Positions 1 through 64,000 of a stretch of DNA of 64,000 nucleotides are shown in pieces. Positions within the stretch are counted from its first letter, which is position 1. Each line of letters begins with the position of its first letter. The notes under the pieces were generated by a model. That model had not been told where the DNA came from. It was given only the letters and a program-made list of their open reading frames with translations, and did no database searches. Both the position numbers and the translations under genes were made by a program. Source of the stretch: Candidatus Sulfotelmatobacter sp. (GTDB lineage: Bacteria; Acidobacteriota; Terriglobia; Terriglobales; Acidobacteriaceae); NCBI GenBank assembly GCA_030041475.1, contig JASHNU010000051.1, forward strand, positions 1-64,000, given 5' to 3'.

Positions 1-41
1 AGAGAATAGGGAAGGAACGAATGGCCATGCCGTCGAACAAG

Positions 42-126
42 GTTTCACCACGGAGGCACGGAGTCACGGAGAAAAGATGCAAGAACCGGGTTCCTCCGTG
101 CCTCTGTGTCTCAGTGGTGAAGAAAA
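42..126. repeat. Palindromic dispersed repeat, family A (copy 1)
   Basis: Two inverted arms built on the motif TTCACCACGGAGGCACGGAG (about 43-73) and its complement, ending in GTGGTGAA (about 91-124), can fold into one long imperfect hairpin. The same motif recurs at 522-602, 37119-37224, 37461-37540 and, as a half copy, 39735-39778. There is no reading frame and no transposase. It resembles the short palindromic repeats scattered through acidobacterial genomes. Confidence 0.8.
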
Positions 127-147
127 GCAACCCCAACGCTGTACCGG

Positions 148-513
148 CTACTTCCCCTCCCGCAGGTTGTCCATGACCGCGCGCATGATCGAGCCACCAT
201 ACGCGCCGGCGATACCCGGCAGGAATGCGAGAAACGATCCCCAGACCTGCGCACGCGTCGATTTGACGCCTTGGACCTTGTAGGCCACCAGTTCGGTGAG
301 GGGAATGAAGACGCCGACCACCAGCACCCACCGCCACGGCGAGCGCCGCCGCGCCAGACCCAGCACCATGCACGAGGCGAGCACGAGCAACGCGGTGAAC
401 AACAGATCGTTCACGATGACATCGGCACAGCCTGCGCCAATGCCGCAGAACGCGGCGAGCAGATAGAACCATCCATCGCCTCGGCCGGGCTTTTCCGCCG
501 TCGTCATCTGCAT
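148..513 (-). CDS. Small hypothetical membrane protein
   Basis: A 121-residue protein with roughly three hydrophobic stretches: about residues 17-35, 38-52 and 61-77, with a weaker one near 92-104. A basic RRRSPWRW segment separates the second and third. I do not recognise a family. It starts at ATG 513 (MQMTTAEK), and a family A repeat lies immediately upstream, so its promoter and leader run through repeat DNA. The downstream side is also bordered by a family A repeat, so the gene sits between two copies. Function unknown. Frame, codon use and hydrophobic pattern support a real gene. Confidence 0.6.
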   Translation of the reverse strand: MQMTTAEKPGRGDGWFYLLAAFCGIGAGCADVIVNDLLFTALLVLASCMVLGLARRRSPWRWVLVVGVFIPLTELVAYKVQGVKSTRAQVWGSFLAFLPGIAGAYGGSIMRAVMDNLREGK

Positions 514-521
514 GAACAGGC

Positions 522-602
522 CTCACCACGGAAGCACGGAGTCACGGAGAAGCCCAGGTTTTGTCTTGATTTTCTCTGCGCCTCCGTGACTCCATGGTGA
601 AA
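522..602. repeat. Palindromic dispersed repeat, family A (copy 2)
   Basis: Inverted arms starting CTCACCACGGAAGCACGGAG and ending CTCCATGGTGAAAA flank a short spacer. It fills the gap between the small membrane protein and the 3-hydroxyacyl-CoA dehydrogenase gene and could fold in RNA from either strand. Confidence 0.8.
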
Positions 603-610
603 ATCCAGCG

Positions 611-1459
611 TCAATATTTGTAGAACCCGCGGCCGCTCTTGCGGCCCAGCCATCCCGCGTCGACCATTTTGATGAGCAGGGGGCAGGGACGGTACTTGGG
701 ATCGCCCAGGCCCGAGTGCAGCACGCGCATGATGTCGAGGCAAACGTCCAGGCCGATGAAGTCGGCCAGCGTCAGCGGGCCCATGGGATGCGCCATGCCC
801 AGCTTAAAGACTTCGTCCACGGCTTCCGGCGTGGCCACGCCTTCCATCACGGCGTACATGGATTCGTTCAGCAGCGGCATGAGCACGCGGTTGGAAACGA
901 AGCCGGGCGCATCGTTGACCTCGACCGGAGTTTTTTCGAGCTTCACGGACAGATCACGGACGGCTGTGAACGTTTCCTGCGAAGTGGCCAGGCCGCGAAT
1001 CACTTCCACCAGCTTCATCACCGGCACGGGATTGAAAAAGTGCATGCCGATGACTTTGTCGGACCGTTTGGTCTGCGCGGCGAGTTTCGTGATCGAAATG
1101 GAAGACGTATTCGATGCCAGGATGACGTCGGGCCGCATCAGCCGGTCGAGATCGCGGAAGATTTCGGTTTTGATTTCGAATTTCTCGGTCGCGGCTTCGA
1201 CCACGAAATCACAATCGGCCAGCCGGGCGCGATCGGTGACCGGCTGAATGCGGCCGAGCGCGGCAACGCTCTCGGCAGAGGTGATCTTCCCCTTTGACGT
1301 TTCGCGCTCCAGGTTTTTGCTGATGGTTCCGAGGGCGCGGTCGAGAAAGCGCTGCTCCACGTCGCACAGAACTACGCTGTATCCAAAGCGGGCAAAGACG
1401 TGGGCAATGCCATTGCCCATGGTGCCCGCGCCGACGACTCCGATTCGTTGAATATCCAT
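611..1459 (-). CDS. hbd: 3-hydroxybutyryl-CoA dehydrogenase
   Basis: NAD-dependent oxidation of (S)-3-hydroxyacyl-CoA to 3-ketoacyl-CoA, as in beta-oxidation or butanoate metabolism; expected cytosolic. At 282 residues from ATG 1459 it has the usual family length. The N-terminus has the Rossmann motif [17 protein letters not shown]. The middle holds the conserved stretch [12 protein letters not shown] followed by [17 protein letters not shown], with the catalytic His in HFFNP. The C-terminal dimer domain contains [10 protein letters not shown] and ends in [11 protein letters not shown]. The frame is open upstream to 1513, but ATG 1459 gives a normal N-terminus behind GCGAGG. It stands alone, so its pathway partners are not in view. 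Confidence 0.93.
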
Positions 1460-1654
1460 AAGAGGCCTCGCTTCACCTCGTTTCACGTCTGGGAAAACGT
1501 TCGAGTCTATCACTGAGGAGGGGTTTCGGCGCGAGGACAGACACGAGTGCGGAACTTATTTCGTGCCGCAGGGTTAGACAAAACAGGTAGGTGTAATCTT
1601 TCCATTGAACGCTCTGCGTTGCTGCCGAAAACCGTGGCAGTGCAGGAGGGTCTT

Positions 1655-2074
1655 ATGTACAAGGACCAGGTTCTTTCCGCTTGGGGCGTACTGATTCTCG
1701 CCGCGGCATTTGCCATCAGCTGCGGAAGCAGTGGTCATCTACTGCAGTCGCTCACAATCAACCCCGCAACCGCCGACGCCAAGAACTATCCCAATGGACA
1801 AGTTAAGTTCACAGCCATGGGCAGCTACGGAGGTTCGAGCCAGGCCTTCGCCGTCAACGCTCTTTGGTGGAACTTTACTCCCTGGACGACGCTTCCTCAG
1901 GCCGCGATTCCCCTGCCCGGGTACACCCTCAGCAGCAATGGGCTGGCGGCTTGCGTGGGAACTGGGACGTTCACGGTCTGGGCTACCGCCCCAAGGGATC
2001 AAACCCTTCTGCTTTCCCAGATGACGCAGAGTACCAGCCAGCTCACGGCCACAGCGCAGTTGACTTGTCCGTAG
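1655..2074 (+). CDS. Putative secreted lipoprotein
   Basis: A 139-residue protein starting at ATG 1655, behind a good GGAGGG ribosome site (1645-1650). The N-terminus MYKDQVLSAWGVLILAAAFA leads into the lipobox-like AISC, so a lipid-anchored envelope protein is likely, with Cys23 as the first mature residue. The mature part is rich in Thr, Ser and Gly and contains SLTINPATADAKNYPNGQV, which looks like the first strand of a bacterial Ig-like domain (inference). Two further Cys near the C-terminus could form a disulfide. Longer upstream reading frames lack the lipoprotein logic. No specific function is claimed. Confidence 0.7.
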   Translation: MYKDQVLSAWGVLILAAAFAISCGSSGHLLQSLTINPATADAKNYPNGQVKFTAMGSYGGSSQAFAVNALWWNFTPWTTLPQAAIPLPGYTLSSNGLAACVGTGTFTVWATAPRDQTLLLSQMTQSTSQLTATAQLTCP

Positions 2075-2249
2075 CGCCGGATTGCAGGGGCGACGACTCG
2101 GCTAGCAAGAGCCTTGGACGAACAACGCCGGGGACGCACAACGACTGGACGCACACCTGCGCGTGTCGCGGATCACACATTGTGGCTGCCGGGGCACGTA
2201 GCATAAAGCGTTTGCGACTCACTGGGGGACTTTCTCCCGCAAACGCGCT

Positions 2250-3620
2250 ATGCCCACCAAAACCATCATCGAGCCCTTCCGCATCAAGAGCGTCGAACCG
2301 ATTCGCTGGACCACGCGCCGCGAGCGCGAGCAACTGCTCGAAGCTGCCCACTACAACTTGTTTCTTCTTCCCGCCGATGATGTTCTCATCGACCTGCTCA
2401 CCGATTCAGGCACGGGCGCGATGTCCACCCACCAGTGGGCCGCGGTGATGGAGGGTGACGAAAGCTACGCCGGCAGCCGCAGCTTCGACCATTTCAAGAA
2501 TTCCATTCAGGAAATTTTTGGCTACAGGCACGTCATTCCCACGCATCAGGGACGCGCTGCCGAGCGCATCCTGTTCGGCGTGGCCTGCAAGAAAGGCGAC
2601 GTCGTTCCCAACAACACTCACTTCGACACCACGCGCGCCAACGTCGAATTTGTCGGCGCGGAAGCGGTCGATCTGGTAATCGAGGAGGGCCATCATCCGT
2701 CGCTGCAGCATCCCTTCAAAGGCAACATGGACGTAGCAGCGCTCGAGTCGCTGATTGCGCGCGTGGGGCGCGAGCGCATTCCGCTGGTCATGCTCACGGT
2801 CACCAACAATTCCGGCGGAGGCCAGCCGGTCTCGATGGAAAACGTACGCGCGGTGAGCGCCGCGTGCCGGCGGCACGGTATTCCAATTTATTTCGACGCC
2901 TGCCGCTTCGCCGAAAACGCATGGTTCATCAAGTTGCGCGAAAAAGGATACGAATCGAAAACGCCGAAAGAGATTGCGCAGGAAATGTTCCGCTACGGTG
3001 ATGGCTGCACTATGTCGGCCAAGAAAGACGGAATGGCCAACATCGGCGGATTCTTGTGCACCAACGACGATCTTCTCGCGCAGCAGGAAAAAGATCTGCT
3101 GATCCTCACCGAGGGATATCCCACGTACGGCGGCCTCGCCGGCCGCGACCTCGAGGCGATTGCCGTCGGTGTGCAGGAAGCGCTCGAAGAGGACTACCTG
3201 CGCTACCGCATCGCTTCGACTGCGTATCTGGGGAATCACATTGCGTCCCAAGGAGTGCCCATTGTGCAGCCGCCCGGCGGACATGCGATCTATCTCGATG
3301 CCCGCGCGTTTTTGCCGCATATTCCGCCCGAGCAATTCCCCGGCGTGGCGCTGGCGGCGGAGTTGTATCTGGAAGGCGGAATCCGCAGCGTCGAGATCGG
3401 CAGGCTCATGTTCGCCCACGCCGCGCAGATGGATTTGGTTCGTCTCGCCATCCCAAGACGCGTCTACACGCAAAGCCACATTGACTACGTCGTCGAGGTG
3501 ATTCTGGAAGTCTGGAAGAACCGCAAAAAAATCCCCGGCATGCGCTTGACGTACGAAGCGCCTTTCTTGCGGCATTTCACCGCGCACCTGGAGCCGGCGG
3601 GGGTGGGTGCCCACAGCTAA
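2250..3620 (+). CDS. tnaA: Tryptophanase (tryptophan indole-lyase)
   Basis: PLP enzyme cleaving L-tryptophan to indole, pyruvate and ammonia. The 456 residues show the beta-eliminating lyase family throughout: EPFRIKSVEPIRWTTR, LIDLLTDSGTGAM, PTHQGRAAE and the PLP-lysine motif SAKKDGM (Lys259). Tryptophanase and tyrosine phenol-lyase share this fold. Here the known discriminating positions favour tryptophanase: Asp126 in HFDTT (Thr in the lyase for tyrosine), Val/Ile in RSVEIG instead of the Arg of tyrosine phenol-lyase, and His442 in LRHFTA instead of Phe. There is no tnaC-like leader or tnaB permease beside it, so regulation is not evident. No strong ribosome site precedes ATG 2250. Confidence 0.92.
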   Translation: MPTKTIIEPFRIKSVEPIRWTTRREREQLLEAAHYNLFLLPADDVLIDLLTDSGTGAMSTHQWAAVMEGDESYAGSRSFDHFKNSIQEIFGYRHVIPTHQGRAAERILFGVACKKGDVVPNNTHFDTTRANVEFVGAEAVDLVIEEGHHPSLQHPFKGNMDVAALESLIARVGRERIPLVMLTVTNNSGGGQPVSMENVRAVSAACRRHGIPIYFDACRFAENAWFIKLREKGYESKTPKEIAQEMFRYGDGCTMSAKKDGMANIGGFLCTNDDLLAQQEKDLLILTEGYPTYGGLAGRDLEAIAVGVQEALEEDYLRYRIASTAYLGNHIASQGVPIVQPPGGHAIYLDARAFLPHIPPEQFPGVALAAELYLEGGIRSVEIGRLMFAHAAQMDLVRLAIPRRVYTQSHIDYVVEVILEVWKNRKKIPGMRLTYEAPFLRHFTAHLEPAGVGAHS

Positions 3621-3630
3621 TATCTAGATG

Positions 3631-3648
3631 CCGTGACCTCGATCACGG
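3631..3648. promoter_or_regulatory. CRP/FNR-type palindrome upstream of the P5C dehydrogenase gene
   Basis: The perfect inverted repeat CCGTGA-N6-TCACGG has the GTGA-N6-TCAC core recognised by CRP/FNR-family regulators. It lies 90 bases upstream of the dehydrogenase start, with a TAAAAT hexamer (3682-3687) between them that could be a -10 box. The spacing suggests activation or repression of that promoter, but no regulator of this family is in the window. A weak terminator for tnaA is less likely because no T-run follows. Confidence 0.5.
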
Positions 3649-3738
3649 TCTTCCAGGCAGGAAACGTCTGATTCCAGGGTGTAAAATACTCCGGCAAGCC
3701 CTAATATCCGGCCTCTAGACATCGAAAGGAACTCTCCC

Positions 3739-5328
3739 ATGGCAACCGTCGAAGCCCCCGTCCGGCCGCGCACCAGCCTTCATTCCGGACCGTTCGTCAC
3801 AGAAGCGTTTTACGACTTTCGTATAGAAGAAAACGCCCGCAAGATGCGCGCCGCTATCACGAAAGTCCGCGCCCAGTTGGGGCGCGAGTATGACCTGATC
3901 ATCGGCGGCAAGCGCGTCAAGACTACCGACAAGATCAAGTCGCTGAACCCGGCCAAGCCGTCAGAAATCGTCGGCATCCATCAGAAGGCCGGCAAGGAAC
4001 ACGTGGAGCCCGCGATGAAGGCGGCGCTCGAAGCGTTCGAAAGCTGGAGCCGCACGACCGTCGAAGAGCACGCCGGACTGCTGTTCCGCGTGGGCGATCT
4101 GATGCGCTCGCGCAAAATGGAATATATGGCGTGGCTTGTCTTCGAAGTCTCGAAGAACTGGGCCGAGGCCGACGCCGACATTTCCGAAACCATCGACTTC
4201 TGCGAATTCTATGCGCGTGAAGCACTGCGGCTTGCCAAGGCGCAAACGCCGATTCAACTTCCGGGCGAGCACGATACGCTGCACTACATTCCGCTCGGCG
4301 TGGGCGCGGTAATTCCGCCCTGGAATTTCCCCTGCGCGATTATGGCCGGAATGACGCTGGCTTCGATCGTCAGCGGCAACACCGTGATCCTGAAGCCGTC
4401 GAGCGATTCGCCGACCATCGCCGCGAAGTTTGCTGAGCTGCTCGAAGAAGCGGGCATGCCAGAAGGAGTGGTGAATTTCTGCCCCGGCGCGGGAGCCAGT
4501 TTCGGCGACGCGGTCGTGGCGCATCCCAAGACGCGCTACATTGCGTTCACCGGCTCGCGCGAAGTCGGCCTGCACATTAACAAAGTCGCGGCCACGCAAG
4601 GCCCCGGCCAGATCTGGATCAAGCGCACGATTCTCGAGATGGGCGGTAAGGACGCGATCATCGTCGACGCCGACGCCGACATCGACTCGGCCGTAGAAGG
4701 CGTGGCGCAAGCGGCTTTTGGGTTTCAAGGACAAAAATGCTCGGCGTGCTCGCGCGCGATTGTGGACGAGCGCATCTACGACAAGTTCCTGGAGCTGCTG
4801 AAGGCGCGGGTCGAGAAGATTCAGGTCGGCGATCCTGCCGAGAACGCCAACATGGGAGCGGTGATCAACGAAGGCTCCATGAAGACGATTCTCGGCTACA
4901 TCGAGCAGGGCAGGAAAGATGGACGCGTCATCACCGGCGGCGAGCGGGTTGAAGGAGAAGGCTATTTCATCCAGCCCACGGTGATTGCGGACGTCGCGCC
5001 CAAATCGAAACTGGAGCAGGAAGAAATTTTCGGCCCAGTGCTCGCCGTGATCAAAGCCCGCGGCTTCGACCATGCCCTCGAAATCGCCAACGACACTGAA
5101 TTCGGCCTGACTGGCGCCGTCTACACCAGTTCGCGCGACAAGATCGACCGCGCGGTGCGTGATTTTCAGGTCGGCAACCTGTACATCAACCGCAAGTGCA
5201 CTGGCGCGATGGTCGGGGCGCATCCCTTTGGCGGATTCAACATGTCGGGAACGGATTCGAAATCCGGCGGCCCGGATTATTTGTATCTGTTTACCCAGGC
5301 GAAGGCGGTGGGGGAAAAGATCCGGTAA
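3739..5328 (+). CDS. L-glutamate gamma-semialdehyde (1-pyrroline-5-carboxylate) dehydrogenase
   Basis: NAD-dependent aldehyde dehydrogenase that would oxidise glutamate semialdehyde to glutamate, the second step of proline breakdown. It has 529 residues, as in RocA/PutA-type enzymes. Visible motifs are IPPWNFPCAIM for cofactor binding, FTGSREVG, the general base Glu300 in ILEMGGKDA, and nucleophile Cys334 in GQKCSACSR. EEIFGPVLAV and HPFGGFNMSGTDSKSGGP complete the C-terminal half. The last motif and overall length point to the P5C subgroup rather than a generic ALDH. The matching proline dehydrogenase lies far away at 49981-50907. A CRP-like site precedes the gene and a terminator hairpin follows it. 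Confidence 0.9.
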   Translation: MATVEAPVRPRTSLHSGPFVTEAFYDFRIEENARKMRAAITKVRAQLGREYDLIIGGKRVKTTDKIKSLNPAKPSEIVGIHQKAGKEHVEPAMKAALEAFESWSRTTVEEHAGLLFRVGDLMRSRKMEYMAWLVFEVSKNWAEADADISETIDFCEFYAREALRLAKAQTPIQLPGEHDTLHYIPLGVGAVIPPWNFPCAIMAGMTLASIVSGNTVILKPSSDSPTIAAKFAELLEEAGMPEGVVNFCPGAGASFGDAVVAHPKTRYIAFTGSREVGLHINKVAATQGPGQIWIKRTILEMGGKDAIIVDADADIDSAVEGVAQAAFGFQGQKCSACSRAIVDERIYDKFLELLKARVEKIQVGDPAENANMGAVINEGSMKTILGYIEQGRKDGRVITGGERVEGEGYFIQPTVIADVAPKSKLEQEEIFGPVLAVIKARGFDHALEIANDTEFGLTGAVYTSSRDKIDRAVRDFQVGNLYINRKCTGAMVGAHPFGGFNMSGTDSKSGGPDYLYLFTQAKAVGEKIR

Positions 5329-5341
5329 TCGGATTCCCGTA

Positions 5342-5365
5342 GGCGCGGTTCCAAGCCGCGCCTTT
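5342..5365 (+). terminator. Rho-independent-like terminator after P5C dehydrogenase
   Basis: The 7-bp stem GGCGCGG/CCGCGCC (5342-5348 and 5356-5362) with a 7-base loop is followed by TTTCGTGT, 14 bases after the stop codon. The T-run is short, so termination efficiency is uncertain. Confidence 0.55.
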
Positions 5366-5428
5366 CGTGTGAGTACAGCTTACTGTTCGCGAGAGCCTGG
5401 CGTCTAACCAAATAGCTAAGGGGGATAA

Positions 5429-7138
5429 ATGAAGCGTCGTCCGGCGATGTGTCTTGTTGTGTGCTGTCTCTCAGCAGCTCTTTTCGCCCAGGATTCTTCG
5501 GACCGTTTATCTGACCGAGCGGCGGTGCAGGTCGCTACCAAGACCATCCGCCCCGAACAGATTCGCGCCCACATTCGCTTCCTCGCCGACAGCCTGCTCG
5601 AGGGCCGCGCTCCCGGCACGGCGGGCTATGACATCGCCGCGCGCTACGTCGCTACTGAACTCGAAGGCATGGGGTTGCATCCGGGCGTCAGCGGCAGTTG
5701 GTATCAACCCGTACCGCTGGCGAAAGCCGTTACCGACGAGGCTGCCAGTTCGCTCACGCTCACGTTCGGCGGCCAGGAGCAGAAGCTGGCTGACGCGAAG
5801 GACTACATTCTCTACACTTGGTTCGCCAGCCCGGCCAGCAATGGCGGCAAAGCCGAGAGCGACGTGACCGCGCCTGTCGTGTTCGTTGGCTTTGGTGTAA
5901 CCGCTCCCGAGCAGAAGTACGACGACTATGCCGGTGTGGATGTTCGCGGAAAAATCGTGGCCAGAATTTATGGCGCGCCTTCAGCGTTTCCCTCCACGGT
6001 GCGCGCGTATTATTCCGATGAAATCGTAAAGTCGAAAATGGCCCTGGCGCACGGAGCCATTGGCACAATCGAAATCCTGCTGCCCGAAGACTGGAAGCGT
6101 TTTCCCTGGGACTGGGCGGTGCCGCAGGTGCAGATGGGAGAAATGCACTGGCTCGACAAAGCTGGCAGCCCTCACGATTTTTTCCCTGAACTCCGCGGCA
6201 ACGCCATGCTGAGCGAGCAAGGAGCATCAAAACTTTTTGCTGGAGCTTCAAAAAGCCTTGATGAAGCTTTTACCGCCGCGCGCGCCGGCAAGCCCCAGGC
6301 ATTTCCTTTACCGGTGGCCGTGCACATCCACACAGTGGCGGCGCAAAGCGTCATTCAGAGCGCAAATATCATCGCCGAAGTGCGCGGCTCCGATCCCACG
6401 CTGCGCGACCAGTACGTCGTGTTCACGGCTCACGTCGATCATCTCGGCATCTGCCCGGCCATCAACGGCGACAACGTTTGCCACGGCGCGCTCGACAATG
6501 CATCGGGGGTGGCGACGCAGCTGGAGATTGCTCGCGCCTATGCCAGCCTGCCGCGGCCGCCGCGGCGCTCGGTTTTGTTCGTCTTCGTTACGGGCGAGGA
6601 AATGGGCTTGCTCGGTTCGGATTATTTCGCGCATTTCCCCACCGTGCCGTTGAAGTCGATCGTGGCCGACGTCAATACGGATGGAGCGCCCGGCGAGTTT
6701 GCCGCGATGAAAGATGTCGTTGCCCTTGGGGGCGAACACTCCACGCTGGGCGACGACGTAACGGCCGCAGCGAAGCTGATGGGCTACGACCTGACTCCTG
6801 ATCCCATGCCTGAGGAAGTCAGCTTCATCCGCAGTGATCAATACTCCTTCGTGCTGCAGGGTGTTCCCGCCGTCGATGTGACGGACGGAATTCACTCCGT
6901 CGATCCCAAGATCAATCTTTACGAAGTCGAAAAGAAATGGCTGGTTACCCGCTATCACACGCCACTGGACAGCATGGACCAGCCCATAGATTTCGATTCG
7001 ATGGCCAAAGGCGCAGTGCTGAATTTCTTGATCGGCTGCGGGGTCGCCCAACAAGACAAAGCGCCTGAATGGAACAAGGGAGATTTCTTTGGAACCACCT
7101 TCGGGCCGCGTCACTTTGGCGACGGCCAAGGAAAATAG
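5429..7138 (+). CDS. Secreted M28-family zinc peptidase with PA domain
   Basis: A 569-residue exported aminopeptidase-like protein. The signal peptide is MKRRPAMCLVVCCLSAALFA, cleaved near AQDS. Residues about 120-270 form a protease-associated insert (VFVGFGVTAPEQKYDDYAGVDVRGK). The C-terminal half carries the two-zinc M28 site: His/Asp in FTAHVDHLG, Asp in GALDNASGV, the Glu pair in VTGEEMGLLGS, Asp in DVNTDGAPG, and a late His in GIHSVDPK. All ligand positions look intact. It probably trims peptides in the periplasm or outside the cell. It is preceded by AGGGGG (5418-5423) and converges on the response regulator gene. Confidence 0.88.
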   Translation: MKRRPAMCLVVCCLSAALFAQDSSDRLSDRAAVQVATKTIRPEQIRAHIRFLADSLLEGRAPGTAGYDIAARYVATELEGMGLHPGVSGSWYQPVPLAKAVTDEAASSLTLTFGGQEQKLADAKDYILYTWFASPASNGGKAESDVTAPVVFVGFGVTAPEQKYDDYAGVDVRGKIVARIYGAPSAFPSTVRAYYSDEIVKSKMALAHGAIGTIEILLPEDWKRFPWDWAVPQVQMGEMHWLDKAGSPHDFFPELRGNAMLSEQGASKLFAGASKSLDEAFTAARAGKPQAFPLPVAVHIHTVAAQSVIQSANIIAEVRGSDPTLRDQYVVFTAHVDHLGICPAINGDNVCHGALDNASGVATQLEIARAYASLPRPPRRSVLFVFVTGEEMGLLGSDYFAHFPTVPLKSIVADVNTDGAPGEFAAMKDVVALGGEHSTLGDDVTAAAKLMGYDLTPDPMPEEVSFIRSDQYSFVLQGVPAVDVTDGIHSVDPKINLYEVEKKWLVTRYHTPLDSMDQPIDFDSMAKGAVLNFLIGCGVAQQDKAPEWNKGDFFGTTFGPRHFGDGQGK

Positions 7139-7196
7139 CGCTAGCTGTGCCTCCGTCCTGGCAACCTGCGGCAGGAAGAACACGCACAGAGAAGAA

Positions 7197-7220
7197 AAGG
7201 CCACCCCTGCGGGCGGCCTT
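7197..7220. terminator. Hairpin between convergent genes
   Basis: The inverted repeat AAGGCC/GGCCTT (7197-7202, 7215-7220) with an inner CCC/GGG forms a GC-rich hairpin between the M28 peptidase and the convergent regulator. A-rich DNA on the left and CTTAGTCTT on the right make it a plausible bidirectional terminator. Confidence 0.45.
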
Positions 7221-7241
7221 AGTCTTGCAAAGCGGCAACCC

Positions 7242-7916
7242 CTACGGTGCGACGCCGGCCGGCGGTTGCGGCGCGGTGCCTGTCGCAGTCGCGGCGGCCG
7301 CTTCGTTCAGGATGCGGTGGTGGATGGTGAAGAGCGCCAGCTCCAGGCGGTCCGAAACGCCGATCTTGTCGTAGACGTTGCGCAGATAATTCTTGATGAC
7401 CTGCTCGGTCGTGCCAAGCTGCGTGGCGATTTCCTTGTTCTTGTAGCCTTGCACGATCAGCGCCACAATGCGGAGTTCCTTGGCCGTGAGCCGGTCGCGC
7501 ACCCGCAAGCCGACCATATCGTTTTCGGTGAGTTCGCTCGGGACAGCGACGTCCTGCACCCAGGTTTCGCCGCGGGCGACTTTGCGCACGCAGTCGACCA
7601 GCGCGGCGCTGGTCACGTTGCGATAGACCACGCCATGCGCGCCGTTCGACATGTGCCGCTGCGCACTCTCGCCGGTGTCGGCGAGCACGATGACGCGGGT
7701 CTTGGCCTTGTTGGCGGCCTGCACGATCGCGGCGAAATCGTTGTGAAATCCCGCCGCCACGACCAGTACGGCGGCGCGGAACTTATCGAGAGCCATGAAC
7801 ATCTGTTCAGGCGTTTGCGCCTGGGCCACAATGCGCATTTCATCTTCGACCGCGAGCACCTTCGCGATACCCGCGCGGAAGATCGCCTGGTTATCGGCCA
7901 GAATCAGTTTGAGCAT
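7242..7916 (-). CDS. LuxR/NarL-type response regulator with degenerate receiver
   Basis: A 224-residue two-domain regulator. The receiver (1-120) has only Asp8 of the usual acidic pair (ADNQAIF). The strand that normally ends in the phospho-accepting Asp reads AVLVVAAGF, with Ala at that place (about position 54), and the conserved Lys is replaced by Arg in VVYRNV. The C-terminal LuxR helix-turn-helix is intact: LTAKELRIVALIVQGYKNKE, then IATQLGTTEQVIKNYLRNVY. DNA binding is therefore expected, while classical phosphorylation is not. No sensor kinase is adjacent. The upstream neighbour, on the same strand, is a PilZ gene. The regulon is unknown. Confidence 0.85.
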   Translation of the reverse strand: MLKLILADNQAIFRAGIAKVLAVEDEMRIVAQAQTPEQMFMALDKFRAAVLVVAAGFHNDFAAIVQAANKAKTRVIVLADTGESAQRHMSNGAHGVVYRNVTSAALVDCVRKVARGETWVQDVAVPSELTENDMVGLRVRDRLTAKELRIVALIVQGYKNKEIATQLGTTEQVIKNYLRNVYDKIGVSDRLELALFTIHHRILNEAAAATATGTAPQPPAGVAP

Positions 7917-7983
7917 TTGTCAGCGCTCCAAAAAAGTCTGCTTCAAGAAAACGCGTGTCAAAATCGCTTTCAGAAACCACGTT

Positions 7984-8310
7984 TCAGTGATCTGTGGTTC
8001 TCACGAATTCGTAGGTGTCGATCACGCAGGCCACGCCGCGTCCTTCTCCGCCCGCTCCGGTTTCGTCTGCGCGGACCACCCGGCCCTTGCACTGGATGGT
8101 GACGTTCTCCTGACCGCCGGTCATCTCCGGGGGCAGCGTGATTTCAAATTCAACAGGGGAACCAATTTCCATCGAAGCGTCGGCGCGAATGAAAACTCCC
8201 GCTGCGCTGAGGTTTCCGGTTACTCCCTTCGCGTCTCCGCTCTCGCCCTTGTGAATTTTGATGGGCAGCTCCAGCGGAAATCTTTTTCCAGTCCGTGCTT
8301 CTTCGGCCAC
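7984..8310 (-). CDS. PilZ-domain protein, putative c-di-GMP receptor
   Basis: A 108-residue stand-alone PilZ domain. The c-di-GMP motifs are recognisable: an Arg-rich N-terminal switch (RTGKRFPLEL) and the NLSAAGVFI version of the (D/N)xSxxG motif, followed by beta strands rich in Val and Ile. I choose GTG 8310 because GGAGG stands just upstream (8315-8319) and the switch then begins at residue 6. An ATG at 8382 would add an unconserved Pro/Gly/His-rich leader. It may act with the HD-GYP protein at 12158-14083, which would degrade the same messenger (inference). Confidence 0.78.
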   Translation of the reverse strand: MAEEARTGKRFPLELPIKIHKGESGDAKGVTGNLSAAGVFIRADASMEIGSPVEFEITLPPEMTGGQENVTIQCKGRVVRADETGAGGEGRGVACVIDTYEFVRTTDH

Positions 8311-8399
8311 GGGGCCTCCTCTGTGCTGGCCTGGTCTTGGATCGTGTTCTCGAAATGAGGCCGGCGTCGTCGAGCCAATCATGCCAAATCAAGCTCCCG

Positions 8400-8420
8400 G
8401 CGGGCAAGACGCCCGCTTTT
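8400..8420. repeat. Short GC hairpin GCGGGC/GCCCGC with T-run
   Basis: Stem GCGGGC (8400-8405), loop AAGAC, stem GCCCGC (8411-8416), then TTTT. No gene on the plus strand ends here, so it is more likely a dispersed hairpin (a similar one with the same stem is at 27181-27199) than a working terminator. Confidence 0.4.
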
Positions 8421-8474
8421 ACTGCTTACGGGCGGTTATATCACGGAAAGTTACGCTTGTAAAAGGCTGATAAC

Positions 8475-8488
8475 CCGTTAGTTAACGG
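8475..8488. promoter_or_regulatory. Inverted repeat CCGTTA-GT-TAACGG in an intergenic region
   Basis: A perfect 6-bp dyad with a 2-base centre lies in the 260-base gap between the PilZ and monooxygenase genes, about 165 bases upstream of the PilZ start. It could be an operator, but neither its protein nor its promoter can be identified from sequence. Confidence 0.25.
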
Positions 8489-8571
8489 TAGCATCTAGGT
8501 TCCCCCCCGGCGAGTTCGCACGCAGGCGAGCAGCGCCCACCTCCGCCAGCACGTTGCCACAGCGACGTAGG

Positions 8572-9900
8572 TTATCGGCGATTTAGCTTGGAGACAGTGC
8601 CTTGAAGCTGTCGGGTGGGTTCGCCGACGTACTCGGAAAAATGCTTAGGTCCGATGTGAGCAATGTAACCGTCCGGGCGAATCAGGATCCGTGGTCCTTC
8701 GGCGGTCAGCAATTCTGTTGCGCGAGTTCCACGCATGAGTTCAAACAATCTGCCCTCGGCGAGTCGTAGATCGGGCATGCGGTCTCCGGGATGCAAGCTG
8801 CCCAGCGGATCGCCCGAAGACAGCGAACTGGTTCGGTAGTGTAGGGCCAGCTGGTTCGTCGCATCGCCGCGCTTAATGGATCGCGTCTGCAGCAGGCGTT
8901 TGCTCAAACCGAGCACGGCGGCCGCGATGGGAAGACGTTCGGATTCATACGTGTCGAGGAGTGAGTCAGGTCCTCCGTGCACGACATGCGCGAGTTTCCA
9001 GCCCAGGTTATAGGCATCCTGCACGCCCGTGTTAAGACCCTGTCCGCCAGTCGGCGGATGCACATGCGCCGCGTCCCCCGCCAGGAACACTCGGCCGACG
9101 CGATAGCGACCCACCATGCGTACCGATGGCTGGTAGATAGATTCCCATGCGATGCGGCCCATGCGATATCCGGTTACTCTGTGGATCGCGTCTTCTAGAC
9201 TCCCGCCAATCGCCTCCGCTTTCGCTATGAGCTGAAATAACGAGGTGTGGGGCAGCGGACAGACCCCGATGGCGCCGCCTTTGGCAAAAGGCCAAAGATG
9301 CCAGTCCCGGCGATCGAGTCCATCGATTTCGACGTCCGCGACGAGAGCGGGCTTTTCGTCGATGGCCTCACCTTCCAACTTAAGGCCAAGGGCTTTGCGG
9401 ACAGTGCTGTGCCCTCCGTCACAGCCAACCAGATAGGCCGCTCGCAGTGTTTCTCCACCCGAAACGGTGGCGTATACCCCGGCCCCATCCTGCTCGAATT
9501 TCGCCAGAGCCGTACCGAATTCAACCTCGCCGCCCAGCGCGCGCAGCCGTTTGCGCAGGATCGCTTCCGTCCTTGATTGCGGGACCATCCAGAGGTTCGG
9601 GTATGGGACGTTTTCTGAAGGTTCGTGAGCAGAACCGAGCGACCCTAAGCGCAGCGAAAACGGGCCAAGGTGCGTACGGAGCCTCGGATAAAGTCCACCC
9701 GCGGCCAGAATCGGGTCGATGATGCCGAGATCCTCAAAGATTTCGAGTGTGCGTGGCTGAATACCCTTTCCACGCGACCCCTCAAAGGGTTTATCTGCTG
9801 CCTCGATCAGGCGAAAAGAGATTCGCCTACGGGCGAGGTCGATCGCGAGAGCCAAGCCCGTGGGTCCCGCACCGACAATCAGAACCGACGTTTCGTACAC
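8572..9900 (-). CDS. FAD-dependent aromatic-ring monooxygenase
   Basis: Class A flavoprotein hydroxylase (PheA/TfdB/MhpA type), 442 residues from GTG 9900. The ADP-binding motif VLIVGAGPTGLALAIDLARR is at the N-terminus. YLVGCDGGHSTVRKALG is the DG motif, and FLAGDAAHVHPPTGGQGLNT is the second FAD motif; a small thioredoxin-like tail follows. It would hydroxylate a phenolic or polyketide-like substrate, not identifiable here. It diverges from a TetR gene, with the paired operators between them, so it is the likely repressed and substrate-induced target. The open frame extends to 10047 but would overlap tetR, so GTG 9900, inside an operator, is the only sensible start. No ribosome site precedes it. 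Confidence 0.88.
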   Translation of the reverse strand: MYETSVLIVGAGPTGLALAIDLARRRISFRLIEAADKPFEGSRGKGIQPRTLEIFEDLGIIDPILAAGGLYPRLRTHLGPFSLRLGSLGSAHEPSENVPYPNLWMVPQSRTEAILRKRLRALGGEVEFGTALAKFEQDGAGVYATVSGGETLRAAYLVGCDGGHSTVRKALGLKLEGEAIDEKPALVADVEIDGLDRRDWHLWPFAKGGAIGVCPLPHTSLFQLIAKAEAIGGSLEDAIHRVTGYRMGRIAWESIYQPSVRMVGRYRVGRVFLAGDAAHVHPPTGGQGLNTGVQDAYNLGWKLAHVVHGGPDSLLDTYESERLPIAAAVLGLSKRLLQTRSIKRGDATNQLALHYRTSSLSSGDPLGSLHPGDRMPDLRLAEGRLFELMRGTRATELLTAEGPRILIRPDGYIAHIGPKHFSEYVGEPTRQLQGTVSKLNRR

Positions 9901-9929
9901 TGTACGATAAGAATAATAGTACAGTGTAC
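9894..9929. promoter_or_regulatory. Twin palindromic operators in the monooxygenase/tetR divergent promoter
   Basis: Two near-identical dyads, GTACA-C-TGTAC (9895-9905) and GTACA-G-TGTAC (9919-9929), are centred 24 bases apart and are inverted copies of each other. The AT-rich spacer ATAAGAATAATA can supply -10 elements in both directions. The left site contains the GTG start of the monooxygenase and the right one ends 2 bases before the tetR ATG. This is the classic position for autoregulation by the adjacent TetR protein. Confidence 0.85.
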
Positions 9930-9931
9930 GA

Positions 9932-10540
9932 ATGTCAACCAGAAAATCACAGCTAACCCGTGAAAAGATTGCCGCCGCCGCACTCGCCATTGCCGATAGC
10001 GAGGGATTCCAGGCGGTTTCCATGCGTCGCGTGGCGCAAGAACTCAATGTAGGAACGATGAGCCTTTATTACTACGTGAAGACCAAGGACGATCTGGTCG
10101 CGGTGATGGATGACGCCCTGATGGGCGAAGCTCTTCTCCCCTCGATACCGAAGGACTGGCGCCGCGCCATCACCGAAATCGCCACCCGAACTCGCGACCT
10201 GTTCTTGCGCCATCCGTGGGCGTTGGTGAGCATGTTGTCAGCTCCTCCCGGCCTGAATGCAATGCGCCACATGGAACAATGTCTGGAGGCCCTTGCGGGG
10301 ACCTCGATGACGACGAAACAGAAGCTCACCTTTCTTGCCATGGTCGACGACTTTGTCTTCGGTTACGCTCTTCGCGAAGCCGCCAGCGATGCCGCAGTGG
10401 ACCTGGAATTCGCCAAGACTCAAATGGCTACAGGCGCCTTCCCGCGGCTGGCGGAAGCTTTCGGGGACGGTAGTGTCCACCTTGGCAAAGACCGTTTCAA
10501 GATAGGTTTACGCGTGCTGCTGGAAGCGGAACGGGAGTAG
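9932..10540 (+). CDS. TetR/AcrR-family transcriptional repressor
   Basis: A 202-residue regulator. The N-terminal helix-turn-helix spans about residues 8-55 (TREKIAAAALAIADSEGFQA, then SMRRVAQELNVGTMSLYYYV). The C-terminal ligand domain resembles the TetR_C class that pairs with drug or aromatic effectors. It probably represses itself and the divergent FAD monooxygenase through the two dyads at 9894-9929, which lie immediately in front of its ATG, and is released by the enzyme's substrate (inference). The ATG sits about 8 bases from a possible transcription start, leaving no room for a ribosome site, so the mRNA may be leaderless. Confidence 0.9.
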   Translation: MSTRKSQLTREKIAAAALAIADSEGFQAVSMRRVAQELNVGTMSLYYYVKTKDDLVAVMDDALMGEALLPSIPKDWRRAITEIATRTRDLFLRHPWALVSMLSAPPGLNAMRHMEQCLEALAGTSMTTKQKLTFLAMVDDFVFGYALREAASDAAVDLEFAKTQMATGAFPRLAEAFGDGSVHLGKDRFKIGLRVLLEAERE

Positions 10541-10641
10541 CTCGCCTAAACGACCATCACGGGATTTATGCCAGGCGCACGACGCGCATGGTAGTGTTTT
10601 CTTCAGACCATGTTTCCATCACAAGAGGGGGCCGTATCCCT

Positions 10642-12150
10642 ATGTCTCTTTTTTCCCAGATGCGCGGCAAGGCCCAAATGCGGATTCTCGGCATCATAAT
10701 GCTCGCGGTCCTTACCGCCGCCAGTGCTCTCGCACAGAGCAACTCGAAAACTGCCGCCCAAACGCCGGCCCCGAAAAAGTCCAACGCCAGCGCGGCCGAA
10801 AGCAAATCCCCGGAACCACCCGGCGTTCTCGCCCAGTTGAATGGCGACCTGCAGAAACTGGCAGCTAAGGTGTCCCCGGCGGTGGTCCAGATTCTGGTTA
10901 CCGGATATGGTCCCTTGCGTGAGGAAGATAAGAGCGGCGAGACCGCTCTGATCGTTCGTCAGCATGCGGTGGGATCGGGCGTGATCGTGGATTCGAATGG
11001 CTACATCATGACCAATGCCCATGTGGTGGCGGGGGCGCAACGAATTCGTGTGGCCTTGCCGGTTCCCATGGGCGATGCGGCGGGAGCCGTGCCCATCGGG
11101 AAGAAGCGAATTCTGGAGGCCAAGCTTCTCGGGCAACACAAGGAAACCGATCTTGCCCTGCTCAAGATTGACGGAACTGATCTTCCCACGCTGGCCCTTG
11201 CGACCGGCCGTCGCCCGGAAGTGGGCGAACTCGTTTTCGCCATTGGCAGCCCGGAGGGGCTGCAGAACTCGGTCACCATGGGCGTGGTCAGCGCGGTCGC
11301 GCGGCAGGCCGATCCGGAGAAGCCTCTGCCTTACATCCAGACTGACGCTCCCATCAACCCTGGCAACAGCGGAGGCCCCCTGGTCGACATGAACGGCGCG
11401 GTGCTGGGCATCAATACTTTCATTTTGTCTTCCGGCGGCGGCAGCGAGGGTTTGGGCTTTGCCATACCTGCCCGCGTGGTGGACTTCGTCTACCAAAGCC
11501 TGCGCAAGTATGGACATGTGCATCGCGTCGAAATTGGCGCCACCACGCAGGAGATCACGCCAGCGCTGGCAGACGCCCTGCAACTGGCGAGGCACTGGGG
11601 TGTGATCGTGGCGGACTTACGGCCCGACGGTCCGGCCGCAGCGGCCGGACTGAAAATCGGCGATATCATTCTCATGGCCGATGATCGCCGCACAGATACC
11701 CTCAGTGCGCTGACGGCAGCCCTGTACCTGCATCGCCTCGACCAGGTTGTCAAGATGGAAGTTTTGCGCGGGAACGACAGAAAAACGCTCTACATACCCG
11801 CGATTGAACATCGCGATCAGATGGATCAGCTGTTCGATGCGATTAACGCGGAGAATAGCCTGATCCCACGGCTGGGTGTGCTGGCAATCGATATCACCAG
11901 CGATATGCGCGCGCGCCTGAAGGACATGCACCTGGGGACCGGAGTGCTCGTCGTGGGCCGTGCTGCCGATCTGATCCTGCCCGACACCGGCTTGCAGGCG
12001 GGCGACATTATTCACGCGATTAACGGCGTGCCTATCGATTCCAGGGATGACTTGCGCACGGCTCTGAACGCAATGAAAACCGGCGACCCCGTTGCGCTTC
12101 AGATAGAACGCGACGGAGGCTTGCTTTGGCTGAGCTTCGAGATCGAGTAA
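10642..12150 (+). CDS. HtrA/DegP-type serine protease with two PDZ domains
   Basis: A 502-residue periplasmic quality-control protease. The signal peptide contains ILGIIMLAVLTAASALA. The trypsin-like domain shows the complete triad: His127 (TNAHVV), Asp170 (ETDLALLKI) and Ser243 (NPGNSGGPL). Two PDZ-like modules follow, at about 300-385 and 410-500; both contain GD-II signatures (KIGDIILMADDR and QAGDIIHAINGVPI). Residues 35-55 form a low-complexity Ala/Lys/Ser linker. ATG 10642 has AGAGGGGG upstream and gives the proper signal peptide; the frame upstream to 10588 adds an implausible leader. It converges on the HD-GYP gene, 7 bases away. Confidence 0.92.
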   Translation: MSLFSQMRGKAQMRILGIIMLAVLTAASALAQSNSKTAAQTPAPKKSNASAAESKSPEPPGVLAQLNGDLQKLAAKVSPAVVQILVTGYGPLREEDKSGETALIVRQHAVGSGVIVDSNGYIMTNAHVVAGAQRIRVALPVPMGDAAGAVPIGKKRILEAKLLGQHKETDLALLKIDGTDLPTLALATGRRPEVGELVFAIGSPEGLQNSVTMGVVSAVARQADPEKPLPYIQTDAPINPGNSGGPLVDMNGAVLGINTFILSSGGGSEGLGFAIPARVVDFVYQSLRKYGHVHRVEIGATTQEITPALADALQLARHWGVIVADLRPDGPAAAAGLKIGDIILMADDRRTDTLSALTAALYLHRLDQVVKMEVLRGNDRKTLYIPAIEHRDQMDQLFDAINAENSLIPRLGVLAIDITSDMRARLKDMHLGTGVLVVGRAADLILPDTGLQAGDIIHAINGVPIDSRDDLRTALNAMKTGDPVALQIERDGGLLWLSFEIE

Positions 12151-12157
12151 GGCGATT

Positions 12158-14083
12158 CTACTTTGCCGCTGTGCCGGAGGCTTTGGGCTTGGCGTTTTCG
12201 ATCAGGACACCCAGTCCGGCGGCGATTGCTTCCACGACCCGAAGATCGTCGGTAGTGAAGGCATCCTGCGGCGCGCGATAGAGGGCCAGCACGGCGGAAA
12301 CTCCCCTTGTCCCAGCAAGCGGCACGGCCAGCGCCGAACGCGTCGTGCTGTAGCGCTGGGGATCGTTCAGATATCCCGGCTCGACCGACGGATTGCCATT
12401 GAGAATGGCCTTGCAGTTTTGCGCCACCCATCCAGACAAGCCTTCTCCGAGCGGAATCCGCAAGGAAGAAAACAGGCGGAAGTTGTCGCCGCTGACCAGA
12501 GTGGGCACCAACACTCCATTTTGCAGCGAGTACACGGCGAGTGAATCGCAAGGGACCAGAATCCTGAGGCGAACCGCAAGCAGAGAAGCAATGTCCGCGA
12601 CGCGCATGGCCACGCCTTTGCTACACAGTTCGGCAATTTCCTGGGCGTGCTCCTGCGCCGAAGAGACGAGTGCGTTTAGCTTTTGCGATACCGGCGCTAC
12701 GGTGCGAGGTTCGGCGGATGCCGCGAAGCCGGCGTCGGGAGCCAGACCGCGCTCGACCTTGAGGTCCGTTGAAAGTTTCGGCGGAGGCTGCATGGGCTGA
12801 TTGTTGGCCAGCTTTTCCAGTTCGATGTAACGGCGGCCGAGAATCTCGACTACGCGCGGATCAAAACTTTTGCCCGACTCCGCAGCCACGCAGGCCATCG
12901 CCCTATCCAATGGAAGTGCCTTGCGGTATTGGCGATCGGAGGCGAGTGCGTCAAGGCAATCGACCGCGGCTAGAATGCGAGCGCCGATGGGAATCTGTTC
13001 GCCGCTCAATCCATAGGGATAGCCGCCGCCGTCCCATTTTTCGTGGTGGGCGCGCACGATGGGCACAACCGGATAAGGAAAGTTGACCTGCTCCAGGATT
13101 TCCGCGCCGACTATGGGATGAATCTTCATCTTCTCAAACTCTTCCGGAGTCAGCTTTCCCGGCTTCGAAATAATGTGCTCGGGCACGGCCAGCTTGCCGA
13201 TATCGTGTAGTACCGACGCGGCTTGCAGAGCCTCAGTCTCGTCCGCGCTCAGGCCGAGCTCGCGGGCCAGCTCCACGGCGTACACACGCGCGCGCTGCAG
13301 GTGCTCACCCGTGGTCTGATCCTTGGCTTCGATCGCGAGGGCCAGAGTTTCAATTGTGCGCAGGTGCAGGCTCGATACTTCCTCGGCGTGGCGTTTTTCC
13401 GTTTCCAGTTTTCCCAGGTACAGACGATACGAGCGGTACATGAGATAAATCGGGGGCAGTACCAGCAACGACGCCTGCCATCCGATGCGGCTGTTCAGGA
13501 AGTGCACCAGCCCTGCCGCTGCGGCGCCGACCATGTAGTACGGGAACGACCAGAGATAAATTTCGGTCCAGACCTTCGCGATCGGTTTGTCCTCGGTAAG
13601 ACCGATGATGGTCGACATTGCTGCCGTGTTGCAGCCGAAATGCGTGACGGCGGCGACCAGCAAGGCCAGAGGCCGGGGCCCGTGAACTATGTAATGCGCC
13701 ATCAACTGGAAGGCGCCGTATGCGATCGCGCTCGAGACCGTGACTTGTGAAAAGTTGAAGACCAGTTGCACCGGCTTGAGCTTGCGCACAGGCCGCCAGT
13801 AAAACTGCCCCAGCGTGCTGACCAGGCCAATGGCCAGCGTTTCGGGCAGGCTCAATTCCAGAATCCCGAGCAGCGTGAAAAGAAAATTGACCGACAGTGT
13901 TCCTTCGATGCCGGGCAGATTCACTTTCAGCGAGGACGCTAGCAAAGCCGCGATCAGGTAGCAAATAAACTTCAGCGGATCGCTCGACTGCCAGTGCAAC
14001 GACGCGAAAACGAAGCAGAATGCCGCCGCCAGAGACATGGCCGCGATGAAGACACGGGCGCCAATGGAACGACCCCAGGACAT
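12158..14083 (-). CDS. Membrane HD-GYP c-di-GMP phosphodiesterase with GAF domain
   Basis: A 641-residue signalling protein. Residues about 10-235 hold six or more hydrophobic helices forming a membrane sensor. The HD-GYP domain runs about 245-420, with His293-Asp294 (VLHDIGK), the downstream HHEKWDG motif and Gly354-Tyr355-Pro356 (GGGYPYGLSG), so c-di-GMP hydrolysis is expected. A GAF domain follows at about 480-635. The order membrane-HD-GYP-GAF is somewhat unusual because the GAF lies C-terminal to the catalytic domain. No diguanylate cyclase is in the window; the PilZ protein at 7984-8310 could read the same messenger. Confidence 0.9.
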   Translation of the reverse strand: MSWGRSIGARVFIAAMSLAAAFCFVFASLHWQSSDPLKFICYLIAALLASSLKVNLPGIEGTLSVNFLFTLLGILELSLPETLAIGLVSTLGQFYWRPVRKLKPVQLVFNFSQVTVSSAIAYGAFQLMAHYIVHGPRPLALLVAAVTHFGCNTAAMSTIIGLTEDKPIAKVWTEIYLWSFPYYMVGAAAAGLVHFLNSRIGWQASLLVLPPIYLMYRSYRLYLGKLETEKRHAEEVSSLHLRTIETLALAIEAKDQTTGEHLQRARVYAVELARELGLSADETEALQAASVLHDIGKLAVPEHIISKPGKLTPEEFEKMKIHPIVGAEILEQVNFPYPVVPIVRAHHEKWDGGGYPYGLSGEQIPIGARILAAVDCLDALASDRQYRKALPLDRAMACVAAESGKSFDPRVVEILGRRYIELEKLANNQPMQPPPKLSTDLKVERGLAPDAGFAASAEPRTVAPVSQKLNALVSSAQEHAQEIAELCSKGVAMRVADIASLLAVRLRILVPCDSLAVYSLQNGVLVPTLVSGDNFRLFSSLRIPLGEGLSGWVAQNCKAILNGNPSVEPGYLNDPQRYSTTRSALAVPLAGTRGVSAVLALYRAPQDAFTTDDLRVVEAIAAGLGVLIENAKPKASGTAAK

Positions 14084-14379
14084 GAGAAGTGCTTAAATTT
14101 TCAACGAACTGGCAATGCCCTGTCCGCCCAAAAAGGAACGCCTCGGTTACCATGGTTTTCCCTAAAAGACTCAATTACTTACAGCTCTGTTGCCCCCCGA
14201 TGGGGCAAGTCTGGGACAGGTTGTCCTGTCCGGCGGGCGCTGCGACAAAGTGGCCTCTTTGTAAGGCCGCAGCCTTCCCTAAGTTGCTGATAAATAAGGC
14301 CAGTACCTGTCCCATTTTGGAATTGGAGGTGCAAGCTGGACTGCGGTTATTCACTGTGGGGCGACCTTCTGGGGGATTC

Positions 14380-16110
14380 ATGAAGAAAGTTGTGCTCTTA
14401 CTGCTGATTGCGATGGTCACGGTGGCCTATGCCTCCGATACAAACAAACTGTCGCCGGACCTGCAGGCCTCGACGGCAAAAAACGTGCAGGTGGTCGTGC
14501 AGTACAACAGCGCGCCCAGTGTTTTGGATCTCAATCTGCTCGCGACCTTGGGCTCGATCCTGAATTCACTGCCGCTGGTGAATGCCGTGGTCGCGGACCT
14601 GCCGCTGGCGAATGCTCTCTCCCTCTCGAACCAGACGGACGTGAAATACATCAGCCTTGACCGCCCGCTGGCTCCCACACTCAGCAACGCTGCGCCGGCA
14701 GTGAACGCTCCCTATGCATGGGCGACCGGCTACACCGGCGCAGGAGTGGGCGTGGCGCTGATTGACAGCGGTGTGGCCAGCCATCCAGACCTGGATGGCG
14801 GTTTGCTCGGACTGTCGCGTGTGGTCTGGAGCCAGAGCTTCGTTCCGGGCAATGCCAGCGCGAATGATCAGTACGGGCACGGCACGCATGTCGCTGGCTT
14901 GATCGCCGGCGACGGGGCGAGCTCCACGGGATCGCAATACACGCGCACATTGAAGGGCATTGCGCCGCAGGCCAGCATAATTAACCTGCGCGTGCTGGAT
15001 CAGAATGGCGCCGGCACCGACAGCGCCGTGATCGCGGCGATCAATGAAGCCATAACGCTCAAACCGCTGTTCAATATCCGCGTCATCAATTTGTCGCTCG
15101 GACGCGCCATCTACGAGACCTACACGCTCGATCCCCTCTGCCAGGCGGTGGAAGCCGCGTGGAAGCAAGGCATCGTGGTAGTCGTGGCGGCCGGCAACAA
15201 TGGCCGCTATCTGTCGACCGACGGCTATGCAACGATCACTGCGCCGGGCAACGATCCTTACGTCATTACCGTCGGCGCGATGAAGCCGATGGGAACCCCG
15301 ACGCGCGTGGATGACCTGATGGCCAGCTACAGCTCGAAGGGGCCAACGGCCATCGACGCCATCGCGAAGCCTGATCTTGTCGCTCCGGGCAATCTTCTGG
15401 TTTCGCTCAATGCGCCGAATTCCACGCTGTACAACGCGTATCCCGGCAACCAGGTGCCGTACAGCTACTACGTGAACGGCGGCAGCAGCGCTCCGTCTTC
15501 CAGCTATTTCACGTTGAGCGGAACCAGCATGGCGACAGGCGTGGTCAGCGGCGTGGTGGCCGATCTGCTCCAGAAGTCGCCGAGCCTGACTCCTGACCAG
15601 GTGAAAGCGCGGCTGATGAAGACGGCGTGGAAGTCGCTTCCGGCCTACAGCAGCGTGACTGATCCCACCACCGGCATCACCTACACCGACCAGGACGACG
15701 TGTTTACAGTGGGCGCCGGCTACATTGACGTTGAGGCCGCCATGGGCAATACCGATCTGGCGCGGGGCACGGCTATGTCGCCGGTGGCAACGTCCAACGG
15801 CACGTCGGATACGGTGACGCTGAATGCGAGTTCGTCGGCAGTGTGGAATGCGTCCTCTACCTGGTCGTACCCGGTGGTTTGGGGCATGCAACAATTTGTG
15901 ACCGGCACGACCGCAGCGGGTTCGTCAGGCACCACGAGCAGCGGCCCAACTGGCGCCAGCAATGCTCTGTGGGGCTCGAACGCTCTGTGGGGCAGCAACG
16001 CGCTCTGGGGATCCAACGCGTTGTGGGGCTCGAACGCTTTATGGGGATCGAATGCCTTGTGGGGCAGCAATGCTCTGTGGGGATCGAACGTTTCCGGTGG
16101 TGAGCAGTAA
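14380..16110 (+). CDS. Secreted subtilisin-like (S8) serine protease with NALWGS tail
   Basis: A 576-residue exported subtilase. The signal peptide is MKKVVLLLLIAMVTVAYA, followed by an inhibitor-like propeptide (about 25-105). The catalytic triad is Asp129 (ALIDSGV), His167 (HGTHVAG) and Ser383 (GTSMATG), with the oxyanion Asn in AAGNNG. Residues from about 528 are seven perfect NALWGS hexapeptides and a short SGGEQ end. ATG 14380 follows GGGGG and gives a clean signal peptide; the frame upstream to 14089 is not credible. A strong terminator follows. It probably digests extracellular protein. The role of the tail is unknown. Confidence 0.93.
   Translation: MKKVVLLLLIAMVTVAYASDTNKLSPDLQASTAKNVQVVVQYNSAPSVLDLNLLATLGSILNSLPLVNAVVADLPLANALSLSNQTDVKYISLDRPLAPTLSNAAPAVNAPYAWATGYTGAGVGVALIDSGVASHPDLDGGLLGLSRVVWSQSFVPGNASANDQYGHGTHVAGLIAGDGASSTGSQYTRTLKGIAPQASIINLRVLDQNGAGTDSAVIAAINEAITLKPLFNIRVINLSLGRAIYETYTLDPLCQAVEAAWKQGIVVVVAAGNNGRYLSTDGYATITAPGNDPYVITVGAMKPMGTPTRVDDLMASYSSKGPTAIDAIAKPDLVAPGNLLVSLNAPNSTLYNAYPGNQVPYSYYVNGGSSAPSSSYFTLSGTSMATGVVSGVVADLLQKSPSLTPDQVKARLMKTAWKSLPAYSSVTDPTTGITYTDQDDVFTVGAGYIDVEAAMGNTDLARGTAMSPVATSNGTSDTVTLNASSSAVWNASSTWSYPVVWGMQQFVTGTTAAGSSGTTSSGPTGASNALWGSNALWGSNALWGSNALWGSNALWGSNALWGSNALWGSNVSGGEQ
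15961..16086 (+). repeat. Seven in-frame 18-bp repeats encoding NALWGS
   Basis: Seven consecutive 18-base units each encode Asn-Ala-Leu-Trp-Gly-Ser, with synonymous variation among Ser (TCG/AGC/TCC), Ala (GCT/GCG/GCC) and Leu codons. The DNA has drifted while the peptide has not, which suggests selection on the protein sequence. Confidence 0.95.
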
Positions 16111-16146
16111 GCCGCGAGCGGAAAACCCCGTTAGTGAAGTCAATCT

Positions 16147-16180
16147 GGGCCGCGAGATTTCGCGGCCCATTTTCTCGTTT
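16147..16180 (+). terminator. Rho-independent terminator of the subtilase gene
   Basis: A perfect 9-bp stem, GGGCCGCGA/TCGCGGCCC (16147-16155, 16160-16168), with loop GATT is followed by ATTTTCTCGTTT, 37 bases after the protease stop codon. Confidence 0.85.
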
Positions 16181-16237
16181 GCGCTGTGAATCGTGCGTCG
16201 GCTCGGCGACGGACGATTCCCCGAACAGCGGAGCCGG

Positions 16238-16966
16238 CTAGTGCGCGGCCGCAACCTTGCGCAGCGCAGCCTGCAATTCCTCCGGATGGAATCCGAAGGG
16301 GCCGGCTTGGCTCTTGTAGGCAATGCGCCCGGATGCATCGATCAGGTAGAGGCGATCTGGCCAGGCCGTGTACGCGCTCTCCGTCGAGTTGCCGAATTCG
16401 TCCAGCACGGCCGGAATTTCGATTCCCAACTTACGCACGCACGTGCCGGCGACGAACTCACGTTCCTGCTCGTCGCGCGGGCTGGCGAAGACCACGTTGT
16501 CTTTGATGTTGCTCTGCATCTGCCAGACGTCACTGGGGTGGGCTTCGGTGATGTAGACGACCAGGAACGCAACCTGATTTCGATATTGCTCGTACAGCTT
16601 GTTGAGAGCGGGAACCTCCCGCCGGAAGGGTGGTCAGGTGTAGCTGCCGAAGACCAGAACAACCGGCTTGGCTTGCGCGGTGAGCGTTGACAGCTGAATC
16701 TGGCTGGAGTGGTCGAGTCTGGCGAGGGTAAAGTCAGGGGCGCGATCGCCAATGTTGAGGTTGCCTGCCCGTGCTCTCACCCAGAGCGTTTCAAAGGGGA
16801 AAGCGAGGAACGCGACGGGAGCTGGAATCTTGGCCATCACGCGGCCAAACTGCTCCGGCGGACGCCGCATGACGGAGTAGATTGCAGCGCAAGCGCACAG
16901 CCAGAGGGCGGCGAGTGCGCAAAGCGACGCGAGAAATTTATTACGTAGAGATTTTGATAACGCCAT
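16238..16966 (-). CDS. Iodothyronine-deiodinase-like selenoprotein (UGA read as Sec)
   Basis: Two open stretches in one frame (16966-16637 and 16633-16238) are separated only by TGA 16636-16634. Reading it as selenocysteine gives a continuous 242-residue protein with Sec111. Residues about 10-30 are a membrane anchor (FLASLCALAALWLCACAAIY), followed by GDRAPDFTLARLD, typical of the thioredoxin fold. The active site reads VVLVFGSYT-Sec-PPFRREVPALN, then FLVVYITEAHPSDVW; this matches the FGSxT-Sec-PPF and YIEEAHxSDGW signatures of deiodinases. The C-terminus (WPDRLYLIDASGRIAYKSQA, then GPFGFHPEELQAAL) also follows that family. A hairpin fitting a bacterial SECIS follows the TGA. It is probably a membrane-tethered thiol or peroxide redox enzyme; iodothyronine as substrate is not implied. 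Confidence 0.88.
16607..16636 (-). promoter_or_regulatory. Putative bacterial SECIS element after the UGA codon
   Basis: On the coding strand the UGA (16636-16634) is followed, 11 bases later, by the perfect 6-bp stem GCGGGA/TCCCGC (16608-16622), extended by one G-U pair. The apical loop GGU begins 18 bases after the UGA. Known bacterial SECIS elements place a loop with an early G about 16-37 bases after UGA, so position and loop both fit. Confidence 0.75.
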
Positions 16967-17090
16967 GCTCACGGATGAATCGAACCCCAGAAACAAGTGC
17001 GCCGATTATTCAGAGAGACCGGGAGAAGATCAATAGTTGTTAAGTAGCACTGGGACATGCTGAGTGTAATGGGGATATTACGACAGCCAT

Positions 17091-17630
17091 TCACCACAAA
17101 CAATACAAGCTGTCCTTGAATCGTTCTGCAGTAACTTCTCTGCGCAAATTTTCCAAGTCGGTCGCACCCTCAGCCCCGCAGCCGCCCCACAGAAATTGGA
17201 CTTTGTCTCGCTCGTCGATGCTGAATACGACGACATCGTAATTCCCTGCCTCGCCGTTTATCCCGGATTCATAATGAATGAATGACTTCTTGTCCGCTAG
17301 ACCGGCGAATCGTAAGCGCCTGAACGGTACAATTCCGGTCATTCCAGAGTATTTCCAGCCGGGATTCTGCATCGTGAATCGCTGTTCTCTGCTTAACACC
17401 GTGAAGGCGTCCTTCAAACGGGCTGGCATTTCGTCGGTTGCGGTGACCACGGTGAATTCTCCGTCTAAAATGTGTTCCTTCTCTGATTGAGGGATCTTCT
17501 TATGAAATCGTCGCATGAAATACTCTTCAGTATTGGCCGAGGTGAGAGAGCGAGGCGCGGCTGGAATATCGGCAAGCTTCCAGCGTATGTAGTAGGCCAC
17601 AAGTCCGCAGAGAAGGGCTCCGAGACTCAC
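17091..17630 (-). CDS. Hypothetical membrane-anchored protein
   Basis: A 179-residue protein with one N-terminal hydrophobic segment (SLGALLCGLVAYYI) and a soluble remainder with mixed charge and no motif I recognise. It ends in SLYCLW. The start is uncertain: GTG 17630 cuts the beginning of the hydrophobic helix, and the frame continues upstream without ATG through KRKRNN-like residues to a stop near 17700. It lies downstream of the DUF2207 gene on the same strand and upstream of the deiodinase-like gene, 124 bases from it. Base composition is slightly more AT-rich than its neighbours. Function unknown. Confidence 0.55.
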   Translation of the reverse strand: MSLGALLCGLVAYYIRWKLADIPAAPRSLTSANTEEYFMRRFHKKIPQSEKEHILDGEFTVVTATDEMPARLKDAFTVLSREQRFTMQNPGWKYSGMTGIVPFRRLRFAGLADKKSFIHYESGINGEAGNYDVVVFSIDERDKVQFLWGGCGAEGATDLENLRREVTAERFKDSLYCLW

Positions 17631-17757
17631 GGCCGCGACAAGAAAATTGTTGCGTTTGCGGTGATTGTCGAAAATGGCGATTACCTCGGGCCTTTTGGGT
17701 CAATCAAGCCCAGCGCATTCATCCAGCTGGCGATTGCGCTCATTAATCACTCTCTCA

Positions 17758-19545
17758 TCAAAACGCGCCACCGCCACCGCCACCAAATCCGCCGCCGGAG
17801 AAGCCGCCGCCACCGCCGCCAAATCCTCCTCCGCTCCACCCCGAGCCTGTCGAACTGGCGCGCGGAGCCGAGACGAACACCTGGTGCATATCGCTGGCCA
17901 TGCTGTGCATCGAACTCGAAAACAGAATCGGATTGAAGACCATCCCGGGATAATAGCCGCCGGGCGCGACGTACCATGAGGGCGGATCTTTCACGATTCC
18001 GGCGAAAGCCTGCGCCCAATGATGCTCTACGCCCAGGGCCATGGCGTAAGGCAGGAATTTCTCAAATGTCGTGGGCGGCATTTGCTTCAGCCGTTCCGCG
18101 TCCACGCGGTTCATGAATTCCTGAAAGCCGAGCACGGCCACCTGCACGCGCACGCCCTTCACAGTTTTCGCGGTCATGACGCGCGCGAACAGCCACCAGA
18201 TCGCGGCCGAGACTAGAATGCTCACGATCACCAATGGAATCGAGTTGAAGAAATTCGCCCAACCGAGGTACTGCACAATTGCAAACGGGATCAGAATCAC
18301 AACCGCGGCGGCCACGCTGTATCCATTGGCCGATTCCGGATCGAGCAGGTAAATTCCTTTATTCCGCAAGGACGACATGATGTCTTCGCGGATGATGGGA
18401 ACGGCCGTATAGAAGCGGTTCTTGAGGCTGGAAAGGCGCGTCTCCTGGCCGCCGGCGAAGACGTTTTCGAGCATGACGCGCTCATGCGGGGCCAGGCTCT
18501 TGTCGGTCAGATCGGCCATCGGCTTGAGCAGATGGAGAACGTAGTCTTTGTGCGTGAAGACGAGCCCCTTGTCGGCGACTTCCTCGATTTTGATGTAGCC
18601 GCGGACAGCCAAATCGACCATGGTCGATGTGATGTCGCGGGGATGGATCGAGTCGTCGAGCAAAGTGCCGGCTTCGGCGGGTGAAATCCCCGGCGGGGGC
18701 TCGTACATGGGCGCGACCGAGACGCCCGGGTCGGGATCGCGTCCTTTGAACCACCACAGGACGAACATTACGGCAGCCGTCACGAAGGGCAGGAGCATGA
18801 CCGGGTTTCCGCCGAGGAACCAGAAGAACCTTGTGACTGCGCCGGGTTCTTTCAGAATGTCTTTCGGGATGTAAACGTCGATCGTGACCCCGCCGCGCAT
18901 GGGCAGGGGATTGTTGGTTTCGAACTCGGCGACTGCCCCGTCAACTTTCGCGGTCGCGTCGCGCTCGCTCGATCCATAGACGCCGGTAAACGCTTGCGCG
19001 CGAAGTGAGCCGGCAGCCGCTTCAGGAAACTGCACGGTCGCACCCGCGTGATCGATGGGCACGGGCCAATCGTTGCCGGTCACGTTCCAGTAGAACTCGT
19101 CGTAGTCCTTGAAAAAGCGCGTGCCGTTGGCCACGCGGTAGGTGATCTCGACGGTGCGCGCGGTGTCGACTGCGCCGGGAATGTAAATCTTCAGATCGCG
19201 CGAGCCGTTGGATGTCGAAGATTCGTATTTCAGGATGTGACCTTCGCTGTCGCTGACGCTCTCGACATGCAAGTAGAGTTCGTAGTTGGTGTGGTTCGGC
19301 CCCGGATATTCGATCGGAATGGTGCGGTGAATGCCATGCCACTCGCCCGCGAAAGCCAGGGTGATCCGCTCGGTCACGACGGCGCTGCCGTCGGTGGTGA
19401 CGGTGATGTTGTCCTGAAAGTCCGCTACGCGCCAGGATTTGGCATGGGCAACGAGAGGAAGAATGCTGAAGAGCGCCGCCAGGAAGAACAGAGCAAGTTT
19501 CTGGCGGATCGTTGGGGAAAGCCTCAAGTTTGCTGACTCCATCAT
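17758..19545 (-). CDS. DUF2207 membrane protein with glycine-rich tail
   Basis: A 595-residue protein of the DUF2207 family. A signal sequence (LALFFLAALFSILPLVAHA) leads into an exported beta-rich domain (about 30-240: VADFQDNITVTTDGSAVVTE, HGIHRTIPIEYPG). A membrane helix follows near 255-270, then a cytoplasmic segment with TLLDDSIHPRDITSTMVDLA, a helical pair near 410-450, and a C-terminus of Gly/Phe/Ser repeats (GGGFGGGGGGFSGGGFGGGG). Such proteins often sit beside LemA, as here (36 bases downstream of lemA). The two are probably co-transcribed and form an envelope module of unknown function. Confidence 0.88.
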   Translation of the reverse strand: MMESANLRLSPTIRQKLALFFLAALFSILPLVAHAKSWRVADFQDNITVTTDGSAVVTERITLAFAGEWHGIHRTIPIEYPGPNHTNYELYLHVESVSDSEGHILKYESSTSNGSRDLKIYIPGAVDTARTVEITYRVANGTRFFKDYDEFYWNVTGNDWPVPIDHAGATVQFPEAAAGSLRAQAFTGVYGSSERDATAKVDGAVAEFETNNPLPMRGGVTIDVYIPKDILKEPGAVTRFFWFLGGNPVMLLPFVTAAVMFVLWWFKGRDPDPGVSVAPMYEPPPGISPAEAGTLLDDSIHPRDITSTMVDLAVRGYIKIEEVADKGLVFTHKDYVLHLLKPMADLTDKSLAPHERVMLENVFAGGQETRLSSLKNRFYTAVPIIREDIMSSLRNKGIYLLDPESANGYSVAAAVVILIPFAIVQYLGWANFFNSIPLVIVSILVSAAIWWLFARVMTAKTVKGVRVQVAVLGFQEFMNRVDAERLKQMPPTTFEKFLPYAMALGVEHHWAQAFAGIVKDPPSWYVAPGGYYPGMVFNPILFSSSMHSMASDMHQVFVSAPRASSTGSGWSGGGFGGGGGGFSGGGFGGGGGGAF

Positions 19546-19580
19546 TCGGGTTCCATCACTCGGGACTCAATGATGCGACC

Positions 19581-20129
19581 TCAGAACCTCACCTGCACGG
19601 GTTCGCGGTCGGCCTCCGCTGTTTCGAAGAACTGGCGTGCCGTGAAGCCGAACATCCCAGCGATGATGTTCGTCGGGAAGGACTGGATTTTTGTGTTGAG
19701 ATCCCGCACCACCGCGTTGTAGTAACGGCGCGCGTTCTGGATCGAATCTTCGGTCTGGCTGAGCGAGCCCTGCAACTGGGTAAATTCCTGCGAGGCCTGC
19801 AGCTGCGGATAATTCTCAGCCACGGCGAACAGGCTCTTCAGCGCGCCGGAGAGCTGATTTTCGGCGATGGCCTTATCGGCCGGCGTGGTTGCCTGCATCG
19901 CCTGCGAGCGGAACTTGGCGATGTTTTCGAACGTCCCTTTCTCGTGCGCGGCGTATCCCTTGACGGTTTCGACGAGATTCGGAATCAGGTCGTGGCGGCG
20001 CTTCAGCTGCACGTCAATGTCGGACCACGCCGAATCGCAGCGCACGCGCAATTGCACCAGGCTGTTGTACATGCCGATCAGAACCACGGCGATGACGACG
20101 AGGATTACCAGCAAGATCAAACCGGTCAT
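19581..20129 (-). CDS. lemA: LemA-family protein
   Basis: A 182-residue protein of the LemA family. One N-terminal transmembrane helix (LILLVILVVIAVVLIGMYNS) is followed by the conserved long helical region (YNSLVQLRVRCDSAWSDIDV, QLKRRHDLIPNLVETVKGYA). YPQLQASQEFTQLQGSLSQT and the NIIAGMFGF stretch near the end are also typical. LemA-type proteins are membrane-anchored helical bundles with no settled biochemical role. The position between a VWA gene upstream and a DUF2207 gene downstream, all on one strand, suggests one transcription unit. Confidence 0.93.
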   Translation of the reverse strand: MTGLILLVILVVIAVVLIGMYNSLVQLRVRCDSAWSDIDVQLKRRHDLIPNLVETVKGYAAHEKGTFENIAKFRSQAMQATTPADKAIAENQLSGALKSLFAVAENYPQLQASQEFTQLQGSLSQTEDSIQNARRYYNAVVRDLNTKIQSFPTNIIAGMFGFTARQFFETAEADREPVQVRF

Positions 20130-20264
20130 AGGCGCTCCGGAGTTGAAAATGTGAATTCAAACGGACGTTAACACAGGGAAAGCGCGGCGGCAATTAGGAA
20201 GCTGTGTGCGCTTTTGCATTTCTGCGATAGGGAGATTGCGGATGCGCAGATCGAGGCGATTTGC

Positions 20265-21302
20265 CTATTGCTGTGGGGCGAAGTAGCCCTTGCGTGCGCG
20301 GACCTGAAGGTCTTTTTTCAGCGAGGAGATTTCGATCGTCCGGTAACGGCCGTCGGCGTCGAAGTCGGCGGGCTTGTAGGAGACCACGTACTGGCTGCGC
20401 AGTTCGTCTTCAATGGCGGCGTAGGAGTGGGTGATGTCCTTCATCTTGAAGGGGAAGAAGGCGCGCCCGCCGGTGGCTTCCGCCATCTGTTCGAGAACCT
20501 TGTCGCCGCGCATGACCAGGCCACTGTCGTCAGTGGAAATCGCGTAAATGATGACTTCGGCGCGCTGGGCCATCTCGATGGCCTGCGCCCGCGAGACTTC
20601 GCTTTGGTTATCTTCTCCGTCACTGACCACAATGATGGCTTTCCGCACCGGGTGCTCAGGATGATCTTTCAGAAATTTGTCTTTGCACGCGTGATAGATG
20701 GCGTCGTACAGAGCAGTGCCGCCGCCGTTGTGCAACTTGTGTACCGCCCAGTAAAGCCGGGAATAATCGTCGGTGTAGTCCTGCGCGAGCTGGCTGTGGC
20801 TGTTGAAGCCCACGATGAAGGCCTTGTCGAATCCCGCGCGCAGCGTGTGCTGTAGAAAGCTGGTGGCCGCGTCCTGCTCAAAATCGAAGCGGCTGTCGAC
20901 CGATCCGCTGACATCGATCAGCAGACCCAGGTGAAGGGGCAGATCGGTTTCGCGGCGGAAGTTCAGAATGGCCTGCGGCGGCTTGTGATCGTCGAGAATT
21001 GAAAAATCCTTCTGCGTCAGGTCGCGGACGAACTTGCCGTGCTTGTCGGTGGCGATGAAGAGCACGTTCACTTCGTTCACGCGTGTGCGGATGGTGATCA
21101 GCGAATTCTGCGGGTCGTCCGCAGTCGAATCCGCGATCGTCTCGGAGCTCGAAGCCGCGTTCGAGACTGGCGCGCTCGTGGTGTTGTAAGCGCTGAGGGT
21201 CGTCGCATCGGAGTAGGCTGACTGCGCGCGCGAAACGGCGACCACGGCAAAGGTTGCCAGCAACAGCCCGAGAATGCGAAATTTTGTGTGCGTGTACTTC
21301 AT
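20265..21302 (-). CDS. VWA-domain secreted protein (acidobacterial VWFA-related type)
   Basis: A 345-residue exported protein. From ATG 21302 the signal peptide is YTHTKFRILGLLLATFAVVA ending at SRAQS; an ATG at 21326 is possible. A conserved pre-domain (VNVLFIATDKHGKFVRDLTQ, then DFSILDDHKPP) precedes the von Willebrand A domain. Its metal-ion site is DVSGSVDSRF (DxSxS), with a downstream Thr and DGEDNQS. A short C-terminal strand ends in VRARKGYFAPQQ. This layout is very common in Acidobacteria; the ligand is unknown. It heads the presumed VWA-lemA-DUF2207 unit. Confidence 0.9.
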   Translation of the reverse strand: MKYTHTKFRILGLLLATFAVVAVSRAQSAYSDATTLSAYNTTSAPVSNAASSSETIADSTADDPQNSLITIRTRVNEVNVLFIATDKHGKFVRDLTQKDFSILDDHKPPQAILNFRRETDLPLHLGLLIDVSGSVDSRFDFEQDAATSFLQHTLRAGFDKAFIVGFNSHSQLAQDYTDDYSRLYWAVHKLHNGGGTALYDAIYHACKDKFLKDHPEHPVRKAIIVVSDGEDNQSEVSRAQAIEMAQRAEVIIYAISTDDSGLVMRGDKVLEQMAEATGGRAFFPFKMKDITHSYAAIEDELRSQYVVSYKPADFDADGRYRTIEISSLKKDLQVRARKGYFAPQQ

Positions 21303-21326
21303 GCCCGGAGAATACAAATTTTTCAT

Positions 21327-21602
21327 CCTAAACCACGTCCGCGGACACTCCCAAACGACTTAGATGCACGCCGGATGCCGAACCCAGCCCGAATGGAGTC
21401 CGCTATCTCATTGACTTTAGGGTTGCTCTGCCCCAGTGCCAAGTTACAAAAGGAGCACACGGAGGGTCATGGCAAAACACTTGCAGTTTCTAGGGCTTGC
21501 GCGATAGGGAATGGCCAAGGCGGTTGGCCAGCCAGATGCGCCCCCCAACATAGTCACGCCGGCTACGCCGGCTTTGCATAAAATCTTTGAGTGGAGGGAA
21601 AC
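21327..21602. other. Intergenic region without a recognised gene
   Basis: About 276 bases between the divergent VWA and SYLF genes. It should hold both promoters, but no convincing -35/-10 pair stands out. A short GCCGGC-TAC-GCCGGC hairpin lies near 21559-21573. GGAGG at 21593-21597 is the ribosome site of the SYLF gene. Confidence 0.5.
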
Positions 21603-22316
21603 ATGAAGAAATTCATCTTTTCTTTTATTGCCGTCTGCCTGTCGGCCAGTGTCGCCTTTGCCGCGGGTGACGAGCGCGAAGAAGATCGAGTGAAGAATTC
21701 GGCGGAGGTGTTAAAGGAGATTTTGAATATTCCTGACGACGTTCCCCAGGATCTGCTCGACAAGGCCGAGTGTGTGATCATCATGCCGTCGGTCGTCAAG
21801 GCCGCATTCGGCGTGGGGGCTAGTTTCGGCCGCGGGGTGATGATCTGCCGCAGTGGCGAGCACTACAAAGGCAAGTGGGGCGCGCCCGCCCTCTATGCTC
21901 TGGAAGGCGGCAGCATTGGATTTCAAATCGGCGGCCAGGCCACGGATTTTGTTCTGCTGGTGATGAACCCGAAAGGCGCGCGCTCGCTGCTGTCGAGCAA
22001 GGTGAAACTCGGAGCGGACGCTTCGGCTGCAGCCGGGCCCAAGGGTCGCACGGCTGAAGGGGCGACCGACATCGTGATGAGCGCCGAGATTCTTTCCTAC
22101 TCGCGCAACAAAGGACTGTTTGCCGGAATTTCTCTGGAGGGCTCGACTTTGCGCTCGGACGGAAGCGCGAACGAGAAACTCTACGGGAAGAAGCTAACGG
22201 CAAAGGAAATCATTCGCGAAGGCAAGGTCGGAATTCCGGAGTGCGCGCATCAGCTAGTCTCTCTGCTTGACACCAAGTCGCCGGTCAACAAATCGGACCC
22301 GAAGTCGCTGGAGTAG
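21603..22316 (+). CDS. SYLF (Ysc84-type) lipid-binding domain protein, secreted
   Basis: A 237-residue exported protein with a signal peptide ending in ASVAFAAG and one SYLF domain. Signature stretches are AECVIIMPSVVKAAFGVGAS, FGRGVMICRSGE, GSIGFQIGGQATDFVLLVMN, and the late EILSYSRNKGLFAGISLEGS, which contains the SYxxxKGLFAG core. SYLF domains bind phosphoinositides in eukaryotes. The bacterial exported versions are common in Acidobacteria and Proteobacteria but their role is unsettled. ATG 21603 follows GGAGG with 5 bases of spacing. No operon partner is obvious. Confidence 0.9.
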   Translation: MKKFIFSFIAVCLSASVAFAAGDEREEDRVKNSAEVLKEILNIPDDVPQDLLDKAECVIIMPSVVKAAFGVGASFGRGVMICRSGEHYKGKWGAPALYALEGGSIGFQIGGQATDFVLLVMNPKGARSLLSSKVKLGADASAAAGPKGRTAEGATDIVMSAEILSYSRNKGLFAGISLEGSTLRSDGSANEKLYGKKLTAKEIIREGKVGIPECAHQLVSLLDTKSPVNKSDPKSLE

Positions 22317-22326
22317 GATTTTCTTC

Positions 22327-22398
22327 GATGGCGTCATCCCGAGCAAAGCCGTTTTTCAGGCGGCCCTGCTGGTGAAAGCGCGGGCCTTCGGGATGATG
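22327..22398. repeat. Dispersed repeat, family C (copy 1)
   Basis: The inverted ends GTCATCCCGAG and TCGGGATGAT flank a central hairpin-like core. The motif is the CATCC(T/C)GAG family also seen near 24605, 27130-27250 and 38263-38332. It ends about 16 bases before the expected start of the tag gene. Confidence 0.65.
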
Positions 22399-22414
22399 CT
22401 GCAAAGGAGACAGA

Positions 22415-22999
22415 GTCAAAACTGAGTCGCCAAAGAATCGTTGTGCCTGGGCCAACAACGAACTCGCGATCCTCTATCACGATGAAGAATGGGGCGTGCC
22501 GGTGCACGACGACCGCACGCTCTTTGAATTCTTAATCCTCGAAGGCGCGCAGGCCGGGCTCAGCTGGAACACCATCCTTAACAAGCGCGAGAACTACCGC
22601 AAGGTGTTCGCGGGATTCGATCCCAGGCGCATCGCGCGCTTCGACCGCCGCAAGATGCAGCAACTGATGCGCGATCCGGGCATTGTGCGCAACCGGCTGA
22701 AGATCGCGTCGGCCATCGGTAACGCGAAGGCATTTCTGCAGGTGCAGGAAGAGTTCGGCAGCTTCGACCGCTACGCCTGGCACTTCGTCGGTGGCAAGCC
22801 GCGGGTGAATGTCGTGAAATCGCTCAAGGATGTGCCGGCGCGCACTGCCGAATCCGATGCCATGAGCAAAGACCTCAGGCGGCGCGGGTTCAATTTTGTC
22901 GGATCGACGATTTGCTACGCGTTCATGCAGGCAGTCGGGATGGTCAACGACCACGTGGTCGAGTGCTTCCGATACAAGCCACTCGCTCGTCAGCGCTGA
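22415..22999 (+). CDS. tag: DNA-3-methyladenine glycosylase I (start codon unclear)
   Basis: Base-excision enzyme that removes 3-methyladenine from alkylated DNA. From codon 22415 the protein would be 194 residues, close to the family norm. The motifs are RCAWANN (Zn Cys), YHDEEWGVPVHDD, ILEGAQAGLSWNTIL with the catalytic Glu, and a C-terminal NDHVVEC supplying the Zn His and Cys. The frame is open from 22397, yet holds no ATG, GTG or TTG before GTG 22496, which would lose the first zinc ligands. An AAGGAG site (22404-22409) sits 5 bases before GTC 22415, where the start should be. A non-canonical start or a damaged start codon is possible. Confidence 0.8.
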   Translation, partial: VKTESPKNRCAWANNELAILYHDEEWGVPVHDDRTLFEFLILEGAQAGLSWNTILNKRENYRKVFAGFDPRRIARFDRRKMQQLMRDPGIVRNRLKIASAIGNAKAFLQVQEEFGSFDRYAWHFVGGKPRVNVVKSLKDVPARTAESDAMSKDLRRRGFNFVGSTICYAFMQAVGMVNDHVVECFRYKPLARQR

Positions 23000-23469
23000 C
23001 GGAACGCGCCGGCGGTCAGATAGACGACGAAGAGTCCCAGAATAAGAACCAGCCCCTCCACCCGCTCCGACCACGCGTGCAGAGCGTCGAACTGCAGACG
23101 TGCGGGATTGTTGAGCGTGGTGGCGTCGAAGGTTGCGACCTGCGCGCGCAGTGCGACCATGCGCGGCGTGATCCAGAATTGTGAAACGAGCGTGAGAGCC
23201 AGCATGACGCAGATCAGCAGGTGACGCATAGCGAAGGGTTGGCCTGAGCCCTGCGTCAGTCGGTTATAGGAGAGGGAACTGACCAGGAACAGGACGCCCG
23301 AGCCAATCGCCATCCAGTGCAGCTTGGTCAGCAAGTTTCCGACCAGAGTTCCCGCAAGCAGCCGGGTCGGCAAGAGTTGAAACGCAACAGGCGCGACGAC
23401 GATAAAGAAGATCAGCCCGCCGATCCAGACCACGAGCGAGAGCAGCATGAGAAAGCGCAGCAAGGACAT
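22990..23469 (-). CDS. DUF4149-like four-helix membrane protein
   Basis: A 159-residue integral membrane protein with four predicted helices: about 5-28 (FLMLLSLVVWIGGLIFFIVV), 50-66, 84-101 and 137-154. The pattern VVWIGGLIFFIVVAPVAFQ near the N-terminus fits the DUF4149 family. The function is unknown. Its 3' end overlaps that of tag by 10 bases in convergent orientation. The MoxR ATPase gene starts on the same strand farther left, 1.5 kb is shared by no other gene, and no co-transcription is implied. Confidence 0.78.
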   Translation of the reverse strand: MSLLRFLMLLSLVVWIGGLIFFIVVAPVAFQLLPTRLLAGTLVGNLLTKLHWMAIGSGVLFLVSSLSYNRLTQGSGQPFAMRHLLICVMLALTLVSQFWITPRMVALRAQVATFDATTLNNPARLQFDALHAWSERVEGLVLILGLFVVYLTAGAFRQR

Positions 23470-23521
23470 GACGGAGAATTATAGTCTGAGGATGATCGTG
23501 TCGGTTGACAAGAGAGCCGGA

Positions 23522-24544
23522 CTACACTGGAACTGCCACGCTCTCCACGATTTCCTTCAGCACCTGGTCGGACTGTTCCGACTTTTTCAGCGTGGAGGCG
23601 TAGTGGCCGTTGACCACGACACGGTGGGCGAAGACCGAGATCACGAGCGGCTTGAAATCCTCGGGAGTGCAGAAAGTGCGGCCTTCCAGAAACGCCATGG
23701 CTTGCGCTGCGCGGTAGAGTGCCTGCGAGCCGCGGGGCGAAACACCGAGAGAAAGAAATTCAGACGTGCGGGTGCGCCGTACGATTTCGAGGGCATAGCT
23801 CACCAGCGATTCGTCCACGCGAATCTGCCTTACGGCCTGCTGCATCTCGAGCACATCGGCTCCGGAGAGAACCGGACGTATGCCTTCGATCTGCGACGCG
23901 CCTGCCTCCGAGCGCAGAATTTCGCGCTCCGCCTGCGGGTCGGGATATCCCATGCGCACGCGCAGCAGGAAGCGATCGAGCTGGGACTCAGGCAACGGAT
24001 ACGTGCCGTGATGCTCCACCGGATTCTGCGTGGCCGTCACCAAAAACGGTTGCGGCAATTCGTAAGAGTGCGCGTCGACCGTGACCTGGCCTTCGTTCAT
24101 GGCCTCGAGCAGCGCAGATTGCGTTTTTGCCGTGGTGCGGTTGATCTCATCGGCCAGCAAAACGTTCGTGAAGACCGGACCGCGCTTGAATTCGAACTGC
24201 TGGTCCATTGCGGAATAAACGGAAATGCCGAGTACATCCGAGGGCAGCATATCGCTGGTGAACTGCACGCGCTGAAAACTGCAGTCGATGGCGCGGGCCA
24301 GCGCTTGCCCCAGTGTGGTCTTGCCGACGCCGGGAACGCCTTCAATCAGCAGATGTCCGCGGGCCAGTATGCTGACCAAGGCCAGGCGGACAACGTCGTC
24401 TTTGCCGCGAATGACGCGGCGGAGAGCCATTTCCAGATCTTTCGCCTTGACGGCGGCCTGGGCAGTGGCTTTCTCGGCGGCTTTGGAGGAAACAGCGCTG
24501 GCAGTCTCAGGGGACATTGATTTGGATTCTACTATCGGCGCCAT
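23522..24544 (-). CDS. MoxR-family AAA+ ATPase
   Basis: A 340-residue MoxR ATPase, a chaperone-like assembly factor for metal-enzyme or VWA-protein maturation in other systems. It has Walker A at about 69-76 (GVPGVGKTT), Walker B in VLLADEINRTTAKTQSALLE, sensor 1 in VTATQNPVEHHGTYPLPESQ and the lid region ending in LGVSPRGSQALYRAAQAMAF. MoxR genes usually neighbour DUF58 and VWA genes. Here the near neighbours are htpX and DUF4149, while a VWA gene is 2 kb away on the same strand, so a functional link is possible but unproven. The first 25 residues are low-complexity Ala/Ser/Lys. Confidence 0.93.
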   Translation of the reverse strand: MAPIVESKSMSPETASAVSSKAAEKATAQAAVKAKDLEMALRRVIRGKDDVVRLALVSILARGHLLIEGVPGVGKTTLGQALARAIDCSFQRVQFTSDMLPSDVLGISVYSAMDQQFEFKRGPVFTNVLLADEINRTTAKTQSALLEAMNEGQVTVDAHSYELPQPFLVTATQNPVEHHGTYPLPESQLDRFLLRVRMGYPDPQAEREILRSEAGASQIEGIRPVLSGADVLEMQQAVRQIRVDESLVSYALEIVRRTRTSEFLSLGVSPRGSQALYRAAQAMAFLEGRTFCTPEDFKPLVISVFAHRVVVNGHYASTLKKSEQSDQVLKEIVESVAVPV

Positions 24545-24559
24545 GAACGAGCAGAGTTA

Positions 24560-24715
24560 CGGCAGTCACAGGAGCAGCTCTCAGCTTTCGGCTATCGGCC
24601 AAAAGCAGATTCCTCGCTTCGCTCGGAATGTCAACCGAGGGCGGCCAATCTTGGGAACGCCGGCATTGCGCACTCTTGCACCATGTTTGTGCTGAAAACC
24701 AAGACCTGAAAGCTG
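24560..24715. repeat. Repeat-derived intergenic DNA (family C fragment and CAGCTTTC inverted motif)
   Basis: The gap between htpX and moxR contains CTCAGCTTTCGGCTATCGG (about 24576-24597) and its partial complement CTGAAAGCTGACCGC (about 24707-24720). A family C-like stretch, CTCGCTTCGCTCGGAATG, lies inside. No gene is visible. Confidence 0.45.
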
Positions 24716-24721
24716 ACCGCT

Positions 24722-25585
24722 TTATTGCATAAACTCCGCCGGCCGGCCCGTCAGGCGCTCGATGCGCTTGGCGATGGGTGGATGCGTCGAAAACAGATTC
24801 GCAAAATTCATGCCGAGGAACGGCTGAATGATGAACAGATGCGCCGTCGAGGGCGTGGCTTGCAGGGGCAGACGCCGCGAGTAGGCGTCGAGCTTTTGCA
24901 GTGCGCTGGCCAGGGCATAGGGATTGCCGGTGAAATGCGCGCCGGTGGCGTCGGCCTGATATTCGCGCGAGCGCGAAACGGCGAGCTGAATCAGTGATGC
25001 CGCAATGGGCGCCAGGATGAGCATGAAGATCGCAGCCAGACCTCCGCCTCCGCGTCCTTCGCGATCGCGGCCGCCGAAGCCGCCGAAAAACATCGCCCAA
25101 CGTCCCATGCTGGCGAGCATGGTGATGGCGCCGGCAATCGTGGCAGCGACGGAACTAATCAGAATGTCGCGGTTGTTGACGTGGCCCAGTTCGTGCGCCA
25201 AGACGCCTTCGAGTTCTTCGTCATTCAGTAAACCCAGAATCCCGTGGGTCACGGCGACCGAGGCGTGGCTGGGGCTGCGGCCCGTGGCGAAGGCGTTGGG
25301 CGATTCAGTCGGGATCACGTAGATCTTCGGCATCGGAATGCCGATTTTCTGCGTAAGCCGCTCGACGATTTCATAAGCGCGCGGCAATTGCTCGCGCGTC
25401 ACCGGCTGGGCGCGATACATGGCCAGCGCGATCTTGTCGGAGAAAAAGTAAGAGACAAAGTTCATCACGGCAGCGAAGACGAGGGCCAGCATCATGCCGT
25501 TCTGGCCGCCGAAATAACGGCCGATGAACATCAGCAGCAACGTAAGCAGCGTGAGTAAGAACGCGGTCTTGAACGTGTTTCCCAT
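24722..25585 (-). CDS. htpX: HtpX-type membrane zinc metalloprotease
   Basis: A 287-residue M48 protease for quality control of inner-membrane proteins. Two N-terminal helices (FLLTLLTLLLMFIGRYFG and MLALVFAAVMNFVSYFF) are followed by the active site HELGH (His131, Glu132, His135) and the downstream Glu in SREYQADATGAHFTGNPYA. A further hydrophobic hairpin lies near residues 145-195, interrupted by a Gly/Arg-rich GGFGGRDREGRGGGG loop. All zinc ligands are present. It is the fifth gene of a long same-strand run that begins at ccmF, with repeat DNA between it and the next gene, moxR. Confidence 0.94.
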   Translation of the reverse strand: MGNTFKTAFLLTLLTLLLMFIGRYFGGQNGMMLALVFAAVMNFVSYFFSDKIALAMYRAQPVTREQLPRAYEIVERLTQKIGIPMPKIYVIPTESPNAFATGRSPSHASVAVTHGILGLLNDEELEGVLAHELGHVNNRDILISSVAATIAGAITMLASMGRWAMFFGGFGGRDREGRGGGGLAAIFMLILAPIAASLIQLAVSRSREYQADATGAHFTGNPYALASALQKLDAYSRRLPLQATPSTAHLFIIQPFLGMNFANLFSTHPPIAKRIERLTGRPAEFMQ

Positions 25586-25726
25586 AGACTTTCTCAGTGA
25601 ACTCTTTCTACAAAAGGATCCCCATAATTAGATGGTACTCGAAGCGGGTGGATTCATGGAGAGATACGGTCCGGCACGCGCCAGAGTTCCAGACTGCAAG
25701 CGGCGTGTTCCGAAGGAGATGCGGTT

Positions 25727-27271
25727 TTAAGGCTGCTTCGCGGTTCCGCGCTTCAGGGCACGCTGCAGAGTCTGATCGAGGGCGGCTTTCGTCTTTTCGT
25801 ATTCTTCCTGCGAGATGTGGCCTTGCTTGTGCTCGACTTCAAGCTGGAAGAGTTCTTCTTTCAGACCTTCAAACAGCATGGACGAGGAAGGCCGCGAAGC
25901 AGAACCCACACCAGTTTTACCCGAGCGAGGGGGGATCGACACACTTCGTGCGCCGCTGGAGGCTGCGACTTCTGCACTAACGAAAAGCTCTTCCTCTTCA
26001 GTCGAACCGTGGGCGACGGCTCCTTGCGCGACGGCCGCGCGCTGAGCCGCCTGCTGCCGCGAAGCCACGAATATGCCCCCGGCCACCAGCGCCAACGCGA
26101 AACCGCCGAGAATGTACAGCTGATATTTCTGCAGAGGATTGGGCGCGTCGATGGGCGGGCCAAGACCGCCTCCGGGTCGGCTTTCCGCGGCTTGTCCAGA
26201 GCTCTGTCCTCCTTCGCCGGGTTGACCCGCATTTTCCTGGCGAGCCTCCAGCGTGCCTTCTCCGGTTACCTTGAAGGCCAACGTCTGACCCAACTTTGCG
26301 CCGGAGGCAACCTGCACGTTGGCATCGGGCTGCTGCGGATCGTTCATGGGCTGGAAATTCGCGCCAGGAGCGCCGGCGAACTGCATGCCTTTGGGCAGGA
26401 TGGCAACGAAATGCTGCAGCGGATAGAGGCTCTTGGGATCAATGTTGGCGCTGCCGGTGTAGGGAAGCTGGTATGCGAGCTGAAATTGCGTGGTGCCGGG
26501 GCGCAGCGGGAAAAGATAAGCGTAGCGGGTTTTCTTGTCGTCGACCGGCACCGGCGCGGATTTGATGGGCTGGCCGCCGGCAGTCATGGCCTCGCTTTCG
26601 GCGATCTGCGCGCCCTCGGGAACGAAGAACTCGAGGTTGCGTTCGTTCATCTGGGTGCGCGGCGGCTTGGAGTTGTTCTGCACGGCAAAGCCCCGCATCA
26701 CTTCGAGCTGGCCCTGCTCGGCCTGCACCCGCATGATATCGGCCACCACTTCAATGCCTTCCACCTTTTTCGCAACGTCGTAGACTTCGACCTCGACCGA
26801 GGTCGTTCCCGGAGGCGCCATGCGGTGATAGGTCACGCCCTCATGAATGGCGCGGACGAGATGCGGCGCCTGTGCATCGTCGAGCTTGAAGCTGAAATTG
26901 CCTTTGGCGTCGGTCTTGGTGCGTCCGGATTCTTGCATGCCCTGGCTTAAGCTCAGCAAAACGACGTCGTCGCCGGCGGAAGGCTTGCCGGTCGTGGAAT
27001 TTTTCACCGTGCCGGTGAGCGTTTGCGCGGAGGCGAAGGTGCTGAGCAGGAGAAGGACGAGCGGAATGACGAGTGTAATAAAGGTCGCCTCACGCGCAGC
27101 CCAGCAAGGAGACGAGGCAAACGCGCGATTCTTGCGTCGCAAACCCCGCGACGCCTCGCGCGGCTCGCCTAGGTCCTTCAGCGGGCAAAATGCGCCCGCT
27201 TCAGCAGGATGACAACCGGAAGAAGACGCCTCGCTCAGGATGACAAAGTTTTGAATGTGCATTCTTCTCAT
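25727..27271 (-). CDS. Secreted/membrane protein with carboxypeptidase-regulatory-like domain
   Basis: A 514-residue protein from ATG 27271, whose ATG overlaps the stop of the preceding gene (ATGA). The first 63 residues are encoded by dispersed repeat DNA (FVILSEASSSGCHPAEAG is a translated family C copy). Only then comes the hydrophobic export signal FITLVIPLVLLLLSTFASA. The mature part begins with a transthyretin-like fold (LTGTVKNSTTGKPSAGDDVV), followed by a long beta-rich region. One transmembrane helix lies at about 395-412 (LYILGGFALALVAGGIFVA), and a charged helical C-terminus with a SHOCT-like end (LFQLEVEHKQGHISQEEYEK) closes it. TTG 27142 is an alternative start. It may serve cytochrome maturation, judged only from position. 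Confidence 0.72.
   Translation of the reverse strand: MRRMHIQNFVILSEASSSGCHPAEAGAFCPLKDLGEPREASRGLRRKNRAFASSPCWAAREATFITLVIPLVLLLLSTFASAQTLTGTVKNSTTGKPSAGDDVVLLSLSQGMQESGRTKTDAKGNFSFKLDDAQAPHLVRAIHEGVTYHRMAPPGTTSVEVEVYDVAKKVEGIEVVADIMRVQAEQGQLEVMRGFAVQNNSKPPRTQMNERNLEFFVPEGAQIAESEAMTAGGQPIKSAPVPVDDKKTRYAYLFPLRPGTTQFQLAYQLPYTGSANIDPKSLYPLQHFVAILPKGMQFAGAPGANFQPMNDPQQPDANVQVASGAKLGQTLAFKVTGEGTLEARQENAGQPGEGGQSSGQAAESRPGGGLGPPIDAPNPLQKYQLYILGGFALALVAGGIFVASRQQAAQRAAVAQGAVAHGSTEEEELFVSAEVAASSGARSVSIPPRSGKTGVGSASRPSSSMLFEGLKEELFQLEVEHKQGHISQEEYEKTKAALDQTLQRALKRGTAKQP
27083..27250. repeat. Dispersed repeats inside the 5' end of a coding sequence (family C and GCGGGC hairpin)
   Basis: The region contains CTCAGGATGACA-like and CAGGATGACAACC motifs (about 27207-27245), the hairpin GCGGGC-N7-GCCCGC (27181-27199), and a CGCCTCGCG/CGCGACGC pair further in. 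All of it is read in frame as residues 8-63 of the protein at 25727-27271. Confidence 0.65.
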
Positions 27272-27564
27272 GCTCTTGTTTTTCGTGGCGCGGCAGCGTC
27301 TTCGAGGCGCGCGATTTCGGCCAGCAGCGCGGCGGCTTCGTCTTCCAGGGATGACTTCAGCGAGTGATAGTCGGCGTCGGGAACCTTGCCCGCTTTGTAC
27401 TCGAAGTTCAAGTCGCGCAGGTTCTCGTAGACGGCGTCCTTGCGCTCGCGCAAATACGAAGCGCGCGTCTTCTCGGGGCCCAGGTAGAGTCTGCCGGGCA
27501 GATAAAAAACGTAAAGCAGCGCGGCGGCGGTGATCAGAAGAGCGCAAGTGAGCTCCAGGATCAT
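27268..27564 (-). CDS. CcmI-like small membrane protein of cytochrome c maturation
   Basis: A 98-residue protein with one N-terminal helix (LELTCALLITAAALLYVFYL). A charged helical remainder includes RERKDAVYENLRDLNFEYKA and GKVPDADYHSLKSSLEDEAA, the pattern seen at the start of CcmI and related cytochrome c biogenesis subunits. It lacks the TPR part of full CcmI. It overlaps ccmH upstream by 4 bases and the next gene downstream by 4 bases, so translational coupling is likely. By position it would assist apocytochrome delivery to the CcmF/CcmH heme ligation complex (inference from context). Confidence 0.75.
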   Translation of the reverse strand: MILELTCALLITAAALLYVFYLPGRLYLGPEKTRASYLRERKDAVYENLRDLNFEYKAGKVPDADYHSLKSSLEDEAAALLAEIARLEDAAAPRKTRA

Positions 27565-28049
27565 AGGTCGGTCTCCTGGCGGGCCTGCTCGCGGAACTTC
27601 TCGAGCTCCGCTCCGGGAGAAGCATGCACTCCATCGGCGAGCATCGGTTCAGGCCGGTTTCTCCATGCGCGCACGATGAGGATCACGATGCCGAATCCCA
27701 ACAGCAGGGCGACGATCGGCATGATCCATGCCGCACGATCAAAGCCGGCGGTGGTGGGAGCGGCAAGAACCGTGGGTCCGTATTTCTGCACGAACGCTTG
27801 TTGCACCAGGCTGTCGCTGTCGCCACGCGTGACGGCGGCCATGAGCTCGTTGCGCATGCTGTCGGAGGAAGGGCAGCCGACGTGGTTGCACTCCAAAAGA
27901 ATCTGGCCGCATCCGCAGATGCACATGAGCTGATGGCCGATCTCGGTAAAGCGCGAGGAGGGATCGCCCGCCCCGGCGAAGATGCAGACGGCAAGCGAAA
28001 CCAGGGCGCAGTGGAGAGTGCGGCGGATTGAGTTGGATCTCACCATCAT
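27561..28049 (-). CDS. ccmH: Cytochrome c maturation protein CcmH
   Basis: A 162-residue thiol-reductase subunit of the heme ligation machinery. The signal or anchor helix is HCALVSLAVCIFAGAG. The redox motif appears as LMCICGCGQILLECNHVGC, the LxCxxC active site of the CcmH family with extra cysteines. A second membrane helix (AWIMPIVALLLGFGIVILIV) lies near 112-132, followed by a short cytoplasmic tail. ATG 28049 or 28046 can serve. The upstream leader is a family B repeat with no visible ribosome site, so translation signals may be weak or provided by the repeat. Confidence 0.88.
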   Translation of the reverse strand: MMVRSNSIRRTLHCALVSLAVCIFAGAGDPSSRFTEIGHQLMCICGCGQILLECNHVGCPSSDSMRNELMAAVTRGDSDSLVQQAFVQKYGPTVLAAPTTAGFDRAAWIMPIVALLLGFGIVILIVRAWRNRPEPMLADGVHASPGAELEKFREQARQETDL

Positions 28050-28052
28050 TTT

Positions 28053-28142
28053 GCGGATTGCAGATTTCAGATTGAAGATTGCAGACGCGCCATGCGATCT
28101 CCGAATTCGCAATCTCAAATCTGAAATCTAGAATCTGAAATC
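28053..28142. repeat. Dispersed inverted repeat, family B (copy 1)
   Basis: Left arm GATTGCAGATTTCAGATTG (28057-28075) and right arm GCAATCTCAAATCTGAAATC (28109-28128) plus a further AGAATCTGAAATC pair as a long imperfect hairpin. It occupies the ccmF-ccmH gap and reaches to 3 bases from the ccmH ATG. A second copy is at 34622-34702. Confidence 0.8.
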
Positions 28143-28153
28143 AACGAGCAGAA

Positions 28154-28192
28154 GCCGGGCTACGCCCGGCGGGCGGACGAGTGCGTCCGCCC
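28154..28192. repeat. Double perfect hairpin, GC-rich
   Basis: Two adjacent perfect stems: GCCGGGC-TAC-GCCCGGC (28154-28170) and GGGCGGACG-AGTG-CGTCCGCCC (28171-28192). They lie 10 bases beyond the ccmF stop codon, so they may modulate transcription or mRNA decay between ccmF and ccmH. No T-run follows on the minus strand. Confidence 0.7.
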
Positions 28193-28201
28193 CTACACAA
28201 G

Positions 28202-30247
28202 CTAATCTCCTGCCACCGGTGCGGCGCGCTCCACCATTCTTGGTACCCGCACCGTCACCGGCACCGGAGCAGGCTCGACCAGCGCAAGGCCCGTGCCCAG
28301 CACGATCACCCAGGCGCCGATCCAGATCCAGATCACCATCGGGTTCACGTGCGCCTTGATGACCGGCTGTCCCTTGTCGTTCTGGCCCTCGTAGACCAGG
28401 TAGAGATCTTCCTTGAAAGTCTGGCGAATGTCGGGCTTGGTGGAGGCCTGCTGGCTCGCCTTATAAAAGAGGCGCTGCGGCGTCATGGTGCCGATTTTTT
28501 GGCCGCCCTGGTATACGTCGATGAGCGCCCACTCACTGGCCTGGTTCGGATTGTCGTCCTGCGTGTAGGAACGGCAGACGAGATCGTAGTTGCTGATCTG
28601 CATGTGGTCGCCGTAGCCCATCTCCATTTCTTTTTCCTGGTTGAGCGCGGCGCCGGAGAATCCGATCATGGCCAGCACAACGCCGAAGTGAACGATATAG
28701 CCTCCGTAGCGGCGCGTGTTGCGGTGCGTGAGCTGGACCATCGAGGCAAACATGCCCTGTCCGGTTTTCTCGGAAATGACGCGACCGCCGCGGTAGAACT
28801 CTGAAGCCACGGTGAAAGTCACGAGAGCGGAGAGGAAAATCGTCATCAGCGAATAAAAGTAGCTGATGTCATGCCACGGCTTGAGGCCGAAGATCGAGCC
28901 CCAGCCCGCCGGAGTGAACATGACAAACAGCGCCACGACCAGGGCGCCGATCGTGGGCCAGAGGAAATTGCGCTTCACGCTTTCAAATGACGTCTTGCGC
29001 CAGGCCAGCAGCGGGCCGACCGCGGTCAAGAGCAAGAGCAGCAGCGCGACCGGGATCGCCACCCGGTTGTAGAACGGAGCGCCGACTGTAACTTTGTTGC
29101 CCTGTACCAATTCGGAAATTTTCGGGAACCACGTTCCCCACAGCACGTCGAGCGTGAGCAGAAGAAATAGCAGGTTGTTGAACAGAAAGCTCGATTCGCG
29201 CGAAACCAGTGCCTCCAGTTTGTGTTCGCTGCGCAGGCCGCTCTTGTTCTTCACGAAGAAGAAAACGAAGACGGCAAAACTCACTGCGAGGAACCACGCG
29301 AACCAGGTTCCAATCGACGACTGTGCGAAGGCGTGCACCGAGCTGATGATGCCGCTGCGCGTCAGGAACGTTCCCAGAATCGCGAGCCAGAACGTGGCGA
29401 AGACCAGCCACATATTCCAGACTTTCAGCATGCCGCGCTTTTCCTGCATCATGACCGAGTGCAGGAATGCCGTGCCCACAAGCCAGGGCATGAGCGACGC
29501 GTTTTCGACCGGATCCCATCCCCAATAGCCACCCCAGCCGAGCACGGAATAGGCCCAGTGCGAGCCGAGAAAAATGCCGCACGTCAGAAATCCCCAAGTC
29601 ACCATGGTCCAGCGGCGTGTGATGTGAATCCATTTTTCGCCGGGATACTTCATGATCAGCGCGCCCAGCGCGAAGGCGAAGGGAATCGTGAATCCTACAT
29701 AGCCCAGGTAAAGCATGGGCGGGTGGATCACCATTTCCGGATATTGCAGCAGCGGGTTGAGGCCGCTGCCGTCGGCGCGCAAGGGGCCTTCGATCAGGCC
29801 GAAGGGATTCGCGGCGAAGTAGACCAGGGACAGGAAGAACACCTGCACGGCGGCGAGAATCACAGAGGCGTAGGCGAATAGACGCGGATCGGTCTTGTAG
29901 CGCAGGCGCAGAACGAAGCCGTAACCGGACAGCAGGAGCGCCCAGAACAGCAGCGAACCTTCCTGGCCAGACCAGAGAACAGCGAACTTGTAGGGACCCG
30001 GCAGGTCGCGGTTACTGTGGTGGAAGATGTAAGCGATGGAAAAATCGTCGCGGAAGGCGGAAGCGACCAGAGCAATAGCAGCCAGCAAAACCGCTCCGAA
30101 TACAACGATGCCGGCGCGGCGTGCCGTCTCCCCTACGCGCGCCCAGCCGGAATCTTCGGCAGAGAGCAGGGCGAGCAGACCGGCGGCGAACGAATAAACG
30201 CTCAATGCCAGCGCAAGCAGTAACGCAAAGTCGCCAATGACCGCCAT
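28202..30247 (-). CDS. ccmF: Heme lyase subunit CcmF/NrfE family
   Basis: A 681-residue polytopic membrane protein that ligates heme to apocytochrome c. About a dozen or more hydrophobic helices are visible. The heme-handling tryptophan-rich motif is GGYWGWDPVENASLMPW. The conserved His residues around HPPMLYLGYVG and in RRWTMVTWGF are present. The C-terminal soluble domain (NYDLVCRSYTQDDNPNQASE and following) ends with one more helix, MVIWIWIGAWVIVLGTGLAL. It begins the ccmF-ccmH-ccmI transcription unit. CcmABCDE and the CcdA/DsbD reductase are not in the window. Length is at the top of the usual range. Confidence 0.93.
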   Translation of the reverse strand: MAVIGDFALLLALALSVYSFAAGLLALLSAEDSGWARVGETARRAGIVVFGAVLLAAIALVASAFRDDFSIAYIFHHSNRDLPGPYKFAVLWSGQEGSLLFWALLLSGYGFVLRLRYKTDPRLFAYASVILAAVQVFFLSLVYFAANPFGLIEGPLRADGSGLNPLLQYPEMVIHPPMLYLGYVGFTIPFAFALGALIMKYPGEKWIHITRRWTMVTWGFLTCGIFLGSHWAYSVLGWGGYWGWDPVENASLMPWLVGTAFLHSVMMQEKRGMLKVWNMWLVFATFWLAILGTFLTRSGIISSVHAFAQSSIGTWFAWFLAVSFAVFVFFFVKNKSGLRSEHKLEALVSRESSFLFNNLLFLLLTLDVLWGTWFPKISELVQGNKVTVGAPFYNRVAIPVALLLLLLTAVGPLLAWRKTSFESVKRNFLWPTIGALVVALFVMFTPAGWGSIFGLKPWHDISYFYSLMTIFLSALVTFTVASEFYRGGRVISEKTGQGMFASMVQLTHRNTRRYGGYIVHFGVVLAMIGFSGAALNQEKEMEMGYGDHMQISNYDLVCRSYTQDDNPNQASEWALIDVYQGGQKIGTMTPQRLFYKASQQASTKPDIRQTFKEDLYLVYEGQNDKGQPVIKAHVNPMVIWIWIGAWVIVLGTGLALVEPAPVPVTVRVPRMVERAAPVAGD

Positions 30248-30448
30248 TTAAGGGAACCCCGGCCTATTTTTTCAGAAAGCGGTGGGCGAGGCAACCTGAG
30301 GCGCAGTAGAAAGGACGATGCGCAACAGATTCGGGAGGAAAGCCTGACTCCTGCTCGACAGAACCGAGAGAAGAAAATCTAACGTTCAACGCGCAACTTC
30401 GGGCGGCAGCCGGGGCTCGGCCGCCACGGTCATCGCGAGTGGAGTGTC

Positions 30449-30772
30449 CTACGCGCTCGTTTGCTGGTAGCGCTGCCGAACCTCGCGCTCCGCGTTCAGC
30501 CAGTCCTCCGTTTCGTGGCCGGGTTGAAATCCACGCCGCTCCGAGAGCAGGTAAGCGAGCTGGCGGATTTCATCGTCCAGGTTGATGGGAACCAGCTTGG
30601 AGCGAGTTTGCGCCGCAACAAGCTCTGGTTTCTTTCTGGTCTTGGTGATGTTCGTCGTCTGAGCATTGGAACCTGCAGCGGCGCCTTCCATCTTATTGTC
30701 GCCATTGCTCGAGACGGGACTTGGATCGGGGGTTTGGGCGCCTGGGCTTTTTTTCGTAATCTTCTTTGCCAT
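30449..30772 (-). CDS. DUF2934 small protein
   Basis: A 107-residue protein with a Lys/Pro/Ser/Asn-rich low-complexity N-terminus (about 1-65). The C-terminal DUF2934 motif is DEIRQLAYLLSERRGFQPG followed by HETEDWLNAEREV. Such proteins are abundant in Acidobacteria and Proteobacteria; no function is known. Its ATG 30772 lies 28 bases downstream (minus strand) of a five-unit tandem repeat that may carry regulatory sites. It stands alone between ccmF and the tRNA-Glu region. Confidence 0.85.
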   Translation of the reverse strand: MAKKITKKSPGAQTPDPSPVSSNGDNKMEGAAAGSNAQTTNITKTRKKPELVAAQTRSKLVPINLDDEIRQLAYLLSERRGFQPGHETEDWLNAEREVRQRYQQTSA

Positions 30773-30800
30773 GATCAGTACTCCTTGATCCTCCTGGGTT

Positions 30801-30870
30801 TCACAAAAATGCCTTCACAAAAATGCTTTAACAAGAATGGTTTAACAAAATTGGTTTGACAAGAATTTGT
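30801..30870. repeat. Five tandem 14-bp units upstream of the DUF2934 gene
   Basis: The units are TCACAAAAATGCCT, TCACAAAAATGCTT, TAACAAGAATGGTT, TAACAAAATTGGTT and TGACAAGAATTTGT, exactly phased at 14 bases. On the minus strand each unit presents a TTGT(T/G/C)AA-like core, so an operator array or slipped-strand product is possible. Confidence 0.85.
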
Positions 30871-31187
30871 GACCGCTGGTTGCAGTCTGTTTTCGTTTTT
30901 GCGCTAGCAGTCGCCCACAAAGGCTGATAGCAAGCTCCCTGCTTCTAATATAAAACCTCAACCCCTGTGGATGTCAGCCTGTTTACATTGATTAAAGCGA
31001 TACGACGCCGCAAAATTTCCGAAAATGAAACCGAAAAACGGCGCCGACAAGCGGGAGTTGGCGTCGCGCAAGTTATTTGTGACGACAGTTTCGCGGTGAT
31101 AGGGCTCGCGTAATGGATGAACGTAGCAAACAGAGCCTTTTCCCGCACGGTCAACGTTTACATTTTTGTTATACTTTTGTTCTGCGG
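30871..31187. other. AT-rich intergenic region upstream of tRNA-Glu
   Basis: No convincing gene. A short open frame on the minus strand (30945-31154) has no ribosome site or family features. TATACT at 31170-31175 is 12 bases before the tRNA start and is a plausible -10 box. No good -35 is seen at normal spacing. Confidence 0.5.
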
Positions 31188-31262
31188 GGCGCTATCGTCT
31201 AGGGGTTAGGACGGAAGATTCTCAATCTTCAAACCCGGGTTCGATTCCCGGTAGCGCTACCA
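31188..31262 (+). tRNA. tRNA-Glu (CTC)
   Basis: A complete 75-base cloverleaf: acceptor GGCGCTA pairs with TAGCGCT, the D arm contains TAGGGGTTAGGA, and the anticodon loop TTCTCAA carries CTC at 31221-31223. The T arm GGGTTCGATTCCC is standard and CCA is encoded at 31260-31262. CTC decodes GAG (Glu). Confidence 0.95.
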
Positions 31263-31384
31263 AACCTTCCTAAGCCTTCGATCCCGCACGCGGCAAATTT
31301 CACTCCATCCTTTCGCTCGGTGCATAATCTGATATCGCCCGGTGGATAATTGAAGCCATTAAACCCTTCCTTGCGAGGATCAAC

Positions 31385-33064
31385 ATGCGCTTTCGTGGGT
31401 TAAGCAGTATTTCGGTGACGTTTCCTGTCTTTGTTGCTGCTTTTTTCTTCATGTTCGTTGTAGGTGGGACCATCCATGCCGTGGACAAAAACTTTCACGA
31501 CGCGCCCGACTCGGCCAAGGCGACGAACAATCCATATGCCGGTCAGCCCGATGCCATTGACGCTGGCAAGACACTCTACGCCCGCAACTGCCTGGCGTGT
31601 CATGGCAAGGCAGGACAGGGCACGGGGAATGTTCCTTCGCTGGTGGATGGAAAACTGAAGGGAGTCGCGCAAGGCGAGATCTTCTGGTTCATCACCAAGG
31701 GAGATAAAGACAGCGGAATGCCGTCGTGGGAGTTTCTGCCGAAGCAGAAGCGCTGGCAGGTGGTGACCTATGTGGCAGCGCTGGCGGCGGGCAAGGCGGA
31801 GGGGGTGGCGCATCCCGCTTCTGCGGCGGAGGTCAGCGGGGCGGCCCTGAAAGCTCCAGCGCCGCGTGCGCCGTTTACCGATTTCCGCTACGAGTCTCCG
31901 GGCACAACGCGGAAAATTACAGTGAACGATTTACCCGAGCCTTACGCAACCGAGTCGGCGGAGAACGGCGCGGAGTTGGTGGCGCGGCCGGAGAATGCAT
32001 GGCCGGTGGCGCCCGCTGGTTTCAAGGTGGAATTGTATGCGGCAGGCCTGGAAAATCCGCGACTGCTCCGAACCGCGCCCAATGGCGACATTTTTCTGGC
32101 GGAAAGCAGTGTCGGGCGCATTCGGGTTTTCCGCGGCATGACGAGCGACGGCAAGCCGGAGCAGAGTTCGATATTCGCGGAAGGGTTGAAGCGGCCTTAC
32201 GGCATCGCTTTTTATCCGCCGGGCCCGGAGCCCCAGTGGATTTACATCGGCAACACGAACGAACTGATTCGTTTTCCTTACCACGACGGCGATCTGAAGG
32301 CGAGCGGGCCGTCGCAGCACCTTGCCGACTTTCCCACCGGCGGGCACTGGACCCGAGCGGTCGAATTTTCTCAGGACGGAAAGAAACTATTTGTGGCCGT
32401 GGGATCGGGGTCGAATGTCGACGATCCCGACACGCATCCGGGCGAGAAGGGGCGGGCTGACATTCTCACGTGTGACCCGGCGAATTGCACGATGAGCGTG
32501 TACGCCTACGGCATTCGCAATGCCGGCGGCGGGATTGCCGTCAATCCCCAAACCGGCGAGTTGTGGTGCTCGGTGAACGAACGCGACGCGCTCGGCGATA
32601 ACCTGGTGCCCGATTACATCACGCATGTGCAGGAAGGCGGTTTCTATGGCTGGCCTTGGTGGTACATCGGCGGGCATCAGGATCCGCGGCATGCGGGCAA
32701 GCACCCCGAATTGAAAGACAAAGCGATCATGCCGGACGTGCTGTTGCAGCCGCACAACGCTTCGCTGGAGTTGACGTTTTATGAGGCGGACAAATTTCCG
32801 GCGGAATACCGCGGAGACATTTTCGCTTCCGAGCACGGATCATGGAACAAGGCTGTGCGCGTGGGCTACGAAGTCATCCGCGTGCCGCTGCATCAGACCG
32901 GCCATGCGACCGGTGAGTATCAGGACTTTCTGACCGGGTTTGTCCTTCCGGACGGGCAAGTTTGGGGGCGTCCGGTCGGGATCACCGTTGCGCCGGATGG
33001 CTCACTGCTGGTCAGCGACGACGGTTCGAACTCGATCTGGAGAGTCAGCTACATGGGGAAGTGA
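31385..33064 (+). CDS. Cytochrome c / sorbosone-type PQQ dehydrogenase fusion
   Basis: A 559-residue periplasmic protein. An N-terminal helix (FPVFVAAFFFMFVVGGTIHA) anchors or exports it. Residues about 50-135 form a class I cytochrome c with heme motif CLACH (Cys69, Cys72, His73) and a candidate axial Met in DSGMPSWEF. From about 190 on is a beta-propeller of the sorbosone/glucose dehydrogenase family: VAPAGFKVELYAAGLENPRL, VGSGSNVDDPD, GIRNAGGGIAVNPQTGELW, NERDALGDNLVPDYITHVQE and PLHQTGHATGEYQDFLTGF. It would oxidise a sugar or aldose-like substrate and pass electrons to its own heme. Heme attachment would rely on the Ccm system encoded nearby. Confidence 0.88.
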   Translation: MRFRGLSSISVTFPVFVAAFFFMFVVGGTIHAVDKNFHDAPDSAKATNNPYAGQPDAIDAGKTLYARNCLACHGKAGQGTGNVPSLVDGKLKGVAQGEIFWFITKGDKDSGMPSWEFLPKQKRWQVVTYVAALAAGKAEGVAHPASAAEVSGAALKAPAPRAPFTDFRYESPGTTRKITVNDLPEPYATESAENGAELVARPENAWPVAPAGFKVELYAAGLENPRLLRTAPNGDIFLAESSVGRIRVFRGMTSDGKPEQSSIFAEGLKRPYGIAFYPPGPEPQWIYIGNTNELIRFPYHDGDLKASGPSQHLADFPTGGHWTRAVEFSQDGKKLFVAVGSGSNVDDPDTHPGEKGRADILTCDPANCTMSVYAYGIRNAGGGIAVNPQTGELWCSVNERDALGDNLVPDYITHVQEGGFYGWPWWYIGGHQDPRHAGKHPELKDKAIMPDVLLQPHNASLELTFYEADKFPAEYRGDIFASEHGSWNKAVRVGYEVIRVPLHQTGHATGEYQDFLTGFVLPDGQVWGRPVGITVAPDGSLLVSDDGSNSIWRVSYMGK

Positions 33065-33090
33065 GATCACGGCGCGCCTCGAGGGGCGTG

Positions 33091-34017
33091 TTAGATCCGC
33101 CCCTTGAGTGCAGGATTGCTTGCCAGTGCCGCGATGAACTTCGCCGCGATCTTATCGAAACCCCCGGGCGTGGGGTGCAGTTCGTTGGCCCATTCGTTCG
33201 GCATTAGCGTTCCCTGAGTTTCGACGTAGAAGACGTTTTTGTGAGCCGCCGCGATCTGCACGAGCAGATTCCGGAATTGCAGCAGAAATTCTTTGACAAC
33301 CTCGGTTTCAATCTTCAGATTCGGCCATCCGCGATAAGCGAGAGAAGGTTCTAGCCATGGTCCAATCAGGTAGTCGGGCTTGCCTCCAGCCGAGTCTTCG
33401 CAGATGCCCACGCCACTCGGAATGGCGAAATCATAGCCGTGAATGAAGATGAGGCTGGTTTGCGAGCACTGGTCGCGAATGGCAATCAAGTCTTCGTAGG
33501 CGCTGCGCACGACTCCAAGCACGTCCCCAAGGCGCTGCCCGTTGATGCCCTGGTTTGGCGGCATTCCTGGGACGTACTCCCGAATCCACAGACAGAATTG
33601 ATCGCCAACCGTGTCGTTGCCGCCGCCGGAAAAGAGAATCGCGTCGAAGACTCCATTGTCGTGATCGCTGAGATTTTCGATGATCCGCTGGCGGCGCTTG
33701 ACGCCGAGAAGGTCGCGGGCTTCATCGCCATAGTGGGCGAGGTTGAGGATGAGCGGCGGCGGATTGCCATGGTTGCCGATGGAGCGAATGACGTCATTGC
33801 GGCCGGTCACAGGAAGCGGGTAATCGAACCAGGAATCGCCATCTGCAAACAGATTGAGCGGCTCGATCGCGCCCGGGGCCAGTGCGAGCTTTTTGCGCTC
33901 GGTGATGGCCTGTTTGTGATGCGCGATGCGTTCGCGGCGCTCCCCGTCGATGAGTTGGTGGCGAAGGCGGGTTTGTTCCACGCGGGCAAGATTTTTGGCG
34001 GCATCAATGATTTCCAT
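33091..34017 (-). CDS. SGNH/GDSL-like hydrolase with coiled N-terminus
   Basis: A 308-residue protein with no signal peptide. Residues 1-45 are a charged helix (ARVEQTRLRHQLIDGERRER). SGNH blocks are then visible: block I FADGDSWFDYP with the nucleophile Ser, block III FSGGGNDTV with Gly/Asn, and block V ELHPTPGGF with the catalytic His. The fold is therefore an esterase or lipase type, but the substrate is unknown and block II is not clear. It probably works in the cytosol. The gene lies between the sorbosone-type fusion (convergent) and dnaE2 (same strand, 48 bases away). Confidence 0.78.
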   Translation of the reverse strand: MEIIDAAKNLARVEQTRLRHQLIDGERRERIAHHKQAITERKKLALAPGAIEPLNLFADGDSWFDYPLPVTGRNDVIRSIGNHGNPPPLILNLAHYGDEARDLLGVKRRQRIIENLSDHDNGVFDAILFSGGGNDTVGDQFCLWIREYVPGMPPNQGINGQRLGDVLGVVRSAYEDLIAIRDQCSQTSLIFIHGYDFAIPSGVGICEDSAGGKPDYLIGPWLEPSLAYRGWPNLKIETEVVKEFLLQFRNLLVQIAAAHKNVFYVETQGTLMPNEWANELHPTPGGFDKIAAKFIAALASNPALKGRI

Positions 34018-34065
34018 GGCGAGCCTCCATTTTTTCGGGAAAGGATGATAACAGGGATTGCCGGC

Positions 34066-37000
34066 CTAATAGAAATCGTGTGAAACGGTTTCGGCTTTCG
34101 TAACGAACAGCGGCAGCACGCGTTCAGCGCGGACGGAAATGACGTTGTCCTGGTTTTGCAGAATGCCTTCGATGGCGAGAAAGCGCTCGCTGGCCAGCAG
34201 TAGACGATTTTGATGAAACAGGTCAGGCCGAATGATGGCGTTGGCTACGCCGGTTTCATCTTCCAGGCTGAGGAAGACGAATCCTTTCGCAGTGCCGGGG
34301 CGCTGGCGCACGATGACGCAGCCTCCGATACGAAGCCGCTTGCCGCTGGGAATGTCGCGCAGGTCGCTGGCCCGGCGAATGCCCATGGCGTTGAGCCAGG
34401 CGCGGCGGTAGGCCATGGGATGCGGGCCGACAGTGAGCCCGGTGCCGTGGAAGTCGGCGACGAGACGCTCTTCGGGATTCATGGGGACGAGTGGGGATGG
34501 TTCATTCGGCTCGGCGTTTTGTTCGAGCAGCGGGCCGGAAGGGCGGACAGCTGATTCGACCTGCCAGAGAGCATCGCGGCGATTTAGAACCGTGTACCGA
34601 GTACCCAGTACCGAGTCAGAAGCGATTGCAGATTTTAGATTGCAGATTTCAGATTGGGTTAGCGGTGAAATCTGCAATCTGCAATCTGAAATCTGAGATC
34701 CGATAGAGTTCAGCGCGCCGATTTCTGCGAGCGTAGTGAGTTCGTCTCTGCGCAGTTGCGGAACGCGGCGGGTAAGATCGTGAATAGAAATGAACGGGGC
34801 TTGCATATGCTCGCGAACTAGCGCCTGACCGGCCTCTTCGCGCAGGCCGCGCACGTAACGCAATCCCATGCGGAGGGCAACTTCGTCCTTGCTCGCGACT
34901 CGCGACTCGCGACTCGGGACTCGCACCAGCGTGCAATTCCACTGCGAGCACGTTACATCGACCGGCAGCAGCTTCAGGCCGTGGCGCTGCGCATCTTTCA
35001 CGATCGTCGCGGGTGAATAAAATCCCATGGGCTGGTTATTGAGCAGCGCGGCGGTGAAGGCGGCGAGATAATGACATTTCAAATACGCGCTAGCGTAAGC
35101 GATCAGCGCGAAGCTGGCGGCGTGGGATTCGGGGAATCCGTAGAGCGCGAACGAAGTAATTGAGAGAATGATTTCTTCCTGCGCTTTGGGCGAAATTCCG
35201 TTTTGCGTCATGCCGGCGCGGAGGCGGGCTTCGATCTCCTTCATACGTGCCTGCGAGCGCTTGAAGCCCATGGCGCGGCGGAGTTCTTCGGCTTCGCCTC
35301 CGGTGAAATTGGCCGCGATCATGGCGATGCGCAGCAGTTGTTCCTGAAAGAGCGGGACGCCGAGCGTGCGCTTGAGCACCGATTCGAGCGACGGATGCGC
35401 GTAGGTCACCTCTTCTTTTCCCTGGCGCCGCTGCAAGAATGGATTCACCATCTGCCCCACGATCGGCCCAGGGCGGATGATCGCGACCTCCACGACGATG
35501 TCATAAAAACGCCTCGGTCGCAGGCGCGGCAGACACGACATTTGCGCGCGGCTTTCCACCTGGAACATTCCGATCGTGTCGGCTTGCTGCAGGGTGGAGT
35601 AGACCTGCGAGTCGTCCTGGGGAAGATGCGCCAAATCGACCTTCTCGTGATAGTGGTCGCGGATGAGTTCGATCGAATCTTTCAGCACGGCCATCATGCC
35701 GAGGCCGAGCAGGTCGACTTTGACGATGCCCATGTCGGCGCAGTCTTCCTTGTCCCACTGCACGACGACGCGACCGGGCATGGAGGCGGGTTCGAGCGGG
35801 ACAACGGAATCGAGTTGCCCCTGGCAGATGACCATGCCGCCGGAGTGCTGGCCAAGATGGCGTGGCATGTCCTGCACGGCGAGGCAGAGCTCGTAGTATT
35901 TGCGCAGGCGAGGATGTGATAGGTCTAGGCCGGCGTCGCGGAAGCGGCAGTCGAGGGCGTCGTTTTCGTCGCGAAATTCCCAGGTGGCGACGGCAGCCGA
36001 AATTTTGCTGAGAGTTTCGGGATCAAATCCGAGAGCCTTGCCCATTTCACGCGCGGCCATGCGGTTGCGATAGGTGATGACGTTAGCGGTCATGGCGGCG
36101 CCGCGTTCGCCGTATTTTTGGTAGAGATACTGGATAACTTTTTCACGCTCGTCGCCGGAAGGCAGGTCGAGATCGATGTCAGGCCACTCGCCGCGTTCTT
36201 CAGAGAGAAAACGCTCGAAGAGCAATTCCATGCTGACTGCATCCACGGCGGTGATGCCGAGCGAGTAACAGACGGCGCTGTTGGCGGCCGATCCGCGACC
36301 TTGCACCAGAACGTCTTGCTCGCGACAGAAGCGGATGAGGTCCCAGACAATGAGGAAGTACCCGGCGAGCTTGAGTTTTTCGATGAGCTTTAATTCTTTT
36401 TCGATTTGCAGACGGGCGCGCGCTTGCAGGTCTTGCGATTTGCATCCGTAGCGTTCGTGAAAGCCTTCCCACGCGCGTTCGCGCAGGAATGAGTTCATGG
36501 TCTCGCTTTCGGGCACCGGGTAGCGCGGAAATTCGTAGCCGAGATCGTTGAGGGTGAATTCGAGGCGCGAGGAAAGTTCGAGCGTGTTGGCAAGGGCTTC
36601 GGGAAGATCGGCGAAGAGTTGCTGCATTTCCTGTGGGCTCTTTAGATAACGCTCGGAGTTGCAAGAGAGGAGGCGTCCAGCGGTCGAAAGTGTGCGGTGA
36701 TTGCGAATTGCAGTGAAAGCATCCGCGAGTTCGCGCGCTTTAGGGACAGCGTAGTTGACGCCGTTGGTCGCGAGCAGCGGAAGATGGAGCGAGTGCGCGA
36801 TGTCGACGGCGGCGCGGTTGCGGAATTCTTCTTCGCGGCGGAAGTGGCGCTGGAGTTCGACGTAGACATTTTTGTGGCCGAAGATGTTGGTGAGTCGATC
36901 AACATGGTGGCATGCTCCTTCGAAGCCGCCTTGTTGCAACGCTGCAACCAGCGGGCCTTCATCGCCGCCAGTGAGGCAGATGAGGCCTTCGGCGTGCTCT

Positions 37001-37434
37001 TGTAATTCCTGTTCGGTGACCGCGCCTTCGCCTTTTTTTGCGCATAACTTCATTTTGGTGATCAGGCGGCAGAGGTTCTGATAGCCGGCGCGGGATTGAA
37101 TTACCAGGGGAAGACGAAATTCACCACAGAAACACGGGGGCACGGAGGAATGTTTTGGTTTTTGGCTTTTGAGTTCTGATTCTTGATCTGTCTTCTCTGT
37201 GCCTCTGTGTCTCCGTGGTGAAAATAAATTCGCGGTGATTTCCGCGCCGATGTGCGCCTTGATCTTGGCTTTGTCCGCGGCCAGGTGAAAGCGCGGCGCG
37301 CCATACACGCCGTTGGCGTCGAGCAATGCCATGGCGGGCATGTCGTGTTGGGCGCATGTCGAGACCAGTTCCTCAGGCAGGGAAGAGCCTTCGAGAAAAC
37401 TGAAAGCGGAGCGGGCGTGAAGTTCTACGTACAT
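34066..37434 (-). CDS. dnaE2: Error-prone DNA polymerase DnaE2 (ImuC) with in-frame repeat insertions
   Basis: A C-family polymerase alpha subunit of the ImuA-ImuB-DnaE2 mutasome, 1122 residues from ATG 37434 (MYVELHARSAFSFLEGSS). The PHP domain occupies about 1-300; the polymerase core has GRGSAANSAVCYSLGIT and ERGEWPDIDLDLPSGDEREK with its catalytic Asp pair, and PGPIVGQMVNPFLQRRQGKE. An OB domain lies near the C-terminus (GGCVIVRQRPGTAKGFVFLS). Family A, 7-bp TCGCGAC and family B repeats are all read in frame: between IGAEIT and FRLPLVIQS, after CTLVRV, and after GALNSI. The enzyme looks otherwise complete, and length exceeds the usual 1000-1080. Confidence 0.93.
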   Translation of the reverse strand: MYVELHARSAFSFLEGSSLPEELVSTCAQHDMPAMALLDANGVYGAPRFHLAADKAKIKAHIGAEITANLFSPRRHRGTEKTDQESELKSQKPKHSSVPPCFCGEFRLPLVIQSRAGYQNLCRLITKMKLCAKKGEGAVTEQELQEHAEGLICLTGGDEGPLVAALQQGGFEGACHHVDRLTNIFGHKNVYVELQRHFRREEEFRNRAAVDIAHSLHLPLLATNGVNYAVPKARELADAFTAIRNHRTLSTAGRLLSCNSERYLKSPQEMQQLFADLPEALANTLELSSRLEFTLNDLGYEFPRYPVPESETMNSFLRERAWEGFHERYGCKSQDLQARARLQIEKELKLIEKLKLAGYFLIVWDLIRFCREQDVLVQGRGSAANSAVCYSLGITAVDAVSMELLFERFLSEERGEWPDIDLDLPSGDEREKVIQYLYQKYGERGAAMTANVITYRNRMAAREMGKALGFDPETLSKISAAVATWEFRDENDALDCRFRDAGLDLSHPRLRKYYELCLAVQDMPRHLGQHSGGMVICQGQLDSVVPLEPASMPGRVVVQWDKEDCADMGIVKVDLLGLGMMAVLKDSIELIRDHYHEKVDLAHLPQDDSQVYSTLQQADTIGMFQVESRAQMSCLPRLRPRRFYDIVVEVAIIRPGPIVGQMVNPFLQRRQGKEEVTYAHPSLESVLKRTLGVPLFQEQLLRIAMIAANFTGGEAEELRRAMGFKRSQARMKEIEARLRAGMTQNGISPKAQEEIILSITSFALYGFPESHAASFALIAYASAYLKCHYLAAFTAALLNNQPMGFYSPATIVKDAQRHGLKLLPVDVTCSQWNCTLVRVPSRESRVASKDEVALRMGLRYVRGLREEAGQALVREHMQAPFISIHDLTRRVPQLRRDELTTLAEIGALNSIGSQISDCRLQISPLTQSEICNLKSAIASDSVLGTRYTVLNRRDALWQVESAVRPSGPLLEQNAEPNEPSPLVPMNPEERLVADFHGTGLTVGPHPMAYRRAWLNAMGIRRASDLRDIPSGKRLRIGGCVIVRQRPGTAKGFVFLSLEDETGVANAIIRPDLFHQNRLLLASERFLAIEGILQNQDNVISVRAERVLPLFVTKAETVSHDFY
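34622..34702. repeat. Dispersed inverted repeat, family B, inside dnaE2
   Basis: Left arm AGATTGCAGATTTCAGATTG (about 34637-34656) and right arm GAAATCTGCAATCTGCAATC (34667-34686) followed by TGAAATCTGAGATC. It is translated in frame as SQISDCRLQISPLTQSE and SEICNLKSAI. A GTACCGAGTACCCAGTACCG tract (34593-34614), itself repetitive, adjoins it. Confidence 0.85.
34893..34927. repeat. Five 7-bp units (TCGCGAC) inside dnaE2
   Basis: Units TCGCGAC, TCGCGAC, TCGCGAC, TCGGGAC and TCGCACC are read in frame as RVPSRESRVAS in the polymerase, between the conserved CTLVRV and EVALRMGLRYVRG stretches. Confidence 0.8.
37119..37224. repeat. Family A palindromic repeat inside the PHP domain of dnaE2
   Basis: Left end TTCACCACAGAAACACGGGG and right end CTCTGTGTCTCCGTGGTGAA are inverted. 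The whole unit is translated in frame as FSPRRHRGTEKTDQESELKS plus KPKHSSVPPCFCGEF and interrupts the conserved junction IGAEIT/RLPLV. Confidence 0.9.
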
Positions 37435-37460
37435 CAGTTGGCGGTAGCCTGCCAGTGGAA

Positions 37461-37540
37461 TCCACCACTGAGACACGGAGTCACAGAGAGAAGAATAAAA
37501 AAGACGTTCTCCGTGCCTCTGTGTCTCCGTGGTGAAAAGA
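37461..37540. repeat. Family A palindromic repeat between imuB and dnaE2
   Basis: Inverted ends TCCACCACTGAGACACGGAG and TGTGTCTCCGTGGTGAAAAG fill the intergenic gap, ending 6 bases from the imuB stop codon and 27 bases from the dnaE2 ATG. It therefore makes up most of the dnaE2 leader. Confidence 0.9.
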
Positions 37541-37545
37541 ATTGG

Positions 37546-39288
37546 TCAGTCATACGTGCCCTCAACAAACCATCCCCCGCCGAGCAGATCGTGCACCAGG
37601 CGATAGAGGGCGATGTTCGAGTTGTGCGGGAGAGCGTCATTTTGCAAAGCCACGTCCCACTCGTCGCGAGCCCAGGCTTCGCGTTCCCACCAGTCACCGG
37701 AAAAGCGCCAAGGGCCGGCCTTCCAGAGGACATGACCCTGCACATCTTTTTTCTGACAAACCAAATGCACCGGCTGACCATTTTCAAGTGTCACCCTGGC
37801 ACGCAGAGGCGGACGAAAGCGGCGCAGGGCAGTGACGGCAGATTGGTTTTCTTCAGCCGCTTTCGGGTTTGCCGGCTCGGCATTTTTCTCGCGCGAAATT
37901 TTTGGTGGAACTTCACTCACGAAGCGTTGCATGCGAAATCCTTCGGGACGGTGTGTGTCGAGCAATTCGACAGCACCGGCTTTCTGCTCGCCGACCAGAC
38001 CGGCGATGCGGGCCAGGGTGAGTTCCAGTTTTTCGGGTTCGGGCGACGGGGGATGGAAAAGGCCACCTTGCGCCGGGCGCGGCCGCACTGGTTCCGCAGC
38101 GAGGTGAATTTTAACGATGGGTGCGCCCGGAGGATGCGCGCTCAAATCCAGTTGCAGCAGCTTGAGAAAAATTTTGGAGTCGAGCATGGGCAGAGGGAGG
38201 CGGAGGGTACGGACGAATTTTGATTGACGAGGACGATGTCCATTCCATTGCAAAATTGATTGCCGTAGGTAGGGATCCTTCGACTCCGCAGGCGCTTCAC
38301 TTCTTGAAGCGCCATCTCTGCTCAGGATGACAGTATGGGAGGATGTGTCATCACTTTCGCTGTCGATGCCTGCATTCTCAAATTCGTCCTCAACGCCAGT
38401 GAGGTTTGAAAGTTCCAGCGTGAGGCGCAGTTCCTGCGTAGCCAGGGCGCGCGACGCCAGCCGCGTACAAAGTTGTTCCAGCAGCCGGTTGAGCAGGAAG
38501 GCGAGCGGTTCGAGCAGGACAATGGGATGCTCCAGTTCGATCGCTTCTTCAAACACCAGCAGTTCTTCGATGGGACCCAGCGTGCGCGAAGCTGTGCCAC
38601 GCGCCAGTTTCTGCAACCGCAAGCCCTCCTGCCCCAGACGTTCACTCAGTGCGACTTCCGGTAACGCTGCCAGCGCGTGCAGGTCGCGAATGCCCCAGCG
38701 ATCGAGGGTTTCGACGAGAGAGTCCGCTTCTTTCTTCTCATCTCCTTCCAAGCGATCGGCAAATAAAACTTCTACCGGCAATGAGTCGAGTTGCTCCGCT
38801 TCTTTGCCGGCGGGAATCAATGTGACGCCCGGAAATCCCCGGGCCGAGAGCAGAGCCGCGTCGGGATTTGATGCGATGGCGACATGGGCATGGACTCCGA
38901 GCGCGCCGGCGCAATCAAAAATCGCGCGGCAGATTTCCGGCAAAGACCCAAACAGTGACTCCATGCCCGCAAGATCAATGAGCACGGTGTCGCGAGCCGT
39001 GTCTTCCACGCACGGCGAGAACGATTGAGCGCAGTCGAGTAAGGCAGCGTGCGCGGCCGATTCCTGCCACGAAGATCGCGGGCGCAATGTCAGTTCTGTG
39101 CAGAGTTCGGCTTGCGCCTTGGTCATGCCCGGCGCAATGCCCCGTGTAGCAGCCTGTTTATTCACAGCAATAATTTTTTCGAGCGGAGGTTTGCCCTCAA
39201 GGATGGCCACGGCGCAGGCCCGCAGATCGGGCTCGGCGCGCAGCGCAGCCACCACGAGGAAGTTCGGCACGTAGATGCAGGCGAACAT
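37546..39288 (-). CDS. imuB: ImuB, catalytically degenerate Y-family polymerase homologue
   Basis: A 580-residue Y-family protein that bridges DnaE2 to the sliding clamp. The N-terminus MFACIYVPNFLVVAALRAEP replaces the metal-binding Asp of active Y polymerases with Cys (CIYVPNF), as expected for ImuB. The palm, thumb and little-finger regions (GVTLIPAGKEAEQLDSLPVE, HALAALPEVALSERLGQEGL) are visible, and the long C-terminal tail contains RLPLPMLDSKIFLKLLQLDL. A family C repeat is inserted in frame near residues 320-345 (HTVILSRDGASRSEAPAESK). It is preceded 31 bases upstream by the imuA stop, on the same strand, and followed by dnaE2. Confidence 0.9.
   Translation of the reverse strand: MFACIYVPNFLVVAALRAEPDLRACAVAILEGKPPLEKIIAVNKQAATRGIAPGMTKAQAELCTELTLRPRSSWQESAAHAALLDCAQSFSPCVEDTARDTVLIDLAGMESLFGSLPEICRAIFDCAGALGVHAHVAIASNPDAALLSARGFPGVTLIPAGKEAEQLDSLPVEVLFADRLEGDEKKEADSLVETLDRWGIRDLHALAALPEVALSERLGQEGLRLQKLARGTASRTLGPIEELLVFEEAIELEHPIVLLEPLAFLLNRLLEQLCTRLASRALATQELRLTLELSNLTGVEDEFENAGIDSESDDTSSHTVILSRDGASRSEAPAESKDPYLRQSILQWNGHRPRQSKFVRTLRLPLPMLDSKIFLKLLQLDLSAHPPGAPIVKIHLAAEPVRPRPAQGGLFHPPSPEPEKLELTLARIAGLVGEQKAGAVELLDTHRPEGFRMQRFVSEVPPKISREKNAEPANPKAAEENQSAVTALRRFRPPLRARVTLENGQPVHLVCQKKDVQGHVLWKAGPWRFSGDWWEREAWARDEWDVALQNDALPHNSNIALYRLVHDLLGGGWFVEGTYD
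38263..38332. repeat. Family C repeat inside imuB
   Basis: The segment contains GATCCTTCGACTCCGC, GGCGCTTCACTTCTTGAAGC and CTCAGGATGACA, the recurring CTGAGCAGAG-type dispersed element. It is read in frame on the minus strand as HTVILSRDGASRSEAPAES and KDPYL. Confidence 0.8.
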
Positions 39289-39319
39289 AGTACACAGTAC
39301 CCAGTTGTCAGTGCCCAGT

Positions 39320-40141
39320 TCATCCCGCCCAGGCAGTTTGCGCGACGAACATGACGGAGCGCACCGGTTTGCGGTCCAGGCGCGAGCGAACTAATTCGGC
39401 GTGGATTTGCAATTCGGTCAGCAGGTGCGCGTGTGCCGGAACCTTTTCCATCGCTTCTTCCCGATGATTCTGTGAGCCGAGTTGCAGCAGCAGCGACGAG
39501 CAACTTCCGGCGATGGGCTGTGGCTCGATGGCCACGAGGATCGTAGGCGTATGTTCGACGGCGCGGCGGAAGCGGAACCACGTCGTCAGCGGAATGCGGC
39601 GCGCGGACGGCAACGGCAGATCGGCGAGGTCGAGAACGATCAGGCCGAAGCCTCCGCTTTCGAGAAGCAGGTCGGTCGCGCGCAGGACTTGCTCGAGGCG
39701 TTGCTCTGCTTTAGGTTGGTCGGAATTGGTTTTAGAAAAGTTCTTCTCTGTATCTCTGTGCCTCTGTGTTGAATTTTCTCCGCAGCGTACCCATAGCAAC
39801 CGCTTCAGTTTCACGCCAGCAGCGGCCGCGGAGTGAGGATCGAGTGCGTCGCTGGCATCGACGAGCGCGCAGAATTCTCCGCGGCGAGTTGCGGCGGCGA
39901 GCGTGGACAAGAGCACGGTGGTGCGTCCCGAAGAAGCCGCGCCGCAGATTTCGGTCAGGCATCCGCGGGGCAGGCCACCGGTCAGGGCGTCGAGGGCGGC
40001 GATGCCGCTCGAAGCCATCTGCGGGGATGGGCGAATTTCGAGTCGCGAAGCGGGAACTATAGAACTTTCGATTGCTGGTTTCTGATTGACGATGGCGGAT
40101 TGAACAAAGCATGCTATCGAGCTTCGCCCGACCGGACCCAT
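39320..40141 (-). CDS. imuA: ImuA, RecA-like mutasome accessory protein
   Basis: A 273-residue protein from ATG 40141. The RecA-like core starts at SSGIAALDALTGGLPRGCLT, has the degenerate P-loop EICGAASSGRTTVLLSTLAA, and ends in LLTELQIHAELVRSRLD. Such ImuA proteins are required with ImuB and DnaE2 for damage-induced mutagenesis. Two dispersed repeats are read in frame: the half family A unit (ENSTQRHRDTEKNFSK) after LLWVRCG, and a family B-like tract (AIVNQKPAIESS) near the N-terminus. The true start is uncertain because the region upstream is repeat-rich. GTG or ATG codons in that region would lengthen the tail only. Confidence 0.82.
   Translation of the reverse strand: MGPVGRSSIACFVQSAIVNQKPAIESSIVPASRLEIRPSPQMASSGIAALDALTGGLPRGCLTEICGAASSGRTTVLLSTLAAATRRGEFCALVDASDALDPHSAAAAGVKLKRLLWVRCGENSTQRHRDTEKNFSKTNSDQPKAEQRLEQVLRATDLLLESGGFGLIVLDLADLPLPSARRIPLTTWFRFRRAVEHTPTILVAIEPQPIAGSCSSLLLQLGSQNHREEAMEKVPAHAHLLTELQIHAELVRSRLDRKPVRSVMFVAQTAWAG
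39735..39778. repeat. Half copy of family A repeat inside imuA
   Basis: AAAGTTCTTCTCTGTATCTC and CTGTGCCTCTGTGTTGAATT match the right arm of family A. There is no left arm. The unit is in frame in imuA. Confidence 0.8.
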
Positions 40142-40196
40142 TCGACTTCCCTCGTTCCTCGGGTTGCTCAGGGCAGGCTCTCGAAGAGCATCTCCA

Positions 40197-40227
40197 CCCC
40201 AGAACGCCAAAATCGGGCGTTCTGGGG
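40197..40227. repeat. Perfect 12-bp hairpin
   Basis: CCCCAGAACGCC (40197-40208), loop AAAATCG, and the exact complement GGCGTTCTGGGG (40216-40227). It stands between imuA and the next regulator gene and could stabilise or stop a transcript; no T-run is present. Confidence 0.7.
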
Positions 40228-40267
40228 ACCCCGGGGCTGTCCCTACATGAGCATCTTCATCAAAAAC

Positions 40268-40288
40268 AAAAAAGCGGCCCTGGGCCGC
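40268..40288 (-). terminator. Rho-independent terminator, minus strand
   Basis: The stem GCGGC/GCCGC (40274-40278, 40284-40288) with loop CCTGG is followed on the minus strand by six T (40273-40268). It would stop transcripts coming from the response regulator, whose stop codon is 235 bases upstream, before they enter imuA. Confidence 0.75.
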
Positions 40289-40522
40289 CGAAGTGGAAAA
40301 CACTGCGGAAGTCATAGGATTCCTCGAAGAAATTTCAGGGAACGCCGAGGCTGGTTAATTCCAAGGAAGCCGCGGAGGCAATCGCGTATTTTTCGCTTTT
40401 TATTCGCCTTTAAGGATTCTGCTCTTGTCGCGGTTATTTGTCAAGCCCGGAGTAAAACTACACGAATTACCGCCGCGCGAATCGGTGAAGATCCGTGGCT
40501 GCCGCCTTATTTCGGCGCGTCC

Positions 40523-41230
40523 TTATTTCGGCACTTTATTGGGTACTTCGAAGCGGTAGCCGATGCCGCGCAGAGTCTTCAGATATTGCGGGTGGCGAGG
40601 ATCGAGCTCGATTTTTTCCCGCAGGCGGCGAATGTATACGTCAATCGATCGCGGCGTAACAAAGGGCGTTTCCTTCCACACCGCGTCGAGCAACTGGTCG
40701 CGCGTAAGAACGCGGCCGCGATGTGCCGCCAGGTACTCCAGCAGGCGGAACTCGCGCACCGTGGTCATCACGTTGCGGCCTTGTACCTGCACGGTCATGG
40801 AAGAAAGATCGATTTCCAAATCGCCCAGCCGCAGCACCTCACTGGGCGCAGGCGCCTGGCCCAGACTGCGCAGCACGCTGCGAATGCGTGCCACCAATTC
40901 GCGTGGGCTGAAGGGTTTGGTGACGTAGTCATCGCCGCCCAGTTCCAGGCCCTTGATGCGATCGGCTTCGGAGGTCTTGGCCGTGAGAAAGATGATGGGA
41001 GTCGCCGAGAGAACCGGGGTTTGCCGGATATGGCGGCAGAGTTCAAAGCCGTCGGTGCCCGGCAGCATCACATCGAGCAAAAACAGCACCGGTATCTCGC
41101 GCACCGCTTCGCTCAGCACAGACGCAGCGCTCGCGAAGCTCTGCACTTCATAGCCGGCCGCCTGCAGATTGTGGGACACGAGCCGAGCGATATCCTCGTC
41201 ATCTTCCACAACAAAGATGACCGCACGCAT
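40523..41230 (-). CDS. OmpR/PhoB-type response regulator
   Basis: A 235-residue two-domain regulator. The receiver has the acidic pair EDDED (Glu9-Asp11), phospho-acceptor Asp53 (FLLDVMLPG) and conserved Lys in DDYVTKPFS. The C-terminal winged helix-turn-helix shows EFRLLEYLAAHRGRVLTRDQ and PRSIDVYIRRLREKIE, typical of PhoB-like proteins. ATG 41230 begins MRAVIFVVEDDE; a longer frame to 41287 adds a poor leader. phoU lies immediately upstream on the same strand, which favours a role in phosphate control. The cognate PhoR-type kinase and Pst transporter are not in the window, so the assignment as PhoB is an inference. Confidence 0.88.
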   Translation of the reverse strand: MRAVIFVVEDDEDIARLVSHNLQAAGYEVQSFASAASVLSEAVREIPVLFLLDVMLPGTDGFELCRHIRQTPVLSATPIIFLTAKTSEADRIKGLELGGDDYVTKPFSPRELVARIRSVLRSLGQAPAPSEVLRLGDLEIDLSSMTVQVQGRNVMTTVREFRLLEYLAAHRGRVLTRDQLLDAVWKETPFVTPRSIDVYIRRLREKIELDPRHPQYLKTLRGIGYRFEVPNKVPK

Positions 41231-41473
41231 AGCCCGCGGATGACCCGTGGTCACCGGCCGTTCGTAGGATTCTAAGGGAGAGTGCATGCGTCGATGGTGC
41301 CCCGGGGCGACCCGAATACCGGCGCCAGTCGGTACGCTAAGACTGTATTGCGCGAATGTTGCCGGAATGTTTCCCGCGTGTTAAGGAACGATGAATTTCT
41401 AGACAGGCGGACGCTCGCCAGCCCGTGGTGGCCGGTTTTGGCTCCACTTCTGAATCACAAGCCACCCGGTTCC

Positions 41474-42187
41474 CTAAGTTACCGCTTTCTTCTTGGGGAC
41501 GTGCCGCAGACTGCGGCCCTCAATCAGACTGTAGAGGTCCTCGGCAAGGTTGGTGGTGTGGTCTCCGGCGCGCTCGAGCGCCTGTGCCATTAGCAACACT
41601 TCAAAGCCCGATGTATCTCCCTGGGCCACGTTCTCCGTCAAGTGCTTATGGAACATTCCGTGACACACGCGGTCGATTTCCTTGTCCATATGCAGGACCT
41701 TGCGGGCACATTCCAGGTCGAGCGTGGTGAATCCCTTGTGAATCAGGTCGAGCATGTCGCGCAGCACGGTTGACATCTCGACGAGGGCGCGAACATCGGG
41801 CGGCGGTATGGGCGTGGTGCGAGCCTGCACCCGCATGGCTACGCTCATGACTAGGTCGCCGATTCGCTCCAGGTCCGTGGTTGATTTCAAGGTGGTCAGC
41901 AACTGCCGCGCTCGAATCTCGTTCACGCGCGTAATGGCTGCCGGCAAGCGCTCGTCGATCTGGCGTTCAATCAGGTCGAGTTCTTTTTCGCAGTCTTTGA
42001 TGGCCAGGAACGCCATGCGCGACGAGTTGGTCAGAAGGTCATGAACGTTGAAGGCCGCGTCGCGCGCGATCAGGCAGGCCTTGAGTGCCAGCTTGGTAAG
42101 ATCGTCCGGAGCGCCGGGCCGGGCGGCCGCTGCTGGCGTGACTTCCTGCATTTCGCTGCTGCGGGATGACGATGCTTTTCGTGCCAT
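41474..42187 (-). CDS. phoU: Phosphate signalling protein PhoU
   Basis: A 237-residue cytosolic helical protein made of two three-helix PhoU repeats. Metal-coordinating motifs are recognisable in STTDLERIGDLVMSVAMRVQ (first repeat) and ALERAGDHTTNLAEDLYSLI (second repeat, the E-R-x-x-D-H signature). It normally links the PstSCAB transporter to PhoR kinase. Neither is here. The N-terminal 30 residues are a Ser/Pro/Ala-rich extension. It precedes the PhoB-like regulator by 243 bases on the same strand, so the two could be co-transcribed. A 15-bp direct repeat (42205-42234) lies 17 bases ahead of its start. Confidence 0.92.
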   Translation of the reverse strand: MARKASSSRSSEMQEVTPAAAARPGAPDDLTKLALKACLIARDAAFNVHDLLTNSSRMAFLAIKDCEKELDLIERQIDERLPAAITRVNEIRARQLLTTLKSTTDLERIGDLVMSVAMRVQARTTPIPPPDVRALVEMSTVLRDMLDLIHKGFTTLDLECARKVLHMDKEIDRVCHGMFHKHLTENVAQGDTSGFEVLLMAQALERAGDHTTNLAEDLYSLIEGRSLRHVPKKKAVT

Positions 42188-42204
42188 GGCAAGAGCAGGG
42201 ATCG

Positions 42205-42234
42205 GATATGCGATCAGACGATATACGATCAGAC
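42205..42234. promoter_or_regulatory. Adjacent 15-bp direct repeats upstream of phoU
   Basis: GATATGCGATCAGAC (42205-42219) and GATATACGATCAGAC (42220-42234) are adjacent and match at 14 of 15 bases. They lie in the phoU leader or promoter. The 15-base period differs from the 11-base period of the E. coli Pho box, so a different factor would have to be involved. Confidence 0.45.
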
Positions 42235-42392
42235 AAGGTGTATCACAAACGGGGACGTCTGAGCGCAGATCGACGCGCCAGTCTAGACCGGAAATGTGAA
42301 AGGATGATTACAGCGCGGCAGCATCGTCAAGTTGATTCGTGTATCGAATGAGAAGGATGTCGCGTAGAAAGATGCCGCGCACGGAGAGGCCC

Positions 42393-42875
42393 ATGAATCT
42401 CGCTGACTATCTGCGCCACCAGTTCGCCTACAACGTGTGGGCCAACCGCCAAGTGCTGAGCACGATCCGCGCGAACGCCAGTGCGAACACTGGCGCGAAT
42501 GACCGGTCGGTCGAACTCATGGCGCACATTCTCTCGGCTGAGAGCCTTTGGCTGGAGCGGTTGAAGCAGCAGCCGCAAAGCTCCCCCGTGTGGCCTAAGG
42601 CCGATCTCGAGCAATGTGAACGCCGCGCGGCCGAAATGGCCCGGCGGTGGCGGGAATATCTCGAGCCGATCACGACCGGGGACCTGTCGGAGACCATCTC
42701 TTACAAAAACAGCAAGGGAGAGCCGTGGACGAATACCATCATGGACGTTCTGACTCACGTGGTGATGCACTCGGCGTATCATCGCGGGCAGATCGCCAGC
42801 CATATGCGCACCAGCGGACAGACTCCTGCATACACTGACTTTATTCATGCAGTGCGCCAAGGGATACTAAAATGA
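42393..42875 (+). CDS. DinB/YfiT-family putative metalloprotein
   Basis: A 160-residue four-helix protein of the DinB superfamily (not DNA polymerase IV). ATG 42393 (MNLADYLRHQFAYNVWANRQ) follows GGAGAGG with good spacing. The three-His metal site is visible as a His in the N-terminal helix or AHILSAESLWLERL and the pair in HVVMHSAYHRGQIASHMR. Such proteins often are thiol-dependent transferases (bacillithiol/mycothiol type) or stress proteins; the substrate is not evident. It ends 76 bases before the methyltransferase-like membrane protein on the same strand. Confidence 0.85.
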   Translation: MNLADYLRHQFAYNVWANRQVLSTIRANASANTGANDRSVELMAHILSAESLWLERLKQQPQSSPVWPKADLEQCERRAAEMARRWREYLEPITTGDLSETISYKNSKGEPWTNTIMDVLTHVVMHSAYHRGQIASHMRTSGQTPAYTDFIHAVRQGILK

Positions 42876-42951
42876 CGAAGTTGTAGTGACGAACTAGTAA
42901 AGTGGCGGGTGGATTCAACGAAGGCTGATCTGAAAAGGGAGGCGGAGCAGG

Positions 42952-43377
42952 GTGCAAGTGCGAAGATTCTGGCTCCTAAGCGTGTTTCAGGTTATGGCGC
43001 TGGCCGTCCTGATCTGGTTGCTCGCTACTTACAAGACACCCTGGAATGCGCAGCGGTATCTCGGGACGGCGATGACTATGGTGGGCGTCAGTTTCATCAT
43101 TGTGGCCAGAGTTCAGCTCGGCAAATCGTTTTCTATCAAGCCTGAGGCTCACGAGTTAGTGACCACTGGCCTGTACTCGAAGATTCGCAACCCCATCTAC
43201 GTGTTCGGGACTGTGATGCTGACCGGGGTCTTCCTGATTTTGCAAAGGCCCACGCTCTGGATCTTCCTGCTGATTCTGGTGATCGTGCAAGTCATCCGCG
43301 CGCACCGCGAAGCCCGCGTGCTGGAAGCCGCCTTCGGCGACGCCTACCGCGAATACCGGCGCAAAACCTGGTTCTGA
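42952..43377 (+). CDS. Isoprenylcysteine carboxyl methyltransferase-family membrane protein
   Basis: A 141-residue polytopic protein beginning at GTG 42952 (MQVRRFWLLSVFQ) behind GGAGCAGG. Helices lie near 8-25, 36-52, 80-95 and 98-115. The family signature is TTGLYSKIRNPIYVFGTVML followed by RAHREARVLEAAFGDAYREY, the ICMT/PEMT-like cofactor region (SAM-binding RHPxY pattern here seen as RNPIY). It may methylate a lipid or isoprenoid thiol; the bacterial substrate is unknown. Its stop codon TGA lies within the first unit of a five-copy tandem repeat. Confidence 0.87.
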   Translation: MQVRRFWLLSVFQVMALAVLIWLLATYKTPWNAQRYLGTAMTMVGVSFIIVARVQLGKSFSIKPEAHELVTTGLYSKIRNPIYVFGTVMLTGVFLILQRPTLWIFLLILVIVQVIRAHREARVLEAAFGDAYREYRRKTWF

Positions 43378-43442
43378 AAAAGCTGGTTCTGAAAAGCTGG
43401 TTCTGAAGAGCTGGTTCTGAAGAGCTGGTTCTGAAGAGCTGG
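43368..43442 (+). repeat. Five tandem 14-15 bp units at the 3' end of the ICMT gene
   Basis: The unit CTGGTTCTGAAGAG, starting in the last two codons and stop of the gene, is repeated at 43368 (15 bases), 43383, 43397, 43411 and 43425, then a partial CTGG. Each unit repeats the CTG-GTT-CTG-A end, so the stop codon TGA itself is copied five times. The pattern suggests slipped replication. Confidence 0.93.
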
Positions 43443-43542
43443 AGTGATTGATGTTAAGGGCTGCTCCGAAAGCTGGCTTTCAAAAGTTACGCCCCAGACC
43501 ATCTCTTGGCCCTCCCCAAGATGCGGACGTAATATTTGAACG

Positions 43543-44646
43543 ATGAAAAAACTCTGCTTCATCCTTCTCCCGCTGTGCGCTGCTTTTCTGCTGGCTCTCG
43601 ATCAAGCGAGAAACGAACAGCCAAGAAGCGAAGAAACAAAGACCGAGATAAGGACTAATGAACCAAAGATCGAGCAGCCGAAAATCAGTCCCATGCCGAA
43701 GGCTGTCTCGGGCAATGCCGTCGCGTCATTAAAAGGCGGCCTCGAACTTTATTCGCTCATGGGCGTTGAAGAGAAAAAAACCTGGGATGCCATCAGCAAT
43801 CAGGTCTATATACTGCACGTGCCGTCGGGCAAGTGGAGGGTCGGTCCTCCGGTGCCGGGCGTCGCCGGCCGGCTCGGAGCTGCGGCCGTCGGGGCGCGCG
43901 GCCAGGTTTTTGTTTTCGGCGGATACACCGTGGATGGCCACGGTGAGGAGACCATCCTGCCTGACGTGAACTCGTTCGTCGTGAGCGAGAAGCGCTGGTT
44001 CCGCGCCGAAGATATTCCGACTCCTGTGGAGGAGGCCGTTATCGGAGTGGCGCAGAATCGCTACATCTATCTCATCGGCGGCCGATCGAAAGGTGGTCCT
44101 GTGAACAACGTGCAGGTTTACGACGCGGAGAAAAACACGTGGAGCCAGGCCACGCCGTTCCCCGGCACGCCGGTTTTCGGTCATGCGGGCAGCCTGACCG
44201 ACGAGACCATCGTTTATGTTGACGGCGCGAAAAAGAATCCCGAAGCGGGCAGCCCCTACATCGCTTCCGACGAGTGCTGGATGGGGAAGATCGATCACAA
44301 AGACCCCAACAAGATCGAATGGAGCAAGCTGCCGCCGCATCCCGCATCCGCGCGCTTTGGCATCGTGGCGGGCGCAGCGCCCCATAGGGTTCTTTTTTCC
44401 GGCGGGACCACTAAGCCGCACCGCTACACGGGCCTGGATTACGACCGCAAGCCGGCTCAGTTCGCGACCGTGACTTTTGATTATGACCTCCGCAGTAACC
44501 AGTGGCAGACGATTTCGGAAGATACATTCGAGGTACGCGCCGACTCAGGCGGCATTCTGTGGACGCCGGTCGGCGGCATGGTTCTTGGTGGGATGCGGGC
44601 CGATGGTTCGTTTTCGGCGCGGAGCATTGTGGTAGTCGGGAAGTGA
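43543..44646 (+). CDS. Kelch-repeat exported protein
   Basis: A 367-residue secreted protein with a signal peptide (CFILLPLCAAFLLALDQA). A charged linker precedes a beta-propeller of kelch motifs, seen as AAAVGARGQVFVFGGYT, ENRYIYLIGGR-type (QNRYIYLIGGRSKGGPVNNV), ATPFPGTPVFGHAGSLTDE and GTTKPHRYTGLDYDRKPAQF. Paired Gly residues in VFGG and IGG mark the repeats. Such propellers bind carbohydrates or proteins and no catalytic residue can be assigned. An upstream AT-rich region without a ribosome site makes the start slightly uncertain. It is not in an obvious operon. Confidence 0.82.
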   Translation: MKKLCFILLPLCAAFLLALDQARNEQPRSEETKTEIRTNEPKIEQPKISPMPKAVSGNAVASLKGGLELYSLMGVEEKKTWDAISNQVYILHVPSGKWRVGPPVPGVAGRLGAAAVGARGQVFVFGGYTVDGHGEETILPDVNSFVVSEKRWFRAEDIPTPVEEAVIGVAQNRYIYLIGGRSKGGPVNNVQVYDAEKNTWSQATPFPGTPVFGHAGSLTDETIVYVDGAKKNPEAGSPYIASDECWMGKIDHKDPNKIEWSKLPPHPASARFGIVAGAAPHRVLFSGGTTKPHRYTGLDYDRKPAQFATVTFDYDLRSNQWQTISEDTFEVRADSGGILWTPVGGMVLGGMRADGSFSARSIVVVGK

Positions 44647-44686
44647 GCGGTCCACCGGTGGACTGCAAGGTCCCAGGACAAGAAAC

Positions 44687-44764
44687 TGGGGCGGGAGGAA
44701 CGGTATCGAACCGCCATCTCCGGGATGGAGCCCCGGCGCATTGCCGATGTTATGCTACTCCCGC
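44687..44764 (-). tRNA. Unusual tRNA-Gly (TCC)-like gene
   Basis: The strand folds as a cloverleaf: acceptor GCGGGAG/CTCCCGC, the sequence TAGC after it as in usual tRNA-Gly, D stem GCAT/ATGC, anticodon stem CCGGG/CCCGG with loop GCTCCAT (TCC at 44727-44729), a T arm with TTCGATA, and encoded CCA at 44687-44689. Odd points are C instead of U at position 33, two G-U pairs in the T stem and one extra base before the acceptor strand. It may be a divergent tRNA, a specialised non-ribosomal tRNA, or a decaying gene. Confidence 0.5.
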
Positions 44765-44865
44765 TTACAAAGACAGGCGCCTCGGACAGAGAAGGCCCCA
44801 CTACGTTAGTTTATGGTACTTCATCTGTCAATCGTGAAGCGGCTGTTGCAACTTTCAAATTCAGA

Positions 44866-47076
44866 CTATCGCGCACGCGCCAGTACCAGCGTCACGTCGT
44901 CCGGCTGCTCGTTGTCGCCGATCCAGTCATCCACGGCCATGGTCACGATCTGGCTGATCTGGGCCAGTGGCAGCCGCCGGTTTTCGCGGACCAACTGAAT
45001 CAGCCGCTCCTCGCCAAATTCTCCGAAATCATTCTCCGGTTCGGTGACGCCATCGCTGTACGCCACAAAGATCTCTCCCGGCCGCATTTCGACGGCGCCT
45101 TCACCATAGGTCATGTTGTCGAAGAGGCCGATGACCGTTCCTCCAGCCTCGAGCCGGCGCACCGAGCCATCCTCACCGATGAGAATTGGCGGCAGGTGCC
45201 CGCCGTTGCTGTAGCTGAGGTGATGCGTGCGCCCATCATAGATGCCTAGAAACAGCGTGGCGTATTTTTCCGGCGGCGTGCTCTCGTACAACTGATGATT
45301 CAGCAGCGCCAACAGGGCCGCGGGCGAGACTTCCGCTCCCTCCGGCCAGGTTGCCATCATGCGACCGGAACCGGCGACCGCTCCCACCGCGATCGGCTCG
45401 CGCATCTGCGGCAGGTGCTCGATGCTGTAAGCGCGCACGGCCGAGTGGATGGTCGCCATCAGGAGCGCCGCCGAAATGCCTTTTCCGCTGATGTCTCCCA
45501 CTGCCAAAATCAGCTTGTGGGAACTGGCCGTCACAAAGTCGTAGTAGTCTCCGCTGACCGTGCGCGCCGGGCGGCAGAAGCCATGGACTTCGAGCGACTC
45601 CAGTTCCGAGACCTGGCGCGGGAACAGCTGCGCCTGCACCTCCTGCGCGATCGCCAGTTCATTCTCAAGGCGCTGCTTTTCTTTCTGCTCCTGAATCAGC
45701 TTTTCGATCGAAGCGGTCATGGAATTAAACGAAACCGCCAGCTCAGCCAACTGGTCCTTCGATTTCACCGGAATGCGGTGGCTGAAATCGCCGCGATCAA
45801 TGTGTTTGGTGGCTTCGTGAAGCTGCGCGACAGCGGCGGTGACGGTGCGTGTCATGCGCGTGCCGATGATCAGCGCGATTAGTTCGATGATGGCAAAGAA
45901 AATTGCAATGCCGAGCAAAATGTAGGCCACGCCCTGCACGAATTCTCCCAGCGCGGCGAAAAGATGGCCGTACAAGATCGAGGGACGTGTTCGGACCCTC
46001 ACAATGGCTCCGCCGTCCAGCACCTTTCCGGTTTTCCAATCCATCACTGTCAGAGGTGTGCCAAACCAGATTTCCTCGTCGAATCTGCCGCTTGCCGCCG
46101 CTACGCTGCCGACCGCGAAGATTGGCTGCAAGTCCTGATTATTGGCCCGAATCTGCACGTCCTGCCCATTCGGTCTGTTGCTACTGAACGAAACTCCGCG
46201 CGTGCTCTTTTCCTCTGCACTGGAGGCGGTGCCTTTTGAGCCGGGAGTGCTGGGATTTACTTCCTCTTTCGAAGGCTTTTCGTCCAAGGTGATCTCCGGC
46301 TCATAGAGCGTGATCTCTCCCAGGTCGGTAGCGATCTTGCTCACCAGATCTCTGTCGAACGGTTCGCTGGTCACCACGGTAAGCTGGCCGGATTGCAGCG
46401 TAAGCGATGTGGCTACGCGCAAATGCAGTGCATCGCGGTCGCGGACGATTTCCTGGAACCTTCCCTTCACGAAATCTGGAAAGGTAGGCGTCGCGCCCTG
46501 CAACTCATCAGGCAAAGGCAAGGGCTTATTCCCGAGCCAGGCGAAAACTCGGCGCCGTCCCCAAACGCGATCGCGTTTTCGCAAGCCCGCCAGCGACTCG
46601 GCCGCCGGATTTTCGCCGCGCTCGATCCGCGCCGCCAGTTCGTTGCCTACGGCAGCATTGACAGCTTCAAGGCTTCGGAGTTGCGAATGAACTTCCGAAG
46701 TGACCAGATAGACCGCAAACTGTCCGGCAAATCCGTAGAGCGTGATCAGAGTCATTGCCACCAGGAGCACGGCGGGTATTACGCCGATGAAGACGTAGGT
46801 GACAATCAGCCGGTTGCGCAGGCGCCACAGGATTCTGCGCTTTAGCCAGCGGAAGGCAAGAACAGAAAACAGCACCGCAGCCACGAATGCCAGAAATTCG
46901 ACCCAACCGCTGAGGTGCTCGCCCCAGGAGGGGGCGAACAGGCTGAGCAGTTTCTGGAGCGCGTACAGGACGGCGGCTAAACCACCGAGATAGCAGGCCA
47001 GGCGGGCCATGCGGCCTTCCGGCCACAGGTCAGCTGCCATCAGTCGGCGCCGCAGCTCTTGATAAGACCATTGCAT
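44866..47076 (-). CDS. Membrane HAMP-SpoIIE (PP2C-type) serine phosphatase
   Basis: A 736-residue signalling phosphatase. Membrane helices are at about 20-45, 50-70 and 85-115, and an extracellular or periplasmic region of about 115-355 follows. A further helix lies near 375-400 (YILLGIAIFFAIIELIALII). A HAMP domain (MTRTVTAAVAQLHEATKHID) follows, then a short coiled coil (IEKLIQEQKEKQRLENELAI). The SpoIIE phosphatase occupies the C-terminus, with metal sites in VSGDYYDFV, LAVGDISGKGISAALLMA and VAYSDGVTEPENDFGEFGEE. It may dephosphorylate an anti-sigma-factor antagonist; no such partner is in view. The acidic metal ligands look intact. Confidence 0.9.
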   Translation of the reverse strand: MQWSYQELRRRLMAADLWPEGRMARLACYLGGLAAVLYALQKLLSLFAPSWGEHLSGWVEFLAFVAAVLFSVLAFRWLKRRILWRLRNRLIVTYVFIGVIPAVLLVAMTLITLYGFAGQFAVYLVTSEVHSQLRSLEAVNAAVGNELAARIERGENPAAESLAGLRKRDRVWGRRRVFAWLGNKPLPLPDELQGATPTFPDFVKGRFQEIVRDRDALHLRVATSLTLQSGQLTVVTSEPFDRDLVSKIATDLGEITLYEPEITLDEKPSKEEVNPSTPGSKGTASSAEEKSTRGVSFSSNRPNGQDVQIRANNQDLQPIFAVGSVAAASGRFDEEIWFGTPLTVMDWKTGKVLDGGAIVRVRTRPSILYGHLFAALGEFVQGVAYILLGIAIFFAIIELIALIIGTRMTRTVTAAVAQLHEATKHIDRGDFSHRIPVKSKDQLAELAVSFNSMTASIEKLIQEQKEKQRLENELAIAQEVQAQLFPRQVSELESLEVHGFCRPARTVSGDYYDFVTASSHKLILAVGDISGKGISAALLMATIHSAVRAYSIEHLPQMREPIAVGAVAGSGRMMATWPEGAEVSPAALLALLNHQLYESTPPEKYATLFLGIYDGRTHHLSYSNGGHLPPILIGEDGSVRRLEAGGTVIGLFDNMTYGEGAVEMRPGEIFVAYSDGVTEPENDFGEFGEERLIQLVRENRRLPLAQISQIVTMAVDDWIGDNEQPDDVTLVLARAR

Positions 47077-47225
47077 GGCTATTCGTCGGACTCGGCAGAG
47101 GTTAGGATTATACGGCGTAGCTACGCTGTACTGACGTTATGTGCGGTGCCCGCATCGATGCGCGGCAACAGCGCATTTTTTCCAAATGCACCGATCTGTT
47201 CGAGCAAAACGACGATCGGCTGCAG

Positions 47226-47426
47226 CTAAATCTCCGGGTAGAGGTCGAAGAACGCTTCCAGGCTCGTGCGCAGTTGCTTCTCGATGTCTTCTTTACTACC
47301 TTCGAGAATATGCATAGTGACGTGCGCCTCGCGGCCGTTCGTCAGCTTTACCGGGGCCTGCCCCACTTCCGCCACATCCTCGGACGGCAGCAGCCTCATG
47401 CCGTAAACCAGGGTCAGATTCGCCAT
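47226..47426 (-). CDS. Small hypothetical protein
   Basis: A 66-residue acidic protein (MANLTLVYGMRLLPSEDVAE) predicted to be a compact alpha/beta fold. No family is recognised, and no signal or membrane segment is seen. The codon use and the lack of a rival frame favour a real gene, but no strong ribosome site is visible upstream of ATG 47426. It lies between the SpoIIE gene (minus) and a secreted protein gene (plus), standing alone. Confidence 0.5.
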   Translation of the reverse strand: MANLTLVYGMRLLPSEDVAEVGQAPVKLTNGREAHVTMHILEGSKEDIEKQLRTSLEAFFDLYPEI

Positions 47427-47523
47427 ACCAGAATTCTAGTCTTTCGACGAGACTTGGCGAAATTGGTCGCAGGCTTGCTCGGCGTCGCTTCCTCGTGACA
47501 GCGCGGTGCTATAGAATTCCGCC

Positions 47524-48288
47524 GTGCCCCGAATCCCGGTTTTCATGATTTCGATTGCAATTCTCCTTTTGCCCCTGGCCGCGCGAGCGCAGGAGCAAAC
47601 GCCCCAGGCCAACACGCCTTCCACAGAACCGCAGGTGAAAGTCAACGTGCTGAATGTGTGCACGCCTTCGGCTGACGAACAGAAAGAGATCGGTTCGGCG
47701 CTGGCGCGCATTCCGAAGCAGCCTTTGTTCGCCACCGATTTTGAAATCTCCCGCGGGCGCTCAACCCTGACCGACATGCCGAACTTCCTTAAGACCGGAG
47801 CGCACGTTGCCGATGCACCCGTGGCCAGCTATGTGCGCATTCGGCGCGAATTTTCGGTGCAGGCGCTGTTTGCCAGCGTGCAATACTCGTTCAGCAACGA
47901 TGGCCAGAACATGGTCGAGACGCTGGTGCTGCACGTGCGCGATCCCAAGGATCTGATTCAGGTTGCGCTCGAAGACACGGCGTCGGCAGTCACGAGCACC
48001 GAGGCGATGCTCACGGCCAACAATCCGGCCAACCGCATTCGTCTGGAGCGCTTCGGCGAATCTTCCGTCGCGCTGGCGCGTTGCATGGCGACGGAGAACG
48101 GCCCTGCGCCCGACCAGAGCGCCTACGAGCCGCTCTTCCGTAGCGCGTCGGAAGTACTGGCCGATTACCGCCGCCTGCTGAGCGTGCGAACCACGGTGCC
48201 GGAGGAACTGGCCCGAATCTCCGGCGCCGCACCGAAGGCGCCGCCGGCAAACAACAAATTGATGAAACCAAAACAGGCGCAAAAATAA
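47524..48288 (+). CDS. Secreted hypothetical protein
   Basis: A 254-residue exported protein starting at GTG 47524; ATG 47545 (MISIAILLLPLAARA) is an alternative. The signal peptide ends near ARAQEQ. The mature protein is about 230 residues of mixed alpha/beta character with two Cys (VCTPS, LARCMATEN) and Lys-rich ends (KPKQAQK). The stretch DRAW-free core reads VASYVRIRREFSVQALFASV and EDTASAVTSTEAMLTANNPA. I recognise no family. It is followed by trxB on the same strand, 108 bases away, but a link is not shown. Confidence 0.65.
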   Translation: MPRIPVFMISIAILLLPLAARAQEQTPQANTPSTEPQVKVNVLNVCTPSADEQKEIGSALARIPKQPLFATDFEISRGRSTLTDMPNFLKTGAHVADAPVASYVRIRREFSVQALFASVQYSFSNDGQNMVETLVLHVRDPKDLIQVALEDTASAVTSTEAMLTANNPANRIRLERFGESSVALARCMATENGPAPDQSAYEPLFRSASEVLADYRRLLSVRTTVPEELARISGAAPKAPPANNKLMKPKQAQK

Positions 48289-48396
48289 GCGAACTGCGCC
48301 CGCGGGATTAAGCAGTACGAATCAAAGGCTGACCTTAGCCATCTAATCTGCATGGGTGAAATCATCCGGATCGTTTTTCGAACCTGATTCTCAAAT

Positions 48397-49329
48397 ATGA
48401 GCGAAACTCGCAACGTCGTCATTATTGGCTCCGGATGCGCCGGACACACCGCCGCGCTGTACAGCGCGCGCGCCAACCTGAAACCGCTGGTGATCGAAGG
48501 GCACGAGCCGGGCGGTCAGCTCTCCATGACCACGCTGGTCGAGAACTTTCCCGGATTCCCCGAAGGCATCATGGGCCCGCAACTGGTCGAGAACATGCGC
48601 AAGCAGGCCGAACGCTTCGGTGCGGAATACCGCGTGGGGCATCTGAGCAGCGCCGACCTCAGCCAGCGACCGTTTCATCTGCACATCGGGCAGCACCAGA
48701 TCCAGGCGCAGACCCTGATCATCGCCAGTGGCGCATCTGCGCGCTGGCTGGGTTTGCCTCACGAACAGCAGCTTATCGGCCACGGCGTTTCGTCGTGCGC
48801 CACGTGCGACGGATTCTTTTTCTCCGGCAAGGAAATTGTGGTCGTGGGCGGCGGCGATTCCGCCATGGAGGAAGCACTCTTCCTGACGCGCTTTGCCACC
48901 AAGGTCACGATCATTCACCGGCGCGATGCGTTCCGCGCGTCCAAAATCATGCTCGACCGCGCCCAGCACAACGAGAAAATTCAGTTCCTGACAGACACAG
49001 TAGTGGAAGACGTCTACGACCACGCCAAGCAGGAAGTCACCGGCCTCAAGCTGCGCAATGTGACGACTGGCAAAGTCTGGGACTTTCCTACCAGCGCGCT
49101 GTTTCTTGGCATCGGTCATGAGCCCAACGCCAAAATGTTTGCCGGCCAGCTTGATACCGACGCCGATGGTTACCTCAAGACGCACAACCACGTCTTGACT
49201 CGCGTGCACGGTGTCTTTGCGTGTGGCGATGTGCAGGACCGCCGCTACCGGCAAGCCATCACCGCGGCGGGCACGGGCTGCATGGCTGCCATCGAAGCGG
49301 AGAAATTTCTGGAAGAGCACGGCAAGTGA
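48397..49329 (+). CDS. trxB: Thioredoxin-disulfide reductase
   Basis: NADPH-dependent flavoprotein, 310 residues. The FAD motif VVIIGSGCAGHTAALYSARA opens the protein; the redox pair is Cys134/Cys137 in SSCATCDGFFFSGK. The NADPH motif is VVVGGGDSAMEEALFLTRFA and the C-terminal FAD motif is VFACGDVQDRRYRQAITAAG. It would keep thioredoxin reduced. It might also supply electrons to thiol or selenol enzymes such as the deiodinase-like protein (inference). ATG 48397 has no strong ribosome site. No thioredoxin gene lies beside it. Confidence 0.96.
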   Translation: MSETRNVVIIGSGCAGHTAALYSARANLKPLVIEGHEPGGQLSMTTLVENFPGFPEGIMGPQLVENMRKQAERFGAEYRVGHLSSADLSQRPFHLHIGQHQIQAQTLIIASGASARWLGLPHEQQLIGHGVSSCATCDGFFFSGKEIVVVGGGDSAMEEALFLTRFATKVTIIHRRDAFRASKIMLDRAQHNEKIQFLTDTVVEDVYDHAKQEVTGLKLRNVTTGKVWDFPTSALFLGIGHEPNAKMFAGQLDTDADGYLKTHNHVLTRVHGVFACGDVQDRRYRQAITAAGTGCMAAIEAEKFLEEHGK

Positions 49330-49475
49330 GTTCCCGCCAGCACTGGGCTCCGCGACGCCGGCAGGTTCATCGAATGCAGGGACTTGGCCTGCTCGCATAG
49401 TCGGTACCTGTTATTACCTGAGCTGGTACTTCGGTGATCTAGCCGAAGATTAGATTCCGTTTACACTGTCTACAA

Positions 49476-49817
49476 ATGAACTCATACCTGCGGCAGGGTG
49501 CGGTCGGGGCGCTGCTCCTTACTGTCATATTAACCATCGCCCCAATTGGCTTGCGAGCCCAGGAGGCTGCCAACCGGCGCAAATTGCTCGATCATGTCGC
49601 GCCCGCGTATCCAGCTCTTGCCCGCAGCATGGGTATTGAGGGCGTTGTACGCGTGGACGCGCTGGTCGGACCCGACGGCAGCGTAAAGGCCATCGACGTC
49701 AAAGGCGGACATCCCTTGCTGGCACAGGCTGCGGCCAATGCCGTCCGCCAATGGCGTTGGGAGCCGTTGGCTCACGAATCGCACGAACTGGTGCAAGTCA
49801 AGTTCACGCCGGAATAA
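49476..49817 (+). CDS. TonB C-terminal-domain protein (energy transducer-like)
   Basis: A 113-residue exported protein with an N-terminal signal or anchor (ALLLTVILTIAPIGLRAQEA) followed directly by a TonB C-terminal domain. HVAPAYPALARSMGIEGVVR and GPDGSVKAIDVKGGHPLLAQ, then ANAVRQWRWEPL, are its markers. There is no Pro-rich spacer as in full TonB, so it may be a short periplasmic homologue that cannot span the envelope. It could serve TonB receptors such as the one at 53461-57063. No ExbB/ExbD genes are nearby. Confidence 0.85.
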   Translation: MNSYLRQGAVGALLLTVILTIAPIGLRAQEAANRRKLLDHVAPAYPALARSMGIEGVVRVDALVGPDGSVKAIDVKGGHPLLAQAAANAVRQWRWEPLAHESHELVQVKFTPE

Positions 49818-49980
49818 CTCGGCGCCCGCCCCATCGCGTGATCAGGCAGCGGTGCCGGCACCACTACGTGTGATCGTGGCCCCGCCTGTCGTGTGCCTGG
49901 TTTGTGATACAACTGCCTGTGATCTTCATGCAGGATTCGGGCACTTCTTTTCTGATTATTCCTGACCTGGCGGGTACTTC

Positions 49981-50907
49981 ATGCTAAGGGCCTTCTTCGT
50001 CCATCTATCTGAGAACCGCTGGATGCGCAATTTTGCCGAGAGGACGACGCTCGGCCGCCGGGTCTCGGGCCGTTTCGTGGCCGGCACGGAAATTGCCGAT
50101 GCCGTGCGCGTCACACAGGCCGTCAATCGCGCCGGCATGAGCGTCACCATCGACAATCTGGGCGAGAACGTCACCAATCCTGATGAGGCCCGCCACAGCG
50201 GACAGCTTTACCAGCAGATTCTGGACCAGATCGCGCGGAACCAGCTGAACGCCAACATCAGCTTGAAACTCACCCACATGGGCCTCGATGTGGACGAGAA
50301 GCTGGCCCATGAGATCGTTGGTGGTCTTGTCTCCAAGGCTGCTTCCATGACGCCGCCTGGGTTTGTGCGGGTCGACATGGAGGGCTCTCCGTACACGCAG
50401 CGCACGCTCGATTTTGTCCACGAACTGCACCGCATGCCGGGAAATGGCGACAGCGTCGGAACCGTGATCCAGGCTTATCTGAAACGCTCCGAGAGCGACA
50501 TCGAGAAGTTGTTGGCGGACGGAATTCGCATTCGCCTGTGCAAAGGAGCCTACAAGGAGCCGGCCAGCATTGCCTTTGAAAGTAAGACCGACGTGGATGC
50601 CAACTACCTCAAGCTGATGAAGATCCTGATGAAGAGCGGCATTTATCACGGCATGGCCACGCACGACGAGCACATTATTCGCGAGGGGCAGGCCTTCGCC
50701 ATCCGCGAAAAAATTCCGCGCGATGCCTTCGAGTTTCAGATGCTCTATGGCATTCGCCGCGACCTGCAGCAAAGCCTCGTGCGCGAGGGCTGGCGCGTGC
50801 GCATCTACATTCCGTTCGGCACCGAGTGGTATCCGTATTTCATGCGGCGGTTGGGCGAGCGTCCGGCCAATGTGTTCTTCATCGCGCGCCACCTGCTACG
50901 GCAGTAG
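49981..50907 (+). CDS. Proline dehydrogenase
   Basis: FAD enzyme oxidising proline to P5C, 308 residues, the stand-alone bacterial type. Barrel motifs are visible: LGENVTNPDEARHSGQLYQQ, NISLKLTHMGLD, GFVRVDMEGSPYTQRTLDFV, GTVIQAYLKRSESDIEKLLA, IRLCKGAYKEP, MATHDEHII and FEFQMLYGIRRDLQQSLV. The final YIPFGTEWYPYFMRRLGERP is the usual substrate-side tail. Its product is the substrate of the dehydrogenase at 3739-5328, 46 kb away. ATG 49981 lacks an obvious ribosome site. No putA-type regulator is adjacent. Confidence 0.93.
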   Translation: MLRAFFVHLSENRWMRNFAERTTLGRRVSGRFVAGTEIADAVRVTQAVNRAGMSVTIDNLGENVTNPDEARHSGQLYQQILDQIARNQLNANISLKLTHMGLDVDEKLAHEIVGGLVSKAASMTPPGFVRVDMEGSPYTQRTLDFVHELHRMPGNGDSVGTVIQAYLKRSESDIEKLLADGIRIRLCKGAYKEPASIAFESKTDVDANYLKLMKILMKSGIYHGMATHDEHIIREGQAFAIREKIPRDAFEFQMLYGIRRDLQQSLVREGWRVRIYIPFGTEWYPYFMRRLGERPANVFFIARHLLRQ

Positions 50908-50972
50908 GCAGTTTTATTGGCTTGGAAGTCGTAGAGGACTGCAGGCCGCGGCCAGGAAAGAACAACGCGTTT

Positions 50973-51677
50973 CTACTCTCGCGGCTCTCCTTCGCCACCT
51001 TCAGCGGGTGCCAGCGGCAGACGCGTGGCGCCGCGCATCATCTCGCGCTCCTGATCCGAGAACATGCTCTTAAAGCGCGGGGAATCGATGATCTGTTCGC
51101 GCTGATCCGGCGGCATGGTCCGCAAGTCGCGGACGGCGGTAGTGACTTGCCGCTGGCGATCAGGCGGAAGCTGCTTCATCTGGTTATAAATCTGGCGCGC
51201 CTGCTGTTTCTGTTCGGGCGTCAGGTGCTCCCAGGTCTCCATGCGATTCAGCATGCGCAGTTGCTGCTGCGGCGGAAGATTGGAGAAATGCTGCAGCCGC
51301 TGACGGAGTTGCTGCTGTACGGCCGGGTTGAGGCGACGGAACGCAGGATCACTCTGCAACTCGCGTTCCTGCTCCGCAGGAGGCATGTCTTTGTAGCGCC
51401 GCAGCCAGTCCCCGGCGTGGCCCTGTGGCTGTGCGTGTGCCGCGGGGGGACGCGACATTGGCTTCTGCGCGGCCGGCCGCTGAGGTTGAGGATGATATGC
51501 CGGCGGAGCGGCATGCCGCTGTAGCACGAGATGAAATGCTCCACGCTGCGCGAAACCGTGCGGTGCGAAACCATGCTGTGCCAACGCACGCTGCGCCAAC
51601 GCGGGCAGGGCAACAGACACGGCCAGCGCCAGCCCGGCGCTCGCCAGCCATCCCTTCCTGTAATTTGCCCGCGTCAT
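50973..51677 (-). CDS. DUF3106 exported protein
   Basis: A 234-residue exported protein: signal-like N-terminus TRANYRKGWLASAGLALAVS and VALPALAQRA, then a Pro/His/Gln-rich linker, and repeats of a Met-Leu-Pro-x-x-Arg-Gln type in DLRTMPPDQREQIID. The motif HFSNLPPQQQLRMLNRMETW is the DUF3106 core. Such proteins are usually encoded beside sigma/anti-sigma pairs, as here. The role is unknown. The same-strand order sigma, anti-sigma, DUF3106 with gaps of 57 and 56 bases suggests one operon. ATG 51677 gives the best signal peptide. Confidence 0.84.
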   Translation of the reverse strand: MTRANYRKGWLASAGLALAVSVALPALAQRALAQHGFAPHGFAQRGAFHLVLQRHAAPPAYHPQPQRPAAQKPMSRPPAAHAQPQGHAGDWLRRYKDMPPAEQERELQSDPAFRRLNPAVQQQLRQRLQHFSNLPPQQQLRMLNRMETWEHLTPEQKQQARQIYNQMKQLPPDRQRQVTTAVRDLRTMPPDQREQIIDSPRFKSMFSDQEREMMRGATRLPLAPAEGGEGEPRE

Positions 51678-51733
51678 TGTCTCAGGCCGCACTCCCGGCG
51701 GCCACCTTCTGCTTTGCGTCTTACGTTTGCCCC

Positions 51734-52228
51734 TTACGGATTCGCCGTCACATCCTGCTGCAGGTCCAGATCATCGAGCAAGTCGAAATTCGCATACATG
51801 TCGTGATTCGATTCCAGAGTCTGCAAATCGCTGACTGCCGTGCCCGGCTCTGGAACGCCGACATTGTCGGACATGGAATTCTCCAGATCCGGATTGTAGA
51901 TGCCGCTGGTCCGGGTAAAGAACAAGCCGACGCCAACTCCCATCAGCACAGTCAATGCCGCTGCCAGCACCGGACGACGAAACCATGCCAGCCATCCCGC
52001 CTGCGGCTTGGCCATCTCCTCGCGCACGCGCGCCTCGAGGCGCACGTCAAAGTATGGCGAGGGCTCCGGCGTCTGCCACTCGTCGAGCAGCGCCATCGTC
52101 TTGCGCATCGCCTTCATCTGTTCGGCGCACGCCGCACAGCTTTCCAGATGCTTGCCTTCGTCAGCGGTAGGCTCGCTCAATCCAGCCGCTACGTCGGGCA
52201 TCCGTTCACGAATTTCATTGCAGTTCAT
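51734..52228 (-). CDS. Anti-sigma factor (zinc-finger ZAS type)
   Basis: A 164-residue membrane protein from ATG 52228 (MNCNEIRERMPD), behind GGGGAAG. The N-terminal zinc-binding anti-sigma motif is visible as His27-x3-Cys31-x2-Cys34 (HLESCAAC), with Cys3 as a fourth ligand. A transmembrane helix lies at about 90-110 (VLAAALTVLMGVGVGLFFT), followed by a short acidic periplasmic tail. It should hold the cognate sigma factor (52286-52909) inactive at the membrane. The signal it senses is unknown; the tail is too short for a classical sensor domain. Confidence 0.88.
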   Translation of the reverse strand: MNCNEIRERMPDVAAGLSEPTADEGKHLESCAACAEQMKAMRKTMALLDEWQTPEPSPYFDVRLEARVREEMAKPQAGWLAWFRRPVLAAALTVLMGVGVGLFFTRTSGIYNPDLENSMSDNVGVPEPGTAVSDLQTLESNHDMYANFDLLDDLDLQQDVTANP

Positions 52229-52285
52229 AACCACTTCCCCTTCATTTCTTCGCCAGTCGCTCACCAAAAATCACAATCAGTCTTG

Positions 52286-52909
52286 CTAGAGATATTCTTT
52301 CAACTGCTCCCGCAAAGTCTCATAGGCGCGGAAGAGCAGCGACTTGGTCGCCGATTCGCTCTTCTTCAGCACTTCCGCGATTTGCTTGTAATCCATCTGC
52401 TGGTACTTGTGCATGATCACGGCCAGTCTCTGCTGTTCCGGCAGCGCCTCTACCTTACGCCGGATGGCCAGCATCCGCTCCCGCCGCACCATCACCTGTT
52501 CGGCGCTCAGGTTGCCGTCCGGCAACTCGAGGGTCGTGCCGGTATCTTCATCCGGCTCGTCCAGGCTGACAGTGACTTCCGGGCGCTCGTGGCGCGTGTC
52601 GCGCGCGTGATTCACGGCCAGGTTCGTGGCAATCCGATACAGCCAGGTCGTAAACTTTGCGCTGGCCTCATAGCTCGCGCGCGAGCGGTAGACGCGCAGA
52701 AAAACTTCCTGCGCCAGGTCCTCGGCTGCAGCCGAATTACGCGCCATCCGGTACATGAAGCTCACCATCGGACGGCGATATTTCTGCACCAGGTAATCGA
52801 AGGCCGACTGGTCGCCGGTCTTGACGCGCAGCATGACCTGCGCATCCGACGTTTCCTCAGTCCCCACCATGGCCGGCAACGTCGATGTCTGCGCCGTTTG
52901 CGCAGCCAT
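52286..52909 (-). CDS. ECF-type RNA polymerase sigma factor
   Basis: A 207-residue sigma factor from ATG 52909, which has GGGGG seven bases upstream. Region 2 has QSAFDYLVQKYRRPMVSFMY and RMARNSAAAEDLAQEVFLRV for -10 recognition; region 4 has LPEQQRLAVIMHKYQQMDYK and KQIAEVLKKSESATKSLLFR for -35 binding. The frame is open to 53062, but the extra residues are Ser/Pro-rich and unlikely. It is released from the ZAS anti-sigma factor encoded just downstream. No promoter sequence that it recognises can be proven; autoregulation is possible. Confidence 0.9.
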   Translation of the reverse strand: MAAQTAQTSTLPAMVGTEETSDAQVMLRVKTGDQSAFDYLVQKYRRPMVSFMYRMARNSAAAEDLAQEVFLRVYRSRASYEASAKFTTWLYRIATNLAVNHARDTRHERPEVTVSLDEPDEDTGTTLELPDGNLSAEQVMVRRERMLAIRRKVEALPEQQRLAVIMHKYQQMDYKQIAEVLKKSESATKSLLFRAYETLREQLKEYL

Positions 52910-53255
52910 CAGCATCCCCCGATCGAGTGCCGCGGTGCTCACACTGATTTCAACCCCGCGGGATGCAGAAAGTTGCGTCTTCCGGGGGTCGCAAGATGAC
53001 GAGGAAGTCTTTTGCGATGAAGGAGATAGCGACTCGCGCGGAGATTTGGGCTCGAACGCCATCGAGGTGGAAAACGCGGCCCGAGCGCTAAGGAGCTGAA
53101 CCGCAGGTAACGCTCTGCCCGAGATAGGCTACCACGGCGGCGTGCGAGGCCGAAACCCTAACCAGCCGGGCCGAGTTCCAGCGCACGCTCCCAGATGACG
53201 CCTGAGCGGGTTGCATAATCCGAACAAAAATGTTCGAATGAATTCACTCTCGCGT
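52910..53255. other. Region between the sigma factor start and tRNA-Val
   Basis: About 346 bases. The left part (to 53062) is an open but unlikely N-terminal extension of the sigma factor. The rest shows no gene. A small AACA-rich dyad GAACAAAAATGTTC (53222-53235) is an imperfect palindrome in front of the tRNA. Confidence 0.4.
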
Positions 53256-53330
53256 GGGCGCTTAACTCAGCGGTAGAGTGCCATCTTCACACGGTGGAAG
53301 TCATAGGTTCGAATCCTATAGCGCCCACCA
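53256..53330 (+). tRNA. tRNA-Val (CAC)
   Basis: A full 75-base cloverleaf: acceptor GGGCGCT/AGCGCCC, D arm with CTCAGCGGTAGAG, anticodon stem CCATC/GGTGG with loop TTCACAC (anticodon CAC), T arm AGGTTCGAATCCT, and encoded CCA at 53328-53330. Its 3' end is the putative integration site of the element at 53331-60547. Confidence 0.94.
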
Positions 53331-53331
53331 T
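53312..53331. other. Putative attL (3' end of tRNA-Val)
   Basis: The 20 bases AATCCTATAGCGCCCACCAT at the tRNA 3' end recur at 60548-60567 with a single T/G difference. tRNA 3' ends are the usual target of tyrosine integrases. Confidence 0.65.
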
Positions 53332-53460
53332 TTATCTCATTGAATTTGCTGCGTTGCTGGCGGCAGTCCTTCCAGCCGTTTACCTGACTAGTCACCATTT
53401 GTCGAGCGACAGGCGATCGCGTAAGTCCTCGCCTGCTAGTTATGTCAATCTTCCCGACTC

Positions 53461-56400
53461 TCAAAAATCGAAGCGCACTGCGAGTTGGCCCGTTCTATTT
53501 CCACCCAATCCCTGTGGCAATGTCGCGGTCAAGACTCCGAAGGTGCTCGAGTTGCTGATGTTCAATGCCGGAGGCGCGAAGTTCGTGTGGTTCAGCACGT
53601 TGGTAAACGTGGCCTCGAACCGCAAACGATAGTGTTCCTGGAAGGAGAATTCCTTCGCCAGACCCGCGTTTACGTTGATCTCTCCGGGGCCCTGTAAAAT
53701 CCCCAGGCCGCAGCTCCCGAACCGCCCGGCGTTGAGAGGAGGAGCCGCAAAACCGGCAATGGCGTAATAGTTCTGAGGCGAGCGGTTCGCAGGAATTGCA
53801 TTGCCTACACAATCGGGCCTGGCCACTGCTCCTCCTAAGTATCTTTCATTGTTCAAGTCGGTATTCGATTGATCTAGGGCTGGATTCATCGTGGGCGTCA
53901 GCCACTGGCCGGTCTGCAGCAGAGTCACCGTGCTGAAGTTCCAATTTCCAAAAAGGCCGTTGAAGAGCCTGCCACCACCGCTCCACGGACGTCCATTTCC
54001 GTAGGGCAATTGATAGTTGCCCCTCAGCAGGAAGCGTTGGCGGGGTGTTCCCACTACGTTGCCCCGGTCGTAATGGAGGTTGAAGCGGTTCGCGATTTCA
54101 ACCGCATAGGGTTCTTCGCCTGCAAACGCGGTAGGCGCATCCGTGCCTTGCGCATTGCTGATGTTCTTTGCCAAGGTATAGCTGCCCAAGAAAGAAAGTC
54201 CGTGCGAACTCCTATGCTGGACTTCGACGGTCCCCGCTTGGTAATTTGCGTTTCCGATGCTTTGCGCGTACATCAACATGGCGAACTGCTGATAGGGCGA
54301 ACGCGGGTCTGCCCAACCATTAGCGGCCACGTAAGGCGTTGTGCTTGCAGGGATCTGGTTCAGATCGGCGGTGATCGGCATGTGCCACGTACCTTGGCCG
54401 ACATAGCTCAAGCGAACCGCGGTATCTGCTGTGACCTGCCGCTCCACCGTCAAGTTCCATTGTGCCGAAGTCGGATCCTTGAAGTATGGGTCGTTTCCCT
54501 CCTCAAAAGAACCGCCGCCCAAGGAGACCAAGCCTGGAATGGACGTTTGGGGAAACTGAAAAGCCGGCACGCCATTCTTGACAGAATTGGGAAAGCTAAG
54601 CAGATCCGAAAGACCGACGCCTGCGTTGTTGAACGACATCGGACCGAGAGTGGTCGCCGTGAACAACCCAACCCCGCCGCGAATTACGGTTTTGTCGTCG
54701 TTGAACGGCCGGTAGGCAACACTCACGCGCGGGTCGAAGTCATGCATCGGAGTATTCCTCAGGCCTTGCGGCAGACCGGCCTTGCTGGCCGACTCTACGT
54801 TCGTGCAAGTTAGCGCGGTATTCCGGTTGGGAAGAGAGCACCCGTTGAAGGATTCAAGAACTCCTGTGTAGACGGTGGTGAGCAGCGGACTATTTGCCAC
54901 CGTGGGAAAGAATTTGTCAGGGACGACAATGCTGTTGATGTAAGGATCAAAGCTGGCGAGGTCGCCCGTGGTTTCGATAAATGCGGGAAGCCGTTCCCAG
55001 CGCAGTCCGAAGCTGAGCGTCAAGTGATGATTGACCTGCCATTCGTCCTGGCCGTAGAGGCCCCAGTGCCAAGAATAGGCGTTGATTTGCGGGCTGGTGA
55101 CGGCGAAAAACGACTGGGGCATACCGAGCAGAAAATCGCCAAACGAATAGTTGGTGAGCGTGCCGTTGAAGGTGAAATCGCCATAGTCGTCCGACGGGGC
55201 ATAGAACATCGGTGCGCTATAGAACTGCCGGCGCACATCCAATCCAAACCGCAGCGAATGCTTATGGATGACGCGGGTGAGATTGTCGGTGAATTGGATG
55301 TTCGATGAGATGGTAGTTCCCACGCGGCCCTGGCCGATGTTGGTGATGGTTCCGTCGCTGAACGAGAAGGTCGGAAACGCTTCGCCGGTTGGATGCGCGG
55401 CCAGATTGATCCCGTTATTAAGGATCAGGCCGAGCTGGCTGATGGCGCTGGATCCTTGCATCGGAAAAGTTTCGTTCTCCGTAAAGTGAGTCAATCCGAA
55501 ACGGAATTCGTTGAGCAGCGTTGGACTGAAGACATAGTTGTAGGATGCTGTCAGGCTTCGGTTTTGCTCGTGCGCTTCATCGTTGGGCAGAAACGCGTTT
55601 GCGGGTGAAATAACGGTATCGTTGTCCGACTGACTGACATTCACGTTTTTCCAACTGTATCGCACGTAAACCTGCTGCTTCGGGGTCAGGGATTGGTCGA
55701 CTCGAACATCCCAACCATTTGAGTTCGACGGAATCGGCATCAACGTCTGATAGTTATAGGCTGGGTTGACCGCTCCCAGATTTGCATTGGGCTGGGGATA
55801 GTAGTTGTTCAGTAACGTCATCGCAACCGGATTGATGCAATCCGTTGAATTGGCACAGGAGTTGCCTGGACCGCCAGGTATCGTATTGTTTGGATATGGA
55901 TTTCCCGTGAATGGGTCCGTGAGCACACCTGGAGATCCCGGGATGTTCACGAGATCGGTCAGATTGCCTTGTCGTTCCGCTTGCGTCGGAACAAGAAGCA
56001 GCATGGGAGCAGAAGTAGTTTTCCGGTTTCCTTCGTAATCAGCAAAAAAGTAAGTCCTCCGGCTCCTGCCGTTCCACAGCCCCGGAATGATGACTGGTCC
56101 GCCGAGGCTGCCCCCAAATGTGTTGAAGTTTTTGGGCGCCTTGGTGGTAAACCCGTAGATTGTTGAGTCAAGCGCATCGTTCTGGAAGTACTCATAGGCG
56201 CTGCCGTGCCAGGTCTCTGTGCCGCTCTTGGTGGTGAACGTCACATCGCCAATCTGCGCGAATTCGGCATTGTTGTTGAAGGCGGTCACCTTGGTTTCGG
56301 AGATTCCTTCCGAGGAGGGGTACGCATCGTGCAAAGCGCCGTTCGCCCGCACGTTGGCCGTGGAGATGCCATCAACGGAGAAACCGGTCTGCGCTGCCGT

Positions 56401-57063
56401 GGCGCCTCCAATCGAAATATTGCCTTGGCTGTCGGAAACCACACTGGGGGACACGGCCAGGCTCGCCAACGGACTGCTCGAGACGGCTCTGGAATTCATC
56501 GGGAGTTCCGTTATGTCTTGATTCAAGACGGTGTCACCGATCGTAGCGTTTTCGGTATTCACCTGTGCAGCGCCAGCGCTGACTTCGATCGCAGTTGTCG
56601 CGGTCACAACCGGCAACACGAATGGGATGCGCAATTCCTGGCGGGCGTCCAGTGCAACAGAGCGCGCCACTGCATCCTTGAATCCATCGTGATGCACCGT
56701 GAGTTTATAGCGCCCCGCTTTGACATTCTCCAAGATGAATTCGCCAGAGACGGTTGAGGTTGTCCTACGCTCCACGTTGTCATCCAGCGATTGCGCGCTG
56801 ATCACGGCCTCAGTAATCACCGCGCCAGTAACATCGGTGACGGTGCCTAGAATAGTGCCGAATGTTGACTGAGCATTCGCGGCGCAAATGGCACCAAAAA
56901 GAACGAGCAGGAGAATTGTCACCCTCAGTATCGTGTTCCCGATAACTACACTGTCCGTTCTTGACATTCTGCGCTGTATCTTCTTGTGCATGGCGACTCT
57001 GTCGAGTTGACGAACGGTCGAGCTGATAAAGGGAGCGCGGCGAAATGTGATCGATTGCAACAT
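53461..57063 (-). CDS. TonB-dependent receptor with carboxypeptidase-regulatory N-terminus
   Basis: A 1200-residue outer-membrane protein from ATG 57063, behind a very good AGGAGG site (57072-57077). After a long, basic leader it has the export signal RVTILLLVLFGAICAANAQS. A transthyretin-like repeat then follows (GTILGTVTDVTGAVITEAVI), a plug domain (ISIGGATAAQTGFSVDGIST) and a barrel with YEYFQNDALDSTIYGF and a final NRTGQLAVRFDF ending in Phe. This Oar/CarO-like architecture is typical of Acidobacteria. The ligand is unknown. A 15-base palindrome sits 26 bases upstream. The neighbouring two-component genes may control it (inference). Confidence 0.93.
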   Translation of the reverse strand: MLQSITFRRAPFISSTVRQLDRVAMHKKIQRRMSRTDSVVIGNTILRVTILLLVLFGAICAANAQSTFGTILGTVTDVTGAVITEAVISAQSLDDNVERRTTSTVSGEFILENVKAGRYKLTVHHDGFKDAVARSVALDARQELRIPFVLPVVTATTAIEVSAGAAQVNTENATIGDTVLNQDITELPMNSRAVSSSPLASLAVSPSVVSDSQGNISIGGATAAQTGFSVDGISTANVRANGALHDAYPSSEGISETKVTAFNNNAEFAQIGDVTFTTKSGTETWHGSAYEYFQNDALDSTIYGFTTKAPKNFNTFGGSLGGPVIIPGLWNGRSRRTYFFADYEGNRKTTSAPMLLLVPTQAERQGNLTDLVNIPGSPGVLTDPFTGNPYPNNTIPGGPGNSCANSTDCINPVAMTLLNNYYPQPNANLGAVNPAYNYQTLMPIPSNSNGWDVRVDQSLTPKQQVYVRYSWKNVNVSQSDNDTVISPANAFLPNDEAHEQNRSLTASYNYVFSPTLLNEFRFGLTHFTENETFPMQGSSAISQLGLILNNGINLAAHPTGEAFPTFSFSDGTITNIGQGRVGTTISSNIQFTDNLTRVIHKHSLRFGLDVRRQFYSAPMFYAPSDDYGDFTFNGTLTNYSFGDFLLGMPQSFFAVTSPQINAYSWHWGLYGQDEWQVNHHLTLSFGLRWERLPAFIETTGDLASFDPYINSIVVPDKFFPTVANSPLLTTVYTGVLESFNGCSLPNRNTALTCTNVESASKAGLPQGLRNTPMHDFDPRVSVAYRPFNDDKTVIRGGVGLFTATTLGPMSFNNAGVGLSDLLSFPNSVKNGVPAFQFPQTSIPGLVSLGGGSFEEGNDPYFKDPTSAQWNLTVERQVTADTAVRLSYVGQGTWHMPITADLNQIPASTTPYVAANGWADPRSPYQQFAMLMYAQSIGNANYQAGTVEVQHRSSHGLSFLGSYTLAKNISNAQGTDAPTAFAGEEPYAVEIANRFNLHYDRGNVVGTPRQRFLLRGNYQLPYGNGRPWSGGGRLFNGLFGNWNFSTVTLLQTGQWLTPTMNPALDQSNTDLNNERYLGGAVARPDCVGNAIPANRSPQNYYAIAGFAAPPLNAGRFGSCGLGILQGPGEINVNAGLAKEFSFQEHYRLRFEATFTNVLNHTNFAPPALNISNSSTFGVLTATLPQGLGGNRTGQLAVRFDF

Positions 57064-57088
57064 GGTGTCAACCTCCTCAGACAAAGCG

Positions 57089-57103
57089 CGTGATCGAATC
57101 ACG
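57089..57103. promoter_or_regulatory. Palindrome CGTGAT-CGA-ATCACG upstream of the TonB receptor gene
   Basis: A perfect 6-bp dyad with a 3-base centre lies 26 to 40 bases ahead of the receptor ATG, between its ribosome site and a possible promoter. It could be an operator for the adjacent KdpE-like regulator or another dimeric factor. The GTGA/TCAC half-sites resemble CRP-type ones, but the centre is 3 rather than 6 bases. Confidence 0.45.
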
Positions 57104-57347
57104 ATGCGGCTGACTTTAGCAATCGCGGTATGAGGAAGTCGTGAGGAACTAATAAATTGTGCGTAAAACTAGCCCTCAAAGTTTTTGTCGTCTCCATCGA
57201 AAGTTCGAATAACCGCTAAGGGCTGATTATTGCGGCGGCTATCCATGTGAGGAAGAACGTTCTTTGGGAAGCGGCCGGACTGGAAAACGGATAGGCTGTC
57301 AACGGAACAGTCGAATGATCGTCCGCGAGATCATCTCGCTGTCTTTA

Positions 57348-58052
57348 TCAATTCCCTAGGTCGATCGTGTTTGCATCCTTGAAGCGGTAACCAAAGTGCG
57401 AATCCGTGAGGAGATACTCGGGCTTCGAAGGCTCGTCCTCCAGCTTCTTACGCAACTGCCGCACGAACGTGCGCAGATATTCGGACTCCTCGCCGTACTC
57501 GCTTCCCCATACCGAGGTCAACAGATCTTTATGCGCCAGAGGTCTGCCAGCGTGCGACATCAAGCACTGCAAAAGATCGAACTCCTTCGGAGTCAGGTGA
57601 ACAACGATGCCGGACTTACGCACAAGCCGCCGGTCGATATCCAGTTCGATGTCGCCTATGGTGATCACGCCGTCCTCCTGCGAACGGCGCAGGGCCGCTC
57701 GAACGCGAGCAATCAGTTCGCCTACGTGAAACGGCTTCGTCACGTAATCGTCCGCTCCTGCATCAAATGCTTCAATCTTGTCCTCGGCGCAGTCGCGTAC
57801 CGTGAGCATCAAAATGGGAAGACGAGGAGACAATCTGCGCAGCGCGCGGCATGCGTCGATCCCACCGACTCCAGGCATGTTGATATCGAGGAGCACTGCG
57901 TCATATCGCTGTCTGCGAAGCAAGGACAAAGCCCTGTCCGCTCCTGAAGCTTCTTCAACCTGAAATCCTAGCGGAGTCAAGCTCGCATGAAGTGCTCGCC
58001 GAATCGCCGGCTCATCGTCAACCACGAGAACTTTAGTTTGCAACGGACTCAT
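57348..58052 (-). CDS. KdpE/OmpR-type response regulator
   Basis: A 234-residue regulator from ATG 58052, behind AAAGGAGAG. Acidic pair Asp12-Asp13 (VVDDEPAIRRA), phospho-acceptor Asp56 (VLLDINMPG) and a Lys in DDYVTKPFH are intact. The winged helix shows HLTPKEFDLLQCLMSHAGRP and LRTFVRQLRKKLEDEPSKPE, ending DSHFGYRF, features typical of KdpE relatives. It overlaps the sensor gene by 20 bases, so both are co-expressed. There is no kdpFABC here. It might regulate the neighbouring TonB receptor (inference). Confidence 0.9.
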   Translation of the reverse strand: MSPLQTKVLVVDDEPAIRRALHASLTPLGFQVEEASGADRALSLLRRQRYDAVLLDINMPGVGGIDACRALRRLSPRLPILMLTVRDCAEDKIEAFDAGADDYVTKPFHVGELIARVRAALRRSQEDGVITIGDIELDIDRRLVRKSGIVVHLTPKEFDLLQCLMSHAGRPLAHKDLLTSVWGSEYGEESEYLRTFVRQLRKKLEDEPSKPEYLLTDSHFGYRFKDANTIDLGN

Positions 58053-59514
58053 GTTCTCTCCTTTCAAGCGTCGGAAGAGAGAGGAAGAACGTAGTGCCGC
58101 TTTTCTCTTCACTGCTTACCCACACGTCACCACGATGCGCGGTAATGGTTTTTCTTGCGAGCGCCAACCCGATCCCGCTGCCCGGCGCTCGGTGCTTTGT
58201 AGTGGGACTTCGATAAAACCGCTCAAAAATCAAATCCCTCTCTTCGGGAGCAATCAGCGAGCCATCATTGTGAACAGCAACCACGACGCGATCGTTCTGC
58301 TTCTCCGCAGAGAGTCCTATCCGGGAATTGGGTTTGGAATACTTCGCCGCGTTGAGAAGAAGTTCTGTGATCGTGATAGCGAGCAACTGTCGATCAGCGG
58401 CAACCGCCAAATTTCGGTCCGTAACGGAAACTTCAACTGGGTGCCCGTAAAGTTGGTCCGAGGACTCGTCCAGAATTTCATCGATCAACTGGGGAACCAA
58501 GACATGTTCCAACCGTAGTTGCACTTCCGTCGAGTCGATCCTCGCCATCCGGAGAAACCGATTCGTCATCGCATCGAGCTGGGTTGACTGTTCATGGATC
58601 AGTTCAACAAGTTCGATCTGCGCCGGACTGAGGTGCTTCATCTCTAGAAGGCCCGAAGCGCCGGCATGAATCACCGTTAAAGGGGTCTTGAAGGCGTGCG
58701 CCAAGCCATCAAGAATAGTTTTCCTTAGCTGTTCGCCGTAACGAATCGCCTCCGCATGGCTTTCCTTTTCGAACGAGCGAGATCGCTCGAGCGCAGTGGC
58801 CACGAGTGAGGTTATGGCGTCTACCATAACGGGAGTCACATTTCCGCCGCAAAGCACGATTGCGCCGACAGGGTTCGATCCGGCTCCAAGCACGCGTAAC
58901 CATTTCTGAGACTCCCAATCGTCGTGACCTGCGTTGCACAAGTACGCGTCGCGCGCCAGTTGTTGATTTTCCTGGCCGTTGACTCCGGCACTGTCCGATC
59001 GCACGAAAGTGGAATCGAAAATGGCGGTCGACTCTACTTCGATATGCTTAATGATCAACTCGACAATCTGAGGTCCCGGAGGTTGTTGGCGATTGAGCAA
59101 GAGAATGCTACGGCTGAGTTCGTAGAGTCTCTCCGCGTTCTGACGGTGAAGGATCGCTTCCCGCATGTGAGCCTGCACCTGAATGGAAAGCCGGCTAACT
59201 ATTAGGGCGGTGAATTCAAAGGATGCGAGCGCAATCCAGTTCTGCGGATCGATGACTTGAAGACTTGCGGTCGGCTGGTCAAAGAAATAGACCAGGCACA
59301 TCGCGGCTACGAGCGAGGTACCGGTGGCAGGCGAGAAACCCGACCTCAGGGCTGTTAGGACAACGACGAGCAGACTGATTGAACTGGCAGCTGAAAAATT
59401 GAGGTGCAAACGGAACGCACAATAGTTCAGGAGCAAGACTAGCGCAGATCCAGCTACCAGCGAGAACGCTGATCGCAGCGCCTTTTTCTTGCTTCCAGAG
59501 TTTGTAGCGGACAC
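58033..59514 (-). CDS. KdpD-like sensor histidine kinase (DUF4118 type)
   Basis: A 493-residue membrane kinase. I choose GTG 59514 because GAGGG stands 8 bases upstream; the frame stays open to 59733 but the extra residues are not membrane-like. Four helices form a KdpD-type DUF4118 module (about 14-115: LVAGSALVLLLNYCAFRL, ISLLVVVLTALRSGFSPATG, SLVAAMCLVYFF). A GAF-like region follows, and then the phosphoacceptor His273 in GLAHAFKTPLTVI; the ATPase shows LLLNAAKYSKPNSRIGLSAE and GSGIGLALARKTITAHRGDV. The Usp/KdpD N-domain is missing. It overlaps the regulator gene by 20 bases. Confidence 0.86.
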   Translation of the reverse strand: MSATNSGSKKKALRSAFSLVAGSALVLLLNYCAFRLHLNFSAASSISLLVVVLTALRSGFSPATGTSLVAAMCLVYFFDQPTASLQVIDPQNWIALASFEFTALIVSRLSIQVQAHMREAILHRQNAERLYELSRSILLLNRQQPPGPQIVELIIKHIEVESTAIFDSTFVRSDSAGVNGQENQQLARDAYLCNAGHDDWESQKWLRVLGAGSNPVGAIVLCGGNVTPVMVDAITSLVATALERSRSFEKESHAEAIRYGEQLRKTILDGLAHAFKTPLTVIHAGASGLLEMKHLSPAQIELVELIHEQSTQLDAMTNRFLRMARIDSTEVQLRLEHVLVPQLIDEILDESSDQLYGHPVEVSVTDRNLAVAADRQLLAITITELLLNAAKYSKPNSRIGLSAEKQNDRVVVAVHNDGSLIAPEERDLIFERFYRSPTTKHRAPGSGIGLALARKTITAHRGDVWVSSEEKSGTTFFLSLPTLERREHESVAN

Positions 59515-59754
59515 AGTTCTAGTCCCTCGGCGCAGTGGAGGCGCCGCCCACCGAGGAGATACTTGCTCGAGCTGGTCAAACAATTTTGACCCGCAAGCCC
59601 GCTCCTTGTTTTCCCACGGCTTTAAGAGTAAAGCGAATGTGCGTAAGAAATCCGTAAAGAATGCCCGAACAATTTGCATCGCTGCAATCGATTTTCTGAA
59701 TGAGGCTTGCTCCGAAGCCGACCAGCGGGACATGAATTCGAGCGACGGCTCGCC

Positions 59755-59860
59755 TCAAGGATCGATAGCACTAAGGGTTTGGCCGCGCGACGGGGCGCGG
59801 TTTGGATCACCGGTGGAGCGTTGGTCGTCGACAGCGGCGGGCTACCGAAAGATGAGTGCT
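59755..59860 (+). pseudogene. Relic of a short-chain dehydrogenase C-terminus
   Basis: A plus-strand frame reads GLAARRGAVWITGGALVVDSGGLPKDE (shown here only as its key parts AVWITGGALVVDSGG and LPKDE). The WITGxxLVVDGG pattern is the C-terminal signature of SDR enzymes. No start, cofactor motif or catalytic Tyr-Lys is present upstream, where the sensor kinase gene lies on the other strand, so this is a decayed fragment. Confidence 0.5.
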
Positions 59861-59968
59861 ATCCCGATGTTGCGCCAATCATCCTAAGTGCCGTTCATCC
59901 GTGGTTGTGGCCTCGATACAATTGTGGAAGATGTAGCGAGTCTCGACATAAATAACGGAGCCAGCACG

Positions 59969-60526
59969 ATGACGGGAATAGAGCCACGATCGTTTGCGCG
60001 CGCGGCGGGTGTGGTATATCTCGGGTATTTTGCGGCGGCCATCTTCGGATCGGTGCTGGTCAGCCGGAAGATGAACGCTGGTGTGGCCGTGGGGTGCATG
60101 GCAGATGTGCTGTATGCGGTAACGAGCCTGCTGTTCTATCGGCTGTTCCGGCCGGTGAATGGGATACTGGCGCTGGTGGCCACAGTGTTCAGCTTGTTGG
60201 GCTGCGCGGCCGATGTCCTGCACCAGATCAATCGAGCTCCCGCGGGGCTCAGTCCGCTGCTTTTCTTCGGACCATTTTGCGTTCTGCTCGGCTTGCTGAT
60301 CCTGCGGTCGGAATTTTTGCCTCGCTGGCTGGGCTGGCCGCTGATCGTCGCGGGAGTGGGATGGCTCGCATTCCTGATTCCAGCGGTGGCAACGCACGCG
60401 AGGGTTGTCATTTTTCCACTCGGTTTCTTGGCTGAGCTAGTGCTGATGCTGTGGCTGTTGATCAAGGGCGTGAATGAAGCACGCTGGGCCGCTGTCCGTT
60501 CCTTGCGCTTCCATCCCTATCAATAA
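59969..60526 (+). CDS. DUF4386 membrane protein
   Basis: A 185-residue integral membrane protein from ATG 59969 (MTGIEPRSFARAAGVVYLGY), behind GGAG. Six helices are visible, among them AAGVVYLGYFAAAIFGSVLV, ILALVATVFSLLGCAADVLH and FFGPFCVLLGLLILRSEFLP, then GWPLIVAGVGWLAFLIP and VVIFPLGFLAELVLMLWLLI. The profile and the RxxG-type start fit DUF4386, a family of unknown function. It ends just before the right boundary of the putative island. No partner gene is evident. Confidence 0.85.
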   Translation: MTGIEPRSFARAAGVVYLGYFAAAIFGSVLVSRKMNAGVAVGCMADVLYAVTSLLFYRLFRPVNGILALVATVFSLLGCAADVLHQINRAPAGLSPLLFFGPFCVLLGLLILRSEFLPRWLGWPLIVAGVGWLAFLIPAVATHARVVIFPLGFLAELVLMLWLLIKGVNEARWAAVRSLRFHPYQ

Positions 60527-60547
60527 GTGAAATGGGGATTTTGCAAC

Positions 60548-60567
60548 AATCCGATAGCGCCCACCAT
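60548..60567. other. Putative attR (duplicated tRNA-Val 3' end)
   Basis: AATCCGATAGCGCCCACCAT matches 19 of 20 bases of the tRNA-Val 3' end at 53312-53331. It sits 21 bases after the DUF4386 stop codon and no tRNA body precedes it. Confidence 0.65.
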
Positions 60568-60745
60568 CACAATCCCTCCACCCTCCAACGCCTCCACGCC
60601 TATTTGGCAGATCGGATCAATGCCTCCAAACCGCGTCCAACTGTGATCTTAATCACCGGGTCGCTTGCCATACGGGTGTACAATCCGGTGGTTTTTTCGA
60701 TTCAAGAAAAGACGTCTAATTCCGATCGATACCGCGAGGTGTCTC

Positions 60746-61948
60746 ATGAAACGTGTGATTTTCATTGCCTTCCTGCTTTCGTTATCGTTTGCCGCAACCA
60801 GCTCAGCTCAGACCATCACCGTCGGATTCACGGTTTCGAGAACGGGTGCGCTGAACGTGGATTCGCTCGAGCAATACCGCGGCTTCGAACTCTGGCGGGA
60901 CACGGTCAACGCAGCCGGAGGGATCAAGGCCGGCGGCAAGAGCTACATGGTGCAGTTTGCCAGCTACGACGACGAATCGAACTCCAAACGCGTGCAGCAG
61001 CTCTACACCCGCATGATCCTGGAAGACAAAGCCGACTTTCTGTTCAGCCCTTATTCGTCGAGCTTGACCGCCACGGCTGCGATTGTGACCGAGCAATACG
61101 AGAAGATCATGCTAACCACCGGCGCGGCGGAGGAGAAGACTTACAAGCTAGGCAACCAGTACCTGTTTCAGATGTTCGCGCCAGCCACGCAGTATCTCAC
61201 CGCGGCTCTCGACGCACTCAAAGCCAGAGATCCGAAGGCGACGGTGGCCTTCGTTTATGAGGACGCGTCGTTCTCTGTCGCCGTGGTCACTCCGGCCAAG
61301 GCCTATGCCCAGCAACTCGGGTTTAACGTTGTCTTCGCGGAAGCCTATGCGCCCAACACCACTGACTTCAGTGCGATCATCGACAAAGTGATCGCTTCCA
61401 AGGCCACGGTTCTATTGGGCGGCGGGCATTACGCCGATGGCTCGACGCTGGCCCGCCAACTTTACGGCCACAAAGTTCCGCTCAAGATGGTCGCGCTGCT
61501 CGTGGCTCCCGACAGCCCGCAATGGTCGGAGTTGGGCGATGCGGCGGTGGGTGTGATCGTGCCTTCACAGTGGGAGCCGCAATCGACGTTCAAGGCGCAA
61601 TACGGTCCCTCTGGAGCCGACTTCGGCAAAGCTTACTCTGCGAAGTACAACGCCCCTCCAAGCTATGAATCCGCCGGAGGCTATGCTTCCGGATTGATTC
61701 TGCAGCACGCCATTGAACAGGCCGGCGGAACCGACACCGCGAAAGTGGCGGCTGCGTTGAACTCGACCGACCTGACAACGTTTTACGGCCGCTCGAAATT
61801 TTCCACGGTGGCCAGCGAGCACGGGCTGCAGGTGGGTCACACGATCTTTCTGGCGCAGTGGCAGAATGACAAGTCGGGCGCCCTCGTGAAGCAGGTGGTC
61901 TGGCCGCTGGCCGGGAAGAGCGCCGATTTGAAGTATCCGATCCGTTAA
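60746..61948 (+). CDS. Branched-chain amino acid-type ABC substrate-binding protein
   Basis: A 400-residue periplasmic-binding protein of the LivJ class. The signal peptide is FIAFLLSLSFAATSSAQT and the start ATG 60746 follows GAGG. The core begins TVGFTVSRTGALNVDSLEQY and RGFELWRDTVNAAGGIKAGG. The middle has ILEDKADFLFSPYSSSLTAT, and the C-terminal lobe has YGHKVPLKMVALLVAPDSPQ, EQAGGTDTAKVAAALNSTD. The ligand (branched-chain amino acid, amide or other carboxylate) cannot be fixed from sequence. It is the first gene of the importer operon, with livH, livM and livG following. Confidence 0.92.
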   Translation: MKRVIFIAFLLSLSFAATSSAQTITVGFTVSRTGALNVDSLEQYRGFELWRDTVNAAGGIKAGGKSYMVQFASYDDESNSKRVQQLYTRMILEDKADFLFSPYSSSLTATAAIVTEQYEKIMLTTGAAEEKTYKLGNQYLFQMFAPATQYLTAALDALKARDPKATVAFVYEDASFSVAVVTPAKAYAQQLGFNVVFAEAYAPNTTDFSAIIDKVIASKATVLLGGGHYADGSTLARQLYGHKVPLKMVALLVAPDSPQWSELGDAAVGVIVPSQWEPQSTFKAQYGPSGADFGKAYSAKYNAPPSYESAGGYASGLILQHAIEQAGGTDTAKVAAALNSTDLTTFYGRSKFSTVASEHGLQVGHTIFLAQWQNDKSGALVKQVVWPLAGKSADLKYPIR

Positions 61949-62014
61949 AAGACTTTCGTCGGTTACTACCGCTGTGTTGGGCCCAATTGCCTGAGGCGGC
62001 GCGGGAGGTGAATC

Positions 62015-62875
62015 GTGTCCGGCATTCTAGCCTCTATGATTGACGGTCTGCTGATTGGCTCGGTCTACGGGCTGGCGGCGATGGGCCTGAGCCTGATCTG
62101 GGGCGTCATGGACGTGATCAACCTGACCCACGGATCCATGATCGCGCTCGGCATGTTCGGCATGTATCTGCTGTTTAGCGCGACCGCGAGCAACGCATAT
62201 TTCTTGTTGGCGCCTTTGATCGTTGTCGGTCTGGTTCTTGGCATTATCGTGTATTGGCTCGCGGTCAACTGGGTTGTGGACCGCCCGATCTTGATGAGCC
62301 TGCTCTCGACGTTCGCCGTGAACATGGTGGTCATTGGTCTCGGCACCGCTATTTGGAGCACCAGCCCTTACAACGTGAACTTCAGCGTGCCCGGCATCAC
62401 CGTAGGCGAATACACGTTCACGGGAAACCATATCGCGGCGGCGAGTTCGGCGGTGGTAATTGCGCTCCTGCTGGAGTTGTTTTTGCGTCGAACGCGAGCA
62501 GGCAAAGCCATCCGCGCAGTCGCGGACAATCGCGCCGCCGCCGAGCTGATGGGGATCTCCTCGACCCGCGTCCTGATGGTCGCCTTCGCCATCGGCATTG
62601 CGCTGGCGATGGCCTCGGGCGCGCTGGTCTCGACGCTGTTCCCCTTCACCATTCTTTCCGGTGCCGGCTACCAGCTCAAGAGTTTTGTGGTGACGGTTCT
62701 AGCCGGTCTGGGCAAGCCTTTCGGGGCATTAATCGCGGGCGTGCTTCTCGGTCTGCTGGAAGGAGCCGTATCGCCGTTCATCGCCGTGAGTTGGATTCCT
62801 CTGATTGAATTTGGCCTGTTCGTGGTGGTGCTGATCGCGTTCCCGCGGGGCATTTTCGGAAAGGCGACGGCATGA
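62015..62875 (+). CDS. livH: ABC importer permease, LivH type
   Basis: A 286-residue inner-membrane permease starting at GTG 62015 behind GGGAGGTG. Eight or so helices are visible; the family signatures are GLLIGSVYGLAAMGLSLIWG, MDVINLTHGSMIALGMFGMY and the C-terminal GLLEGAVSPFIAVSW. The cytoplasmic coupling loop reads IRAVADNRAAAELMGISSTR, contacting the ATPases. It pairs with LivM, whose ATG overlaps the end of this gene by 4 bases, so translation is coupled. Confidence 0.93.
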   Translation: MSGILASMIDGLLIGSVYGLAAMGLSLIWGVMDVINLTHGSMIALGMFGMYLLFSATASNAYFLLAPLIVVGLVLGIIVYWLAVNWVVDRPILMSLLSTFAVNMVVIGLGTAIWSTSPYNVNFSVPGITVGEYTFTGNHIAAASSAVVIALLLELFLRRTRAGKAIRAVADNRAAAELMGISSTRVLMVAFAIGIALAMASGALVSTLFPFTILSGAGYQLKSFVVTVLAGLGKPFGALIAGVLLGLLEGAVSPFIAVSWIPLIEFGLFVVVLIAFPRGIFGKATA

Positions 62876-63837
62876 TCCTGCGCCGGCCGCTGCTTTGGCT
62901 GATTCTCGCGCTGGCCGCGCTGTTCGTGTGGCTTCCCCTGCGTAACCACGATGTGGCTCTGCGAGAAGACCTGATTCTGGTGGCGGTGGCTATCATCCTG
63001 ACCAGCAATCTCAACCTCATGATCGGTTACACCGGCTATGTGAACTTCGGCCACATCGTGTTCTACGGCCTGGGCGGATACGTGGGACTGTACCTGGCGA
63101 CGGTGCTGAACTGGAACCTGATCGTGGCGGCGCTGATTGCGGGCGTGACCGTGAGTGTTCTGGCATTGTTGTTTGGACTCGGCATTCTGCGCCTTCGCGG
63201 CGCCTATTTTGCTCTGGCCACGATCGGCGTGCTGGTGGCGGTGCAGGCCTTCGTGGCGAATTTCGAGCCTTGGGGCCGATCGACCGGCATGTACGTTTCC
63301 TTTGCATCGTACGCGCCGCTGGGCGGCGCGCGGCGTGCGCTCTGGATCACGTATTACCTGATCATTGGCGTTATGGCGCTGTCGCTCGTCTTGAGCCTGG
63401 GCATCAGAAGGTCGAAGTTCGGCTTGGGCCTGTTTGCGATTCGCGAAGACGAAGACGCCGCCATCGTCCTGGGCGTGAACGCCACAGTGTACAAGGCAAT
63501 CATTTACAGCGTGTCGGCATTTCTGCCGGCGGTCGCTGGCGCACTCATGTTTTTCAAGAACGGCATGATCGATCCTTCGATCGCGTTCGAGTACATGCTG
63601 TCGCTCGAGGGCATCGTGATGCTGATGCTCGGAGGCCAGGGCACGGTGGCCGGATCGGCGCTGGGTGGGGCCTTGTACGAACGGCTGCGCTCTTATCTGC
63701 TCACGTCACCGCGGCTTTCGGAATTTCACCTGGTGATCGCCGGCGCTCTGCTGCTGCTGGTGGTGAGGCTTGCGCCGGGCGGGCTGATCGGCTGGCTCTA
63801 TCGTCTGGTTCCGCGGTCGCGGGAGGTGGTGGAATGA
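62872..63837 (+). CDS. livM: ABC importer permease, LivM type
   Basis: A 321-residue permease with about nine membrane helices, among them [20 protein letters not shown]. The family motif [20 protein letters not shown] and the coupling loop [20 protein letters not shown] are typical of LivM. The C-terminal half ends with [22 protein letters not shown] 62872 overlaps livH by 4 bases, and the next gene starts inside its last codons. It completes the membrane part of the importer. Confidence 0.93.
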
Positions 63838-64000
63838 CGGCGCTGCTCGAAGTGCAAGGCGTCAGCAAACGCTTCGGCGGATTGCAGGCCGTCGGCGATG
63901 TGAGCTTCACGTTGCAGGAGGGGGAAATTCTCGGCCTGATCGGGCCGAACGGGGCAGGCAAGACCACACTCTTTAATCTGGTGAACGGCGTCTACAAGAC
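63834..64000 (+). CDS. livG: ABC importer ATP-binding protein, LivG type (partial)
   Basis: The first 55 codons of a cytosolic ATPase, cut by the window end. [20 protein letters not shown] leads to Walker A as [16 protein letters not shown], followed by NGVYK. The G-G-L-Q-A-V start and the F-N-x-V-x-G-V after Walker A are typical of LivG. It overlaps livM by 4 bases. The second ATPase (livF) is presumably further downstream. Confidence 0.92.

Follow-up and report, generated by a model that had tools for sequence, protein, structure and literature searches.

A deiodinase-family gene with an in-frame TGA, very probably encoding a selenoprotein, in an acidobacterial genome and its relatives across Acidobacteriota

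We analyzed a 64,000-nucleotide stretch of acidobacterial DNA (hereafter the window) and found on its minus strand a gene that very probably encodes a bacterial selenoprotein of the deiodinase family (Pfam T4_deiodinase, PF00837), with the in-frame UGA at codon 111 decoded as selenocysteine (Sec). This reading is carried by computational results on the family, the position of the Sec codon, the decoding machinery, a SECIS-like hairpin and conservation; expression of the gene is presumed from the sequence. Bacterial Sec-containing deiodinase-like proteins have been known since 2005, and the window protein belongs to this known kind. What is added here is the conservation of the SECIS-like element, the spread of the genes in Acidobacteriota and their grouping with animal deiodinases (DIOs). 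Genes for selenoproteins that carry the animal deiodinase motif TUPPF are found repeatedly across the phylum, including in cultivable named strains, which makes two matters testable: the role of deiodinase-type active sites in bacteria not expected to have thyroid hormone, and a possible descent of animal deiodinases from this bacterial subfamily. The features of the gene are as follows.

16238 to 16966, minus strand: gene of 242 codons and a stop for a deiodinase-like selenoprotein, the TGA at codon 111 being very probably read as Sec
16868 to 16954, minus strand: N-terminal hydrophobic helix (residues 5-33), a membrane anchor predicted from the model and hydrophobicity; charges in relatives suggest N-in, C-out
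16241 to 16768, minus strand: thioredoxin-fold deiodinase-like domain (residues 67-242), from profile, model and fold matches
16634 to 16636, minus strand: in-frame TGA at residue 111, the very probable Sec codon, which aligns with the Sec position of mouse DIO3
16608 to 16622, minus strand: bacterial SECIS-like hairpin with a 6-bp stem and a GGU apical loop (16614-16616), the first loop base lying 18 nt after the UGA
16535 to 16555, minus strand: YITEAHP motif (residues 138-144), in which Tyr138, Glu141 and His143 correspond to Tyr197, Glu200 and His202 of DIO3

The minus strand of 16238-16966 translates as MALSKS...KVAAAH* with a single TGA at residue 111 (16636-16634), and the context of this residue is FGSYT-U-PPFRREVPALN, then VYITEAHPSDVW. 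A preliminary description, made from the letters of the window, had reported these residues and two reading frames joining in one phase across the TGA, and the re-read sequence was the same in both respects. It had also recognized the active-site signature of iodothyronine deiodinases with the TGA at the catalytic position. When the joined halves were compared with PF00837, the read-through protein scored 117.6 bits against a cut-off of 27; residues 68-237 matched positions 71-235 of the 237 in the profile. The preliminary description had seen the family continue in the C-terminal half. The nearest solved sequences were mouse DIO3 (E = 1.9e-23) and DIO2 (E = 4.9e-21). Residue 111 aligned with residue 170 of DIO3, the Sec position, which is Cys in the crystallised mutant. 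A profile search of the whole genome (4.63 Mb in 112 contigs, 99.56% complete) returned the window gene as the sole PF00837 match at E <= 0.001, and none of the 14 control genomes had a match. A chance resemblance is excluded by these results and by the conservation of the TGA described below.

The AlphaFold2 model, built from 42 window and locus sequences (mean pLDDT 93.5, pTM 0.88), was closest in fold to the deiodinases: mouse DIO2 (Z 21.3, rmsd 2.9, 173 residues aligned) and DIO3 (Z 21.2, rmsd 2.5, 170 aligned) ranked at the top of the PDB matches, and Foldseek likewise placed them first and second. The other 48 fold matches listed had Z scores of 16.1-19.4, among them a Bacteroides disulfide-isomerase-like protein (19.4), ResA (17.9-18.6) and wild-type AhpE (17.8-18.0). 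The membrane anchor that the preliminary description had placed before the thioredoxin-like fold appeared in the model as a long helix of residues 5-33 with a hydrophobic core of 19 residues, and is a prediction. The positive-inside rule predicts orientation from flanking charges. In 79 of the 81 proteins, the mean charge beside the anchor was +3.6 on the N-side and +0.6 on the C-side, the N-side being higher in 73, equal in 6 and lower in 0; the catalytic domain thus probably faces the periplasm. As the difference in the window protein itself is slight (+3 versus +2), this call of topology leans on the relatives. The product would be a membrane-anchored thioredoxin-fold enzyme with its domain toward the periplasm.

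To compare the active sites, we mapped 98 Sec proteins, selected as such (Sec in 98/98), onto DIO3. The Ser/Thr/Sec/Tyr/Glu/His network of iodothyronine deiodinases was present in the aligned sequences: Thr169, Pro171, Tyr197, Glu200 and His202 were kept in all 98, Ser167 in 97, Arg225 in 96 and Trp207 in 93. Mutants of DIO3 at Glu200, Tyr197 or Thr169 are described as inactive in the accessible parts of the literature on these roles (PMC7506546, PMC11592359). At other positions DIO3 residues were replaced. Cys168 was Tyr in 88 of the 98 proteins (Cys in 2), and Cys239 was Phe or Ile in 80; His219 was Pro in 93, Arg275 was Pro or Ala in 90, Tyr257 was Trp in 92, and Asp211 was Lys or Arg in 84, the loop alignment being uncertain at this last position. 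An independent pairwise alignment of the window protein agreed at Cys168, Cys239, His219 and Arg275; His219 and Arg275, hormone-binding positions of DIO3 (PMC7506546), correspond to Pro163 and Ala221 here. Altogether, the alignments suggest that the catalytic part has been kept and the recognition part changed relative to DIO3. The term 'deiodinase-like' in the preliminary description holds for family and fold and does not extend to deiodination itself; several hormone-binding positions of DIO3 are replaced.

By analogy with the animal deiodinases, the selenolate of Sec111 would be held by Ser108 and Thr110 together with the network of Tyr138, Glu141 and His143, and would attack a soft electrophile. 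In DIO1, glutathione can regenerate the enzyme only with the help of the proximal Cys, a position occupied by Ala in DIO2, according to the accessible text of PMC9141512. The window protein has Tyr at this position (Cys168 of DIO3), and another thiol would therefore have to regenerate Sec111, namely an external one or Cys176, a residue that corresponds to neither cysteine of DIO3; a partner in a UxxC motif is absent. With about even confidence, we favour deiodinase-type chemistry, that is, reductive removal of a halogen from a non-thyroid substrate; any assignment of that substrate is conjecture.

Two alternatives compete with dehalogenation and leave Sec decoding and family membership untouched. 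The first, to which we give somewhat less than an even chance, is that the selenoprotein is a peroxiredoxin-like or ResA/CcmG-like thiol redox enzyme. The read-through protein scored above the respective cut-offs for AhpC-TSA (45.6 bits) and Redoxin (41.5 bits), and ResA, CcmG and AhpE share its thioredoxin fold, with the Z scores of ResA and AhpE given above. In ResA and CcmG, too, an N-terminal anchor precedes the fold. Profile and fold matches of the ResA/CcmG/AhpE type nevertheless score lower than those of the deiodinases, the active site contains neither CxxC nor UxxC, and the deiodinase network of Ser, Thr, Tyr, Glu and His is nearly invariant. A redox role had been proposed for bacterial deiodinase-like proteins in 2005, in the part of that paper available (PMC1088965).

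The second alternative, an iodothyronine deiodinase in the strict sense, with thyroid hormones as substrates, is very improbable, even though the catalytic network is the same as in DIO3. The residues His219, Arg275, Tyr257 and, with the uncertainty of its alignment, Asp211 are replaced in most of the 98 relatives, as detailed above. In simulations, Arg275 and Tyr257 hold the carboxylate of the hormone, as described in accessible parts of PMC7506546 and PMC11592359. The loss of Arg275 weighs little, because this residue is not conserved among the animal isoforms. In DIO1, the Arg lies one residue before its place in DIO3 (both statements from the accessible text of PMC7506546). At that earlier position (274), Lys or Arg was found in 68 of the 98 relatives, which speaks for this alternative; the window protein has Gln. 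According to the portion of the 2005 paper available, thyroid hormones are not expected in these bacteria (PMC1088965).

The favoured reading of a Sec-decoding deiodinase-family gene draws on the conservation of the TGA. A search of named species genomes yielded 540 relatives, and in the best 80 of the 540, which were kept, TGA occupied the same codon in 80/80. All 80 came from records titled Acidobacteria or groups and genera that we take to be acidobacterial, in agreement with the origin guessed in the preliminary description. Named strains with a TGA-type gene include Occallatibacter savannae AB23, Edaphobacter lichenicola X5P2 and Acidicapsa dinghuensis 4GSKX. In comparisons of the window gene with 8 hand-picked relatives, dN/dS was 0.08-0.12 after the TGA in 8/8 pairs and 0.115-0.21 before it in 7/8 pairs (dS was saturated in the eighth), values that are rough since dS exceeded 1 in all 8 pairs. 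Judged from these ratios, purifying selection acts on both halves of the gene, before as well as after the TGA.

A hairpin with G in its apical loop was found directly downstream of the UGA by sequence and folding. In the window gene it reads GCGGGA-GGU-UCCCGC and spans nt 15-29, with the U of UGA as nt 1. Taken alone it is unexceptional (z from 0.01 to -0.46; 6th percentile of its own synonymous shuffles), and it is the comparison across relatives that makes the case for a SECIS-like element. Across 100 Sec genes, the mean energy of the hairpin was -11.45 kcal/mol versus -5.40 kcal/mol for synonymous shuffles, with 65/100 in their own best 5%. The corresponding values were -10.30 versus -5.11 (11/21 in the best 5%) for the 21 Sec rows of the phylum set, and -4.44 versus -4.04 (0/9) for the 9 non-Sec homologs with Cys or Thr. 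Codons +5 to +8 were nearly frozen at the synonymous level in 91 UPPFRR genes (Arg CGG 88/91, Glu GAG 82/82, Val GTT 77/85, Pro CCC or CCT 85/85). At other places in these genes the choice was freer: the Glu codon at +30 was GAA in 49 and GAG in 42, and the Val codon at +26 was GTT in 15/84. Among 88 rows in the register of the window hairpin (64 distinct), the five inner pairs of the stem were formed in 86-88 and the outermost in 73. In a set of 89 rows in this register, the apical loop was GGT in 83, GGC in 5 and otherwise in 1, an N-masked row. In 15 chosen rows, 5/6 pairs had changed on both sides and 0/500 shuffles reached as high a count, although the rows were picked for this register and relatedness can inflate such counts.

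The position of the hairpin shifts among genes. The GGU or GGC loop lies at nt 21-23 in most Sec rows, four-base GGUC loops occur in loci L024-L027, and the loop lies at nt 25-27 in L036 (by folding) and in L029 and L033 (by eye only); the last three failed the energy test because that test fixes the position of the loop. RNAalifold, applied to ungapped rows, found no common structure in the 21 Sec or the 9 non-Sec rows, and we put the result for the Sec rows down to the shifting register. A scan of 1301 bases against Rfam gave 6 matches, all below gathering scores, so that the hairpin lacks support from a family model. We propose that the GGU hairpin would direct SelB and tRNA-Sec(UCA) to decode UGA111 as selenocysteine.

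The machinery for such decoding was detected in the same 99.56% complete genome, as a bacterial selenoprotein, proposed in the preliminary description, would demand. selA scored 561 bits (cut-off, 268), selB 350 bits (cut-off, 242) and selD 360 bits over two stretches (cut-off, 125); among the 14 control genomes, 1, 2 and 2 were above the cut-offs for selA, selB and selD, respectively. The tRNA-Sec model gave 15 matches, 4 of them above the gathering score. The best (66.5 bits) was called by ARAGORN as tRNA-SeC with the anticodon tca, and seven other candidates fetched from the 15 were tRNAs for Arg, Leu, Ser or Gly. selD itself has an in-frame TGA (KAAG-TGA-ASKL). About 3 kb from selD, on the same contig (C112), a formate dehydrogenase alpha-like gene with a match below the cut-off of the Fdh-alpha model has another (ARV-TGA-HGPTV). 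Together with the window gene, at least three genes with an in-frame TGA are thus present in this genome. That the TGA is a real stop, i.e., that the locus consists of two separate ORFs, is a pseudogene or contains a sequencing error, accords with a plain ORF list, which splits the gene at the TGA into pieces of 120 and 93 aa, and has practically no chance of being correct given the same-codon TGA in all 80 kept relatives, the selection on both halves, the nearly frozen hairpin codons and the complete Sec machinery; a pseudogene or frameshift is rejected on the first three of these. The preliminary description had argued against a frameshift or sequencing error. The locus exemplifies a gene cut in two at the TGA by plain ORF calling.

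In the phylum at large, PF00837 matched at E <= 0.001 in 38 of 396 genomes and above the cut-off in 30. We extracted 30 PF00837 loci from the 51 matches listed, and the catalytic codon was TGA in 21, Cys in 8 and Thr in 1; UGA therefore stands where homologs have Cys. TGA-type genes were found in 23 of the 396 sampled genomes, representing 15 family codes, with the position of the TGA within the gene checked in 21 of the 23 (all except G218 and G234). selA was above the cut-off in 21 of these 23 genomes versus 250 of the 396 overall (hypergeometric p = 0.002). The two remaining TGA-type genomes are G314 (88% complete), with no selA match at all, and G341 (97% complete), with a weak match below the cut-off. 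The PF00837 gene of G341 (L036) loses the C-terminus of the family, which may stem from an assembly error or from degeneration once Sec decoding had been lost. The genomes G218, G234 and G314, all of family f62, have 6, 4 and 3 PF00837 matches, respectively, some with an internal TGA and, in G218 and G234, some without; this lineage seems to hold an expanded set. The locus with Thr at the catalytic position (FGSSTTTNF; L052, genome G338) has neither Sec nor Cys there.

The relationship to animal deiodinases was examined in a tree of 41 rows, comprising the phylum loci, 11 of the 80 loci from named genomes, a protein of Mycolicibacterium, and mouse DIO2 and DIO3. A branch with support of 100/99 joined mouse DIO2 and DIO3 to 26 Sec rows from Acidobacteriota and to the Cys row L039; on its other side, 8 non-Sec rows were mixed with 4 Sec rows. 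Branching inside the tree was weak, the mouse branch long (1.86) and the root arbitrary. As only one row besides mouse came from outside Acidobacteriota, the tree cannot tell which bacteria are nearest to animals. The grouping supports a subfamily shared by the acidobacterial Sec proteins and mouse DIOs, and does not imply an origin. With mouse DIO2 (9h48) and DIO3 (4tr3), the window protein has in common the T-U-PPF and EAHPSD motifs, the thioredoxin fold (Z about 21), the Ser, Thr, Sec, Tyr, Glu, His and Trp residues, and the side of the strongly supported branch. In contrast to the animal proteins, its SECIS-like hairpin lies within the coding region, Cys168, Cys239, His219 and Arg275 of DIO3 are replaced, and, judged from charges, its catalytic domain is probably periplasmic. 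It is conceivable, albeit improbable, that the acidobacterial UPPF proteins are periplasm-facing, membrane-anchored selenium dehalogenases acting on halogenated soil organics and at the same time the ancestors of animal deiodinases.

Deiodinase-like bacterial proteins with Sec and with Cys, accompanied by a bacterial SECIS, were described from the Sargasso Sea in 2005, as far as the accessible text goes (PMC1088965). In the accessible part of the table of the 2008 GOS survey, the row for deiodinase-like proteins carries the numbers 22, 12 and 21, of which we read 22 as Sec and 21 as Cys sequences; the table gives no UxxC motif for the family (PMC2398784). The family is listed with the motif UxxC in the available portions of reviews of 2022 and 2026. 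Going by the descriptions available rather than by sequence, these marine metagenomic proteins and the window protein are alike in belonging to PF00837, in having Sec at the active site and in the existence of Cys homologs; the window protein is UPPF. A 2006 survey credits Acidobacteria with 3 selenoprotein families and 4 selenoproteins and lacks the word deiodinase. A 2025 paper puts the known selenoprotein genes of the acidobacterium Occallatibacter riparius at three, and the word deiodinase is absent from its main text. Our search of main texts, in a collection with few subscription journals, found no literature on acidobacterial deiodinase-like members.

Relatives of the gene were also sought in mobile elements and its neighbourhood compared among genomes. 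Viral contigs gave 20 pattern matches, none of them a relative, and no relative was found in phage records; plasmid records contained four distant homologs, among them those of Mycolicibacterium (Cys at the catalytic position) and Geobacillus. The neighbours of the window gene that recurred most often were DUF2207 (9 of the 80 loci), LemA (8) and a VWA gene (7); many of the loci end at contig ends. As this comparison covered only the neighbours of the window gene, set against the 80 loci, a partner gene may yet exist. The adjoining subtilase gene (14089-16110) has at its 3' end (15957-16090, plus strand) an imperfect 18-base tandem array of about 7 copies, which encodes SNALWG units.
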